From Fulvia fulva (Eukaryota > Ascomycota > Dothideomycetes > Mycosphaerellales > Mycosphaerellaceae): a stretch of DNA of 64,000 bases. This document shows positions 1 through 64,000 of the stretch, in pieces (the stretch's first letter is position 1; every line of letters begins with the position of its first letter). The notes under the pieces were generated by a model. It saw only the letters and a list, made by a program, of their open reading frames with translations, did no database searches and was not told where the DNA came from. A program made the position numbers and the translations under genes. The stretch covers positions 3,472,001 through 3,536,000 of the forward strand of contig NC_063017.1 in NCBI RefSeq assembly GCF_020509005.1. The letters are read 5' to 3'.

Positions 1-1
1 G

Positions 2-148
2 GGATGCTTTACGGGTGCTTTTCTGGCGAAGAGCGCAGGACCACAGGCTATGGCGTTTGGATGTGCGGGGTTTGCAGCATTTTCGGCCGCGATTGATGCG
101 TATATGAAGATGCCGAGCGAGGATCGGGCGGCAGATCCTATCATTTGA
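2..148 (+). CDS. TIM22: Tim22 mitochondrial translocase, C-terminal end (partial)
   Basis: The 48 residues from base 2 to the TGA at 146-148 read as the last part of Tim22, the inner-membrane channel subunit of the TIM22 complex that inserts carrier proteins into the mitochondrial inner membrane. The stretch [20 protein letters not shown] matches the conserved last transmembrane segment of the Tim17/22/23 family. The 5' part lies outside the window, so neither start nor introns can be judged. The short polar tail after the membrane segment is usual for the fungal protein. I am fairly sure of the family; Tim22 rather than Tim17 or Tim23 is inferred from the FSAAID motif. Confidence 0.85.
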
Positions 149-770
149 AGAGGTGGAAGAGATGATGAGATATGAATACCCAAGATCGGGCAAGAGGTGG
201 TGATTCGGCGCGAACTCGGGGCCTGCAGACACTACGTGGCGTACTGGTCTACGAAAGAAGCCAGACATTACAAAGGCCAGGCAGAGGTCTTGCGGCACCC
301 ACTGGATATCAGATTACAATCAGGCGCATGGAGCCTTCCTGCTGTCGGGCATGATTGCAGTAGGACCTTCCACCCCACTCCACCCAAAACCATGTCGACG
401 AGGAAAAGACGGGCCGCTCCCTCATGGCACGAAGAGCCCATGGACAGAGGATACCAACAGTCCGACCATGCTCCAAGGGGGAGTCGTGTACGACCAGAAA
501 TATGCTGCCGGGACTGGCTACAACCCGCTCTGCAGGTATTGCTCCGACTCACTCGCAAGGAGGATTGGGCGGAACACCAGGCCTCCAGTTCCCTTCGAAA
601 TGTACATTAGCATTGTTTTTTACTTGCCATCGAGATCGCGAAGCAATCGAATTCGAGTCGACATATGAAGGCAAAGCAAGCGCATGAACGGCATATGCCC
701 AATACTGCTTACCTCTGGTACATTCGACTCTTCACCTCCAAGGCCTTCGAAGTCGTTAAGATGTAGCAAC
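149..770. other. Intergenic region without convincing gene
   Basis: This stretch follows TIM22. Open frames on both strands are short, overlap each other and mostly lack an ATG with plausible protein content. I see no tRNA, repeat or clear regulatory site. It probably holds the 3' UTRs of TIM22 and of the converging gene. Confidence 0.5.
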
Positions 771-1088
771 TCATCCCTCCCTCACCTCTTCCTTGTCTGC
801 TGCAGACGCATTGCTCGTAGACATGAGCTTCTTCTTATCCTTCTTGCTCTTTGCGCTGGCCTTCTTCAAATCTGAGGTCGCCCTCTTGCCCTCCGCCGCC
901 TCCTTATCGAGCAGGCGTTGGAAGCTGTTGGCTGTGGTCTTCGGTCTCTGGTTTACCTGCTCCCCATCAACTGCATATGCATCCGCCGCAGGCACTCGAT
1001 TCCTCTTGTCCTTCTCTTCTTTCTTGTCGTAGTAGTCAGCCGCTTTCGCCTTTTTGGCCTGCTTGACCTTAGTGGTTTTGTTGGGCAT
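771..1088 (-). CDS. Small lysine-rich hypothetical protein
   Basis: A 105-residue reading frame starts at the ATG at 1086-1088 (MPNKTTKVKQ). It is very rich in lysine and alanine, with basic runs near both ends (KVKQAKKAKAADYYDKKEEK and KKASAKSKKDKKK), so it could be a nucleolar or nucleic-acid-binding protein; that is inference only. I do not recognise a domain. The frame is open further upstream, but without a convincing start, and the chosen ATG gives the most protein-like N-terminus. It converges on TIM22 and lies about 200 bp downstream of the AMP-binding-like gene on the same strand. Confidence 0.55.
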   Translation of the reverse strand: MPNKTTKVKQAKKAKAADYYDKKEEKDKRNRVPAADAYAVDGEQVNQRPKTTANSFQRLLDKEAAEGKRATSDLKKASAKSKKDKKKLMSTSNASAADKEEVREG

Positions 1089-1281
1089 GCTGGGTCTTTC
1101 GTTTGTGATCTGTAAATGGTATGTTCTTGGGAATAACACTGCTGGCAGGTCGCTTATATGCCTGGTCCTGTTTAGCAAACAAGGTTAGTGCCTTCAAAGA
1201 ATCATCAAATGGCTTGCTCGACAAAGCTCCGACGGCTAGGGACATGGACGTTCCATTGTTGTTCTATGCAGTTTCCATCAT

Positions 1282-3005
1282 CTATGCATAAGCAATCGTG
1301 CTATCCTCCCTGATCCTGCCTTGCACCGATAGCTTGGTCTGGCCGCCAGCCACGGCCGGTCCAGTGACCGTGATTTGTCCTCTCGGCGACTCAGCTCCAA
1401 CATCTCCCTCTCCACCCACAAGTTTCACCTCGACACTGCTGAGTGGGACACCGAAGTGCGAGTGACCTTGCCCATCGTCTCTCCTGTAGTCGAATACATT
1501 TGTCTGCGCCACTGCACCTGCTACCCTCGCGGCAGTGAGTGCATAGATGATGCGACTCCTGGTAAAGATACGCAGATCGGAAAGTTGGGTGGAGGTGAGT
1601 GCCGGCGAGCCGGCGCCAATGCGCTCAGAAGTCAATATAAGGCGCAGCTTCCCGGGTTCGCTACTGGTTGATGAAGGAGCGAGCAGCTTGAACAGCATGC
1701 CATCGGTAGGCATGCGGCCTGCAGATATAGTCTGGTCCTGAGTGTACTTGCCGAATCTTTGCAGTCCAGAGCTTATGCCGGCAGTCTCTTGATGGTGCAA
1801 TTTCGCTAACGTCTCAGCGCTGGCAATGATGACTGTCGGAGCGATGCCTCGACGAGCCAAAGTCAGGTCGACACCAGGTACTGCAACGCTGTTGATTGCT
1901 AGGCTGCTGTGCGTGAAGAGTGCGGCGAATGTGTTGGTCAGGACGTAGTTGTGTGTGAAAGTGTCGGCTGGTAGAACGAGGTCGGCAGAAGTCAGGCGTT
2001 GGCGCAGAGGTATCGCCGATATGAGAGCAGCGACAGCCGAGACGATGTTCTCCTGTGTGAAGCTGACAATTTCTGTGTTCTCCGAGTGTTGCCAAACTGT
2101 GATGACATCGCCCGGCTTCTCCGCAGCGTTGTTAGGTAGCTCGGCGCTGGCACTGGCCTTGTTGTCTTCGACGATGCTGTGCCAGACTCCTACAGAAAGA
2201 CGTCCCTCAGGCGTGCCATCCCAGTCCATGTGCCGGCTAGTTCTCTCCACAACTAAGGTGACATGCTTCACGCTGCTTATTGCCTGGACCAACTCTTCTA
2301 GCGGCACATTACCAGCTGCACATACCAGGGTATCAGCTCCGGTCTCGCCCAGAAGCTCGTACAACTTTGCATGTGGAAGATTGTACGGAAGCAGGATTGG
2401 AGTAAGGCCGTAGAAAGCGGTGGCTACAAGTGTTAGTCAAGGCGGTCGAATGTCATGGATCTGCTCATACCAAAGATTGTCTGCAGATACTCAATGCTAT
2501 TCGGCAGGTATATGGCAACCTTCTGGGCCCCGTCCTTCTTGAAATGTCGCCCAACGATTCCGATCTCTTTGCTCAGCTCATCAATGTCATGCTCAACAAG
2601 CTCTTCCTTGCCAAAGACGGTCATGATCAGTCCCTGCGGTATCTCCTTGTTGTCAGCACCCTGTGTGCCACGTCGCTGGACCTCACGCCAAATGTCTCGA
2701 ACATCTCCGTCCTTCCCGCTTGCCCAACGTGGTGCACCAGCATCTTTGACGTTCAAGCCAGTGCGGAGCGGGTAGCCGTGCGGAACTTCTGGAGATCTGT
2801 AGATGGCTGACTCGCCCTTGTTCCGGACTGCTGAAGCTGTAGCTTGTCGTGCTAGGAGCAGAGGGTGCGTGTCCGGCTCGTCAGTGTAGATCAGAGGGTA
2901 GATCAAGACGCCGACCAAGACGACAGCCAGCAGCGTCGTGACCAGCGACCATTCCGATAGCACCTTCGCTACCTGAGCGTCGAGCGACTGCAGTGACGAG
3001 GACAT
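1282..3005 (-). CDS. Membrane-anchored AMP-binding (ANL) family-like protein
   Basis: There are two exons, 3005-2471 and 2423-1282, separated by a 47-nt intron (donor GTATGA, acceptor TTGTAG), giving 558 residues. One hydrophobic segment near residues 19-37 (LVTTLLAVVLVGVLIYPLIY) anchors the N-terminus. The segments IYLPNSIEYLQTIFATAFYG and LTPILLPYNL, and the later PLSSVEVKL and GQITVTGPAVAGG parts, follow the adenylate-forming acyl-CoA synthetase fold. The usual phosphate-binding signature (TSGTTGxPK) is absent: the position before FTQENIV reads WQHSENTEIVS. The C-terminal catalytic-lysine domain is also missing, as the protein ends about where the N-terminal domain should. It may be a non-catalytic acyl-CoA synthetase-like protein. 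It diverges from POM34 with about 330 bp between. Confidence 0.8.
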
Positions 3006-3339
3006 GCTGCTGGTCGGTTCACTTCAGGACTTGTTGCATGTGAGCGTCTGCCATGGCCGTGTAAGATGCGGAATCGGTGCCCGGTATGGCCCTACGGGAC
3101 GAGTGAGAGCTGAGTGGCGCCGCAGATCAGCCAGAAACATTCTTCCGACAAGTCGAACTTTAACGCGGCGCTCTCGGCCTCTGGCCTCTCGCATAGCAAC
3201 CAAGCCTCAAGGAAACAATGGAGAAGACGACGACAAAGACGGCGATGCGATAGACGATACGCGCACCAAGGCGCCGCGTACTAACAGGCTAACAACAGCA
3301 GCACGAATAGCAGCACCAACACGCGATCAGTCCGCGCCA

Positions 3340-4375
3340 ATGTCCTCCACCGCCATCATCCCATCATCGCAAACAGTCGCGCAGACTGCAGCCGGCGTCA
3401 AGAATGAAGTCAAGAGCATCTCGCCCTTCTCGAACAGCAGCATAACCCTCCCAGCACTCAACCTCACCCCGAAGAAAGATGCTGCGACACCCCATAAAGT
3501 CAACACACCACCGCCCAGACACGACTCGGGCTGGGTACATCCTCGCATGAACGACGTCATCCGCCGCCGCAACGCGACCAACTTCGACGGCAGCAACGTT
3601 AAAGCAATCCTCATCAGCTCGGGCCTGATCCTCTTCTCTTTCTTCGTGCCCAATATATACCGCTCAGTGTGAGTACAAAACTCTCAATTTGCACCGCGGA
3701 TCATGCTAACGGCCATGTAGCATCCCACATTCCTGGCTCCAAGCCATTCACCCTTACCAGCTTTATACACTCTGGGCAATCGACCTCCTCTTCCTCGTCA
3801 ACATTATCATGTCCGCCATGCCCTTGTACCGAAAAGCAGACGCATGCGAAGATATCCCACTATCACCGAATCAGCGATCACTCCTTGGCCTCCCTCCCAT
3901 GTCGAGACCCGCCACGCCACAGGAGAAGGAGCAATGGGTCACACCGCCGAGGTTCTCGAAATCAGCAACACCGCGATCGACCAGCAGCAGTATACGACCA
4001 GAACCCAGTGGTTCACCGCTCAGTGGACGAGGCACGCCCCTGGAAAACAGTACTTCATTCTCAAACTCGAGGAGGTCAACATCAGGATCGCCATTCGCGC
4101 CGAGTACGCAGGAGCAGACGATCGGTAGCGGGTCGCCGTATAGTGATAGGCTGAGGAGTGGGGGCGAGAGACGGAGGTTAAGCTACACCAACACGAGGAG
4201 CTCGCCACTCAGCTTGAGTGAATTCGAGGAGGCGGGCAGAAGTGCGCATACACCAACAAAGGGAAGCAAAGCCAGCGTGGGTCTCAATAACAAGTGGCTG
4301 TACCAGACGGGAAGAGGTAGCCCTAGCAGTGATGTTGGTTTCGGTAGGAGAAGTCGATATGCTGGCTTTATTTGA
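3340..4375 (+). CDS. POM34: Nucleoporin POM34
   Basis: Exons 3340-3668 and 3721-4375 give 327 residues; the intron has donor GTGAGT, branch TGCTAAC and acceptor TAG. Two membrane spans surround the splice site: AILISSGLILFSFFVPNIYR and the segment after IPHSWLQAIHPYQLYTLWAI. A conserved PLYRK follows, and then a long Ser/Pro/Arg-rich tail with phospho-type motifs. This order (short N-terminus, two spans, disordered tail) is that of fungal POM34, a transmembrane ring component of the nuclear pore complex. The ATG at 3340 is preferred because upstream in-frame residues look like leader sequence. It converges on CCL1. Confidence 0.85.
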
Positions 4376-4780
4376 ACAGCGGTGTCCATTGGTCAAATGA
4401 GATAAGAATCAGCTCGTGAAACCATCAGCACTCATCAAACCGCGATCATGTGAATGTCCTCCGTATGCTCGACTGTACGTATAGGTACACTGCACGATAC
4501 GGAGAGCGTGATGAAGCAAGGAGCTCTATGCGAAGTGATTGTGCAATTGCTCGTTTCCTAAATACCCTCCAGGCATCTGATGGCCTAAGCAATACGTACG
4601 TACACTGGGCTCCATGGTGTTGTGCTGCTGCACGATGATCATATTACGTATTGAGTTTTAATGTGACAGAACCTCATCACACTCCTATCCGGGCGATACT
4701 CCAAGCGCCTTGCTAAGTCGACTCCCATGCCATAATACTCGTACAACACCCTACCGCCCCATGTCCATCCCTACCATCAT
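4376..4780. other. Convergent intergenic region POM34 / CCL1
   Basis: This is the tail-to-tail spacer of about 405 bp between POM34 and CCL1. It presumably contains both polyadenylation regions. I see no gene, RNA or repeat in it. Confidence 0.5.
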
Positions 4781-5950
4781 CTAAACCTTCCCATTCCCCA
4801 AACTCGGCCCAAACGGATCCTCCTTCTCCCTCTTCTCTCGCTCCAGCTTTCTACGCTTGGCATCGTGCTCATCCACCTTTCCGTCCTCCGCCCCATTCCT
4901 CTTCATCGCCGCATGCGCCTTGATCAGATCCTTGGTCGTAGGGTCTCGACACAGATCCAGCTTCTTCTCCAGTGCGGCGCGTTCTTCCTTGCCCATGCTA
5001 TCCTTCGGATTGTAGGATGCTAGTAATGCTGCACATGCTTGGATCGTTGCGAGGATCTTGGGGCGGGAGTCGAGGGTTAGAGGGAGTTTTGTGTCCAGGT
5101 AGAACTCGGCTAGGGGAGAGTCTGCGATGTGGAGAGCTGCGAGGAGGATTTGTGAGGGTGTGTAGAGGAAGTATGCATCGGTAAGACTTGCGGGGCCGTC
5201 GCAGAGTGTCTTTGCTGTCGCGTAGGACGCCTGGATACGGTCGATGAAGTGTTTCTTTCCCATTGTGCCGTCTGGTGGTGCTTTCCACGGCGTCCTGCAG
5301 TCCTGCGGTGGAGGCTTCAATTGCTTCAATGCTTCCTGGACATCCCTCTCACTTCGCTGTTCCACGCCTTTGACAGTGGCCACTAGCCCTTCTGCCATGT
5401 TCAACAACTCCATGAGGACACCCTTAAGACCTCGAAATGGTTGTCGCACATCCAGGGTGAAGCGCAGTGCTTGCATGATCTTATACTCTGGCGCGAGGAT
5501 GGCTTCAGGATCCGCACTGATGCTCTGGGCGAACTTTGTGACTGTGAGGTGGTATGCTTCGGTCTTGCTGGCGAGGAAGAGCATCGTCTTGTATATCTCC
5601 TTGGGTGGGTATGTCATGCATGAGTTGGAGAGGTAGAAGCGTTTGAGGTATTGCACCGCGACGGGCTTGATGTTGGAGGGCCATTTCAGGTGGTCGGCGG
5701 TGGTTTGGATGAGTTCGCAGTATCGGTGTACTAGTCGTAGCTCTTCTCGTTCTGTCAGGTATTCCGGTTGGGATGTTCCATTCTGTGGACGATCAGCCGT
5801 TTGGCTGGCATGTTGATGCGCTCGTGTGAGGGCGAGTTCGTGGGTCTTTCGGCGTTGTGCGGCGAGTTGTTCTGGCGAAAAGGACCACAGTCGGTATTGA
5901 GTGGAGGTGCGGTAGATGTCGTCTTCGGACAGCCGTCCTGCTGTGCTCAT
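4781..5950 (-). CDS. CCL1: Cyclin H, TFIIH/CAK subunit Ccl1
   Basis: A single exon of 389 residues. The N-terminus SEDDIYRTSTQYRLWSFSPE is the hallmark of cyclin H (Ccl1), partner of the Kin28/CDK7 kinase in TFIIH, which phosphorylates the RNA polymerase II C-terminal domain. Cyclin-box helices follow from about residue 80 (RLVHRYCELIQTT, AVQYLKRFYLSNS, KTMLFLASKTEAYHLT), with a second repeat around SQILLAALHIAD. The C-terminus is highly charged (KRRKLEREKREKED). I start at the ATG at 5950, just before the conserved block; an in-frame ATG 30 codons upstream is possible but adds unconserved sequence. It is divergent from the F-box gene. Confidence 0.9.
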   Translation of the reverse strand: MSTAGRLSEDDIYRTSTQYRLWSFSPEQLAAQRRKTHELALTRAHQHASQTADRPQNGTSQPEYLTEREELRLVHRYCELIQTTADHLKWPSNIKPVAVQYLKRFYLSNSCMTYPPKEIYKTMLFLASKTEAYHLTVTKFAQSISADPEAILAPEYKIMQALRFTLDVRQPFRGLKGVLMELLNMAEGLVATVKGVEQRSERDVQEALKQLKPPPQDCRTPWKAPPDGTMGKKHFIDRIQASYATAKTLCDGPASLTDAYFLYTPSQILLAALHIADSPLAEFYLDTKLPLTLDSRPKILATIQACAALLASYNPKDSMGKEERAALEKKLDLCRDPTTKDLIKAHAAMKRNGAEDGKVDEHDAKRRKLEREKREKEDPFGPSLGNGKV

Positions 5951-6252
5951 GTTGGAGGTGGTGTCTGCTGCGATTGAGTGCGAGGTGCTGGCTTCATGAC
6001 GCTTGAAGTCCTCCACTTCCCGAACAACAACTTCTTGCATGTGAAGTTCAACCGCAGATCCATCAACAACATCACTCTACATACATGTGTATCTAGTACA
6101 AGTTGACGATCTCATGTGGCAAAGTCAGCACTCTCCACTATATGTCACACTTCCAGACAAAGACCTGTCAAGCAAGCAACGGAACCATATCGACTCTTCG
6201 CGGTCAATGCTAACAACAGGAAAGGCACTGCATCTCAGTTGTGCGCGTTGGA

Positions 6253-7788
6253 ATGAACCTTCTGGCACTACCCTCGGAGCTCATAGCCCATATTGCTCGC
6301 CATCTTGATGATGTCGATGTGTTCAGTGTCCGCCTTGGCCACCCAAACCTGGAACGAGCGTGCTTCTCGCTCTTTGGTCAACGCTTCTTCCGCAAGAGAG
6401 GCTTTCTCATTCTCCATGCGTCGCTAGATGTTTTGCAATCAATAGCCGAGCATCCGGAGCTGAGAAAGTACATGCAACACGTCTGGTTCAACCCAGATTA
6501 CTACACTTTCCTACCACCAGATTGTTGTGACGATCTCCCGGATGGATACGAACTGCCAAAGATATGGACGGAAGACGCTGCGAGGGCATTGGCACCACAC
6601 GGTCGTTACAAGGAGATTGCATCTTTTATGGCCCACAGTCGCCAGTACGACAAGCTCTTGAACACTCGCGAGCTTGAGCGGCAACTTGCCAAGGCATTTC
6701 AAGGCTTGCCCAACCTCATGACGGTAGGGATGCGTAGGAGCGAGGACTACGCACCATATGGCTGGAGGCTGCTGAAAGACGCCATCGGTCAGGACCCGCG
6801 AGTTATAGGACCGATAGAACGCCAGACAGCCCTGCAAATGTCCGGACCGACTTGTCTCTTCGTTGCAATTGTGAGAGCTTTGGCGGGAATCGATCGACCG
6901 CTCGAGCGCTTGTATACAGATGCAATCGAGCTAGAGCGTTTGCCAGCGAAGCTCCTGTCCAGGATCAATATGACCGCTGCGCTAGCTTCAATGAAATATG
7001 TGGAGCTCAATATCGTCAAGGGCTGGCAGTCTCAGGCCGGTTACGATAGCGATGAGTCGGATCGGAGTGAGTCGGATGCAAGCAATCACAATTGGCATCA
7101 CAATCGTGGTCACTATGGACAAGGCCTGGTGAAGTTCTTCAAGGCCACACCCCGTTTACTCGAACTTGGCCTTCAGATTTTTCCCGACCAGATGCAGAGT
7201 CATCTCGTGGCTCCCACCCCTCGCGACCCGTCCAGCTGGCGTAGAAGCTATGCTTTCAAGGCCTTCCAGCGCCTTACATCAGAGATCACGCTTCCACACT
7301 TGACCCGAATCAAGCTAGAGAAGCTCACAACGACCTCGAAGATACTGTCCGACTTTCTTCGACCGTGTTCCGAACGTCTCATCAGCCTCAAGCTCCGTGA
7401 CATCAGGCTACTTTCCTCAAAAGACGAGCCACGGCCATGGGAGACTATGTTCATCTTCCTTGCTACAAAGTGTCCACGACTAGAACACATACTGTTTTAT
7501 CATCTAATGTATGAGCAAGGCGGTATCTCATACACAGAGGAACCACCCTTAGCTCCTCCTGCTGAGACGGACACGGATGATTACATCGAAGACCCACTAT
7601 GGCCGGTGCATGCTGGCCAAGCCATGTTCGCCAAGTATGACCACATCACTATGCGAGTCGACGGCCAAGAAGCAGTGAGAGCGAAGCTAGAAGAGATCGC
7701 TGAGCGACACTGGTACCATCGACCGCTTTTCAGCTATGCCATGGACGAAAGCCAGTGGCATACAGACACGAGCGATGAAGAGTGGTAA
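6253..7788 (+). CDS. F-box domain protein
   Basis: A single exon of 511 residues starting at the ATG at 6253. The first 40 residues (LLALPSELIAHIARHLDDVD, VFSVRLGHPNLERACFSLFG) form an F-box, the Skp1-binding motif of SCF ubiquitin ligase adaptors. The rest is leucine-rich with repeated alpha-beta patterns such as LTRIKLEKLTTTSKILSDFL and LISLKLRDIRLLSSKD, like the degenerate leucine-rich repeats of many fungal F-box proteins. An acidic patch (YDSDESDRSESDASN) interrupts the middle. Substrate and pathway cannot be told. The true start excludes the upstream GTG codon of the same open frame. Confidence 0.75.
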   Translation: MNLLALPSELIAHIARHLDDVDVFSVRLGHPNLERACFSLFGQRFFRKRGFLILHASLDVLQSIAEHPELRKYMQHVWFNPDYYTFLPPDCCDDLPDGYELPKIWTEDAARALAPHGRYKEIASFMAHSRQYDKLLNTRELERQLAKAFQGLPNLMTVGMRRSEDYAPYGWRLLKDAIGQDPRVIGPIERQTALQMSGPTCLFVAIVRALAGIDRPLERLYTDAIELERLPAKLLSRINMTAALASMKYVELNIVKGWQSQAGYDSDESDRSESDASNHNWHHNRGHYGQGLVKFFKATPRLLELGLQIFPDQMQSHLVAPTPRDPSSWRRSYAFKAFQRLTSEITLPHLTRIKLEKLTTTSKILSDFLRPCSERLISLKLRDIRLLSSKDEPRPWETMFIFLATKCPRLEHILFYHLMYEQGGISYTEEPPLAPPAETDTDDYIEDPLWPVHAGQAMFAKYDHITMRVDGQEAVRAKLEEIAERHWYHRPLFSYAMDESQWHTDTSDEEW

Positions 7789-7912
7789 CACGGACTCATC
7801 AAGAAGGCAGCAAATCACGCAAGCCGTTCAGCATATCTAAACACCAACCATCCTTCACGTGTACGTCTTTCTCTTACTTCACAACTTCCACTTCACCACC
7901 AAAGGCTCAGTC

Positions 7913-8323
7913 TCAAAATCCCGGAACCACTTTAACCGCCGCAACCGCCTCCCGAAACTCCCTGATTTCTTCAACAAGCCGAGTAAACATATCACGCTGC
8001 CTCTCCCTCGGTGTCTTCTTCCTCCCTTCATCCTGAAGCTCCATCGATGTGGCGATCTTTTTCGGCGCCACCATGAGCTGTCTAAAGTCCAGCTCTTTGG
8101 TGTAGGCCCGGCGTAAGACGCTGTGGTACTCTCTGCCGCAAGCGGCGTTGGCGACACACATCACCCTCATGACAGTTTCCATCTGTTCATCTGGGACATT
8201 CTTCTCACGCCAGGTGGCAAAGTTGGATTCTTCGTCGATGGCTGTCTTGATGAGATCGAGGAGGGCTTCGGTCTCGGCGTCGAAGGTGGGAAGTGAGGTA
8301 CCTCGGAAACGCGGTTGTGTCAT
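7913..8323 (-). CDS. Hypothetical protein, 136 residues
   Basis: An open frame from the ATG at 8323 (MTQPRFRGTSLPTFDAETEA) to the TGA at 7913. It looks like a soluble, helix-rich protein (LLDLIKTAIDEESNFATWRE, then RQRDMFTRLVEEIREFREAV). I recognise no domain. The frame extends upstream to an ATG at 8566, which would make 217 residues; that extra part is Ser/Leu-rich and less protein-like, so the shorter version is given. It converges on the F-box gene with about 125 bp between. Confidence 0.5.
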   Translation of the reverse strand: MTQPRFRGTSLPTFDAETEALLDLIKTAIDEESNFATWREKNVPDEQMETVMRVMCVANAACGREYHSVLRRAYTKELDFRQLMVAPKKIATSMELQDEGRKKTPRERQRDMFTRLVEEIREFREAVAAVKVVPGF

Positions 8324-8698
8324 TTGGAAGACAAGGCTCGCAAAGTGATGTGATGAGACGGAGAGTGATGGGCGTGAGAAGATTGGGATCAAGTCTATAG
8401 TGGACTGTAGAAGTGCAGCAAACAGGGTATGAAAAGGCATGCTCGATGACTGTTTGCCTCGGAGCATCAACGAAAGCCTGCAGACTGGGACTGGGACGGA
8501 CTGTTTAGCAGAAAGAAGCAACGACTCGCCCGCAAGGGCTGCTCCTCTATCCAAATTTGACAGCATAGTGGCGTGGTAGCCCACGGAGGCTTCAAGCAAC
8601 GCGTGGTGATTTCCAGTCTCCTGTCTTTGTCTGCCTGCTGCATAGCCCTAGACCGATGACCAGGCGACTCTCACTAGCACACCGACGGCCTTTCACCC

Positions 8699-9130
8699 AT
8701 GGAGCAGTCATGCAATACCATAGAGGCCTCTTCTACACCTAAACAGAGCCAAACTTCTGCAGAATCAATTCGAGGCCTCATAGACGCCATCCACACCGAC
8801 AGCTACTTCTCCATCTTCGCCCAAGAGCTGCCAAAAGACAAGTTGGACGAAGCCTTGCGCATCGCCAGAAAGGAGCTTAGCCATCACAAGCAGCAATACA
8901 ACACGGCTGTTCAATCTGCGGAGAAGAGGAAGCTCAACGTCGAGAGAAATAAAATCACGGAGAAGCCGGTCAAGCTCAAGGGCGTCAAGGAAAGCCATGC
9001 CGAGAGGGACCCGAACGAGGTCAAGGAGAAGTTGATAAAGTTGGCAGAAGCAGCACGCAAGTATCGCGTTGCCGCGAGGGCGATTGAGAACAAAGTTGAG
9101 AAAGCCTCGGAGAGCTTGAAGAATATGTAG
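8699..9130 (+). CDS. Small coiled-coil hypothetical protein
   Basis: A single exon of 143 residues starting MEQSCNTIEA. After a short Ser/Thr-rich leader it is almost entirely charged helix (LDEALRIARKELSHHKQQYN, VKEKLIKLAEAARKYRVAAR), typical of a small coiled-coil protein. There is no signal peptide, membrane span or zinc motif. The family and function are not recognised. It lies head-to-head with the 136-residue gene and converges on RAD16. Confidence 0.55.
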   Translation: MEQSCNTIEASSTPKQSQTSAESIRGLIDAIHTDSYFSIFAQELPKDKLDEALRIARKELSHHKQQYNTAVQSAEKRKLNVERNKITEKPVKLKGVKESHAERDPNEVKEKLIKLAEAARKYRVAARAIENKVEKASESLKNM

Positions 9131-9492
9131 CATGTTACTGGGTTAGTCTCGTGGTAGGGTATGGCGGAACTCATACACATACGTGGAGCAGTACACATGC
9201 AAGCTCCACTGTATAGCACCCAGCTTTCCCACCGCGCGGTGTACAGCCATGGTGAAGACGTTCGATGTGGGTATGGAGGGTGACACGGCAGTACTGGTCA
9301 TACAATTCATTGTACATTGCTCGAGCAAAGCAGTCGGACCTTTATTCTAGCTACTGTGATGCGCTTTAGTATCTCTAAGCAAGTCATCCTCCCATCAAAC
9401 CTCATACCAACACGTGCAGAATCGTACATCAGAGTAAAGCAATAGCGTAGCATCATCGAGTAATTCTCTCGCTTGACCCTTCGTGTGATGGC
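9131..9492. other. Intergenic region, converging 3' ends
   Basis: This is 362 bp between a small coiled-coil gene and the RAD16 stop codon. I see no coding or RNA feature. Confidence 0.5.
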
Positions 9493-12400
9493 CTAAGTGC
9501 CACGGAACAAGAACTGCATGTCCTCCGGTGTGAGCTTCTCCATCGAAGTCTTGTCATTGTTGATCGTGCCGTTGATCATGTTCGCCTTCTTCTCCTGCAA
9601 CATGACCATTCTCGACTCGACAGAATCCTCAATGCACAATCGAGTAATGACACAGGGCCGCTTCTGTCCGATACGATGACAGCGGTCGGCGGACTGCCAC
9701 TCGGCTGCAGGGTTCCACCAAGGGTCAACGATGTACACCCTGGAGGCTTCAGTCAAGTTGAGTGCGACACCACCAGCCTTGAGCGAGACGAGGAACACCT
9801 CGCATTCGGGAGTATTCATGAAATGCTCAATACTCCTCTGACGCTGAATAGGCGTCATGGATCCATCAAGCATGACAGTGTTGAAGCCGGCGCGGCGAAG
9901 ACGCCATTCGATGAGCTGCAGCATGGAGGTGAACTGCGAGAAGACGATGGACTTGAGAGTCTGCTTCTTTGAGCGCAGCTTGTAGAGGTCGTAAACCAGC
10001 ATCTCGATCTTGCTTGACGAAGTCCAGTCCTTCATATTGATGCGATTGATGATCGATGACTTCTTGACATTGTCCTCATCCTGCTCAATTTCTGGCTGGT
10101 CGAAATCGATGGACAGCGGAATATGGCAGCGCGGGCAGTCGGCCTCGCCACCTTCGTCCTCGACAGACTGAACATAGCTCTTCACGCACTGGCGGCAGAA
10201 GTCGTGTTTGCACTGTGATCGGACGGCCTCCTCAGCCACCTCGTCGCAGATGTTACAAACCAGGACGTTCTGGCCCTCTTCAGCAGTCCTCTTGAGCAGC
10301 AGATCAGGATGGTTGGCGACCTGGCGCATCTGCATGATAAGACCAAAAATATTGGCATAGTTGTTCAGCATCACACCACGAGCAACATAAGTGTCGAACT
10401 TGCGTGTTGTAGTGGACATGATGCTCTGGGAGAAATCACGCTCGACGTCGCCAAAGAACTCCTGGTGGAGAATGACTTCCTTTGGTGGCAATTCCATTGA
10501 GCTGACATGGTCGCGCTTCACGCGGCGAAGCATGATACGGGCAGTGATCATGTGCAGCTTGTCCATGGCGGCTGTGCGATCTTCTGGTTCCTCGGACTGT
10601 GTGAGAGGGTTGAGCAATTCTTGATTGAACACCGAAACGTGCTCCATGCCCGTGTGCTTACACGACTTGCAGGTGTGGTCATCGTCGAGCTCCCAGTGGA
10701 GCATCGAGCATGGACAACGCTTGCAGAAGTAGTCCGCGAATGGCCGAACTTCGAGGAAACGCAACAATGAGAAGAACTCTCCAATGCGATTTTGAACAGG
10801 AGTACCGGAAAGACACCACTTGTAAGTGCCGTTGAGAGCAAAGCAAGCCTTGGCAACACCAGTCGTGCGGGTCTTGATACTGTGAGCCTCGTCCAGGATC
10901 AGCCGGTGGAAGTGAATTGCGTGGATGGGTGAGTCTTCTTTGATGATGTCCTCACCACGCGACCAGCCTTTAGTCTCCTTGCGGTAGAGCGACTCGAGAC
11001 TGTTGTACGATATCATGATGACATCGTACTTCTTCAGCTCCTTGACAGACATCTTCTTGACCTTGTTGTTCTGACCATGGTAGACCAAGACATTGAGCTT
11101 GCCATCAGTGTAGTCGGTGATCTCCGAGGACCACTGCATGAGTGCGACGGGAGGCACCACGACCAGCGTGGGATCCTTTTGTGGATGGTCAGACATGATC
11201 AGCGACACAGCTTGAATCGTCTTGCCCATGCCCATCTCGTCACCGAGTAGACCGCCTTTGTACGACGACTTCTCCTGTCGAACCATCCAGTTGAGACCTT
11301 CGAGCTGGAACGGCTTCAGCTTTCGATTGATGCTGTCAGGTTGCACAGCTGGGACCGGCTTGATGATGTCAATGTCTTCGAGCGTCTTCCACATGGTCTT
11401 GATCTCTGGGTGAGCCTTTTCCAGCTTCTTCCGCTCTCGCTCCTTCCGAGTCAAGAAAGCCATTGCGACTGTCTCCTCGATGTCCGCGTTGATTTGGCGA
11501 GCTTGCTGTGCGGTAATATTTCCAAAGCGGCGACCACATCCGCGTACTGTGGCCTTACCACGACCGCGTCGTCGAACGATACCGCGAGGGGCAGGAGTTG
11601 GTGCAGCAGCAGCTCTGACAGCGGCAAGCGGGATATCAGACTCAGTGTCACTAACACCAGTCGATACCGCCTCGGACTCAGAGTTTTCCACCACAAAGTC
11701 GTCTTCACGGTCGCTTCCACCGAGAGCCTCAGCCTCATCATCGCTGTCTTCGATCTTCAACTTTGTACTCAGTGACTTGCGGGCATTAGCGCTTGCTTTC
11801 CGAGTCGGTGTAGCCTTCTTGCTAGACGAAGCAAGCGTCTTGCCTTTGCCCTTGAAAGCAGAAGATTTTGCCGGCTCTTTCTTGACAGCAGCGGGTCGTC
11901 CACGAGAGCGCATGGTTGGTATCGAGTCGAGGGACTCCACAGATCCGGGCTCGCTAAGCTCGCTCTCTTCGTCCTCTGAATCAGCAATAGCGGTCTTGAT
12001 GCGCTTCGTAGCTGGCTGCGGGTCTGCTCCGGCCTGTGCATACTCCTCCTCTTGCAGACGTAATGCAATCTTCTCGTCGTCCTCCTCTTCCGAATCTTCA
12101 ATCTGGTAGACCTTCGTGCCAAGGGTTGATCGCTTTCGCTTGGTGATAGACACTGTCGCTCCTCTGATGGATGTGGCAGGTGTAGTGCCGGGTGTTTCGA
12201 ACTCGGCTGAAGTGTCACGGGATGTGTTGGTGACAGAGGAAACCGAAGAGTCTATGGGAGAGTTGCCCTTTGGCTCGGGTTTGACGAACGACGATCGAGC
12301 CATCGCATCTATGTGTGGCAGAGCGACGCCCTTAACGACTCGCCTCGATGCTGCTGTTGGCTGAACGACTGCAATCTCGTCTTCTGAATCGCTCTCGATG

Positions 12401-12630
12401 TCGGTGCTGTTTGGGATGGTCGAAGAGGCCTTGCTCTTTGGGGTGGCAAATCGGCTCGAGCGGGTGGATCGCTTCGATGTTTGTGATGGTCCGGCCACTG
12501 TGCTCTCGGCTGTATTGTTTGGTCAGCAAAACAGAAGATGGAAGCGGGAGATGCAGAGCGTATGGCCGTCAAGAAGTGGTTGCGTACAGTTTTCCTTGCC
12601 TCCTGTGGCAGAACGCCTAGGTCTCGCCAT
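9493..12630 (-). CDS. RAD16: Rad16, global-genome nucleotide excision repair ATPase
   Basis: Exon 1 (12630-12588) encodes MARPRRSATGGKEN. A 78-nt intron (donor GTACGC, acceptor ATACAG) joins it to exon 2 (12509-9493), giving 1019 residues. Rad16 is the SNF2/RING protein that works with Rad7 to recognise UV lesions in silent chromatin. After a long acidic, Ser-rich N-terminus come the SNF2 motifs: LLGDEMGMGKTIQAVS (Walker A), LDEAH and CLSGTPVQNR. A C3HC4 RING is inserted (CNICDEVAEEAVRSQCKHDF, CRQC, CPRC), then helicase motifs LKAGGVALNLTEAS and DRCHRIGQKRP, ending in MQFLFRG as in other Rad16 proteins. Exon 1 is proposed because the large frame has no upstream ATG, and splicing here is in phase. 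Confidence 0.93.
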
Positions 12631-13569
12631 GGTAGCAGATCAATGCCCGAAGCGGCTAGAGACTGTCTTTTCTGCAGTGTTGTTGGTGTTGTCTCATTTA
12701 CTCTATTGGGCAGTGAAGTTCCGACAAAGGTCTGGAAGGAGTGGCGATGTGTGCGATGTATCAATGAGAAGAAGTCACACTCACCTGGATGTGAGCACGT
12801 GAGATATGGTCCGCGGTCAATGCACGATCGTAGCGCACCGTTAGGCAAGCTCGCGCGCCAGAACGCGTGTGCCACCGACGCGCTCGCGTTGTGGGGACAA
12901 ATTGATTGGCTGGATGAAAAGCTCGCTGGCTCGGTATCAAAAAGATGTTTTGAAGCAGCCGCGTTCCACTTCTAGGCAGCGATCACGATGATTCGCGGTG
13001 TCACGGGTCAAGTCCTTGCTGGTGATCACGTTTGAGAGACTGCATTCACCTCCTGCACGATGCAAAGCACAGTACAGTCACTCACACTGTGGAAAGGACA
13101 TTTCAAGTTGAAGGAATACATTCTGTGAACTTGTCTCCGCTCGGTATCTATCTAACACCGCAAAGACCATGGTATGAGCCACTCTCCCCGGCAGTATACC
13201 ACTCCGATACTACTATGCAGCAACAACCCCCATTCTGATGTTTTGAGAACAACCACCTGAAACCTCTGCCACCGAGAAAAATGCCTCAATCTGACCAGCA
13301 GAAACTTAGAAGACTCCCCTTGGTCGAAATGTGTGTGCTTCCCATATGCTTCCATCCCCGATGCTGAATCATAGTTGATCCTCGAAAGCCGCCTGGAGTC
13401 TCACCTGACGCCTCGCTAACCCATCATCGACAACCGTCTTCCCAGCGCCGCGCTAACGAGCCCTTTGCATCCGATACCCATATGTTGTCCTTGTTTTGTT
13501 ACAATTCGTGCTATTCCACCCACGCTGCCTCCGCCCCGGTTTCAGATGCCATGTGTGGTCGATGGTTGA
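12631..13569. promoter_or_regulatory. RAD16 upstream region and NRP1 3' region
   Basis: This 939-bp stretch separates the RAD16 start from the NRP1 stop on the same strand. It must hold the RAD16 promoter and the NRP1 3' UTR. Open frames here overlap on both strands and encode low-complexity peptides; I take them as chance. Confidence 0.4.
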
Positions 13570-16194
13570 TCATTGAGGTGATTTGGCACCACCGCCATTG
13601 CGACGATCACCACCCTCGTTGATACCAAGCTGACTCATGCCAGTGTTGAGGAATGAGAATGGATCGGCCGAGCCGTCATTGCCATAGCCTCCAGTGTTAC
13701 CATAAGCGCCATTCGAGTAAGCGCCTGCAGTGGCCTGGCCACCTGCATTACCTTGGTTGAAAGCCTGCTCGGTGCGGCTATCGAATCCTCCTTGAGACTG
13801 CATACCAGCGTTGTTGGCCATCTGCGAGTATCCTCCAGCCATGTATGGGCTTGGGGCAGCAATGCCAGATGGAAGGGCATAAGTTGATGGTGGGCCATAG
13901 GACTGTCCACTAAAGCCGCCTGGTGGTCCAGCCATGCCGCCACTGCCGTAAGCAGATGGATCCGGTTGCTGCATGCCTCCATACTGCTGAGGTGGCATTG
14001 ATTGCATTGGCATGTTTGGAGGGCCTCCGTACGATGATCCTGGGAAGCTGGTCATACCGCTCTCTGCGACAACAGCCGCGTTGTTCCTGGATGCACCGCA
14101 ACGTAAGCAGGATACGTTCTTGGCAAAGTTGTGGTAGCCGCAGCCTTCATTGCCGCACTTCCAGTCTCCAGCACGGAATGGTACGATGCCACCTCGGCCG
14201 CTTGAGCCTCCCATGTGGCTGCCGCCCATACCTCCATAGCCGCCGCCACCTTGGTGCATCTGGCCGCCCATCATGACTGGGTGGCCGTAGCCTGCGCCGC
14301 CGTAAGGTGCCGGTTGCATGCCGTATGACTGGTTGTATGGGTCACCGCCTGTGGCGCCCATGGCCGGGAATGAGCATCGGAAGCATGCTGTGCGACGCTG
14401 GAAGTTGGAGAATCCACACGACGGGCATGTCCAGTCGCCTGGGCGCGGGCGGTTCTTCGATGGTGGGAATGGCGTCAAGAGGGGAGGACCACCTGGTGGT
14501 TGAGAGTGTGCTGCGCGGTCGAGGACGCGGCTGGAAGAGGGCGCGACCTCAATAGCGCGATCGTTGAGAGCGCGTCCGTTCATGGAGAGCGACTCGGCTG
14601 CCTGGTGCGCGAACTCGTTAGCATGGAGTGCATCCCAAGCGATCTGGTTCATGGCATGGCATTCGCAGAGCATGTAGCCATGGACAGCGGAGCGGCAGTC
14701 TGGCGAGATGTGGAACAGTATGGCTCTGATTGTTAGTAGTGGTGCTGGCTGCTCCATGGCTGTTGTTTGAGCTCGAGATTGATGGAGGCTGTGGCAACGG
14801 TGTAGTGGTTGTAAGAGCTTCGAGATGCGAGGCAACGGAGCGCAATTGTGAAAGGGCTATTCTAGGCTGCCAGCAACTTTCACGTCGCCTCACCAGAGTG
14901 AATGCAGGGTGGAGGGGGAAATGTACAGGACAAGATAAGGAAAAAGAACTCACCTCTTCGTGACTGCCGAATACAACAAATCCGCTGCCACTTGGCTTGC
15001 CTCCCTCTGGGGTTCGCAGAGTCCAGAAAGCAATCGGTCGGCCGCCGTACTGCGTGAACCAGCTTTCGAGCTCACTTTGCGTCGTGTCGTGAGGAAGTCC
15101 GCTCAAGTGAAGAACCTTGCTGCGCTCGCCGAGGAATGCGCGAACGTCACTGCGAGCGTCCAATGGGCGTGCAAGAACGTCTGGTGTACCTTGTGGGTTG
15201 GTTTGTGATGGCCGTGACTTTTTGACGAGCGATGTGAGGCAGCGGGTTAAAGTGAGGGCCTCTTCGAGCGCGCGGCGGGGTGACGATGGTGCCAGCGCCT
15301 GGAGATGGAAGGGTAAGCCGCCGGTAACCTTGCCAGAGGAGCGAACTTCTTCGACTTCGAGTCCGGCACAAATTGATGATAGACTGGAGGAGCTGAAGGC
15401 CAGCGTTTCTGGATGGTGTGATTGAAAAGTCTGATACTCGCCACGAAGGCCGAACAGGATGGGATGTTGAAGATAAGGTGGTAGCACAACGTTCTTGTCG
15501 CGAGCCTCACGTGGCAGCTGCACGCGTAGATCCCAGGGCGTCAAGGTTACAAAGGCGAACGTTGGCTGAGCTCCAGAGTCGCCGTCCTTGGGTACTAGAT
15601 GTTCGCGGGCGAAAGAGTCGAAAGTGCCGATGGCGTCGCGGAATGAGCCGGCGTTCTTGACATGTTCCCAGGTGAGAGTGGTGAGAGAGGTGCACAGGGG
15701 AGTAATAGGAGTGTTGACAGGGCGAACCAGCACGGACTGGCGGTGCAACTGTAATGTCGTTTTATTAGCACTTTGACCCTAGCGGCTCTACTTCTATTCT
15801 TGCCGTGTCTCGTTTCACAAGGCAACGCAGCTTTGCTGCTCTTGCAATTGATCTTAGCCGAGCACGGGCTGAAACGTACCTCTCGCTCGGAGTTCTGGGC
15901 ATCGACCACGACCCATCCGATCTCAATGACCTCCGCGCTGTCCTTGGTGACATAGACGCCGTGCTCGTCACACGTCGTAGCAATGTGGATGATGCAGTAC
16001 TTCTCAAACTGCTGCGGTGCGGCTGGCTGCTGCGGCTGCGGATGGCTGTATTCCCTCCCGGCCGGCGCTCCTGACTGGGATGCTCTTTCCGTCGGCGTGT
16101 AGGCAGACTGCGGCGCTGAGCCAGCGCCGCTCTGCGAGGTGGGCGTGGGGTACTGGTTGCTGCCGTACGGCTGCGGCTGGGTCGGTGTTGCCAT
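13570..16194 (-). CDS. NRP1: Nrp1-like RNA-binding protein (RRM, two RanBP2 zinc fingers)
   Basis: Three exons, 16194-15880, 15748-14954 and 14601-13570, give 713 residues. Yeast Nrp1 is a stress-granule RNA-binding protein. In order: a Gln/Pro-rich leader; an ERI1-like exonuclease fold (about residues 50-190: FEKYCIIHIATTCDEH, EVIEIGWVVVDA, VLVRPVNTPITPLCTSLTTL, TPWDLRVQLP); an RRM (VLHLSGLPHDT, SGSGFVVFGSHEE, AAESLSMNGRALNDRAIEV); and two RanBP2 zinc fingers (GDWTCPSCGFSNFQRRTACF, then GDWKCGNEGCGYHNFAKNVS), followed by a Gly/Gln/Ser-rich tail. The first Asp/Glu pair of the exonuclease motif is missing. Intron 2 is long for this window (352 nt) but restores an intact RRM; its acceptor follows GCTAAC. 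Confidence 0.9.
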
Positions 16195-17576
16195 TTCGAC
16201 TGCGACTGCGACTGCGACTGCGGATCCTGATCTTGATCTCGTTCCAAGCGGAGATGATGTGTACTGAGAGTGCTTTCCGAGCCCCAAACCCGTTCCCTAA
16301 CGCCAAACGCCCCGGGAAATGCTGGTGAGAGGGTGCGGCGGGCGGGTGCAGCGTCGCTCGAGCTGTATAGGAAGCCGTGAGGTGGTGGTGTGGTCAGCTG
16401 TGCGGTAGCTGACGGCGTGGACTCGGGCGGAGGAGAGCTGTCTGGAGAGGGTGTGAAGCTCTCTGCGGGCACGCTGTGCTGGGAGTCTTGGGGAAATCGA
16501 TGACCCGACGAAGTCAGTCAGTCAGTATTCACGGCCGTTGATGGAACGCGGGCGTGTCGTTGGTCTTGCGATGCAGCGCTGCTCTTGATCTCGTCCGCGG
16601 CGGATGCAGAGACGCAGAGATGCAGGATGGGAGGTGGAATTGGTCAATCTGTGCTGAAACAAATCACTCCAACGGCCTGCTGGGATGAGCCTAGCGCCCC
16701 CTGCTTAGCACGTACCGGCGACAGCACTCTCTTACTGTCTTACACTGTTACACAGACGTGAGCAGTTCGCTTGCAACCGTTGAAGCTGGCAGGCAGGCGG
16801 CGTGCAGCATGATCTCATTGTGCTGGCCGCAACGTCGAAAAGCTGCCTCCAAATGCTTTCAGCTCGCCGCTGTTGGGCCGCCTGCTCCACCCTTTCCTAC
16901 CACGATGAGCTGTACATTGAACCACGGCCCCTGCCATCCGGCCAAGCAAATGAAACATGATGTGGGACTTGTCTAATGAAGTGATGGAGCGGGCACCGGA
17001 TGGCGTCGCTAAACACTTTCGGCACGTTGCTTCCGCAGAACGATCACGTTAAGCATGACACAGGAGGATGCTGTGGATGATGCATCTGTTTGTGACATAA
17101 ACGAGCCCCAGTCCTCTCACCCAAAGGCAGAGGGGCACGGAAGTGTTGCCTCGACGAGCTAGCAATGCAGCAATGCATCGGCATATTTGCCTCGGAAGGA
17201 AACGATCATTCTGTTGCACAACCATGAGTTGGCCATGTGAACGCCACCACCCGGCATACGCTCGTGGCCGGATCTGTTGGCGTAGCACGTGTCATAGCCG
17301 AATGTTGCACACAACTCCTGCAGCTCGACCAGACCAGCCGCAGCCCCATCTCCTGATGGGCAGGCCGGCGTCCACAGGCCGCGTCCGCTCTCCTTCGCTG
17401 CAGCCGTCACCCAGCTGGAAGGGCCGCGCACAGAATCACAACATGAACGTACCTGCGCTGGTAAGCAGCGACAGTTCTGTGGTCCATTCAATGCTGTACA
17501 AGTCTATTGGGGATACTGCGTTTGTACAATGACAATTGTTTCCTGCCGACTCGAGGTACTGGCCCGACACCACGGC
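16195..17576. promoter_or_regulatory. NRP1 upstream region and ERG7 3' region
   Basis: About 1.4 kb holds the NRP1 promoter and the ERG7 3' UTR. Directly before the NRP1 ATG, bases 16197-16221 are four copies of the hexamer CGACTG (GCAGTC on the gene strand). No convincing gene is seen: the open frames are short and low in complexity. Confidence 0.45.
16197..16221. repeat. Hexamer tandem repeat in NRP1 leader
   Basis: Four tandem copies of CGACTG lie two bases upstream of the NRP1 start codon. They read in the same open frame as an alternating Ala/Val peptide, but no ATG precedes them, so they are most likely 5' UTR. Confidence 0.8.
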
Positions 17577-20084
17577 TTAGCTGGTCCTGTTCTCCTGCAC
17601 TTCGCCGAACCGTCTGCTGTACATGCCCAGCGCCTTGATCGGGAAGATGAACTTGTAGTTGGGATATGAGATTGTGCTGTGGGGCACCGCGTCAGCATTG
17701 TGGCTATCACGAGGGAGCACGCGACAAGAAAGGGCAGTCTTACCAACTCTTGTTGAACACGCCCTCGATACCCTCTTGCAGCCACTCGCCGTTGGGTTGC
17801 TGTCGATGCATGAGGAGCTTGATAGCGCGTTCAAGTGGCTCTCTGTGCGGGTACCGGGCCTCTAACAGTCCGATGAGGGCCTGTCAAATGTCAGCAACAA
17901 GCCACTTCTTTACGACGACATTCGCTTACCCAGGCAGTCTGTACAACTTGTGACCCATCCGGATGGCGACACCAGGTAGCAGTCTCACAGCTCCGATACG
18001 ATTCGCCCCAGCCGCCATCCTGTTCCTGCCTGTCAAGGAAGAACTTGCACGCCCTTCTCACTCGCTCACTGTTCTCGTATGTCTCACCTTGAGTGGCAAG
18101 ACTCTCGAGAGCGAACATGCCGGCATAGGTGAAGCAGATAGCCCAGCTGCCATACCAAGAGCCGTCGACTCGTTGGTCCGTCCGGATCCAGTCTACTGCG
18201 CGCTTGATGAACACGTCAATCTCGTCAGTCCGGTAGCCGGGGTACTTCTCGCGGAAGAGCTGAAGTGTTGTGACACAAGCGGTCGTGCACTCCGGGTAGT
18301 CGTACTCAACCATGATCCGACCAAAGACCTCTGCTGCATTTAGGACTTCCAATTTCTGGCTACCTCTCCGGGGCTCGTACGAACTGCAGGCACCCACATC
18401 GTTCTGCATGGTCAATAGGATATCGACTGCCCATTTGATCCTTCGGTCGTTGATCAAGCTCGGGAATAACTTATTCTGTGGGCTGCTCGGATCGGGCATT
18501 GTTTGCAGCTGCAGAATAGCTTTGAGTGCTTCTGCGGTGCAATCGGAGACAGTATAGCCCTGCGTGCGGTTACTGAACCCCCATGCACCTCGTCGCGCGT
18601 GGCGATAACCCGCCTCAGGCCCTGAATGCCTTGTAGGTGGATCCTGGTAAATGCTTGATCCCTCGTAGCCGACCGCATGCTCCAAGATCTGCTGATCCTC
18701 CAGGAACTCCAGAGCCTTGACCAGCGTGTTGTGGTTCTCAGGCTTGGTCGCTAAGCCCGTCTCTGTGACTGCTTGTATGGTGAAAGCTGTGTCCCAATTC
18801 TGCACGCCATTGGTGCCATTGACCATCATGCCCTTGTCTGAGACCCACATGTAGTCGTGTAGGCGTTCGCGATGCTTCGCAACAGACTCGGCATCAAGTC
18901 CTTCTTCGATGTAGCAGCACAGAGTGTTCATTGGAGCATTGACTGGAGCAAGGCAAGCATGGTCGGTATTGGCATCTTCCATCTGTAGGATCTGCCAGAC
19001 CCATTCTTCCGCTTTTTTGATCAGCGCAGGGCCTCGCAGGAAAGGAATCCAGATGAAGACCAAGAGCCAGTTGATCAGATTCAACACCCATGTTTTGGGG
19101 TGAAAGTTGTCTGACGCACTGATTGAATTACGATGACTGGCAAACACGATCTCTTCATACGGCTCCACGAACAGTTCCTTCCGAAGTTCTCGGATCAACG
19201 GATCAGAATCTGCTTGGGGATATGTCCACCTTTTCGACCAGACAAAGCTCATGGGCAGAAAGACCATGCGCATGTGGATCCACCACTTCCATGGAGATAT
19301 TGGTGTCCAGTCGGGCAATAGCCATAACTCAGGGGGCACAGGGTTGACGACATCCCATGACATAACTCCCAGAACTGACAACCAGAACTTACTCCAATGA
19401 GGCCCGTACAGTGCACCTCCAAGGTTGTGCAAGCAGTGTCGAGCTTTGAGCATGCGAGGGTGATCTGCAGGAACGCCTAGTAATCGCAGTGCTGTGTAGT
19501 TCATAGCAGTGCCGAAGACTGATGAATCAGCTTCCGTGTGAAGTCCCCACCCGCCATCGCCATGGTTTTTGTCGCCAACGTTCTGCATGTTGAATACATA
19601 GCGAATCATCTCTGTTTGCTCCGGTCGCGTCAAAGGCTTGTCGATGACATACAGGGTAATTACAAAGCCGGGAATGAGGAACATTGGACCGCCATACTCG
19701 CAACCCCAGTTCCCTGGTTCAAGCTGCAACTTGGAGTAGAACTTGAGGCCATTCTCTGCAGCTTGAAGCGGTGTTTGTGCCTTTGGAAGATCTGGTAGTC
19801 CCTGGGGGCTCCATGTCAGCACTTTACGGGAAAGCTTATGGACGCATCCCTACCGTGCCCAGGCCTAGATACCACTTGTCGGCGGTGGTCATCGGCCAAG
19901 CCTTGACTTCTTCGTCGGACTGCAGATAGTGCCATGTATGTCGACCTCTATCGTCTCGCATCCGCCAACGCGTCAGATCCGTCCCAGATGATGTAGTGGC
20001 CTCTTGTGCCTTGCCATTGCCGTTGGCGTGGCGGTTCGCATGGCCATTGGAGGCCGCGGGAGGTTTGCGCTCCTTCACAGCCAT
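17577..20084 (-). CDS. ERG7: Lanosterol synthase (2,3-oxidosqualene cyclase)
   Basis: Four exons, 20084-19854, 19801-17930, 17880-17744 and 17676-17577, give 779 residues. The enzyme folds (S)-2,3-oxidosqualene into lanosterol, the first cyclic step of ergosterol synthesis, on ER or lipid-droplet membranes. The catalytic DCTAE motif is present ([13 protein letters not shown]). QW repeats are clear ([65 protein letters not shown]). The last exons give [20 protein letters not shown] and [13 protein letters not shown], the family C-terminus. Introns 2 and 3 have GTAAGC and GTAAGA donors; intron 1 uses GTAGGG. It is divergent from YAR1 with 293 bp between. Confidence 0.95.
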
Positions 20085-20377
20085 CTTGTCGACTCAGGCG
20101 ATTACATATAGATCGATGTTGACAGGTCAAGAGATGATATGGAGTCGCAGGCTGGAAGGCGACAAAATATTGGCCCTCGTACGATCTTCCTCAGGGTCAC
20201 CAAAATGCAGGTACGGTGGCGCGGGGATGCATTAAAGTTTAGCTAGGCGGCATTCAATCGGTGCTGATCCTTGCTCCTCTTCACGTGGCGCAAAAAAGTC
20301 CTTGAGAAACAACGTCAGCATTTGATATTTCAAGATCCGAACGCTGTGCGTATATTTCAACTGTGAGGTCGGTCAAT
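20085..20377. promoter_or_regulatory. Divergent promoter ERG7 / YAR1
   Basis: This 293-bp spacer separates two gene starts facing away from each other, so both promoters must overlap here. I see no unambiguous named site. Confidence 0.6.
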
Positions 20378-20989
20378 ATGCACGCCAAGACTCCACTGGC
20401 CCTCACATTCGACGAGATCGACGACCTTCTCCACTTCACCCGCGCCAACGAAGTCCAAGATCTGGAGCAGACGATCACAGAGCTGTCGCAAAAGTACCAG
20501 TGCGCAACAAAGGATGTACTGGAGGCTGCAGTAGATGCGGAGACGGGCAACACGGTCCTGCACTTTTGCTCAGCCAACGGTCTTGCAGAGCTCTTGCCTG
20601 TACTTTCAAACAAGCTGGGTCAGACATCCACAGACAACACCAATGGTGCGTCGCAGTCGTCGAAGCTCGTGAATCATGGCAACAGAGAAGGCAATACCCC
20701 ACTACATTGGGCGGCATACAACGGACACTTGGCTGTGGTGAAGCTTCTGATCGCTGCGGGAGCAGACATGTGGGTGAAGAACGCTGCAGGACATCTTGCC
20801 ATGTTCGAGGCAGAGCGGGCAGAAAAGGACGACGTCGTACAGTACCTGCTAGAAGTAGGCGGCAAGGACGTGGAGACAGGTGGTTCGGAGGGACAGGCAT
20901 CAGCTGAAGACGTCGCGGATGTGCAGGATGGGGAGGCTGAGAGCAGTGCCAGTGCTCAGGCAAGTGCAGGCGCCGGATCTGGACCTTGA
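20378..20989 (+). CDS. YAR1: Ankyrin-repeat protein Yar1-like
   Basis: A single exon of 203 residues starting at the ATG at 20378 (MHAKTPLALTFDEIDDLLHF). Two or three ankyrin repeats are visible (AAVDAETGNTVLHFCSANGL, then NREGNTPLHWAAYNGHLAVV), followed by an acidic, Ala/Ser-rich tail. Size, repeat layout and the opening DEIDDLL resemble Yar1, the chaperone that holds ribosomal protein Rps3 until it joins the 40S precursor. The assignment rests on architecture; another small ankyrin protein remains possible. The start excludes the preceding in-frame GTG. Confidence 0.75.
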   Translation: MHAKTPLALTFDEIDDLLHFTRANEVQDLEQTITELSQKYQCATKDVLEAAVDAETGNTVLHFCSANGLAELLPVLSNKLGQTSTDNTNGASQSSKLVNHGNREGNTPLHWAAYNGHLAVVKLLIAAGADMWVKNAAGHLAMFEAERAEKDDVVQYLLEVGGKDVETGGSEGQASAEDVADVQDGEAESSASAQASAGAGSGP

Positions 20990-21858
20990 GCGAACACAGC
21001 AATACCACGACACTACGACGCTACGAGAATGACTAGCAGCGATCATTCTGTAGGTGCAATGCAGATCTACCCAGAACGCAATCAACAAGGGCTTGTCCTC
21101 CGCAAGCCACTCCACCGAGACCTTCGGCAAATCAAAGATTGAATATCGCGACTTTCGACGATAACAGCCATCACGAGGAAAAGGTCATACTACCTCACGA
21201 TGGCAGGTTTTAAGCGAAGCAGCAAACCAAGCAGAAGCGTTGGGCCTCTGAGAACCATCTACCGGAACGTCAGTCCTGGCAGACCCTAGAAGTGAAGGCG
21301 GCATCGACTGACATCTTGCTTTGCACTGAGGCAGTGATAGGCACGTGCCCAATTGCGGTGGATACTCGATTCCGAATGTGCAACATCTGGCATATCGTCG
21401 CAGCTGTAGACGAGGCTCTATGGAAGGATGTTGTGATAACAATGCATACCCAATTCATGCAAACACTTTAACACATATAGACCATCGTATCGCACTCCAC
21501 CACGCAGCGGAAGGCTCACCTGTGTCTACATTGCCTTGCTGCTACCGCTCGAGCCATGTTCCACTCGCCTCTCAGACTCGCCTCATCGACACAGTCAAAA
21601 AGCCTGGGCTTAAGGGCGCGAAGGGGATTCCTCTGCATGAGAGTTCAGAATCGCAGGCGGTGCAGACGAAGTACTCCAGCACCCCCCACTCTAGTCACTA
21701 GGTCCCCTGGAGCTTGAACGTGCTTTGACTTGCTGAGCGCGCCATCAATATCCGTCCTCTCTCATCTACCACCCTCTATGCGACTCAGCCCACCTGCCTC
21801 TCATTCACCCATCTATGCCATCACAAAAGCAACCCACTACACGAAGCCCTACGGGAAG
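20990..21858. other. Convergent intergenic region
   Basis: This 869-bp stretch lies between the stop codons of YAR1 and of the FAD monooxygenase. Several short frames exist but none has gene-like composition or splice structure. It probably holds two 3' UTRs. Confidence 0.45.
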
Positions 21859-23202
21859 CTACAACCTTGCCCTCGCGCCTTCGCCCTCGCCACACGCCTC
21901 CGCCACATCAAACGTCACCACCCACCTCGCGAAAGCCCGTGACCCGTAATTAGCGTTCATATCAGACTTCACATCCTTTCCAGTAATGTTGTCGTTGGCA
22001 TGCCGCCACATCTCACGTCTCTGGTCGATCCTTGCGGGATCCTTTGCTGCCCACGATCGGCCCTGCACGCTGGCAAGGTACTGGACGATCTCGCAGCGTC
22101 TGCGGCGGACTTGTTCGTAACGGTCCATGATGGGAGATAAAGGAGAGGTTGGGGTGGCGGTTTGGAGAAGATGGGAAAGAACTGCGGCGTCTTCGATGCC
22201 CATTGCTGAACCTTGGCCTGCGATGCGATGTCCAGCCATCTGATGACAGTCTAAAGGGAGGTATCGATAACTATACGTACCAGTATACGGGGTCATGCCA
22301 TGCACTGCGTCGCCTAGCAGGGCTACTTTTCCGTTGCTGCTTGACCAAGACGGAACTCCTTTGACTTCCGTAAGCCTCCATTTGATCATCTCATCAGCTT
22401 CGGCCAGGAATTTCCGCACTGCAGGGCTATAGTCGCTGAATCGGTCTCGTAGTCACGTCAGGTCCTTGATCTTCATGTTATGCTGGTCTGGGTGTGGATC
22501 TCCCTCTAAAGGATACTCATGGTCAACAAATTGAATGACCATTAAGTCATGGTACGGCGCAGGCGATGCGAAAACGCTGCGGCCTGGAGATGATATAATG
22601 ATTACGTGTTGCTCATCTAGGATTTCGCGCATCTCGGGGTCTTGTTGGACTTTGTTGAGAGGGACCAGGACCTGAAAGGCACATTGCTCCAGCACCGTGG
22701 GCTTGGAGTCCGGGAACAGAGTCTTGCGAACTCGCGAATTAGAGCCATCGGCGCCGAGGACCAGACCTGCAGTGACAGTTCGACCGTCAGAAAGGATTAT
22801 AGCGTGATGATCGACGTCCACATGATCGATCCCTTGGCCTTCACAGATCTTGACGCTTTGCTGGATGGCGTGGTCACGGAAGATGTCTTTCAGCACACGA
22901 CGTAGACCGAAGGGAGCTGGACCGAGTGGTCGGTAATCCTGTTTTGCGACACTGCCTTCGTTGTACGTTCGTAAATCCACGAGCTCTGGGTCGTGTGCAA
23001 CTTTTCGTATCTCCGGCATCAATCCCCAGTCATCCAGTATTTGTACGACGTTCGGCTGGATCTGTATGCCACTGCCGCTGTCTTCCCGTTTTGTGGAATC
23101 CCGTCGCTCGTGGACTGTGACATTGTGACCAGTGCGAGCCAGGCCTATTGCAGCTGAAAGACCTGCTATGCCGGCGCCTACCACAATTATGTCGAGAGGC
23201 AT
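21859..23202 (-). CDS. FAD-dependent aromatic monooxygenase with internal in-frame TGA
   Basis: A salicylate-hydroxylase-like flavoprotein. The coding sequence is 23202-22281 and 22217-21859, with a 63-nt intron (GTACGT donor, CGCAG acceptor), 426 codons plus stop. It has the FAD motif IVVGAGIAGLSAAIGLARTG near the start, GLVLGADGSNSRVR in the middle and KVALLGDAVHGMTPYT/GQGSAMGIEDAAVL near residue 310. The frame is broken once, at 22455-22453, by TGA followed by CTA (ACG TGA CTA), just before LRDRFSDY. Relatives usually have Trp at about this place. TGA-CTA is the known strong readthrough context, and the protein ends in ARL, which fits a type-1 peroxisomal signal. So it is either a gene with regulated readthrough or a recent nonsense allele. 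Confidence 0.8.
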
Positions 23203-23850
23203 TGTGGTAATGAGAGAAAGTACACTTGATTGTGCGTGAAGGAGCAACAAGACTAACCGCGGGTCTTCTTATGTTGTGCTGGATGTTAGTGCTCATTGCT
23301 GTCTAAACCCTGATTGACCATCTCGAGTGCTGTGCTTGCCAGGCTGCGACGATTGGCGCGATCCTGGACACTTAGTAAGCTGTAACGAAGGAATGAAAAC
23401 TAGTGGCGGTCTGTAACAGGAATTGCGGCAGTCACCGTCCAGGGTCGACAACCAGGGCTGCTGATACGATCATACGAAGTCATGGCGCCGAGAGTGCTCC
23501 GTGCTACTCAAGATGAATGATGTGGTCTGAACCTGCTGGATGGCCTTTGCGTAACGGACGTAGCACCTGGGCGCGGAACTACGCGGTACTACAACGATGA
23601 TCCTAGGAATGGTATGCCGGCATTGGACGAAAGTTGGGTCATCGCAGTGAGATTGAGCTCCGGTGTTGTGAAAGTGGTATGCCTCGTTTGCCTTCGATCT
23701 TGATGTACACTTTTCTACGACAAAATGTGCTCTTGCAATGCGCCCAAACTCCTCGCTAAATCGTCACAATTCCCTGCTGCACATGCCTACTGTCCCAAAG
23801 CCTTCTTGTCTTCTGCGTTCGTGTCAGTGTGTGTCCTGGAGTGTGCGAAA
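23203..23850. promoter_or_regulatory. Monooxygenase upstream region and NOP10 3' region
   Basis: This 648-bp stretch separates the monooxygenase start from the NOP10 stop. It should contain the monooxygenase promoter. I see no coding frame or RNA gene. Confidence 0.4.
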
Positions 23851-24092
23851 TTATTTGGCCGTACTTTGCTGGGTAAGGAGAAGGCCGTATCGCTTCTTGA
23901 GGGTCACTCGGTGTCTACGCATTATCAGTGTACTGCTTGACCTCTCTCATGAACCGGCATATCGTACCTCGAGTACTTGTCATCAGGCGAAAAGCGCGCT
24001 GGGTGTGCCGACTTTGTGACCTCGCCGTCCACGATCTTCTTGAGGGTGTAGCGGCGCTTGCCGTTCGGGTCGAGGGTGTACATGAGATGCAT
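23851..24092 (-). CDS. NOP10: H/ACA snoRNP protein Nop10
   Basis: Two exons, 24092-23968 and 23914-23851, give 62 residues. The start [20 protein letters not shown], the core [17 protein letters not shown] and, after splicing, [16 protein letters not shown] are diagnostic of Nop10, the small zinc-ribbon-derived subunit of H/ACA particles that guide pseudouridylation of rRNA. The 53-nt intron has donor GTACGA and acceptor CGTAG, and splits an Arg codon. The gene is too short to be seen as one open frame. It diverges from LCL2 over 295 bp. Confidence 0.95.
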
Positions 24093-24387
24093 TTTGGCTG
24101 ATTTGGCGTGGTGATGACGATTGCTCCGAGTGTTTGTATCGCGGTAGGATTCCTTCGCTGTCGATGTGGATGTCGTGTGGTCGCGAAGTACATGTATTCG
24201 ATCTAAAATCTGAACGGAGCTCCGCGACAAGCTTTTCGCGGAGGATGCAGCCGCGTCGGCCGCCATGCTCCGCTCGCGCCAGGGACAGCACATGCAATGG
24301 ACAACTACATCACAAGTTTCGCGCTCTACAACGTAACATCCACTAATCACACCCACTTCGTACTACGGTACTACGACGACCGCTAAT

Positions 24388-24785
24388 ATGAAGCTCCTCG
24401 CCCTCCTCCTGACGCTCACCTCGCTCGCCAGCGCCCAATTCTTCAACTTCGGTAACATGTTCGGCCAACAGCAACAACAGCAAGAACCCCAAAACATGCC
24501 CTCGGACTCGGTGTGGTATGAACAACAATACGAAAGTGGTGAGTGTTCTTCCTTTCACTCACTTGTGTTCTCCGAACTTACACTGTTCCAGCCCGCTGCG
24601 ACAAATACCTCTGCCCTCATACCCTCAGTTGCGTGCACTTCCCTCATCACTGTCCCTGCGCATTCCCGGACCAGGAAGATAAAGTCGAATTTGGCGAAGG
24701 GAGCATGGCATGTGTAAGCAAAGGAGGCTACAAAGCTGGAGAGGCACAGAGGAAGATCGAGTTGGCGAGGAAAGGGTTGCTTTGA
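24388..24785 (+). CDS. LCL2: Long chronological lifespan protein 2 (Lcl2)
   Basis: Exons 24388-24538 and 24592-24785 give 114 residues; the intron has GTGAGT and TTCCAG ends. A signal peptide ([17 protein letters not shown]) is followed by a Gln-rich stretch, then a conserved block with six cysteines ([40 protein letters not shown]). This is the fungal Lcl2 family, small secretory-pathway proteins linked to ER-associated degradation and lifespan in yeast. It is divergent from NOP10 and ends about 100 bp from the coiled-coil gene stop. Confidence 0.9.
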
Positions 24786-24884
24786 AAGGGAGGATACCCA
24801 ATGCTTCAATGCAAGCTATGCTATGCTATATCATGATCTCATGCTACGTTACGGATGCCATACGCCATATCTCGTACCAATGAT

Positions 24885-26867
24885 CTACGGGGCTGCCATG
24901 GACTTCGGCCTCTCCCTCTCCTTCTCCGGACTGGCATAGCGATACTTGTACAGCTGCGGGCTCTCGATACCAACCTCTTCCCTTCCCCACTGGTGCATCA
25001 AGGCTTTAGCCATAAGCTGTCGCTCGCGGTCTGCCTCTTCAAGCTTCTCGCGCCAGTAGCGATCGCGACGCTGCATCTTCTCGGTAATTCTACTATCGAG
25101 AGCGACGTTCACGGCTTTGGCGTCGTCGAGCTCTGCCGAGGCCTTCTCGACCTCTGACTCACGGATTTGCAAGGCATCCTTGGCTTCGTCGCGCTCGAGA
25201 ATGGCTTCGTTGAGTTCGGTCTGCTTGGCTTGGAGTTCGGCCTGGATGACTTGAAGTTCTTGGGCGGTGGTCTGGTCAGCTTGGCTGTACGAGGATCTGA
25301 TTTGCTCCAGCTCTTCTTCGTGGCTGGTTTGTTCATCTCTGAGCTGTTGGCGGAGGTCGGTCAGTTGACGTTGCAACCCTGCTGCCAATTCTACGGCTCT
25401 GGTGCGTTCTGCGGTCACCTTGCTGACTTGGCCTCCTTGATCGAACTTCGACTTGGCAAGCTGGCCTCGTACTGCAGAAATCATCGTCTCAAGGTCGCCT
25501 TTGTCCTGCTTCAATCTTGCGACCTCAGCATTTGCTTCGCTTAGTCGGCGCTCCAGATCCTCGATAGTGGCCTCATCTTCGTGTGCCTCCTGCAACGCCG
25601 TGCGTAAACGCTCAATTTCTGCTTCCTGCAGTCCATTGCGTGCTTCCAGCTCTTCTCGGTGCGCTTTCGCACTTGCCACAGCATCGTCTCTGCTCCTCCT
25701 TGCCAGCTGCACATCCTGCTCCAACGTCTTCACTTCTTGCCTGTGCTCCGTCTGCTGTGCGTCCATTTGATCTCTCAGTCGCTTGATCTCATCCCCCAGC
25801 TCCCGCTCTGACCCTTCACTGCCCAGCCTGGCATTGTCTGCTAGTCGTTCTTGGTCGCGAAGCTTCTCCTTCAACTCTGCAAACTCTCGTCTGAAGCCAT
25901 CGTTGTGCTTGTAAGCAGCCTCTTTCATCTCCGCCAGATCCCGTTCGCGCCTCGTCGCCTCCGCCAGTCTTGCTTCGTGTGCATCCGACTCTTCCTTACG
26001 AGTACGCTTGTCTTCCTCCAGTGCTCTGTCGAGTGCCTCGTTGAGATGCTCGAGCTGCTGGCACTTTGCTGACAACTGACTGAGTTGACGTTCCAGCTCG
26101 TTCTTCTCCTCATCATTGAACGCTTCTTTGCTGTAGGCTGTGCCAGCAGTACCAGGTCTCGAGTTCGGAGCCGAGCGTTGCAGAATTGGTGATCGAACTG
26201 GCGACAGGGTAGGGCTTGAGGCGCGACCCGGGGTGGACTCGTCTTCTTTGGATGGGGAGTGCTTCTGGGCAGATCGAGGCGAGTATAGGCTTCGACCTCT
26301 GGAATGTACAGATGCCCGTTGGCCTGGACTGAGCTCGCTGTAGTACTCCTCAACTGTTGGTTGCAGGAATTGCTTGTGGACTGGAGGTGCAGGTGTCGAA
26401 GTAGAGTCGTATGTGTGCCATTCGGAGCTGAATGGCTCTTCATGCACAGAGGGTGATGCCTTTGGCGGGCTGGTGTCTGGTGTGTGGTTGCTCTTGTGGC
26501 TGCCGGTGTGCTCGTCGTGCTGGCCTCGAGTCTCGTTCTGCGGCACCTCCAGCATGTCGCGACGGATCACATTGTCGTCCATATCCTCGCGACCCTCCTC
26601 AATGGGCTGTGTAGTCGACTTGGCGCCCTTCAGCGTGCCCTTCCGCGATGGTGTCTTGCCTCCTCGCATCCACATCTCCATGTTCTGTGTAAAGTCGCTT
26701 GGCCCGTCGATGTCCTCCGAGAAGATGCGATCGACGTGCTGCTTGGGGATGTCCATGTCCGAGACGGTGTCCATGTCCAATGCGCCGAGATCCAAGGAAT
26801 AGTCGCTTTCGTCTTGCTCTCGAGAGTCGCGTCGCTCCCACGCTCGCACTGGCGGACTGGACTGCAT
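24885..26867 (-). CDS. Large coiled-coil protein, possible spindle-pole or cytoskeletal scaffold
   Basis: A single exon of 660 residues. The first 240 residues are disordered and Ser/Pro-rich, with a short conserved-looking block (VDRIFSEDIDGPSDFTQNME, then MWMRGGK). From about residue 255 to 630 it is almost continuous heptad coiled coil (LERQLSQLSAKCQQLEHLNE, IERLRTALQEAHEDEATIED). The layout resembles fungal spindle-pole-body or septation-network scaffolds, but I cannot name the orthologue. There is no motor, membrane or enzymatic domain. The region upstream is divergent to the polysaccharide-lyase-like gene. Confidence 0.75.
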   Translation of the reverse strand: MQSSPPVRAWERRDSREQDESDYSLDLGALDMDTVSDMDIPKQHVDRIFSEDIDGPSDFTQNMEMWMRGGKTPSRKGTLKGAKSTTQPIEEGREDMDDNVIRRDMLEVPQNETRGQHDEHTGSHKSNHTPDTSPPKASPSVHEEPFSSEWHTYDSTSTPAPPVHKQFLQPTVEEYYSELSPGQRASVHSRGRSLYSPRSAQKHSPSKEDESTPGRASSPTLSPVRSPILQRSAPNSRPGTAGTAYSKEAFNDEEKNELERQLSQLSAKCQQLEHLNEALDRALEEDKRTRKEESDAHEARLAEATRRERDLAEMKEAAYKHNDGFRREFAELKEKLRDQERLADNARLGSEGSERELGDEIKRLRDQMDAQQTEHRQEVKTLEQDVQLARRSRDDAVASAKAHREELEARNGLQEAEIERLRTALQEAHEDEATIEDLERRLSEANAEVARLKQDKGDLETMISAVRGQLAKSKFDQGGQVSKVTAERTRAVELAAGLQRQLTDLRQQLRDEQTSHEEELEQIRSSYSQADQTTAQELQVIQAELQAKQTELNEAILERDEAKDALQIRESEVEKASAELDDAKAVNVALDSRITEKMQRRDRYWREKLEEADRERQLMAKALMHQWGREEVGIESPQLYKYRYASPEKERERPKSMAAP

Positions 26868-27623
26868 CTTGGTGACAATGGACTGCCTACATCAAACAAC
26901 GCCAGACTCCAATGTGAGCGCGACGCGATCGAGTGGTCGCAAGTAGCAATGTTGGTGGGACAAGAAGACGTTTGTTTACATGATCGGCAGTGCGAGACGC
27001 GAGAAACGCGCGAACGAAGTGTGAATGACCCGACCTCCTCCTCTTCGGTGTCACCTTCCTCCATCCTTCCGCCACGACATCACGACATGTCCCTTGTCAT
27101 GCCGTGGTCATGGCACATCTCGCATCATGCAGGAACGGATCCTGATTTCGCCGCCTCCTCGCCTTCGTGCTACCCGCTCGCAGACATTATGCCGAACTGA
27201 CCTTGGCATCCTTCTCTCGCTCTATCGATCGTCCGGAAGGCCAGCTACGAGAGCAACGCGTGATCAATGTCTCAATGCTGCAGCTGAGGCAGTAGGGTGG
27301 CAAGATCACACGAACGGCCGCAGAACAGCATCTGGAACATCGGCATCGCCATCATGTCGGTCTTGATGAATATTCGTGCTGCCAGGTACTAGCCATGATG
27401 TGGAGCTTCACATGCAGGCCGACAGCCACGACTTGCAGAGGTCACGAACATGGCTCTTGGCTCGCTAGATCATGCATACCTAGCGACATGGCCAAGCAGA
27501 TCTACCGACAAGGTATGCGGAGGAATGTGGTGCATGCGGGATGGTCAATAGACCGTAGGCAAGTACATAAACTCATGTTGGCCTCCCGACACTTGATTAA
27601 TCGCTGGTGTCGTGGCGGGCAAG
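26868..27623. promoter_or_regulatory. Divergent upstream region
   Basis: These 756 bp lie between the starts of the coiled-coil gene and the secreted lyase-like gene and presumably contain both promoters. No coding feature is supported. Confidence 0.45.
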
Positions 27624-30353
27624 ATGCGTACAACTTCTCCTTTCATTGCAGCTTGTGCTGCCATTGGTGCAGTACAGGCCGCTCCTTTTTCCAACAGCAG
27701 CTCACAAAGCGTCAACCTCCACTGGATAGGCCCGACGCCAGCCTACAGCTCAGGAACTACATTTGGTCTACCCTGGAGCAAAGGGCAATTCTATCCCAAC
27801 AGCACGACCTTCGGACTGAGCAGTGGCGGCGGCCTACAGTCATGGGGCACGGCTTACTGGGCGGATGGATCGTACAAATGGACTGCACATGCCATTCCTG
27901 AGGCCGATGAAGTCCTCGAGGAGTACACAGTCACAGCTTCGACAGGAGCTTCGGCATCGAGCTCGTCTGGTATCAGCGTGGACGACTCGGGCGGAGAGAT
28001 CACAATCGACACGGGCAAAGTCACAGCCACTTTCCCTACGTTAGGCAACGTAGTGCTTCGCGAGATTCGAACGGCCGCTGGAAAGACTGTGGGTCAGAAC
28101 GGCAAGTTGGTGCTTCACTCGCAATCCGGTGTCGACAACGACGTAGCGGACAGAGGCAACACTTCGATCCAGTACTTCGACTTCGAGAGCGCTATCGACA
28201 ACGTGACTGTCAGCAAGGACAACTCGGCAAGAGCTCTCGTGACCGTTCGAGGAAAACACCATACTAATGGTGATCATATCGACTGGCTTCCATTCATCCT
28301 TCGATTCTATTTGTACGCAAATTCGGATGCCATTAGGACAGTCCACACTCTAGTCTACGATGGCAATTCTACCACCGACTTCATTGGTGGCATTGGTGTC
28401 CGTTTCGAGGTCCCCCTGGCAGATGAGGAATTCTATAATCGGCACGTGAGGCTCGCGGGTGTTGACGGTGGTCTACTCAGTGAGGCTGTTCAGGGTCTTA
28501 CAGGCCTGCGCCGCGACCCTGGTGCAGTCGTTCGCACTGCTCAATTTGAAGGAGAGGCAACACCCAGCGAGGACACTTGGGACACACGTGTTTCGAGCAG
28601 ATTGCATTGGATACCAACATGGTCAGACTACAGCTTGACGCAGCTGTCTCCCGATGGCTTCAACCTCAAGAAGCGAACCAAGGCTGGACAGAGCTGGGTC
28701 AAGATTCCAGGGAACACAAGAGCAGATGGTCTGGCTTACCTTGGCGGTGCTACTCAGGGAGGTCTTGCTGTAGGTTTGCGTGACTTCTGGAAACATTATC
28801 CCACTGGTCTTGACATCCGAAATGCGGCTACAGACACAGGCGAGATCACAGTCTGGATCTATAGCCCTGACGCAGGGCCACAAGATCTCCGACCCTACCA
28901 TGACGGTCTGGGCCAGGAAAACTATGAAGATCAGCTGGACGCGCTTGAGATCACTTATGAGGATTGGGAACCTGGCTTTGACACACCTTACGGCATTGCA
29001 AAGACGCACGAACTTTTCATTTATGCCTTTGACGAGACACCAACGCGCGACAGGCTCTCCACCTTGACGGAGCATACAAACAATCCTCCCGTTCTATACG
29101 CAGAACCTGCTTACATCGCTGAGACAAAGGCGTTGGGCAACTACTGGGCACCACCAAGCAGCAACGCTAGCGAAGCTGCCCTCCTCATTGAAATCCACCT
29201 TGACTTCCTGGCCAAGTTCTACCAAGATCAAGTCGAGCAACGCAGGTGGTATGGCATTCTCGACTTCGGCGACTTCATGCACACCTACGACCCCGACCGA
29301 CACCAATGGCGATACGATGTCGGTGGCTACGCATGGGATAACTCCGAGCTCTCTCCCGACCTCTTCTTCTGGAACTACTTTCTCCGCACTGGTCGTGAAG
29401 ACCTTTACCGCTTCTCGGAGCACCAGGTTCGGCACAACTCCGAGGTAGACGTCTACCATATTGGCGCATGGAAAGGTCTCGGCACCCGCCATGGAGTCCA
29501 GCACTGGAGTGATAGTGCCAAGCAAGCACGCATCTCCACCGCACAGTACCGCAAGATCTTCTACTTTGTCTCTGGTGGTGATGAGCGAGTCGGCGAACTC
29601 GTTGAGGAAACTCTCGACACGGACCTGACATACGCCGTTCTCGACCCCGTCCGCAAAGTCCGCGAAGATGGCTGGACTCCCTCACCAGGTCAAGACGTCA
29701 CAATCGGTCTCGGCACCGACTGGAGTGGTCTCGCTGCATCCTGGCTTATCGAATGGGAACGCCGCGGTCCTCGCTGGGAAGAGGCAAAAACCAAACTCAC
29801 AAACACTATCATCGGTATTGCAAATCTTACAAACGGGTTCGTGACTGGTTCTGGCCTATACAACCCCAATGATGGTACTCTGAGCCCTCCACCCACAGAT
29901 CCCAACAACACGGGCATTGTAGCAGTCTCTCATCTTTCTGGTGTCTTCGGTCTGATGGAAGTCGTCGCCGAACTCATCGAGCACTATGGCGATGATCTCC
30001 CTGATGGCTTTGAGCAAGCCTGGCTTGATTATTGCTATTACTACCGCGCCCCCAGAGCTGAGCAGACTGCCCGCTACGGCGACTCCTGGAACTTAATTTT
30101 GAGGCAAGGTCATTCCAGACTGCTGGCTTACGCTTACTCTCGCACTGGCAATGCATCACTGGCAGAAAGAGCCGTTAGTGAGTTCAGGGCTGATGGCTTC
30201 AATGAGACGAATGTGCCGTGGACAACTGAGAGGTTGAATGGAAGCGAGGTGTTGGCGCCGGTCGATGAGGCCGCTTGGATTAGCACGAACGATGCGGCGA
30301 ACTTCGGGTTGGCTGCGATTGTGAATTTGGCGCTGATTCCTGAGTTCTTGTAG
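27624..30353 (+). CDS. Secreted rhamnogalacturonan lyase-like protein (PcRGLX/YetA type)
   Basis: A single exon of 909 residues starting at the ATG at 27624. A signal peptide (MRTTSPFIAACAAIGAVQAA) and many N-glycosylation sequons indicate secretion. Blocks such as GTAYWADGSYKWTAHAIPEA, RWYGILDFGDFMHTYDPDRH and WRYDVGGYAWDNSELSPDLF match the large fungal/bacterial family that includes Penicillium exo-rhamnogalacturonan lyase PcRGLX (PL26) and bacterial YetA. Such enzymes release disaccharides from rhamnogalacturonan I, a pectin backbone. The family call comes from remembered motifs, and I cannot point to the catalytic residues; a related uronate-lyase activity is possible. No neighbour is clearly pectinolytic. 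Confidence 0.75.
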   Translation: MRTTSPFIAACAAIGAVQAAPFSNSSSQSVNLHWIGPTPAYSSGTTFGLPWSKGQFYPNSTTFGLSSGGGLQSWGTAYWADGSYKWTAHAIPEADEVLEEYTVTASTGASASSSSGISVDDSGGEITIDTGKVTATFPTLGNVVLREIRTAAGKTVGQNGKLVLHSQSGVDNDVADRGNTSIQYFDFESAIDNVTVSKDNSARALVTVRGKHHTNGDHIDWLPFILRFYLYANSDAIRTVHTLVYDGNSTTDFIGGIGVRFEVPLADEEFYNRHVRLAGVDGGLLSEAVQGLTGLRRDPGAVVRTAQFEGEATPSEDTWDTRVSSRLHWIPTWSDYSLTQLSPDGFNLKKRTKAGQSWVKIPGNTRADGLAYLGGATQGGLAVGLRDFWKHYPTGLDIRNAATDTGEITVWIYSPDAGPQDLRPYHDGLGQENYEDQLDALEITYEDWEPGFDTPYGIAKTHELFIYAFDETPTRDRLSTLTEHTNNPPVLYAEPAYIAETKALGNYWAPPSSNASEAALLIEIHLDFLAKFYQDQVEQRRWYGILDFGDFMHTYDPDRHQWRYDVGGYAWDNSELSPDLFFWNYFLRTGREDLYRFSEHQVRHNSEVDVYHIGAWKGLGTRHGVQHWSDSAKQARISTAQYRKIFYFVSGGDERVGELVEETLDTDLTYAVLDPVRKVREDGWTPSPGQDVTIGLGTDWSGLAASWLIEWERRGPRWEEAKTKLTNTIIGIANLTNGFVTGSGLYNPNDGTLSPPPTDPNNTGIVAVSHLSGVFGLMEVVAELIEHYGDDLPDGFEQAWLDYCYYYRAPRAEQTARYGDSWNLILRQGHSRLLAYAYSRTGNASLAERAVSEFRADGFNETNVPWTTERLNGSEVLAPVDEAAWISTNDAANFGLAAIVNLALIPEFL

Positions 30354-31945
30354 ATATTGACGGTGGAGGACGAGCGCTTCGTGCTACCCGGTTCAATGAA
30401 TTTACCGTCATTGTACTGGTAGACCACTGCTTTGTGTGGATCGTAGCAATGTGCTTGAGTGAAGCGCGCCGCGTCAGTGCGGCGCCAGGTCGATACGAAT
30501 ACCACGCAGACTCTCGTGCTCTTGCTTCATTCTTGGTATTCATGCTGGTGGCTAATGGTTGCGTTGGAGATGATGGGGCTGTGGTTAGGCTTCATGCTGA
30601 TGTATTCACAGAGCACTACGCAAGCATCTGATGTCTACACTTTCGATGGTTCTTGATCTGGTACTTAAAGCATTATTTCCTGCGTGCTCACGCAATCAGC
30701 GGGCATTGAGTCGGCACCGGCGAAATTTGGTGGCAGCTCAGTCACGATAAGTGCTGGTGCCAGCAGTGGCGTTGGCAAACATACCTGTCTCGCTCGCATC
30801 TTTTACGACGTACTGTATCATATCAGAGGCTTCCAACACCTACGTGTCGTCGAGATAGCATGAGCAATGCCGCGACAGTGGTTGTCCATAGATGCAGTCT
30901 CAAGTATGGCCGTGAGAATTTGACCTTGATATGTGGTAGGGAACGGGGTCCCTTCATGGATTGAGCCAACGCAAAGGCGCAAAAAAATTGGGACTGCCAT
31001 TTAGGCGCTAATTCTGGAGCGTTGTTGGCTCGATCTTTTGTTTTGCACTTGAACTTTCCCTTCAGCTCAGGTTCGATCCATGCCGATAACAATGACCAGA
31101 CATTTTGCCCAACAGCGGCCTCGATTCTTTCTGCTAGCACGCACCACAGATCCTCCGACGCTCGCGATAACTGTAGGTCATGGCGTGCATGTCAGTGAAG
31201 CAACAACCGAAATTATCTTAACATGTGAAATGCTTGGCGTGGTCCCGCGTTCAATACTGCTTCAATTTTGCGCGCGTGTCGGTCAAGATCATCATACGGG
31301 CAAAAGGAATGGCTGTTCTGTTCTCGATGATCATCTTATTATGTCCGAGATATGTCAGCGAGCTTCCGAAATATTCGGAAATATCAACACGAGACTCGAA
31401 CGAGGGGCCTTGGCGAACCTGCGTGCCAAAATGCAAAACAATCGAGACCTGCTTGCATTTCTGATCAAAGCGCCTAAATGCCAGTCCCTTGAACAGACTA
31501 CACGACTGATTGGTCCCGATTGTCATGCTAGTGTATTTCTGTAGCGCAATATGTAGGCAACAATTAGATGGCCCCCATCTGCCACCACACTCACACAAAG
31601 TAGTGGCACACCTACCTGCCCCTACCAACGCACACTACAGGACTTGAGGGGTGTCCACTTACCACATGCTCAGTACTGTGACCATGATCGCTGCCATTGT
31701 GCCGGCGCATTGCTTTGGTCACAATGCGTGTGACTTGCAGAAGCGCGCGTGCCATCAATAGCAAACATCACACGTACAGTATTGTCCAGAACAGAGGCCA
31801 TACTTTTATTGTCTCCCATCAGCATAAATACCGTCAGATACTCCCACCATCTGCAAAGCCCAACTCAGCAGCGCCTCGTGCATACCACCTCCCACAACCA
31901 AGCAGACTTCTACCACCACCTCCGACCGCCATTACCAGCACAGCA
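30354..31945. other. Long intergenic region with a dispersed repeat copy and a tRNA-like B box
   Basis: Bases 30509-30571 match 38917-38979 (minus strand) at 56 of 63 positions. At 31070-31080 the string GGTTCGATCCA is a perfect internal B box, and TTGGCTCGATC upstream at about 31046 resembles an A box, but no cloverleaf forms. Remaining frames are short; I support no protein gene. Confidence 0.45.
30509..30571 (+). repeat. Dispersed 63-bp repeat, copy 1
   Basis: This segment is about 89 percent identical to 38917-38979 in reverse orientation. In both copies one frame reads SRALASFLVFMLVA, a hydrophobic peptide, so the repeat may be the remnant of a coding 3' end. Copy 2 runs into a stop nine codons later. 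Confidence 0.75.
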
Positions 31946-32464
31946 ATGGACGCCCGCAAGCTGGCCGCCGCAGCCTTCCTCAAGCCTGAGCTCGAGACCT
32001 CCGACTACTACGACATGCGCAAAGACGTGATCTGCGCCCACATCAAGAAGCACGTCGACGCCCGTACCCCTGTTTCCTCCTTCAACGAGCTCTACGCGGC
32101 TGTCTCCGCCAGCATCGAGAAGGAGACCGGCTTCGCAGTGCCACCCAATGGCGTGGAGAAGGCGTACAACAAGTGGAGGGTCGAGAGCGGTGTTGACGAG
32201 CGCACCTATGTCACCAGTGTAAGTCGGCTTCTCCTCGTGGAAAGGTAGAGCGGTGCTGATGTGGTAACTTTTAGCAAATCTCGGCCCAGCGCCAGAACTT
32301 CCAGACCGAGGGAATGCAGCAGGCGCTCGATGAGGCGGGAAAGCAGAAGGCGCCTTCGACCTTCACGGGGCAGTGAGTGATCTGTGGCTGCGAGGTACGC
32401 TTTGTATCAGATGCTGACAGTAAGTAGGCTCGAGTCCAGTCCACGCCAGAACCAGCAACAGTAA
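31946..32464 (+). CDS. Small protein of unknown function, paralogue 1
   Basis: Three exons, 31946-32218, 32275-32372 and 32428-32464, give 135 residues. Introns have GTAAGT/TTTTAG and GTGAGT/AGTAG ends, the second with TGCTGAC branch. Exon 1 reads MDARKLAAAAFLKPELETSD then ICAHIKKHVDARTPVSSFNE and AYNKWRVESGVDERTYVTS; the end is Gln-rich (RQNQQQ). No known domain is recognised. A small helical, perhaps DNA-binding fold would fit, but that is a guess. The protein aligns along its length with the gene at 34802-35379, and both introns fall at the same places and phases. Without the second intron the frame would simply stop at 32374-32376. Confidence 0.8.
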
Positions 32465-32803
32465 GGCGCAACGCGCCATGTCTCAGTACCTCCAGAAGAA
32501 GTCTAAGGCCATGATAATGCTGTTGCCCTGATCGGGTCAGTCTCAAGTTTTTTCCTCTCAGAGGCGGCCGGCGCGCGCAATGGAGTTCACAATATCATCA
32601 TAGGGTCAAGATAGGCCAGCCAGGAAGGCTTAGGATGAGAAACTGTACAAGTCTTGCTGAGTGAGGCTATTGTAGCATAACAGAGTAAGATCTTCCTCCG
32701 CGCCAAATGCTCTACAGTATAGTATTTCGCTCTTCGTTGCCTTCTATCATCATCGTCCCAGCCACTGTAGAGACACATGCACTCACCTTTGGGGGTAGTC
32801 GCC
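32465..32803. other. Convergent intergenic region
   Basis: This is a 339-bp spacer between the end of paralogue 1 and the end of COX6. I see nothing in it beyond presumed 3' UTRs. Confidence 0.5.
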
Positions 32804-33511
32804 CTACGAGGCCTCCGGGTACATGTTCTCCTTGAGGTGGACGCCGAGCTCCTCTCGCACACTCTGCAGCTCCTTTAGGTACTCCTCGTACTGGTTCTTG
32901 TTCTCCACCTTGGCCTTGATGCCTGTGCCGTGAACGTTAGCATCCAGATGTCCGCTCATATCCATGGCATTATCCATTCTTACCCTCAAATATCCGCACA
33001 GCCGTTGGGTAGTCGTTGACTCTGCGAGCTGCCCTCAATGCAGCGGTGATGACAGACGGCGATGGGACCAAATCGTAGGCGAAAGCGTTGTTGAGGTTAC
33101 GCTGCAGCTCGAAAACATCCTGGACCTGCTCGAACTCCTTCTCGTACCTGCATACTCCCACATGGTTAGCCCGTCAATATCTCACAGTACCCCGGTAAAC
33201 ATCAGGTCCGGCTGGTGGTGTGATCGACAGTGTTTGAGGCAGTTTGAGCTCTTTCCGCGTCACTGTTCCCATTGCGCCGCATCTGAAGCTCCAGGACGGG
33301 TATCGTACCTCGCAGTGAACTCCTCGAAGCTCTCCTCGTGGTGTGGATCGTGGGGATCGTCGGCGGGCGATGCTGCGAGCCTCCTGCTGGCGGAGGAGAA
33401 TGGAGCCGCGGCGGTGGTTGGCTTGAAGACGGGCGACACGACGAAGCTGCGGACTGGGCGGGCGGCGAAGAATCGAGCCCGCGACATGCGAGCCAGCACG
33501 GCGGACGACAT
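32804..33511 (-). CDS. COX6: Cytochrome c oxidase subunit VI (COX5A family)
   Basis: Three exons, 33511-33309, 33147-32984 and 32922-32804, give 161 residues. An Arg/Ala/Ser-rich mitochondrial presequence is followed by the conserved body HEESFEEFTARYEKEFEQVQ, DVFELQRNLNNAFAYDLVPS, ALRAARRVNDYPTAVRIFEG and a C-terminus ending in LKENMYPEAS. This is the nuclear subunit of respiratory complex IV equivalent to mammalian COX5A. Introns are 161 and 61 nt with consensus ends. It is divergent from the complex I subunit gene over a 459-bp shared promoter. Confidence 0.95.
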
Positions 33512-33970
33512 TGGGAGCGGAGATGGGGTGGGTGGGGGGTGGTCGAAGTGTTGTCGGCGGTGTTTGGGTACTTTTCAATGCGACTCCTAAGCTGCCGCAG
33601 GACTGACGCTGTCTCGCTGTAAAGCTTGGCAGCAGGAACAATCCGGGCCGAGCTGAAGACGCGCGATGTTGGTGTTCGGGTCGGGTATCAGGAGACGTCA
33701 CTGGGGGCACTTTGATAGCAAATTGTACATCAAGATCACATGCAATAAGGCCAAGAGACGGAGTGAAGGCCAGCAATATCCTGCGCTATAGCTATCTTCC
33801 TTGCACGCGGCCTCCAAACAGCATCGCAGAGCTCCCGAAGCTGCGATTGAGTGTCGGCCAATCAGAACTGCTTACCTCACTCTCCGCGATCACCTCTTGC
33901 GAGACGTCTCGAACATCACCTTGACTGCCGCAAAGCATTGGGCGAGCTCTGCCACACAACAACCGCCAAC
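33512..33970. promoter_or_regulatory. Bidirectional promoter COX6 / complex I LYR subunit
   Basis: Two respiratory-chain genes start from opposite ends of this 459-bp region. A perfect CCAAT box with the extended form CCAATCAG lies at 33858-33865, about 110 bp before the complex I start. CCAAT is the target of the HAP2/3/5 complex, which controls respiratory genes in fungi; binding here is inferred. Confidence 0.65.
33858..33865 (+). promoter_or_regulatory. CCAAT box (CCAATCAG)
   Basis: The octamer CCAATCAG matches the preferred HAP-complex site exactly. Its position between two OXPHOS genes makes a regulatory role likely, though untested. Confidence 0.6.
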
Positions 33971-34635
33971 ATGGTGATCAACCCAACGTACCTCGCCCAG
34001 AGGACTCGCTCCTGTACGCGAACGCCCCCCGAACCACGCTCTGCCGCCGGACCGCATGTGCTAACGTGACGATACAGCAAAGAACTGGGCGGAAGCGAAA
34101 CACAGAGTGCTGGCGAGCTACAGAGATTGGGTCAGAGCGGTATGTCGAGACTACAAGAGAAGAGACAGATGGGGACACTGCGATGAGAGGGCCGTCACTG
34201 TGGCGGGGACAGAAAGCTGACGGGCATGGCACACAGGCTCCAGAAATCCAGACAATGTACTCGCTCAACATGCCAGTATCTGCCCTTCGCACAAAAATGA
34301 GACAAGAATTCGAGAGACATAGATATGTGTCACAGCTCAAGACGACGGATGTGCTGCTGTTCAACAGTCACCAAGAATTGCAGGTGCGTTATACACATAC
34401 AGATTTTGAACATGGCGCGGGAAGGAGACGACACAAGACAAGAACACTGCTAATCAAGGCGGTAGGAAACATTGAACTTCTGGAAACAACTCACACATGT
34501 ACTCAAGTACTTCAGAGCAGAGGAGGATCCGAAAGCAGCACTACCGAAGAACTTTATCCAAGGATTCATCGAGGTATGTACCTATCACTTCGATACTGGT
34601 TGACATAAGCTGACACATGACAGGGACGGAATTAG
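33971..34635 (+). CDS. nuo-14.8: NADH:ubiquinone oxidoreductase 14.8 kDa subunit (NDUFA6/LYR)
   Basis: Five exons, 33971-34013, 34078-34139, 34237-34383, 34466-34573 and 34624-34635, give 123 residues. The spliced protein reads MVINPTYLAQRTRSSKNWAE, AKHRVLASYRDWVRAAPEIQ, then NMPVSALRTKMRQEFERHRY and ends FIQGFIEGRN. SYRDW is the LYR-type motif. Length and sequence fit the complex I LYR subunit (Neurospora 14.8 kDa, human NDUFA6), which binds the mitochondrial acyl carrier protein. All introns have GT-AG ends and CTAAC/CTGAC-type branch sites. The last exon is only 12 nt. It shares its promoter with COX6. Confidence 0.92.
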
Positions 34636-34801
34636 AGCTTCGTACAGCAAGACAGCGGAAGCATGTTGCACATATCATACCCTTAGAAGCTACTCTGATC
34701 AGACCAATGCTGAATGAATCAATGCGCGCAAAACGCCTCAACTCCAGACCTCCGTAAATACATTACCAAAGCCAGGACGCATGGCTTGGTCTTGAGTGCC
34801 C

Positions 34802-35379
34802 TTACTTTCCACCTTGCTGCTGCTGCCCTTGCTGCCCTTGCTTCCCGGTCGCTGGCCTGAAAGTCAATCTATCACATGTCAGCCCCACGCTCATTCATAT
34901 GCTCGTGGATTCACTCACGTGTCACTAAAGCTCAAGGTCTGATCATCTCTTGCCGCCTGCAAGCTCGCTCCCATATCCTCAGCGAACTCGTCCGTCTCAC
35001 GTGGCACTGTCTTCTTCATCGGCTCATGCATCTTCGCCACCGCATCCGTAGGATCAGGGTACGTGGGCTTCTTCAGGAGGGGGTTGTCGTCGTAGTACTT
35101 CTTCATTGCCTGGGACAAGGATCAGCTGCTGTCACATGCTCGGATCAAGTCTCATGTGAAGATTACCTTCTGGCAGTACTTGCGTGAGTCGACGCCTCCA
35201 CACTCAACGAAGTACTTCTCGTAACGGCACTGGAGGGTGTTGTAGGAGATGGTAATGCTGTGCTCCGTGGCGAGAGTTTCGGCTACGGCCTTGTAGATGT
35301 CGCCGTAGTGCTCAAGTGGTGTCTTGATGTGCACATGGTGCTTAACGGCTTCGCAAATTGCGGTCTCTTCGGGGGTCAT
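34802..35379 (-). CDS. Small protein of unknown function, paralogue 2
   Basis: Three exons, 35379-35167, 35109-34919 and 34868-34802, give 156 residues. It begins MTPEETAICEAVKHHVHIKT, continues YGDIYKAVAETLATEHSITI and VDSRKYCQKAMKKYYDDNPL, and ends Gln/Gly-rich (KQGQQGQQQQGGK). The N-terminal 75 residues align with paralogue 1 at 31946 (ICAHIKKHVDARTP against ICEAVKHHVHIKTP; VDERTYVTS against VDSRKYCQK). Intron 1 is phase 0 and intron 2 is phase 2 in both genes. Function is unknown. The two copies lie in opposite orientation around COX6 and the complex I gene, so an old duplication with rearrangement is likely. Confidence 0.8.
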
Positions 35380-35393
35380 GGTGGAGGCACTTG

Positions 35394-35449
35394 TGGTGAT
35401 GGCGGTGGTGATGGCGGTGGTGATGGCGGTGGTGATGGCGGTGGTGATG
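35394..35449. repeat. 12-bp minisatellite (GGTGATGGCGGT)n
   Basis: Between four and five perfect tandem copies of a 12-bp unit lie just upstream of the paralogue 2 start codon, in its presumed promoter or leader. Confidence 0.9.
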
Positions 35450-35767
35450 TGGTGTGCATGAAGATTGGTGATGTGCTTAGAAAGGCGATGCGCATGAGAG
35501 GAAGAAGAAGAAGCTGGGATTAGCCATTGACAATAGGGAGCATGTGAATAGGCGCAGCACAGTCATCACGAGCATGAGCATGACAATAGTTCTTGAGCGC
35601 AATGTGGTGCAAAAGAGCTGGCGCACAACTGGTGGCCTTTGCATGTGATACTTGACAATGACAGGCACCAGCTCTTGAGTTTACGACGACAATTGCTCTG
35701 CTTGTGTAGGAGCTTTGACTATTGGGTGTAGAGCGGTGGCTTGACGCACAAAATTAGCGATTGAATG

Positions 35768-35873
35768 AACCACCGATGCAAAAAACAAAGGCTCGAACTC
35801 CGGGCCTCTGGTGGACTTGACACCACCACACGGCAGCAAAAAGTGCAAAACAGCTGAGCCAATGTGGTTACTC
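35768..35873 (-). repeat. tRNA-like repeat element, copy A
   Basis: On the minus strand the element starts GAGTAACCACATTGGCTCAG, which contains an A box (TGGCTCAGCTG). About 65 bases later comes a B box (GAGTTCGAGCC). The ends AACCACA and GGTGGTT can pair at six of seven positions, and a T-arm-like stem surrounds TTCGAGC. A run of six T follows. No full cloverleaf forms. The first 28 bases recur at 38243 with one mismatch, suggesting a tRNA-derived short repeat. Confidence 0.5.
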
Positions 35874-36296
35874 TTAGACCTCTGCTGTTGTCTGATTAGA
35901 GACGTGTGCTAGTAGGAATGATTCGCCAGATTGTTTATGCTCAACTGTACCAAAAGCAATTGGTTTTGCGTATGTATACACTCATTCTGCTCTGTTACGT
36001 CAGCGTTTCGTCGCCGTTGAGGGTGCCATGACCCTCCAGCCCACTTTCACATTCCTCCACCTGCCATAAGACTCCTGCCCCTCCAACTTTCATGCCTCGC
36101 CACAGGCGGCGCCAGATGTCTTGCCCCCCGCCATCCGGCATCTGAGTGGTGGCTCCTTTACTTGTGACAGCTACTCCATCTGTCGTCTTGAATAAAACAT
36201 GCAGCAAGCTTGGCCGGCTTGTTCTTGTTCATGCGCTTCTTCGTCTCAGTGCTCCAAAATCAATCCTGTCACGCCCTCCTTGATGTAATCTGTCTC

Positions 36297-36865
36297 TCAT
36301 CTCGAACCGATCCTATCTGGATGTTCCTCGTTGAACTGGTCTCGTGACGCAACGAACTTCTCTTCCACAGCATCACAAAGATGAGCAAGGTTCTCGAGTG
36401 CTCTGCGCAAGACTATGTCTGTGTGCACACCATCTGCAGTAACCGTCAGTCATCACTCAGCGTCGTAAGCACAGGCTGACGCTTACCCCAGGTCTGGATT
36501 CTGATGTTCATGAACGGCTCTGAAGGATGTGGGATCGAATAGCCGCAGAATTCAACGTCAGGGCTACAGCAAATGGTCAGCATGGAGGTGGAAAATGGTG
36601 GCGGCGGTGGCGCATCTCTTACTCTTTTGTGAGCATGTACCGAAGCGCGTTTCCAAGGGTGTGATCTTCGTTCTCGAATGAGTATGATGCTGCCGTGAGT
36701 GTGGCGCCGGGTAGCTGTTATAATGTCAGCAAGCCCTTACACTCATAGGCACATGCTCACTGCACATACCAACTTTAGGCGGATTTTCTCGAGGAACGGA
36801 GGTTGACTGGTGCCGTTCGCTTCAGCGCAGGGGGTAGCATCGGCCATATCCTGATCGTTCGACAT
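36297..36865 (-). CDS. RPC19: RNA polymerase I and III subunit AC19 (RPC19)
   Basis: Four exons, 36865-36770, 36714-36623, 36563-36487 and 36433-36297, give 133 residues. The spliced protein contains the alpha-motif core of the AC19/Rpb11 family: ATLTAASYSFENEDHTLGNA, LRYMLTKDPDVEFCGYSIPH and PSEPFMNIRIQTWDGVHTDI. AC19 pairs with AC40 in the assembly platform of RNA polymerases I and III. Introns have GTATGT, GTAAGA and GTAAGC donors with CTGAC branches. It is divergent from HIS3. Confidence 0.95.
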
Positions 36866-37174
36866 CTTCGAGGACGACCGAGTGTTCGCACAGAGAATGC
36901 AATGTGATGCGCAAAAGACGACATCGTCAAGCCTCATCACAAGATTTCAACGCCTGCAGTCTCGGCTAAAGTTTAAGGTTTAGCGCCATCTGCATGGAGT
37001 GCAAGGGTCTGGGCCAATGCGTTGGGCCGTTGACTAAGGCAGGAGCGACGTCAGTGGAAACTTTTGTGTGTGTGTTCCATGGCCATATCATACGCCTCCG
37101 GCGATTGTTCAAAGTACGAGACATAACAGGAACACGACAGTCATTGATTGGGCCACGAAATCGTCACAGCAGCC
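36866..37174. promoter_or_regulatory. Divergent promoter RPC19 / HIS3
   Basis: A 309-bp region serves both genes. CCAAT is present at 37013-37017, and TGACTAA at 37031-37037 differs by one base from the TGACTCA site of the general amino-acid control activator Gcn4/CPC1, plausible for HIS3 but not certain. Confidence 0.5.
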
Positions 37175-37852
37175 ATGTCCACCGAGAAGCGCGTCCGCAG
37201 CGCCCAGATCGCTCGCGATACCAACGAGACCAAGATCCAGCTCTCCCTCAACCTCGACGGCGGTTTCCTGGAAGAGCTTCAGAGTGATGGCAAGACGAAC
37301 GGCGAGGGACATGCATCACAAGCGTCGAAAAGTCAAACAATAGCAGTAGACACCGGCATTGGCTTTCTAGACCACATGCTTCACGCCATGGCAAAGCACG
37401 GAGGCTGGTCACTTCGACTACGAACCCGCGGTGACCTTCATATTGATGACCACCACACTGCGGAGGATACTTGCATTGCCCTTGGCCAAGCTTTCAAGCA
37501 AGCTCTTGGCACGATCACAGGGTTGGCGAGGTTTGGATATGCATACGTGCCCTTGGACGAGGCGTTGAGCAGGGCAGTGGTGGATCTGAGCAACAGGCCA
37601 TATTCGGTGATTGATCTGGGAACAAAGAGGGAGAAGATTGGGGATTTGAGCTGTGAGATGTTGCCACATTGTTTGGAGAGCTTTGCTTTGCATGCTGGCA
37701 TCACGATGCACATCGACTGCCTCAGAGGAGCCAACGATCATCACCGAGCGGAGAGTGCTTTCAAGGCATTGGCTGTAGCGCTGAGAATGGCCATCTCACC
37801 TGTGGCGGGCAGAGAGGGTGAAGTACCAAGTACGAAGGGTGTATTGTACTAG
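37175..37852 (+). CDS. HIS3: Imidazoleglycerol-phosphate dehydratase
   Basis: A single exon of 225 residues starting at the ATG at 37175 ([20 protein letters not shown]). The enzyme dehydrates imidazole glycerol phosphate in histidine synthesis. Metal-binding signatures are intact: [40 protein letters not shown] and, in the C-terminal half, [20 protein letters not shown]. Length and sequence are typical of the monofunctional fungal enzyme. It shares its upstream region with RPC19. Confidence 0.97.
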
Positions 37853-38242
37853 GGGAGAAGAGACGAACCAAGGATGTTGATCATGACCCGTTACCGCACA
37901 CGACTCCCCTCGATTCCCGATTGCAGTTCCTGGCTTCGGCTCGATTGTACGACCGTGCTACTCGAAGACCTTTTGCAGGTAGCCGGACAATGGCGCAGCC
38001 GCACACGCTGATGTGAAGGGGCGTCCTGGGGTGGACATGAGCAAGCGAAGGTGGGCATCGGCAGGTAGTAAGTGGTGGCGGGGTCCGCGTGCATGCGCAC
38101 GAGTGCCCACGTATCGCCACCAAGTTTGAAGTTATAAATACACGAAAGATTTACCTTATGTCATGACAGCTGAGCAACAAACAATCTGGCCAATCAATTC
38201 TATTAGCGCACGCCTTTCATTAGGCAACTGTAGTAGTCTCTC

Positions 38243-38320
38243 GAGTAACCACATTGGCTCAACTGTTTTGTCATTTTCTTTTTGCTAATCTGACCGAAAG
38301 GCCCTTAGTTCGAGCCACCA
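38243..38320 (+). repeat. tRNA-like repeat element, copy B
   Basis: It begins GAGTAACCACATTGGCTCAA, nearly identical to copy A at 35873, with an A box (TGGCTCAACTG) and a B box (TAGTTCGAGCC at 38306-38316) and T-rich sequence between. It lacks the complementary 3' end of copy A, so it is a degenerate or truncated member. Confidence 0.5.
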
Positions 38321-38916
38321 GCCTTTTACGCAGCTGCTACTGTACCAGTAATATTCGTGCCACCATCATCAATGTGTTCCCGAGAGCCTCGCTAGGACTG
38401 CTCGGCACTCTCGTTCATCACTCAAATTCTCTCGCAGGCTGAAAATATGTGCGGTAGTGCACCACAATCAGCATGTGAAAGCAATTTTTGGCGTCTACCA
38501 CCAGCCGGGGCCCACCATCCTTTCGCTCAGCACACATCGACCTCATGAACCAGAATACGAGACAAAAGAGCGCGAGGGATTGGGATGCCCTCGACAACGT
38601 AAGTTGATGTGCTCTCGCGTGGCGTGTAGAGCAAGAGCATGGCAACTTGCATGCCAGTCGCTGAGACTGGTACATATCCTCTGAAGCGCCGTTGATACGC
38701 GCCAATAGCTCCCAGTGAACGCCATGTCCGCGGAGCTCATCTCACAGCCATCGAATCTGGCTTCCCCTGAACTCATAGAGACGGCGCCCGATCAGGCGCT
38801 GTAACCTCCGCCCCCTGTTCACATCCGCACGCCATACTACGGTGCTGGACCATATCGCAAACGCCATCGATCCTTGAGAAACCCAGCATATCAGGTCTGG
38901 GAGGTCTGAGAACTCA

Positions 38917-38979
38917 ATCTCCAGCGTAGACAATAGCCACCAGCATGAACACCAAGAATGAAGCAAGAGCACGAGAGCC
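38917..38979 (-). repeat. Dispersed 63-bp repeat, copy 2
   Basis: Reverse-orientation match to 30509-30571 at 56 of 63 positions. The minus-strand frame reads SRALASFLVFMLVAIVYAGD then stop, which looks like a membrane-spanning C-terminus. Confidence 0.75.
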
Positions 38980-39051
38980 TCCGTAGCATTGGTACCATTT
39001 CAGCGCTGAACGGGTGTCGGGCTCTTCCATCCTGCTAACCAAACGCCATCT

Positions 39052-40406
39052 TCACATGATCATGCCAAAGTACGAAGGACCAATGAGCATAGCAAGCTCT
39101 CGAAGATCCATCACAATATCCATAGGTCTTTCCCAAGCAGGAAATCTCGACTGTCCCGGTCGTCTTCGCACCATTGCAATGCGGTGATATGCCTCAATCC
39201 ACATCGGCCCGGTTTGTGGTTGTAATGGCTCGCCAAATTGTGATATCGCCAGTGGCACGTTGCCGCGTACCGTCCAAAGATTTGGCAACATTGGGGCGCT
39301 GATGACCAGCCATCTCAATGCAACCTCTGGTCCTGGCAGCCAGTACATCATGGCCCAATTTATTAAAGTGGTCTCTGTCCAAGGGTTGAGATCGGCTAAG
39401 CGTGGTGAGCCAGGTGTACTTGGATGGGATTGCGTGCCTGGTGGTGGTGCTGGAGGCTGGATAGCATCGACGACATAGGCGAGCAGCCCTGAGGGAGAGT
39501 CACAAAGTGCAAAGGAAATCGTTTGTGGTCGTTCGCGTTGCTGCTGCTGTTGGGAACCTGGTGATAGCGGTGGGGTCATTCCGGGAACTTGAGGCACGAC
39601 GGGCCAGAAGGACCCATGGATTCTTGTGGTGAGTATCGGAAGTTGTTCCTGCATGCGAAGTAATGTCTTAGTCTTGTGAGCCAGTGGACAGAAATCATTA
39701 CTTGTCGGGCAACTCACCTCGGTGGAGGGACCGCTGGAATTGCAGTATGGATTGCTATGCAGCTTTCGGGATGAGTCAGTGCGATCATGCGGGAGATTTT
39801 GAAGCCCCATCCTGAGCCATGCGCGATAAAGCGTGCATATCCCAGTGACTTCATCAGGGCATCAAAAGCCTCTGCTGTAGTCGCAATATTGTTGCCTTCC
39901 TCTGATACCTGATCGCTAAATCCAAATCCTGGTATGCTTGGAACCACAACATTGAAGGACGGGACATTCTCATCACCTCTCGGCGGCGTTGCAACAGGAT
40001 TACATAGCCCGTCGATCATGTGGGATACCGTGATGAAGCTCTCTGGCCAGCCATGTATAACAAGGAGCGGAATCGCGGTTGGGGACATTGATCGTTTGTG
40101 CACAAAATGTACTCGTGTGCCGTGTATGGCAAGTCGAAATTGAGGCAATGCATCGTTGTAATATGCCTCCTGCTCTCGCCAGTTGTAATCTTCTGTCCAA
40201 TGATCGACCAACGGCTCGAGCTGTGATTCCGTGACGCCTTTGTTGCCTTGGAGGTGACGAGAGGAAACATCTCGCGGAAGCCTCGTGAGCTCCAGCATTT
40301 GCCTGGTGAGGTCGAGATATCGCTGCGAGACGTGCATGCGATACGGTAGTATAGTATCAGAGCTTCCTCCTGGCGAACGATCGCTGGTCGATGACGGTGT
40401 GGCCAT
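39052..40406 (-). CDS. Epoxide hydrolase-like alpha/beta-hydrolase lacking catalytic residues
   Basis: Exons 40406-39718 and 39622-39052 give 419 residues. The N-terminus PYRMHVSQRYLDLTRQMLEL is the EHN domain of microsomal-type epoxide hydrolases. The oxyanion motif HGWPES and SIPGFGFSDQ are present. The nucleophile motif, normally GGDWG, reads GSGWG, so the catalytic Asp is absent. The catalytic-His region, normally GGHFxAxE, reads QSRFPAWERP. The protein is therefore probably not a working hydrolase. The donor (AG|GTGAGT) is excellent, but the nearest CAG acceptor gives the wrong phase. An AAG acceptor at 39623-39625 restores the frame, so a frameshift is an alternative reading. Confidence 0.75.
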
Positions 40407-42086
40407 ATGCTGCACTATGCCGTTGCCTCGACATCAGGTTGCCAAGGACTAGTCGGGTCCGGAGATTAGGCACAACAGTCGTTGGCGATGGTAGGCTTCC
40501 TGCTAGAGTGTCTCTCGGCTGGGTCTTCTGTTGATGGACAGTCTTGCTCGAACCTTGGGGCATATGGTTCACGAGCCGTCGTGTGCGCTACGGTCCAGCA
40601 ATATAATGGAGGAGTATGATGACCTTGGGTTAGTGGAATCAAACGCATATGTCCTCGCCTACGTGGACGGCTCGTAAGCTGTTCAGATGGCATCTTCCAG
40701 TAGTAAAGTATGCTAACCGATCGAAGGCCGCGTCGGGGTTGCCGTCATGCAGGAGATACTACGCACGACCGACTTCTGCTTCCTCTCAAGTAGCGACATT
40801 ATCTCGAGCCTAAAAGCCTTTCCCATTGGACATTGGCTCAATTGAACATCGAACGAGCACTTACGAGCTGTCCCTGCAGCATGAGCCAAACCATTCCTAG
40901 ACGAACTGTGGCGGTGCAGCGCAGATTTGATTGTGGCGCGCAGTACGCCACAGAGCGAGAACGTTCATGATCGGCGCATCTTGGTCTATGTGCCAGAAGT
41001 TGGATTCCGGGTGCATGGTTCCTGCATGGTTCCTGGCTAAAATCACAAGTGCGTCGGCAGTCTGTGAATCCTCGTCCGCCTTTGAGACGAAAACGGCGAG
41101 ATATGTGCCGTCGTTAAGAACTTGAGAGCTTTCAGGGGACCGGAGGCGCCTTGAGCATCTTGACTGCCGAATCTGTGCTCTTGTGGTCTGATATGCGGCA
41201 TGCTCGCCGAGTAGTTGATTCGAACAATAGAAGCGCTGTTATTGACCAAGGGAGGTCGAGGATGGCCCGGTCCCTGTAGAAGCATTAGTCCCAATCTTGA
41301 CAAGCCCAATCACCACGCATGAGGTACTGAGCTGGTCTGCGGAGGTATCGTATCACAGATGTGCATAACGAGTGGCAAAGTAGATGCTGATGGTTTGCTG
41401 TTGCTGTAACGCTGTTCACCATGTGGTGACACCGAGGCGAGCTAAGACCTGGCAAGCGAGCTGTGCGACCGAGGCTCGGGACTCGGGTAAAATGAAGCTT
41501 GCCGCCCCGAATTTGACACCTTGACTTTGCGACCTTCTCTCGCGCTCGTCAACGATCGCATAACACTGCGATTTGATGCAGCGGCTAGAGCGTACCATAA
41601 ACCATCGCCGTTGCAAGTTTAGCGTGCTACGATAGATTTGTTCGGCTGCAGTGCTGTCGCAAAGTGTGGGAAGTCATCCAGGGCGGCGGCAACGTTCATG
41701 TTCATCGAGCCTCGAACGGGCTGAGGACGTGGAGGTGGATCCCAGCCACAAGGACGCGATAGCGAGAGCTGGGACGAAATGCTCGCGGACCTCACGCTGG
41801 AAGAGAAGCTGAAGGGCGAAAGCATGGGATCCCGAAAGAGGAAAGCCCAGCACATCAGCAAGTGTAGCGGGCTAGTTCTATGCGACTGCTGTCTGCCAGT
41901 GCCAGCGTACCCGACGTTCGTTACGGTGCATGGCCGCGAGGCTTTAATCTATCTTGCCTGGTCGGCTTCAATTTAGCTCCTCAAGATCGACAGCCCAATG
42001 CTTGAGGGCGTGAGGACTTTGCCGCCAAATGCCGACTGCCGACTGCCGACTGCCGACTGCATACCATCACCGCCCGAGAACCAGTC
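40407..42086. other. Long intergenic region
   Basis: About 1.7 kb without a convincing gene. A TGCCGAC tandem repeat of more than four units lies at 42028-42060, next to the alpha-xylosidase stop. The remaining frames are short and overlap on both strands. Confidence 0.45.
42028..42060. repeat. 7-bp tandem repeat (TGCCGAC)n
   Basis: Between four and five copies of TGCCGAC lie about 27 bp past the end of the alpha-xylosidase coding sequence. Confidence 0.85.
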
Positions 42087-44457
42087 TTAGTAGTTCTGGT
42101 CGCGACTGTGCCGGCGCACATTCAAGGCCTCCATACCTTTGACCTTCCACGCACCATTATCCTCCTGCGTTTCCAAAGTGGCATAGAACTGTCCATCGCT
42201 GTCATACAACTGGAACTTGCTGTTTGCGTTTGGTTCAATCAGTCGGATTTCATGGTTGTCAGGCTTTGTCCAGTCATACACGGTCCTCTTCTCTCCGGAC
42301 TTGCCGAGGACCAAGATGGATCCTTCTCGAAGGTAGATTGGCAGCGTGTCAGAACCGTGCGTCTCTTTCACCCACCGCGGACCATTGACCACAGTGTCGT
42401 CCCAGATACTGGTCCATCGTCCGGCAGGCAAGTAGAACTCAATGTCTCCGGACTCGTTGAGAATGGGTGCCACGAGGATAGAGCTCCCCAGCATGAATTG
42501 CTGATCGCAGTACCAAGCAGTGCGATCATCTGGGAACTCCAGTGCCATCGCGCGAACGCTGACTGGCCAGCCATGCTTCATGGACTCTATCGCCTGACTG
42601 TACAGGTAGGGCATGAGCCTGCACTTCAATTGGGTGAACCTCCTGAGCACGGCTGTAGACCCCTGCTCACTCGTGTCGTCGTCATCGATGAGCCACGGCA
42701 CACGATACGAATTGCTGCCATGCAACCTGGAGTGCGAACACAGCAGTCCAAATTGGACCCATCTCTTGTAAATAGTGGCATCCGGGTATCCTTCGAAGCC
42801 GCCAATGTCCACAGACCAGTATGAGAAGCCGGAAAGACCAAGTGACAGCCCACCACGCAGAGACTCTGCCATGGCCTCGAAAGTACTCTCGCAGTCGCCA
42901 CCCCATTGTAGTGGAAACCGCTGCGTACCAGCGCAAGCCGACCGGGCGAACAAAACTGCCTCGTCCTTGCCATAGCGCTCCTGCAAGGCTTCGAAGACCA
43001 GCTTGTTGAACATGAAAGGATAGAAGTTGTGCATTCTCGCAGGATCGACGCTATCATCATGCCACTGAACGTCTTGCGTTGGAATCCGCTCGCCAAAGTC
43101 GGTCTTGATGGAATCCACCCCGGTATCGAAAAGTTTTTTCAAGCAGCCTACGAACCATTCGCATGCAGCTGGGTTGGTGAAGTCGACAATACCCATACCT
43201 GCCTGCCATAGGTCCCATTGGAAGACGTCGCCATTCTTTCGTTTTAGAAGATAATCTTTGTCGGCCGCTTCTTTGAACACCGGAGATGCCTGGCCAAGAT
43301 ACGGATTGATCCATACACAAACCTTCGTGATCAGTCCAGTGTCTTTGAGTCTCGAGATCTGACCTTTGGGATCTGGGAAGTGTGAGGACATGAATTCGAA
43401 GTCGCACCAGCGGAATCCGCGCATCCAAAAGCAATCGTAGTGGAAGACCTGAAGTGGTATGTCACGATCCCTCATGCCTTCAATGAAGCTGTTGACTGTC
43501 TTCTCATCGTACTCCGTGGTGAACGACGTGCTCAACCATAGGCCAAAACTCCAAGCCGGAACCTTGTTTGGCTTGCCAGTCAGGGTGGTGTACCTGCTCA
43601 GGATATCCTTTGGACTTGGACCATAGATAATGTACCATTTCAAGCGCTGGCCTTCCACGCTGGTCTGGACACGACAGCTTCGCTCGCTTCCGACTTCGAG
43701 CTCGACCCGTTCCGGTGTGTCAATGAAAATACCATAGCCTCGATTCGACAGCCAGAAGGATATGTTCTTGTAAGCTTGGTCGCTAGATGTTCCACCATCT
43801 GCGTTCCACAAGCTGATGCTCTGGCCGACCTTATTGAGAGTGCCAAATCGCTCGCCGAGACCATAAACTTGCTCGCCGACACCAAGGGTGGTTTGTGTCA
43901 GGATGTAATGCTTGAAGTCTCGCATATCGGCGGTCTGCATGGGGCTGCCAGGTCCTGGCGAGAAGGCGAAAGCAACACTTCGGTCGAGCAACGATGTCAG
44001 CTTATGCTTGCCATCTGCGCTGTGGAACTGGACATCGAACGTGTGTGGTTTCGCAGTGACTGTTGCTGCGACGCTGCCCGAGGTAAGAGTTGTGTCAGTG
44101 TCTGTCTTAGAGATCGAGGCACTGACTTGGGGCTGCCCGGCCGGAAAGAGTTCGAAGTCAGGACCTTTCTTGACAGCACCATGCCAATGGGTCACTTCCA
44201 CAGACAAGATACCATCGCTAACAGCTTCGAGATCCACGGTCAAGGTAGGCCTGTTCAATGTGTCGCCTCTCGAACGGATCTTGGCAGTAGGACAAAGCAA
44301 GCCAAGCTTCTTGCCTCCGTTGCACTCCTCGATTGAGTATATGTCTTCAGCATACTCGACTCGTTTGTCTTCCGCCACCAACCACATTCCTTTACGAACA
44401 TTAGCGACCGTTGTAGTACTAATGACTAGAGCCTTCCTCACCATCTCGGAACTTCAT
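42087..44457 (-). CDS. GH31 alpha-xylosidase
   Basis: Exon 1 is only 16 nt (44457-44442, MKFRD plus one base); a 52-nt intron (GTGAGG, CTAAT branch, AAAG acceptor) leads to exon 2 (44389-42087), giving 772 residues. The joined start MKFRDGMWLVAEDKRVEYAE is the usual one for fungal intracellular alpha-xylosidases. GH31 signatures are present: GVDSIKTDFGERIP with the nucleophile Asp, and GFSYWSVDIGGFEGYPD with the acid/base Asp. Such enzymes remove alpha-1,6-xylose from xyloglucan oligosaccharides. No signal peptide is present, so it probably acts inside the cell. Divergent from the sulfite oxidase. Confidence 0.92.
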
Positions 44458-45027
44458 GATAGCGGCGTCTTAGTACTACGCTGCCTCGGCGAAAAGCTTC
44501 AGCAGGCCTCTATGCTCACTTGAGCAGAAGAAACAATGGACACGATTGTAAGAGAAGAACAACAAACCATCAGATGATCCATCATCCAACATGGAGGGGC
44601 ATACGGAACAATACAGGCCGAGGTATTGTTCCGTCTAAGCTGCATTACATTGCAGCATGGAACAGCAGGGCAGCATTGGACGCAAATGCGAAGGGCCTTC
44701 GACACGGAAAATATGCAACGTCGCCTCTTACGTGGAAGCAAAGAACCTGTTTCGGCGTGTGTGTTAGAAATGACCTCTCGAAGATAGACTCCGTACCAAG
44801 CCACAAGGAGCACTCACCAAAGGCCCGGTCCACTGCTACCCTTGCTTGCCTGCATCATGACGAGCATGACAGCTTTAGCCACACATCTGCAGAGCTCTGT
44901 AGACCCGAATCCGAAGTTCTGTTCTGACAGACGTCACCGTCGGCATGACTGGTGATTTTGCTTCATAGCAGCTCTTCGTCCACAATCCAGGCTGATCACT
45001 CGACATCTCTGTGCACACATCAGTAGC
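44458..45027. promoter_or_regulatory. Divergent promoter alpha-xylosidase / sulfite oxidase
   Basis: A 570-bp region between two gene starts. No specific site stands out. Confidence 0.45.
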
Positions 45028-46176
45028 ATGCCAGACCAATCCAAACCACTGAGCCGCGAACCAGAAGTCGAAGATCTCATCAAGAACTTCATAACACCCG
45101 TTGGTCAAGGTTACGACCGCAACCACTCCACACATCCCGTGCAACTCAATGCTTCGACACACCGCGTGAAAATCAATGGCCAAGTCACAAGACCTATAGA
45201 GCTGTCAATTTCAGAGCTTCGGAACGAGTTTGCGCAACACGAAGTTGTCTGCGCGCTGCAGTGCGCGGGCAACAGAAGGCATGTCATGCGCACGAAGATC
45301 AAAGAGGTCGATGGAGTGGACTGGTTGGAAGGCGCAGTTATGAATTGTAAATGGCGTGGTCCGCTTTTGGCTGATGTGCTCGAGCGTGCTGGAGTCAAGA
45401 TCGATCAACAGGATCGAGGCAATGCGCATGTTGCGTTCGCATCGTGTGAAGTGGAATGCGATGATGCCGCATGGTATGGCGCCAGTATCCCCTTGTCCAG
45501 GGCATTGCGCCGGGACGCAGAAGTCGTGCTTGCGCTTGACATGAACGATCAGCCTCTTTCACTCGGTCATGGATTTCCGGTGAGGGTTGTAACGCCGGGT
45601 ATTGCGGGTGCGAGATCTGTCAAGTGGTCGAACCAGGTCACAGTGCAGATGCAGGAAAGCGAGAACCATTGTCAACACTTCGATGACAAAGTGCTGCCGC
45701 CGGAGGTGACCAGTATGGAGCAGGCCAAAGAAGTCTGGGAGACGATCCCCGCTGTGCAGGAGATGCCAGTGAATCCCGTGATTGCGTGGCCTCAGAGCGG
45801 GAGTGCCGTGCGACGTGATGCGGACGGCACTGTGAGCGTCGCAGGTTACGCTCTTCCAGGTGGCGAAGACGGACCTGTCGTCAAGGTGGAGGTCACGGCC
45901 GATGGTGGTAAGTCGTGGCGGGAAGCTGAGCTGATAGCGCACCCCGAAGAGAGCAAGTGGTCGTGGAAGCTATGGCAAGCTCTTACGAAAAACACCCACA
46001 CCTGGATGATCCACAGCTGGGGAAAAGTGTCCACGACAGAGGCGCTAGCCCAAGACAGACCTTGCTGGACTCAGGGGATTCCGAACCTGAAAGCGACAAC
46101 GCAGGCGCCAACACATCGAGAGCTACTGCAGGCAAGGAAACAAGGTCGCGCTTCTTTCCGAGACAAGAAGCAATGA
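45028..46176 (+). pseudogene. Sulfite oxidase, 3' end lost at transposon junction
   Basis: The frame reads MPDQSKPLSREPEVEDLIKN and has the molybdopterin-binding core with the ligand cysteine (EVVCALQCAGNRRHV), GHGFPVRVVTPGIAGARSVK and part of the dimerisation domain (KVEVTADGGKSWREAELI). Homology fades after SKWSWKLW at about 45,975. The remaining 67 codons to 46176 (TKNTHTWMIHSWGK and on) do not resemble the expected end of the dimerisation domain and run into retroelement sequence. Sulfite oxidase detoxifies sulfite to sulfate. About 60 to 80 residues are missing, and no matching piece was found beyond the element. A fused, truncated protein could still be made; activity is doubtful. Confidence 0.8.
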
Positions 46177-46395
46177 CAACTACTCGGCGGTCGGCAATGG
46201 AAAATGTCCATGACGACTACGTACCCCCATACGGGTCACAGTTTGATCACGGGGATGAGTTCGACGAGAACGGAGCACGAATCGATCCACCCAGCGACAC
46301 AGAGGTGGGCGAGGAAACGCCGCTGTTCAATCTCCCTGACACGGTCACTGCCAGGAGACTACGGAAGGCACGATCCACGCCACAGGTTGACAACC

Positions 46396-47868
46396 ATGAC
46401 GACTCCCAAAAGAAAGGAGAACCGGTCTTACGGATTTCAACTTGCCAACGATGACTCCGATGACAGCGACTTCTTCGAAACAATGGCACCCGGAGCAAAC
46501 AAAAGGCGCCGGAATGACGTACTGCCGCACAAGAAAGCTAGTGGCTGCACAAACGATTTATGTCAAAGCAAAGAGTCAAATCGGCAGGGACCAGACGGAG
46601 CCCTCTGTCAGGCGTGCAATGCGCGTTGGCGGAGGTGGTTGAAAACGGACCAACGAGGAGGACCAGACGGTTGGAAAACCACTGCAGCAGGACGAAGTCG
46701 GAAAGGCATACACAAGAAAGTGCAACCCACTGCACAACTAGATTCGGAGCAACGATCCAGCGACTCCGAAGGAGTGATGGCGCCAAAAAGGGCACCTAGG
46801 GGAGGCACACTAAGAGCTCACTGCCCTGATGGGGAGAAATGTCAGGCGTGTTTTGACTACAGTATGAACTACAGGAAGGCTCCCGGTGAACCAAAGTGTG
46901 TCGGGTGCACTAAAACGAAGAGAATATGCCGAAAACTACAGCTTCAAGCAGACGGCAGCCTGCCGGCTAAGAGAGCGTTCAGTTCAGTTCCGCCCAAACC
47001 TGGGACGCTGAGATTTGAACAATTCTGCGACCTATGCGCAAAGGCTTCAAAACGATGTGATGCTCAGCAGCCGATCAATCCAATGCAGCCGTGTACGCCC
47101 TGCCGGACGGGTAGGAAACGGTACTGTATTTCTCAGGCACAAAGGGCCCGAGCCGACGCCGGCCCCAGGTGTCTGGCCTGCGCTAGACACTCCAGGCGCT
47201 GTGACCGTTTGGCACCATGCGACGTATACAAAGAAACTGGACACTCCCGTTGTACGTACGAGTCTGACGACAAGACAAGGTGGTACACAGTACTTGTCAG
47301 TCCAGTGTCGCCGGACCAGGGAACGAATGACAAGGACGCTAATGTTGACCATTACAATGGCAGCAAGCAATGGTGCCGTTTCTGCGAGATCAAGGGTGGC
47401 ACGAACAGATGTGATTTCCGACCAGGGGGCCCGCCGTGCACACCATGCTTCGACTCCGTTCAACGAGGGGCCGACCGATGCACGAACTGGACAGGCCCTG
47501 GGGAAATCGAGTCGGTGGCAACCAGAATGTTCCACCGTAACGATTCGAACGAAATTGTGAGGGACATCACGAAGGATGACAACTGGAGCCGGTCAAATAT
47601 CGCTCCTGGTGCGGCAACGAGCGGCCGACGGAGGCCTGCAGTTGAAGACTCCGACGACATAGATGAATATCAGGAGCAAGAAGAAGATGACATATACTCT
47701 GAAGAGTACCGTGCCAAAGCTCGGGAAGCCTTGAAGAATCATAACTTTAGAACGACTTTTATGACAGCCACGACTTTGGCAGCTTTCGAGAACTCGGTGG
47801 ATGTTGCACTGCGACCAGACCCTCAGTCCTTTGCGCAAGCTATGAAGAGCCCTGATGCTCACCAATAG
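46396..47868 (+). CDS. Cysteine-module array ORF upstream of copia reverse transcriptase
   Basis: An open frame of 490 residues from the ATG at 46396 to the TAG at 47866. It contains five cysteine-rich modules. The first two look GATA-like (CTNDLC to GPDGALCQACNARWRRW; CQAC to EPKCVGCTKTKRIC). The next three look like Zn2Cys6 clusters (CDLCAKASKRC, then CTPCRTGRKRYC; CLACARHSRRC; CRFC to CTPC). An acidic linker follows and then DPQSFAQAMKSPDAHQ, the typical lead-in to copia reverse transcriptase. The next codon is TAG where relatives have Trp. So it was probably once joined to the polymerase as a single polyprotein. I do not know a named family for this array; it could be a captured DNA- or RNA-binding part standing in for Gag. 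Confidence 0.65.
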   Translation: MTTPKRKENRSYGFQLANDDSDDSDFFETMAPGANKRRRNDVLPHKKASGCTNDLCQSKESNRQGPDGALCQACNARWRRWLKTDQRGGPDGWKTTAAGRSRKGIHKKVQPTAQLDSEQRSSDSEGVMAPKRAPRGGTLRAHCPDGEKCQACFDYSMNYRKAPGEPKCVGCTKTKRICRKLQLQADGSLPAKRAFSSVPPKPGTLRFEQFCDLCAKASKRCDAQQPINPMQPCTPCRTGRKRYCISQAQRARADAGPRCLACARHSRRCDRLAPCDVYKETGHSRCTYESDDKTRWYTVLVSPVSPDQGTNDKDANVDHYNGSKQWCRFCEIKGGTNRCDFRPGGPPCTPCFDSVQRGADRCTNWTGPGEIESVATRMFHRNDSNEIVRDITKDDNWSRSNIAPGAATSGRRRPAVEDSDDIDEYQEQEEDDIYSEEYRAKAREALKNHNFRTTFMTATTLAAFENSVDVALRPDPQSFAQAMKSPDAHQ

Positions 47869-49069
47869 AGGCAAGCCATTCAGGCCGAGTACGACAGCCT
47901 TATGGAGAACAACACGTGGGAGGTTGTAGATCTTCCAGCAGGGAGGAAAGCCCTTACCACGAAATGGGTTCTCAAGAAGAAGCTCGGTGCCCATGGCGAG
48001 CTCTTGAAATACAAGGCCAGGATGGTAGCACGTGGCTTTCAGCAGGTCGAGGGCTACGATTATACGGAGACGTACTCTGGAGTAGTGAAAGCATCAGCCT
48101 ACCGTCTACTATTCGCGCTAACGGTGCTGAACAAGTGGACCTGTCACCAGATGGACGTTAGCACAGCATTCTTGAACGGTGAGGTCTTCGAGGACATCTA
48201 CATCTACCCACCTCAAGGATACCCCCACCCCGGAAAAGTTTTACAACTTCGAAAGGCTCTCTACGGGTTAAAGCAGTCACCCCGACAATGGTACAGAAAA
48301 CTGAGACAGTGGCTCCTAGACAACGGCTAGAAGATCTCGAAGTATGACGAGTGTGTGTTCTACCACGCAGAGAACACACTTATGATTACGGTCTACGTGG
48401 ACGACATTAACATTTTCGGCCCCACCGAGGAAAATATCGACACCTTCAAAGCGCAAATATCGAGCGCTTTCAAGATGACCGACGCGGGTAAAGCGGCATA
48501 GTATCTAGGCATGCAACTGGATTGGCGGCCGGATGGACTGTACATCCATCAAAATGGGTTCATTCAACAAACCCTTAGCAAGTTTACCCTGCTGGGTTCA
48601 GCACCCGCAACGGCGCCGCTAGACCCTACTCGAAAGTACCTGGCGGAGAAGGAGACCACCGCGGAGGCGAGTTTCAAGACCAGATTTATGTCTATGGTCG
48701 GGTCCCTCAACTATCTCCAGTCCAAAACATACTGGCCGCTTGCGTTCCCCATATCCCTAATCTCACGATTCATGTCGAACCCGACCTAGTAGCACATAGA
48801 CGGAGTCCTCCAGATTTTCCGATACCTCGGGTGCCACAAAATCGGGCTCCATTACAGCCCCAAAGCGGAACCTACGATAAGAGGCTTCGTTGACAGTGAC
48901 TGGGGTGGAGACACGGACACGGGAAAGTCCACTACTGGTTGGGTGTACACACTCGCAGGCTCGCCAATATCATGGAGCTCCCAGAGACAAAAGACCGTCT
49001 CTAGCTCCTCTACAGAGACATAGTACATTGCTGCATCGGACGCCTGCAAAGAAAGTATATGGCTGAAAG
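47869..49069 (+). pseudogene. Copia reverse transcriptase/RNase H, 5' part, with amber codons
   Basis: Continuous homology to copia reverse transcriptase: AEYDSLMENNTWEVVDLPAG, MDVSTAFLNGEVFEDIYI, LRKALYGLKQSPRQWYRKLR, TVYVDDINIFG (catalytic YVDD) and FVDSDWGGDTDTGKSTTGWV (RNase H). In-frame TAG codons lie at 48328, 48499, 48787, 48790 and 49021, besides the one at 47866. Each can come from CAG or TGG by one C-to-T or G-to-A change at a CA/TG dinucleotide. The frame is otherwise unbroken and resumes in phase after the LINE at 54051. Confidence 0.85.
49056..49069 (+). repeat. Target site duplication of the LINE, left copy
   Basis: TATATGGCTGAAAG here and at 54037-54050 are identical 14-mers flanking the LINE. 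They mark target-primed integration into the copia RNase H region. Confidence 0.9.
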
Positions 49070-49280
49070 ATTGACGGAATCATCGATCTCTGCGCCAAAA
49101 CACGACACATTCGAAAGCTCTTATCAAGGCCATTCCAACGATATAAAAAGCAGGCCACTGCCCCTAGGACTGAGGGAGTTCTACCCCATTCAATCTGGAC
49201 AGCTTGAAGCTCTCTTCACCCTGTTTCTTCAGCTCCAAACGCCGCGGAGGTGCCTAGCTACATTAGGCAACTCCTAGGCA

Positions 49281-50558
49281 ATGGCAGCCCAGGCTACGGT
49301 ACTAACGGCGCCTACGGCCCTACAGGCGAAGCCCCCCCAAGACAACTGGCAGCAACTTATAGAGGACGCAAAAAGCATGGAAACTAACGATCAGCTCCCT
49401 TACCGGTCTCTACAGGTAATGATCACTCAGCTACGCACGGCGCTTGTACTGTCGTATCACCGAGGGCAACAAGAAATGAGGACGACGTCCCAGGCGATTA
49501 GCAAGGCCACCCGGAATCAACACCCCCATAGCTGGGCATCGGTCGCGGCATCGATACCAGGCCCCCGCCCAACGCACGATGCAGTTACGATCCGCATTGC
49601 AGCAAAGGAAGACCAGGCCGAAGTTGCGAAGCTATCGAACAAGGAGCTCGCCCAACGAATTAACCAACCAGGGGTGGTCGCAGTGAACCAACAGTCTAAC
49701 GGCACCCTACAGATCTATACTAGCTCTGCTACTGCTAGGAGGCACCTAGAGGCACAGCCACAGTGGGCATCTAAGGTTGCGGCATCAGCGAAGGTCTCAA
49801 CGAAACAATTCACGATCCTAGTCCACGACATGCCTAAGGAGTTTGACCCAACCAACCAGGGTCACCTACGCGCTCTCCAAGAGGACAACCCGGTCACTCT
49901 TAACTCTCCAATCCAGAAGGCGACTTGGCTCCATAGGAAATGGCCAGAAGGCAAGAAGGCCTCGGCGCTAATAGTATGGCTACAAGACGCGAAAGCGGCG
50001 GATCTAGCGATAGAACAAGGCCTGGTCTGGCAATACAGCCTCAAGACAGTAGAAAAGCACTCCTCATCCTTTCGTGTCCTCCAATGCTTCAAATGCCAAC
50101 AGTATGGACACCAAACCTACACGTGCACAAACAAGCAGGCCTGCTCGAACTGTGCAGGAGACCATATGTCTAGGGACTGTACATCGACTACGAGACGGTG
50201 CGCGAACTGTCCGGGGCACCACCCATCGTATAGTGCGGAATGCCCACAGCGGAAACTAGCGAAAAACAAGGCAATCACAAACAGAACCGTCGCCCCAAGA
50301 TTCTACGGCGACCGTGAGGCTAGCCCACACCGGAACCAACTAGCGGCGGTCGGGCACAAGCGCCCTAGGGCCGAGAACGATGTAAAGGATGCGCAGCCTA
50401 GGGCGTACGGGAGGCCACGTGCTCTGCTAGCTGCGGCGAGGGAATCTAACCAGGCCCGGCTCCCCTTTAGTACACAGCCGATAGGCGTAGACCAGGACGC
50501 ACAGGGCAGTAGGACACAGGACGATACAGAGGAAATGATTGTCGATGCCGATGACTAG
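49281..50558 (+). CDS. LINE ORF1, zinc-knuckle nucleic-acid-binding protein
   Basis: 425 residues. A helical N-terminal half carries AT-QRINQPGVVAVNQQSNGTLQ-type sequence resembling an RNA-recognition fold. Then come CCHC zinc knuckles: CFKCQQYGHQTYTC, CSNCAGDHMSRDC and CANCPGHHPSYSAEC. Such ORF1 proteins coat the element RNA. The stop codon overlaps the ORF2 start region. Confidence 0.88.
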   Translation: MAAQATVLTAPTALQAKPPQDNWQQLIEDAKSMETNDQLPYRSLQVMITQLRTALVLSYHRGQQEMRTTSQAISKATRNQHPHSWASVAASIPGPRPTHDAVTIRIAAKEDQAEVAKLSNKELAQRINQPGVVAVNQQSNGTLQIYTSSATARRHLEAQPQWASKVAASAKVSTKQFTILVHDMPKEFDPTNQGHLRALQEDNPVTLNSPIQKATWLHRKWPEGKKASALIVWLQDAKAADLAIEQGLVWQYSLKTVEKHSSSFRVLQCFKCQQYGHQTYTCTNKQACSNCAGDHMSRDCTSTTRRCANCPGHHPSYSAECPQRKLAKNKAITNRTVAPRFYGDREASPHRNQLAAVGHKRPRAENDVKDAQPRAYGRPRALLAAARESNQARLPFSTQPIGVDQDAQGSRTQDDTEEMIVDADD

Positions 50559-53500
50559 CCTCGACACGCTTAGCATCATCCAGTATAACGTCAACCATAG
50601 CAAGGATATAGTCCAGAACCATTTCCTACACGAGGCGGACCCGCGCGTCCACCACGTCCTTGCAATCCAGGAGCCATGGATTAACCCGCACTATAAGAGA
50701 CCAACGACCTGCAAGTCACCAGGCTACACGACATGCCTACGAGGCGACGGCAGACCCCGCACGTGCTTCTATGTCAGCAAGGACATACTAGAATCCGACT
50801 GGGAGGTAGTGTACTACGCAGACGAAGAAGGCGGGGGCGATATTACCTCCCTCCACGTGGGTAGCACCTGGATACACAACCTATACATGCAACCGCCAGC
50901 CTCGAGGTCTAGCCGCGACCTAGGGGTCTGCAGACACCTAGACAGTGCGCTCAAGAGACAAGGGTGCCACATCGTAGTAGGAGACTTCAACATACACCAC
51001 CCTTCCTGGGAAAGCCTTATGCAGCCGCACCCTATAGCCGACGAAGTACTCGACTTGATGGCGAGCAACGCAATTGCCCTCAATACCCCGAAGGACCTGG
51101 GCACCTGGAAGAGAGGGGGACTCCAAGGCACGATCGACCTCTCCTGGATCTCAGATAGCCACTACCACACGGTAACCTACTGTGGGATCGAACATGAACT
51201 CGAGGCGTCGTCAGACCACATGCCAGTCAGGACCTCTATTGCGACACAGATACAACGCACACCAGCGAGAACCCCTAAGCCAAACTGGGGAAAGGCCCAC
51301 TGGGCCAACATCCAGGCGTACCTCGATGACTCCAAGAGGCTAGTCCAGATCGCGCAGCAGCAATACAACAGTAAAGACGAGATAGACGAAGCAGTCCAGG
51401 GGTTGACAGACGAAATAAGAAAAGCGACCTCACTCCACGTTCCGCTTGCCCAACCAACGACATGGTCCAAACCATACTGGACGCCGGAGTGCACTGCGGT
51501 AGTAAGAGAAGCAAGGAGAGCCCGCCGGGTGTGGACGAGCAGCCATAGCGAGGAGGCCTGGAACGTATACAGGGAGGCATGCCAACAGAAGAAAGCCATA
51601 ATACGGAGGGAGAAAGCAGTCGGCTGGAGGGCCACAGTGGAAGAAATCGCCGGCAAGCCAGAGAGGATGTGGAAGCTAGCGAAATGGGCCCGACAGGACC
51701 CTACACAGGGCCCCTCCTTCTCTATCCCAGCGCTACAATCGCCTAGTGGCCCGGTTAGCGACCCCGAGGCCAAGGCGCGTCTACTGGCTAGCAAGTTCTT
51801 CCCACCCCCAGTCGAGGCTGATCTAAGCGACATAAACAGCTCTACTCCCCTAGCCCCTAGCATCGCGGTCCAACAGGAGGTGTCCGAGGGAGAAGTTACC
51901 GCTGTGCTGAGGAAGTTGCCGGCGAAGAAAGCCCCGGGGCCGGATGGGATCCCAAACGAGCTACTAAAGAAGTGTAGAGATCAACTAGCCCCAGCAGTTG
52001 CAGCGATCTTCAACGCCTGCCTACAGACCGGATACCACCCGATAGCTTTTAAACAATCGACGACAGTGGTCCTACGCAAGCCGCAGAAGGAAGACTATAC
52101 GCAGGTGAAGTCGTACCGCCCAATTGCGCTCCTTAACACTCTTGGGAAGGCGCTTGAGAAGCTGGTTGCAACGAGACTCTCCGAGGCGGCAGAGGAACAC
52201 TCCCTACTCCCGGACACCCAGATGGGTGCGCGCCCACAGCGATCGACGCTATCCGCGATGGAACTTATCACCTCTCAGGTAAAGGCCATCTGGTATAAGA
52301 ATAGGGACAAGGTGGCTTCCTTACTTAGCCTAGACATATCGGGAGCCTTCGACTACGTGTCACACCCGCGGCTTCTCTACATCCTAAGGTCGAAAGGACT
52401 CCCTGAGTGGCTTGTCAACTTCGTACGGTCCTACCTCCAAAACCGCAGTACGTCGATCCTGGTCGGCCAGTACAGAAGCCCATTTCAAGCAGTCCACACT
52501 GGAATCCCGCAAGGCTCAACGCTAGCACCTATTCTGTTCCTCTTCTTTATGGCGACGCTGCTCCCAGCCCTAGAATCCCAGAACACCGCTGCGAGCGGCT
52601 TCGTAGACGACACAAACATCCTAGCGTGGTCTTCCTCGACTGAGGAGAACTGTAGGCTACTAGAAGAGAAGCACAAGATCTGCGAGGACTGGGCTAGGAG
52701 GCACGGGGCTCGGTTTGCCCCAGAAAAGTACAATCTGATACACTTTACGCGCCGGCCACGGTTCCACAATATGCAAGCTTCTATCCAGATACAGGGGCAC
52801 ACGACTAACCCGGCAAATCAGCTCAGGATCCTCGGACTATGGGTGGACCCGGCGCTACGGTGGAGGAAGCACGTACAGGCAATATTACGGAAAGCTGAAC
52901 AGAATATAGCATCATGCCAGAGGCTCACTGCGTCCACATGGGGGGCGGACTTCCGGCAGTCACGACTTCTATATACGGCTATTGTACGGCCAGTCCTTAC
53001 CTATGGCAGCCAAGTGTGGTCCTTAGGCGAGAGGGCCTGCCCATCGAAGGGACTCGTCGCGCCGCTAGCGAAGATCCAAAACCAATGCCTAAGGAAGGTC
53101 ACCGGGGCATATAAGTCGACACCAACGAGGATGCTTGAGCACGAGACCGCTATACCGCCGATCGACCTATACATCCAGGGACTACGGACCTCCTACTTAG
53201 GCAAGTCGGCACAGTACCCAGTACAGAAGGTCATCGCCAGTGCAGTCGCAAGGGCCCGCGAATCAGTACCAGCGCATAAGGGCATTCGACCCGGAAACGA
53301 GCCGAACTACCGGGCAAGGGACGAACAGCTAGCAACACAATGGGAAGGTGAGAAATCGTTTGTAGAGCAACTATGGAAAGAGAGGTGGAACAACCAGGTT
53401 GTAGGGCATAGTGGACGCCCTCAGCCAGCGGGACAACCTAAGGAATGGTCAGCTACAAAATCCGCGGTCAAGCACCCCCCGAAGCTCATCCACTACCGCC

Positions 53501-53862
53501 TTACGAGGGCACAGAGTAGCATAGCAACCCAACTGCGAAGCGAACACATCGGCCTCCAGGGGTACCTATCATGGAGGAAGGTCCCAGGATACACGAATAC
53601 TAGCTGCCCCTGCGGCTATCGCTCCCAGAACGTACGGCACGCACTCCTCGTCTGTCCGAGGTGGTCGCTAGGAAGGGGGGAGTGGATGGTAAAGGCGAGG
53701 AACCGGACGATTGGGGCACTTCTTAACAACGCTGAAGACCTACGGCGCATTACGAACTGGATACTAGAGAAGGGCTGGCTAGAACAGTACCGCCTAGTAG
53801 GAGCAGTGCAGGAAGAGAGGACACGACGCAGCGCGACGAGACCGGCTAGGAGCGGGGGCTAA
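50545..53862 (+). CDS. LINE ORF2, endonuclease and reverse transcriptase
   Basis: 1105 residues from the ATG at 50545 (a second ATG at 50551 is also in frame). The N-terminal part is an endonuclease-exonuclease-phosphatase domain (IIQYNVNHSKD, AIQEPWINPHY, HIVVGDFNIHHPSW, EASSDHMPVRT). The reverse transcriptase follows (KAPGPDGIPNELLKK, SYRPIALLNTLGKALEKL, LSLDISGAFDYVSHPRLL, GIPQGSTLAPILFLFF, SGFVDDTNILAW with catalytic FVDD). A C-terminal CCHC-like motif (CPCGYRSQNVRHALLVCP) is present. I see no RNase H domain. The start overlaps the ORF1 end by 14 nt, or 8 nt from the second ATG. Confidence 0.92.
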   Translation: MPMTSLDTLSIIQYNVNHSKDIVQNHFLHEADPRVHHVLAIQEPWINPHYKRPTTCKSPGYTTCLRGDGRPRTCFYVSKDILESDWEVVYYADEEGGGDITSLHVGSTWIHNLYMQPPASRSSRDLGVCRHLDSALKRQGCHIVVGDFNIHHPSWESLMQPHPIADEVLDLMASNAIALNTPKDLGTWKRGGLQGTIDLSWISDSHYHTVTYCGIEHELEASSDHMPVRTSIATQIQRTPARTPKPNWGKAHWANIQAYLDDSKRLVQIAQQQYNSKDEIDEAVQGLTDEIRKATSLHVPLAQPTTWSKPYWTPECTAVVREARRARRVWTSSHSEEAWNVYREACQQKKAIIRREKAVGWRATVEEIAGKPERMWKLAKWARQDPTQGPSFSIPALQSPSGPVSDPEAKARLLASKFFPPPVEADLSDINSSTPLAPSIAVQQEVSEGEVTAVLRKLPAKKAPGPDGIPNELLKKCRDQLAPAVAAIFNACLQTGYHPIAFKQSTTVVLRKPQKEDYTQVKSYRPIALLNTLGKALEKLVATRLSEAAEEHSLLPDTQMGARPQRSTLSAMELITSQVKAIWYKNRDKVASLLSLDISGAFDYVSHPRLLYILRSKGLPEWLVNFVRSYLQNRSTSILVGQYRSPFQAVHTGIPQGSTLAPILFLFFMATLLPALESQNTAASGFVDDTNILAWSSSTEENCRLLEEKHKICEDWARRHGARFAPEKYNLIHFTRRPRFHNMQASIQIQGHTTNPANQLRILGLWVDPALRWRKHVQAILRKAEQNIASCQRLTASTWGADFRQSRLLYTAIVRPVLTYGSQVWSLGERACPSKGLVAPLAKIQNQCLRKVTGAYKSTPTRMLEHETAIPPIDLYIQGLRTSYLGKSAQYPVQKVIASAVARARESVPAHKGIRPGNEPNYRARDEQLATQWEGEKSFVEQLWKERWNNQVVGHSGRPQPAGQPKEWSATKSAVKHPPKLIHYRLTRAQSSIATQLRSEHIGLQGYLSWRKVPGYTNTSCPCGYRSQNVRHALLVCPRWSLGRGEWMVKARNRTIGALLNNAEDLRRITNWILEKGWLEQYRLVGAVQEERTRRSATRPARSGG

Positions 53863-54036
53863 CGGGGTAGTGACATGGACTACGTACGTTCAGAGGGAAA
53901 GCTAATCTAGACAAGGAGTAGTCGGGGGCGGGAAGGGTTTTCACCTATTCGGGTTTCCCTTTGTACATAACAATAGATATATACCTGCATAGGCCGGATA
54001 GGGTCCTAGAACAGGGGAATGACAAATCTATCTATC

Positions 54037-54050
54037 TATATGGCTGAAAG
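54037..54050 (+). repeat. Target site duplication of the LINE, right copy
   Basis: Identical to 49056-49069. The copia frame resumes at the following base. Confidence 0.9.
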
Positions 54051-54382
54051 GTTTCTACAACGAGCTAGGTACTATGATGGGACATAGACGCCAAGAAACA
54101 GTGCCGTTGGCCATCGACAATGCATCGGCAATCAAGCTTACCAAGAACCCAGAGTTCCATGGGCGGACAAAGCATATCAACATCCGACACCACTTCATTC
54201 GGGAGTGTGTCGAGCGTGGTGAGGTAGCACCAGAGTGGATCTCTGGCAAGGAAAATCCAGCGGACCTCTTCACGAAGGTCCTGCCTGGTCCTGCGTTTGC
54301 AAAGCGTATCGATGCTCTTTGGAAGGGAGGCTCTGTGACGAGCTCAGCTGTTACAAACAGCACGTTGAATCATGCTGTTTGA
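54051..54382 (+). pseudogene. Copia RNase H, 3' part
   Basis: Reading in phase from the end of the left copia segment gives FYNELGTMMGHRRQETVPLA, IDNASAIKLTKNPEFHGRTK and HINIRHHFIRECVERGEVAP, then ENPADLFTKVLPGPAFAKRI and a stop at 54380-54382. This is the conserved copia RNase H C-terminus. No internal stop is present in this part. Confidence 0.88.
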
Positions 54383-54420
54383 GGGGGGGAGATGCGCTGA
54401 GGTCTTTGAGCCAGGGGGAG

Positions 54421-54480
54421 TGTTGGACAATGGGCTCTACATACCTCACCGCATCCGGTCTCCTTTGTTAGTAGTAACTT
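54421..54480 (+). repeat. Probable start of copia 3' LTR
   Basis: TGTTGGACAATGGGC directly after a purine tract has the form of a copia LTR 5' end. Only the beginning can be claimed; the right boundary is unknown and probably lies beyond 54480. Confidence 0.45.
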
Positions 54481-54968
54481 ATTAGGAGCCGTATGCTCCT
54501 GTACGTACATGGTACCTCTCTGATTCATCGGGGTTCAGCCTGCACACACTGTCGTCTGACTCGGCACATGTTTTCCGTATGCATTGCAGCAAGTGCCTGC
54601 ACCTGCCCGCACTTTGGGCGCATCGATTGATGAAGGAGTCGATGTTCGGTTGGCACGTTGTATTGGCAGCGTGAAGGTCGGCCTCAAGCCACAGATCTGC
54701 AACGAGGTCAGTAGAGAGGTACATTATGTGCTGACCATGTGGCGCTAACATCTCATGTCGGTGTTCTTGACATGAACCTTTGGTGGTAGCATAGCTTCTT
54801 TACCCATGTTCACGATATCACCTTCGGAGGAACTTCCGACACTTGTACCTCTGCACGGAGAGCCCCTCGATGCCACAATGTATGCCTTCGCACATAGACC
54901 AGACTGCCACCAACGCCTCGCTAGCTCAGCATAAGTCCCAACGCCTGTTCTCAGCCCTCCTCTTACGG
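54481..54968. other. Region after the copia element
   Basis: About 490 bp that may include the rest of the LTR and flanking DNA. No missing sulfite oxidase sequence was recognised here. No gene is supported. Confidence 0.4.
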
Positions 54969-56539
54969 TCATGCAGCCCGCCAGCCGACTGGGTTCGGTA
55001 TCGATCGTTTGGCGCCATCATCTGTACCGTCTGACGACCGCTTCGAATCTTTGCGCGACCTCTCTTCCGCCTTGCGAAACATCTCTGTCGTATGATTCCA
55101 CACCTTTGGTCCCATACCCCTTTCGCGATGCTTCAGTAGCATGCCCTTGTCGCCAGTCGATTTGCCATCCCAGTCGAGTAGATAGGCGCCGCTCCCAGGT
55201 GTGCCGTCGGAGCCCAGCATGACGCCCAATCCCCCGGGGATCGGTATGCCAACACCGCCGTTGCGAGATGGGTAGCACTGGCTGGTCATTTGGAAGAGGT
55301 GGCGCTCTCCAGATTCTTGGACATTCAGGATCCACGGTGTCATGACGGCTGGAGGAAAGAGAAGAGTTAGCCCTTGGAGCGCCACATGAGAATGTGTCGA
55401 CAGCTAGCGATAGATGTGAGGATCGCGTCGAACATACCATACATAACCTTGACGGCTAAGCGAACGGGCCCCTGAATAAGATGGGTGTTAGCCTGGACGC
55501 TTCAGAAGACGGGCACAAGCCGCAGGCGTTTCGACCGTGTATCCAACGTCGCGGCCTTGCTCCTCTTTGCGGGTCGGCCTACACTAAGCTGGTTCGCGAT
55601 GCCGGTCTTGACAGTGCCTGGATAAGAGTGGCTGAAGGATGTTTGTGGATATCTCTTCGCGAGCTCTTCGATGAAGAAATCAGACATGACCACGCAGTCT
55701 GTACCATCGTCAGCCTCGCTCTTCGCAATCGGCCACATAACTTACGAGCAAGGCAAGCGTGAAGGGTGAAGTTGTGCTTCAAGTCCAGATCATCCTCTCG
55801 AACGTCGCCTTCAGATCCCGCCGCCAGCACTGTGACCACTCGAGAGAGCTCGTTGGACTCTGATGCTTTGGTGAGCGCTGGCATAAGGTTGAGAATGCAC
55901 CTCATGCGAGTGTAGTAGTTAACCGCCATTTTACGGTCGATGCCTTCTGGAGTCTCATGACGCCCCTTGAGTGTCCTGGTCTCAGTCAGTAGGGTAATTC
56001 GTACGATGTGGCATTGGCAGGACACCCACATGAAGCCCACTGTCAGAACCAAACAGTGAATCTTTGGCTCTCGCTTCGAAAATGTCAGCTATAACCTAGC
56101 GGATGAGGTAGAGTGGCCCAGTTCGGCGGTTTCCAGAACGTACTTCGCGCAGCTCTGCGCACAGCTCATCGGTCGCTTTGACCGTCGAGACATCTTTTTG
56201 GATGAAGTATGCTTTACCGGCAGGTTGTAGCTCCTTGAGCTCGTTGATGAGTCGGGTTCCGCGATCCTCTGATCTTCCTACAATGTACGCTCGCGGTCTC
56301 GTTGCGCGTAAGAACAGCTCCTTCGCAGTAGATGCACCTCGAGGCGGTGTTAGCTCGACTTGTGCACGTCTGGGGACTCCGCAGTTACCTATGCCTCCGG
56401 TGCCTCCCACAAAGATGGTGACCAGATCCGTCAGGTCCTTCACCTTGTTGTTGCTTTCTCGAATCGTGTCTATTCGCCATCTATCAGTATTTGAACATGA
56501 AAATGTCTGCGGGGCTTCACACAGACCTATTTTGACCAT
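54969..56539 (-). CDS. Short-chain dehydrogenase/reductase, multi-exon
   Basis: Start at 56539 (MVKIDTIRESNNK after splicing), stop at 54969. The cofactor motif VTIFVGGTGGIG is followed by YIVGRSEDRGTRLINELKEL, then GRHETPEGIDRKMAVNYYTR, MRCILNLMPALTKASESNEL, SYPGTVKTGIANQLS and PWILNVQESGERHLFQMTSQ. This is a common fungal SDR family, often in secondary or detoxification metabolism; substrate unknown. I infer about six introns from frame changes and splice signals. Clear ones are GTAAGT/GGTACAG near 55735 and 55690, and GTATGT/CTCCAG near 55440 and 55350. The first donor (GTCTGT) and one acceptor (TCGAG) are unusual. The usual YxxxK reads YTRMR, as in several relatives. Confidence 0.75.
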
Positions 56540-57428
56540 TTCTACGCCCGCCCCTGGTCACATTGTAAGTGGCTATCTCCTCAACGTGCGTTGCTGGTCG
56601 GAGAAGGCTAAAGTGGAGCAAGGGTGTCATCATACCATAGATTAGCGACTCCAGGGCGGATGCGAGTGCCCAAGACTTTTGGGCCTAAGACGGGATGATG
56701 TAGAGGATGCGGGCACAGGGCTATCTCTCGGGTGCTGGCTGACGCTGATGCAGTCTTGCAGTATTGCGCAGGGTAGATGTAGATCGTAGTCCAGTGTTCT
56801 CAAGGCCGGCGGACATCACCACCGCCCAGTGCCCCTTCGCTGGCGGCGGTCCTCGACGGTGTTGTGACAGCTGCGGGTTGTCGATGTAAGATGAAGTATA
56901 AGGTAGGTGAAATGTTCCGTGATCAAAGGGTTACACCGAGCAAAATGAGGGCGGAAGAAGATGGGTACAGTCGGGTAGTGAGCGGGCGCGTCGGGTGGCA
57001 GCAGGTGGAGGTTCATGAAGCATTTTTAGAGTTTGGCGCAGAGGCGTTCGACGTCTTTCTTCGCGACTTCTTCTTCTTGTTGCAAGCCATCGTACGCCGT
57101 ACCTACATCAGCCACAAAAAACATTTCCCGCCGCCACTCAGATCCTCGACTGGTGGGCCCATGCAGTTCTTGCGGCGACGGTCGTTGCTCCGGAGAACGC
57201 AGTGTGATCAGCGGGAGGAATTTTGATTCCAGAAGAGCAAAACGCGAGAGTTCTCATCTTTGATTGTATCACTGGAATCACTTCAAGTATGCTACACCAT
57301 CGTGTCATCTGCTATAGAGTATAGGCCAAGGTCGGATGCTGTTCATAGTTCTACCAACACTTATATGATACACAAGAAGTAAACTTCATCATGCTATCGT
57401 CGTCCATGTCTTCTCCATGACTCATTCT
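56540..57428. promoter_or_regulatory. SDR upstream region
   Basis: An 889-bp stretch between the SDR start and the end of the secreted-protein gene. It should hold the SDR promoter. Short frames on both strands, including a Lys-rich peptide near 57,080, do not justify a gene call. Confidence 0.4.
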
Positions 57429-58950
57429 CTACACGAGACTCATGCAAGCAAAGCTCATCTTCTTGGAAGTCGAACCACTGGTCGTTTCGCTCTCCTGTCT
57501 CTTCCACGATGACCAGCTCTGAGCTGGGGAGTCAAGCGACCACTCCATGTTGACATATGGCCAGCAGATACTGCCATCCTGGCGCGTGACCATATCGCCA
57601 GCCACATAGGTGTTGTTGCTGGTGATGGCATCGCCAATCTTCTTGCCGGAGCTGTTGACGAGCTGAAAGTAAGTGCCGCTGAAAGTGCCACCACAGCCCA
57701 TGGCGACGAAGTCGCAAGACGGCAAGTCGATCTGTTCCCAGCTGATAAGGGCGTATTCATCGTCGAATGCTGCGACGTGAGCATTGCTGCGGTCAGGGCC
57801 TTCCTCTGCTGTGACCCAGTTGACTTGGCTGTCACCTTCGGCACCGACCTCGGACGATGCTTGCTCGCTGGCCTTAGTCGACTTGTCGGTTAGGATAGTC
57901 ATGGCAACACGACGTCCGTTGGTCCGATTTTGAGCAGCAGTGTAGCCGTCGCCCATCCACTCGTTTGCGGTAAGCTCAACTGCACCGCGAGAAACCCAGG
58001 TGAGGATATACGAAGTAGAGTTGATGAAACGAGCCAGGCCAGAGTAGGAGCCAGACATGCCACCAAAAGCCTCGCCTCCGCCTCCGTTGGTAGTGTTCTC
58101 GTTGGAGATCTTGACGCCGTTGCTCATCATGCCAGTGCCACCAGTGTTGAGCCAGATTGCACCTTGATCTTCGGCGCAGACACTAGCGAATGGTGCTTCG
58201 TCAGCGGCCTCAAATGCGATGCCGATGTTGTGTGAGCAACCCCAGGCACTTGTGGCGCCTTCGATAGTCTGAAGCTTGCCATCACTTCCGACGTACTCAA
58301 TGCTGTCTCCGAAATGGCCAGAGGCGTCACCGGTGTAGTCGATCACGACAAAGTAGGCGCCATAGAGGTCGGCCTTCTCGGAGTAGACCAGGTCACCGTT
58401 CATGTCTAGCAAAGGGTCAGCTTAGCTTTTGATCAGCTCACGGGTTTGGGTGTCTACCTGGCGAGGCTGAAAGACCCTCAGACTCGTGTACACCAGGACC
58501 ACCGACAAACGTCTTCCAATCCTGCTTGCCAGCAGAGTACTTGTAGATAGCTGGCACGGGAGTCCCACTTGGCGGAGCATTGGTGCCAGACATTTCCTCG
58601 TTACCAAGCAGAGCGAAGCCATCGTTGTGGGCAACGAGACCTCCAGCTTCCTTCACACCATCAATGGAGACGGTGGTACCAGTGGCAGTGAAGGCCGAGG
58701 GATCGACATGCTGTACGTGGACTCCAGTACCAGTACTATCCAGGTAGGCCAAATAACCAGTCTTGCCATCCGGCGAGACAGCGAATGGCGTTCGGCGATG
58801 GTGAGGCAAGCCAGTCCAGTAAGCATCGATGATCGGGTTGAAGCTCGAGTCTAGAGTGACGGAATCGACGTAGTTCTTCAGCTTCAACGACGGATCAACA
58901 GCAGCGACCAGCGCTGCTGAGGTGGCAATGAAAGGCATGAATCGCGACAT
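57429..58950 (-). CDS. Secreted protein of unknown function, 489 residues
   Basis: Two exons, 58950-58458 and 58405-57429, with a 52-nt intron (GTAGAC donor, CTGAC branch, GCTAG acceptor). A signal peptide (MSRFMPFIATSAALVAAVDP) and several N-glycosylation sequons point to secretion. The mature part has repeated beta-strand patterns (PFAVSPDGKTGYLAYLD, GLVAHNDGFALLGNEEMSG, NAHVAAFDDEYALISWEQID, GDMVTRQDGSICWPYVNMEW), which would suit a beta-propeller. Cysteines are few but conserved-looking (SCDFVAMGCGG). I do not recognise a named family. Confidence 0.8.
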
Positions 58951-60267
58951 CTTGAATGCGCAGAAAATGAATGACTGGGGTCTGTAGTGTGAAAGAAAGG
59001 ATACTGTACCGTGCTACGTCGTGGTGGATGGCGCCTCTATAAAAGCTGTAAAATGTGCTGTTGGCGGTTGTGAACCTCCAAAGGTAAGCGTAGCGGAGTG
59101 GAGCTCTCTACCAACCCTTCTAGACTGCAAAGTAGCGTGCGATCCACGCTACCGCTACCCGACGTACAGTGCTTATTATACGACGACATAGGCGTTAGCG
59201 ACCAGTATATGTTTGCGAGTTCGCCAACAGGCACAGTGCGGTAGGTCACGTGACCCTAAAACTTGAAAGTTGACCAATCAGAGCGGGCGCCAAGGCTAGT
59301 TGAGGGCTGGTATAGAGCTTCACTCCCTCGCTGACGCCTCACCTACGTACTCGCAAGCTCGTACTCCGGTGTGGCCAGCGCTCGGTCGCTACGCTTAATG
59401 ACTTCTTCGCTTGGAGAAGGACCTGGCGATCATTGAAACGCCTGCACCGAAAAGTCTGCCGAGTTGGACATGGGTGCTAAACGGCCGGAACGCCACGTGC
59501 GGTAGATAGCGCCGTGTCATTGTAAGAGTTTGATTGAGGCGTTGCCTGGACGTGGTGTGTTCTTGCGATGTTGTCAGAGTCGAGACCACGCATGAAGCAA
59601 AGGAGAAAGTGGCGGGACATGACAGCGGCACTTGATCCGGTCTTGGCAGCGCAAGCACGGCCCGTAGCTGTGGAAGGAACTTGATCCTGGCTCCAAGATG
59701 TTAGCCATCCATCTCAACAACAGGCACGGCGCCTCTCCGACATCTTCGCTGCCGGAAGAGTGGACGCATCGCCACAGGACGATATCCAGAGACGGAGATG
59801 GATCAAGCTTGCCCTGAGCGGCATGATCAGTCCCATCACAGCACCGACACTTTGCGATGATGCAAACTATCTTCGATTCTCGCCTCACGCTGTTGGTCTG
59901 GCCAGAGACATCGTTGAAGAGTACGGCACCTGAAGTTGAGCCACCGCAGCTGGCTCATTCAACCTCATTGCACATGATGAGATCGAGGAACATCTTTCTT
60001 GCCAGCCATCTTGATCGACTTACCGCTGACGGCAAAGAGCCAAGTATACTGGTGGAAATTCGACATGGGCGTCGAACCGAAGACGATGCCCTCCTCGGAA
60101 ACGCAGTGCGAAAGGCGGAACAGCTGAAAGTGGACATACCACATTTGGAGATGCTCTACGTGCTCGCGAAAGCTCGAGATTCTGCAACGCTAAAGAACGA
60201 ACACTGGAAGCCCATTGCCACTGTGGCACAAGTCAGGTGCCACTACTTGGATACCCAACGTGGATTA
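58951..60267. other. Long intergenic region
   Basis: About 1.3 kb. A plus-strand frame of 230 residues (59857-60549) runs through its right part and into the antisense of the ABM-like gene. Its first half (RNIFLASHLDRLTADGKEPS) is not absurd as protein, but its second half is a shadow. I do not call it. Confidence 0.4.
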
Positions 60268-61057
60268 TCACATCTTGGCGGCAATGTCAATGCCCTTCTC
60301 TCTGGACCCTTCGAACACGATGTGACCATACTCTGCGTACCCATCGTTTACGCAATTCAAGATAACGAAATGTTTCGCAAAGTGTTCCGTGTGGTGGAAC
60401 GCATCGTGCTTCTCTGGAGATTCCCAGCCAACATATACGATGTACGACCTATTGAACGTTTGAGTCGCTTTCTCCCCTTCGAGCAGCTTTTGCAGTGGTC
60501 CTGGACATGTTTCCACCGGCTCGAGAACCGGCCCTCCAGCGCAACCTAGACAGCCACCCACGTGCCGGACAATATGAGTCCACAGTGGCCACGCGCCATC
60601 GTCCCAGCCATCAATGGTGTTCAGGTAGATTGCCGTGCCTACAAAAGGCGCACCTCTTGCCAGTGATGGATCGTTAGGTGTCCAGGACTTGATCTGCGCA
60701 TGACGAACGACTGGCTTTTGTGGCTGACCTGTGATTCTCTCGTGGATGGCCAGAAATTGTTGGTAAGAGTCCGACTTCAGGAACTGGTGGTGTTGCGCAA
60801 GGTTTCGACGCACTGTGCTTCAATCAGTGTACACTCGGCGGAGCTCGTTCCATCGCTCCATGCCTACCTATATGCAACTGCCCATGTTGAGGATGTTCGA
60901 GCGAGCGTCCCCAATAGACTCTTTGAGCGCCGGGTTCTACCAAGTCGAGCGCTTCCGCCCAGACTCCACTGTCGCTGAGAGCCGGCTTCGACTCTCGCTG
61001 GAGGGCGAGATGAATGATTTGTGTAACAGGAATTTCGTCAACACCTCCGCCCGACAT
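60268..61057 (-). CDS. ABM/dimeric alpha-beta barrel-like protein
   Basis: Exons 61057-60868 and 60812-60268 give 244 residues; the 55-nt intron has GTAGGC and GCACAG ends. The N-terminal block (VTQIIHLALQRESKPALSDS, AQRVYWGRSLEHPQHGQLHI) and the C-terminal one (RSYIVYVGWESPEKHDAFHH, TEHFAKHF) each resemble an antibiotic-biosynthesis-monooxygenase type ferredoxin-like barrel half. Such proteins are heme-free oxygenases or stress proteins; activity is unknown. It is divergent from the decayed homogentisate dioxygenase over 420 bp. Confidence 0.7.
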
Positions 61058-61477
61058 TGTACGATGTCAGAATACACCTGATGCATCATCTCTCCATATG
61101 TGGGCTTTTATATGCTGACTAGGAGTCGGCCGTATAATGTGCGATTGGACAGTCTCACCCCTCGTGCTGCCGATCCTTCCTGGAACAGGTTGCAGCCTCA
61201 AGCTGTGAGCTTGGCCTGGTTGGTTGATCCTCAAAGCAGGTAACGCTACAGCCCTCAGCGCAGTAGGAATTTGGAGTACCGGCAAGCCGAATGTGGCAAT
61301 GCGTAGATCAAGCTTCCGACAAGAAAGCATGCTGATGTCCGCGGCAAGTATATAAGTGACGGCCGTGGTCAATGTTTGAGTGTGAGCACACAAGTAACAA
61401 AAGCGCAAGCACGGCACCAAGCGAGGCCTGTGTCGTGAACATAATCAACACAAGGGGGAAGGATCTTCACAAACGAT
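61058..61477. promoter_or_regulatory. Divergent promoter ABM-like / hmgA
   Basis: A 420-bp region between two gene starts. I see no named site. Confidence 0.45.
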
Positions 61478-62999
61478 ATGGCACCAGTCACCGACTTTGC
61501 AGTGAAGGAGAAGTACACGTACTTCAATGGCCTTAGCAATTACCATGAGTATGGATTTCCTGCTCAACAGCCGGTGATTCTACATGGCAATGCTAACAAT
61601 ATGCCCACATGTCAGAAGCGATCCCAGGCGCCTCGCCTCTAGTAAACAACAGTCCCCAAAAGCCACCATATGGCCTTCGCACCGAACGCATCTCCGGCAC
61701 CTCATTTACAGCACCACGAGACCAGACCTTGCAAACATGGATGTACCGCGCTGTCTCCTCTCTCGATCACAGCGACTTTGTGCCATATGAAGCCGCGCCA
61801 CCAGCTCCGACCAACATTTCGCCCAACGCTTACATGTGGCTCAACTTCCCCGCCGAAAAGGATGCAACCTGGTTAGATCAGAAGCTACTGGGACGTAACG
61901 GAGAGCCCATCGGCAAAGATGGATGCGCCATTTGGATCTTCAACATGACAGCCGACATGCCTGAGAAGACTGTGTTCTCGTCGCTCGATGGGGATTGTCT
62001 GATCATTCTCCATGCTGGCGCGATGGACATCCAGACGGAACTCGGTAAGTTGCTGGTCCGACAGAACGAAATTGCAGTCATCCCTAGAGGAACCCGTTAC
62101 AGAATCACCCTTCCAACCGGAGCAGCACGAGGTACCATCTGCGAGCTTTTCCAAGGCCACTACCAACTCCCATCCTTGGGCGCCATCGGCTCAACAGGCC
62201 TAGCCAACGTCCGCGACTTCCAGATCCCCAAAGCTCACTTCGACGGAGACGTTCGCGACGGCCGAGCAACTCCCCACAATACTGGCGATTGGACCATCAT
62301 CTCCCGCCTTTCTGGCCGCCTCTGGTCCTGCACACCAAACCACACCCCCTTCGACGTCGCGGCCTGGCACGGCACCTCCTACCCCTACAAATACGACCTC
62401 GCCCGCTTCTGCGTGATGGGTAACATGCTCTTCGACGAGCACGACCCGTCGCTCTACGTAGTCCTCACAGTACCTACCCACGCCGAGCCCGGTACTGCAG
62501 TCGTAGACTTTGCGATCGTTCCACCGAGGTGGAACGTTGCGGAGGATACGCTTTGGATTCCGTACTATCATCGGAATACTATGAGTAAGTTCTTCGGCAC
62601 GATCGTGAATGCGCAGGAGGAGAGACATCCGTTGAATGCGGCGGGGAGGAAGGGAGATTGGGTTCCTTTTGCGTGTGGGTTGAATGGGGGGGGGTGGTTA
62701 CGCATGGGGCGGAAGAGGAGACGTTTCAGAAGGCGAGTAACGGGGAGTTGAGCCCGAAGAAGGTGCAGGATGATGGGTTCAGTATCTTTTTGTTGGAGAC
62801 AGAGAAGCCGTTGATGCTGAGTGATTGGGCGGAGGGGATGAGGGCGAAGAGGGAGGGGAGAGGGGTGGAAAGCTGTGATGAGGCTGTGGTGTATCATTAC
62901 TCTCGTCATCATGTATTGAAGCATGTGGTCAGCGACATCGAGAGCTCTCTGATCCAGCGTCGTAACAAGTTGTGCCAGCTTCCTGCGAACAGTTCCTAG
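61478..62999 (+). pseudogene. hmgA: Homogentisate 1,2-dioxygenase, decayed
   Basis: Exon 1 (61478-61556) reads MAPVTDFAVKEKYTYFNGLS NYH, then donor GA|GTATGG. The body continues SEAIPGASPLVNNSPQKPPY to GDWVPFACGLN. The enzyme opens the ring of homogentisate in tyrosine/phenylalanine breakdown. Three lesions are seen. The expected intron acceptor before G-TCA-GAA reads CAT (61608-61610) instead of CAG; the next AG, at 61614-61615, gives the wrong frame. A run of nine G at 62686-62694 shifts the frame just before VVTHGAEEETFQKASNGELS, which continues correctly in another frame. The iron-ligand Glu of YYHRNxMSEF is Lys (YYHRNTMSKF). It is therefore probably a non-functional copy, with a working one presumably elsewhere. 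Confidence 0.85.
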
Positions 63000-63154
63000 T
63001 CAGTGTGGCTGTCGGCTGCCAGCTACAGCTCTTTCCCATTTCAAAATCCTGTTCGCACATGTTGCCCGCTACCTCGCTACAACGTGCCGGAGGGCACTAA
63101 TCAAAAGATACATATACATTCAAATTTCACGCTTACTCATCAGCAAGCACGATC

Positions 63155-63205
63155 GTAAGTTCCGCGTCACAATCATGCTTTGAGCATCATCTAACATGTT
63201 TCCAG
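63155..63205 (+). other. Spliceosomal-type intron 1 in tRNA-His (acceptor stem)
   Basis: 51 nt, GTAAGT donor, CTAAC branch at 63191-63195 and TTCCAG acceptor. It separates tRNA bases 4 and 5. Confidence 0.75.
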
Positions 63206-63224
63206 ACGTAGTGTAGTGGTTATC

Positions 63225-63276
63225 GTGAGTTATCTCGTAAGATCGTGTTTCTCGAGCTCGCCTAACAGCAAATCAG
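63225..63276 (+). other. Spliceosomal-type intron 2 in tRNA-His (D arm)
   Basis: 52 nt, GTGAGT donor, CTAAC branch at 63262-63266 and ATCAG acceptor. Joining the exons rebuilds the D-stem CAC. Confidence 0.75.
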
Positions 63277-63290
63277 ACGTCTCGTTGTGG

Positions 63291-63313
63291 AACGTACATC
63301 GTTATCACAGCCT
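63291..63313 (+). other. Canonical tRNA intron after base 37
   Basis: 23 nt between G37 and C38 of the anticodon loop, the only intron place normally used in eukaryotic nuclear tRNA genes and removed by the tRNA splicing endonuclease. Confidence 0.7.
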
Positions 63314-63326
63314 CCGAGGAGGTCCC

Positions 63327-63378
63327 GTAAGTTTGCACCTGTGGTCAATGATAAGCCGTCGTACTAACAACACCACAG
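63327..63378 (+). other. Spliceosomal-type intron 3 in tRNA-His (T stem)
   Basis: 52 nt, GTAAGT donor, TACTAAC branch at 63362-63367 region and CCACAG acceptor. It splits the CCCTG half of the T stem after its second base. Confidence 0.75.
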
Positions 63379-63401
63379 CTGTTCGATCCAGGGTGTGGTC
63401 A

Positions 63402-64000
63402 TTCAAATAACTTTCAATGAACTGCTTAATCTTTTGGTCTGCTGTCGGAAGAGATGTCGGTGTTGGAAGTGGTTGCCCGTCTTTTGGTGAAATCTGAGTA
63501 TTATGGCCGCGGTATCTGACTAAAATTTATCATTGGGAATGCAATGCAATACGAATGGCTTGATCTAATTGACGAGGCTGCAAAGTTTTGTGAAGGTTGT
63601 AACGATTCACGCCGAGATATGTGACGTCGAAGATGGGCGGTATAGCATAGTGGAGATCTTAGTAGCCTTGCTGCCTTCGTTGCTTTCTAGCTTCTACGGC
63701 TCGCTTGAAGTTTTGTACCTCTTTGACATAGACAAGGACATGCTGAACATGTCTGGCCACCATGCTTAGTGCATTGGCTCATAGTGCCAAACAGGTATGG
63801 TGAGATGGTATATCGCAGATCCTGTGCATTAGTAAGGCAGACATCAGCACTCTTTAGCACTGCAGCGTAGCTTCGAACCACAGCATCGAACGCCTACGTT
63901 GCATTAGATGCATACCCCGAAGCACCAACGGTACAGCATCTTGCGATGGGAGCTCGCCATGTCAGTTCGTAGGAAGATCTGTATAAGATGATGTTGAAAC
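63402..64000. other. Window end, no gene seen
   Basis: About 600 bp after the tRNA. Apart from the T4 run at 63432 I see no gene. The frames present are short and not protein-like. Confidence 0.45.

Follow-up and report, generated by a model that had tools for sequence, protein, structure and literature searches.

Spliceosomal-type introns appear to interrupt many nuclear tRNA genes of the fungus Fulvia fulva

Introns of nuclear tRNA genes are taught as one per gene, located beside the anticodon and cut out by a protein endonuclease. Spliceosomal introns also occur in ascomycete genes that do not encode mRNA, as in the nuclear rRNA genes of lichen-forming species; those hosts differ from the genes described here in being Pol I genes. 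The closest precedents are fungal U6 snRNA and U3 snoRNA; a 2017 paper (PMC5832005) states that, to date, frequent interruption by an intron is known among small structured RNAs for these two alone. As in the present case, the interrupted genes encode small, structured non-coding RNAs and the introns are spliceosomal, and U6 is a Pol III gene. Here, however, the hosts are tRNAs of many isotypes, with up to three, perhaps four, introns per gene. The tRNA genes of the red alga Cyanidioschyzon merolae and of archaea are similar in another way, having introns at several scattered places, internal promoters that are split, TATA-like boxes and T-runs (PMC3978253). Their introns are of the bulge-helix-bulge (BHB) type and are cut by the tRNA endonuclease, whereas those described below carry splice sites and branch points and show no excess of BHB structures. 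Lastly, introner-like elements have been published for F. fulva, and spliceosomal introns have been gained in this same lineage (PMC4457414).

The window, meaning the whole stretch of DNA analysed, spans 64 kb (C6:3472001-3536000) of a genome of 67,169,167 bases in 14 contigs. Neither ARAGORN nor Rfam at its gathering score finds a tRNA in it. Nevertheless, window positions 63151-63401 (plus strand) hold a gene, termed His1, whose exons consist of GATC followed by 19, 50 and 23 nt. The 50-nt exon is itself made up of 14 nt, a 23-nt anticodon intron and 13 nt. Unspliced His1 gives no ARAGORN call, whereas cutting out three GT-AG segments leaves 96 nt that ARAGORN identifies as tRNA-His(gtg) with a score of 107.2 and an intron at i(38,23). 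The features of the locus, compared where relevant with a second tRNA-His gene (L014), are as follows.

63111..63115, plus strand: TATA-like element CATAT, 40 nt 5' of the mature His1 end
63151..63154, plus strand: His1 exon 1, tRNA bases 1-4 (GATC)
63155..63205, plus strand: spliceosomal-type intron 1, 51 nt, GTAAGT...CTAAC...CAG; missing from L014
63206..63224, plus strand: exon 2, bases 5-23, with the D arm and A box
63225..63276, plus strand: spliceosomal-type intron 2, 52 nt, GTGAGT...CTAAC...CAG; site also used in L014, by a 53-nt intron
63277..63290, plus strand: exon 3a, bases 24-37, with anticodon GTG
63291..63313, plus strand: anticodon-loop intron, 23 nt, at the canonical place; of tRNA-endonuclease type by position, ARAGORN i(38,23)
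63314..63326, plus strand: exon 3b, bases 38-50
63327..63378, plus strand: spliceosomal-type intron 3, 52 nt, GTAAGT...CTAAC...CAG, in the T stem; missing from L014
63379..63401, plus strand: exon 4, bases 51-73, with the T arm and B box, the 3' strand of the acceptor and A73
63432..63435, plus strand: TTTT, likely Pol III terminator of His1

The mature 73-mer pairs completely in the acceptor (7/7), D (3/3), anticodon (5/5) and T (5/5) stems, with three G-U pairs, and carries anticodon GTG and A73. An initial sequence-only reading had claimed that removing three GT-AG segments and a 23-nt anticodon-loop intron leaves a perfect 73-nt cloverleaf, and the ARAGORN score and fully paired stems bear this out. 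It had placed the breaks after bases 4, 22 and 50; the first and last stand, and the second falls after base 23. With its GUG anticodon, paired acceptor, A73 and Pol III-like flanks, His1 has the features of a tRNA-His gene, and its prediction as a tRNA-His(GUG) restored at GT-AG borders is confirmed at the level of sequence. Each of the three introns (51, 52 and 52 nt) contains GTRAGT, CTAAC and CAG. Canonical nuclear tRNA introns sit at position 37/38, a place taken in His1 by the separate 23-nt intron, unlike the introns at sites 4, 23 and 50 with their spliceosomal signals.

Using the joined His1 sequence as a query returned one other locus, the L014 gene (C6:4922337-4922488, minus strand). 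L014 is broken at site 23 by a different 53-nt intron, and sites 4 and 50 are uninterrupted at base precision. At these two sites L014 shows the joined letters directly, matching the exact spliced product of His1. All 65 compared exon bases are identical between the two genes, whereas the introns at site 23 share 58% identity, compared to 56.5 ± 4.2% for random pairs of introns.

Ample normal tRNA-His genes would have favored the view that His1 is dead, a case raised with the initial reading. We looked for such genes and found no uninterrupted tRNA-His in a partial, non-exhaustive scan made up of RF00005, joined-sequence, 20-mer and His-pattern searches. None of the 22 RF00005 matches was called His, one of them (L028) being without any ARAGORN call. 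A 20-mer from the 5' half of tRNA-His, allowing up to three mismatches, hit eight places: His1, L014 and six that ARAGORN labels Val, Thr, Ala, Glu, Thr and Glu, labels that are unsure for the five with long anticodon inserts. A general His pattern running from the D arm across 23/24 to the anticodon, with two mismatches, matched 12 places, compared to 29 when the pattern was reversed as a control; on visual inspection none of the 12 was a plausible tRNA-His.

His1 itself stood up to analysis, but the notion of a single odd gene did not: many tRNA genes of the genome are likewise interrupted. An intron-aware search recovered 27 such genes (His1 and 26 others) for 10 amino acids, with 49 spliceosomal-type introns. 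The parser drops up to four GT-AG segments of 44-75 nt that contain a branch-point-like motif and then runs ARAGORN for tRNAs that span the junctions. Its input was the surroundings of 71 matches to a B-box pattern, GGTTCGANTCC (79 matches for the control), together with places from other tRNA searches. The catalogue comprises Gly(GCC) with four genes, Asp(GTC) with four, Gln(CTG) with three and Gln(TTG) with one; Leu with five (two AAG, and TAG, CAA and CAG), Thr with three (two AGT, one CGT), His with two and Ser with two; and one each of Val(TAC), Glu(CTC) and Pro(CGG). Twelve genes have one intron, eight have two and seven have three; L048 may hold a fourth and has one insert outside its parse.

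These 27 genes derive from 32 parser rows, five of which were removed: L007 and L087, which ARAGORN scored as well or better unspliced, and L095, L097 and L099, which repeat L031, L048 and L081. For L035 and L048, parses from earlier runs were substituted, L060 was labelled Asp(GTC) by hand, and a call at L055 (score 103) was left out of the count. The B-box sample, which is blind to introns outside the box, gives a measure of frequency. Among its 34 tRNA-like matches 22 are interrupted, or 22 of 29 when a six-copy repeat is counted once; put another way, the 71 places divide into 22 interrupted genes and 12 uninterrupted tRNA-like matches (7 with the repeat counted once), with the other 37 outside the count. 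All such counts are partial, as the B-box and A-box patterns pick up only a share of the genes. Five newly fetched loci from 42 A-box matches contained no interrupted tRNA. RF00005 at E ≤ 0.001 matched 22 places (63 of 1234 candidates scored), six of them in copies of one repeat.

That repeat accounts for six copies of a tRNA-like gene (L019-L024; ARAGORN Gly TCC with a 43-nt anticodon intron) at C1:10675274, C2:4010719, C5:4745140, C9:2445509, C12:312588 and C4:5392158. They lie in dispersed stretches of at least 2 kb that are at least 99.7% identical to the reference copy, making this a tRNA-like gene borne on a repeat or mobile element.

A parser that tests many combinations could restore tRNAs by chance. 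We therefore ran it with 18 decoys, each a false donor or acceptor dinucleotide, under identical scoring on 115 stretches, namely His1 and 114 of the 126 fetched loci. The decoys produced 2-16 calls, 0-4 of them with scores of at least 107, compared to 28 calls for GT-AG, 26 of them at that level. Among the decoy calls listed, up to eight per decoy, most fell at true tRNA loci. Smaller decoy runs gave 0-3 calls against 12 real ones. Under a looser motif the decoys yielded 3-12 calls and the real motif 17 (1-4 and 15, respectively, at scores of at least 104); because of these decoy calls the catalogue was built with the strict motif. When the window was tiled (91 overlapping tiles, both strands), His1 was the sole tRNA restored, in two overlapping tiles. 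An assembly artefact is opposed by the published state of the assembly, whose 14 contigs are taken as chromosomes (PMC9453070). Overall, the probability that chance or misassembly created these genes seems negligible.

The 49 introns are 48-62 nt long (median 53, within the 44-75 nt allowed). All have GT-AG borders, as imposed by the parser, and the donor consensus is GTAAGT, with G at +5 in 48 and T at +6 in 40; GTAAGT or GTGAGT in full occurs in 24 of the 49. CTRAY is present in 47, a branch-like motif having been demanded, and 46 end in CAG or TAG. GT, the branch-point match and AG are thus partly built in, which does not hold for length, branch distance or exon identity. The branch A lies 10-13 nt from the 3' end in 48 introns and at 7 in one, although a wide range was allowed. 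The donor consensus, this distance and the exact restoration of the cloverleaf on removal are the marks of U2-type introns. For group I or group II introns, 48-62 nt is too short to hold the core, and no Rfam family reached its gathering score in the window.

For comparison with mRNA introns, the window holds the ERG7 gene, whose protein shares 89% identity with its Dothistroma septosporum counterpart. Homology (tblastn with the Dothistroma protein) backs two introns in it, of 52 and 67 nt, which are similar to those of the tRNA genes in having the form GT...CTGAC...CAG but place the branch A at 14 and 15, outside the range of 10-13. Two broader comparison sets were rejected. One built from joined open frames was unspecific (44 introns versus 26-52 for decoy donors), and a stricter one yielded 8 versus 0-9 for decoys, one of the 8 being His1 intron 1 with a later AG.

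Grouped by us into families, the introns occupy 37 family-sites, with none in positions 29-44 (p of about 9e-5 under a uniform expectation). This gap is partly definitional because ARAGORN assigns any intron lying exactly at 37/38 to the anticodon class; one variable-arm site was placed at 45 by hand. In the anticodon loop itself, ARAGORN reports an intron for 22 of the 27 interrupted genes.

The tRNA genes of C. merolae suggest another explanation, in which the extra introns are BHB introns cut by a relaxed tRNA endonuclease. That alga offers a close parallel, with up to three introns per tRNA gene, split A and B boxes, TATA-like boxes and T-runs (PMC3978253). In a simple helix test, however, a central 4-bp helix is possible at 4 of our 49 junctions, versus 7.4 ± 2.2 with shuffled exons. 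We rejected BHB introns on this below-shuffled result; moreover, BHB processing provides no reason for a GTRAGT, CTRAY and YAG design with a near-fixed branch distance. It would be very surprising if these were BHB introns, and the spliceosomal class remains the one we favor.

Comparing paralogues separates the exons from the introns. Exons are identical over the compared bases in Gly (4 genes), Asp (L034, L038 and L084), Gln (L042a and L066) and His, whereas introns at the same site are 59-85% identical in Gly, Asp and Gln and 58% in His. Although drifted, these same-site introns keep GT, the branch motif and AG. Exons do differ between the Thr genes L085 and L027, between the Leu genes L081 and L083, and for L042b and L060 relative to the other Gln and Asp genes, respectively. 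Exact presence or absence of an intron among paralogues is seen at His sites 4 and 50, at Gly 62 (lacking in L016) and at Asp 10/11 (lacking in L038). Gene conversion could in principle maintain the exons, but it would be strange for it to spare the introns and act on exons of just 4-50 nt; the simpler account is purifying selection acting on the joined exons.

These patterns bear on the possibility that the interrupted genes are pseudogenes killed by inserts while the cell lives off uninterrupted copies. Uninterrupted genes do exist for some isotypes (Gly L016, Ala, Cys, Val AAC and others), and L042b, with its low score of 100.6 and poor acceptor stem, looks degenerate. On the other hand, four paralogue groups combine identical exons with drifted introns, signals resembling promoters and terminators are retained, and the partial scan found no uninterrupted tRNA-His even though each cell needs one. 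Given the exon constraint and the lack of an uninterrupted tRNA-His among the genes found, we reject the dead-gene reading as very unlikely and continue to regard the interrupted genes as functional candidates.

Flanking signals speak to the polymerase. A loosely defined TATA-like element lies at -80 to -28 in 26 of 27 interrupted genes, compared to 18.6% of random places. Downstream, a run of at least four T within 50 nt is found in 26 of 27 (10% at random), and one of at least five T within 60 nt in 23 of 27 (3% at random). In a set of 16 uninterrupted tRNA matches, the corresponding counts are 11 for TATA-like elements, 14 for T4 and 11 for T5. Inside the introns TTTTT never occurs (0/49) and TTTT, a weak terminator in some fungi, occurs in four. 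Avoidance of TTTT was not detected relative to the unspecific mRNA-like set (4/49 versus 7/44, Fisher p = 0.34). Because of the TATA-like boxes upstream and T-runs downstream we favor Pol III, and the sequence signals argue for its transcribing the interrupted tRNA genes.

Transcription by Pol II must still be weighed, since Pol II transcripts are the usual substrate of the spliceosome. Introns also split the A box in 8 of 27 genes and the B box in 3 of 27, which should hamper TFIIIC unless the TATA box weighs more. By analogy, its weight may be above usual here, as greater TATA weight has been argued for C. merolae (PMC3978253). Against Pol II stand the T-runs and TATA-like boxes, present in 26 of 27 genes each, like the uninterrupted set and unlike random places. 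Fungal U6 and U3 also show that genes for small structured RNAs can contain spliceosomal introns (PMC5832005). We judge Pol II transcription unlikely and proceed with Pol III. The intron load does not appear to be general to Pol III genes because U6, SRP RNA and 5S rRNA genes are present whole, in searches that match uninterrupted genes only: one U6 gene complete from end to end (C4:1169208-1169308), one SRP RNA gene (C8:3220938-3221191) and 18 5S rRNA genes (47 of 3102 candidates scored).

The initial reading had offered three ways to account for His1: a Pol III transcript processed by the spliceosome, a Pol II transcript or a dead gene. Given the 27 genes, the exon constraint, the TATA-like boxes and the T-runs, we prefer the first. 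It is highly probable, in our estimation, that this fungus uses the spliceosome to mature Pol III pre-tRNAs, with both splicing and polymerase deduced from sequence. The tRNA endonuclease reads the folded tRNA body. The proposed order of events is as follows. Pol III would be drawn by the TATA-like box and the remnants of the A and B boxes and would stop at the downstream T-run, giving a precursor of approximately 250 nt for His1. A U2-type spliceosome would then take out the introns in the nucleus. Afterwards the tRNA body could fold, its ends would be trimmed and the tRNA endonuclease would cut the anticodon intron; reading of the tRNA body by yeast Sen54 is given as probable in PMC3978253.

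The introns were likely gained within an intron-invaded lineage. No target-site duplication was seen by direct reading at the two comparable sites, His 4 and 50, and fungal introners, interpreted as reverse-spliced, lack them too (PMC9860276). Introner-like elements typically have many near-identical copies in a genome. His1 introns 1 and 3 matched only themselves in a first, word-based look at the genome, made with these two of the 49 introns, which makes recent introner copies a less likely source for the two. None of the tRNA introns was linked to a particular introner family.

We consider it probable that these introns represent a third class of nuclear tRNA intron in a genome where most sampled tRNA genes are interrupted. 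The spliceosome would then be essential for tRNA maturation, for histidine decoding and for all translation, with the endonuclease keeping the anticodon loop and the spliceosome serving the body and arms. No report of spliceosomal introns in tRNA genes was found in the literature searched, which covered the listed titles and the beginnings of their abstracts, with preprints and most subscription papers outside it. The word tRNA is missing from the main text of PMC4457414, PMC9860276, PMC9453070 and PMC3510045, the last being the 2012 genome paper.

The genome thus appears to hold tRNA genes that are readable only once several mRNA-type introns have been cut out of the acceptor, D and T arms. 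Confirmation would mean that the spliceosome acts widely on Pol III transcripts and that pre-tRNA maturation has a second splicing pathway. Many of the tRNA genes here would then be likely to escape standard tRNA finders. Sets of paralogues that have or lack a given intron would also offer a natural series in which to follow the entry of introns into genes without a reading frame.

Several further observations emerged from the survey. Locus L042 (C2:5631527-5633794, minus strand) contains two interrupted tRNA-Gln(CTG) genes in tandem, with starts about 260 nt apart; the second has three introns and a weak acceptor. At L087, L090, L091, L092 and L093, near position 1494-1664 of each locus, tRNA-like genes have inserts of 70-99 nt called in or near the anticodon loop, with T-runs downstream; in three of these loci the insert directly precedes the anticodon. 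Elsewhere in the window, positions 49281-53862 contain two overlapping open reading frames of 425 and 1107 aa, which, from their motifs, we take to be the gag and reverse transcriptase of a LINE-type retrotransposon.
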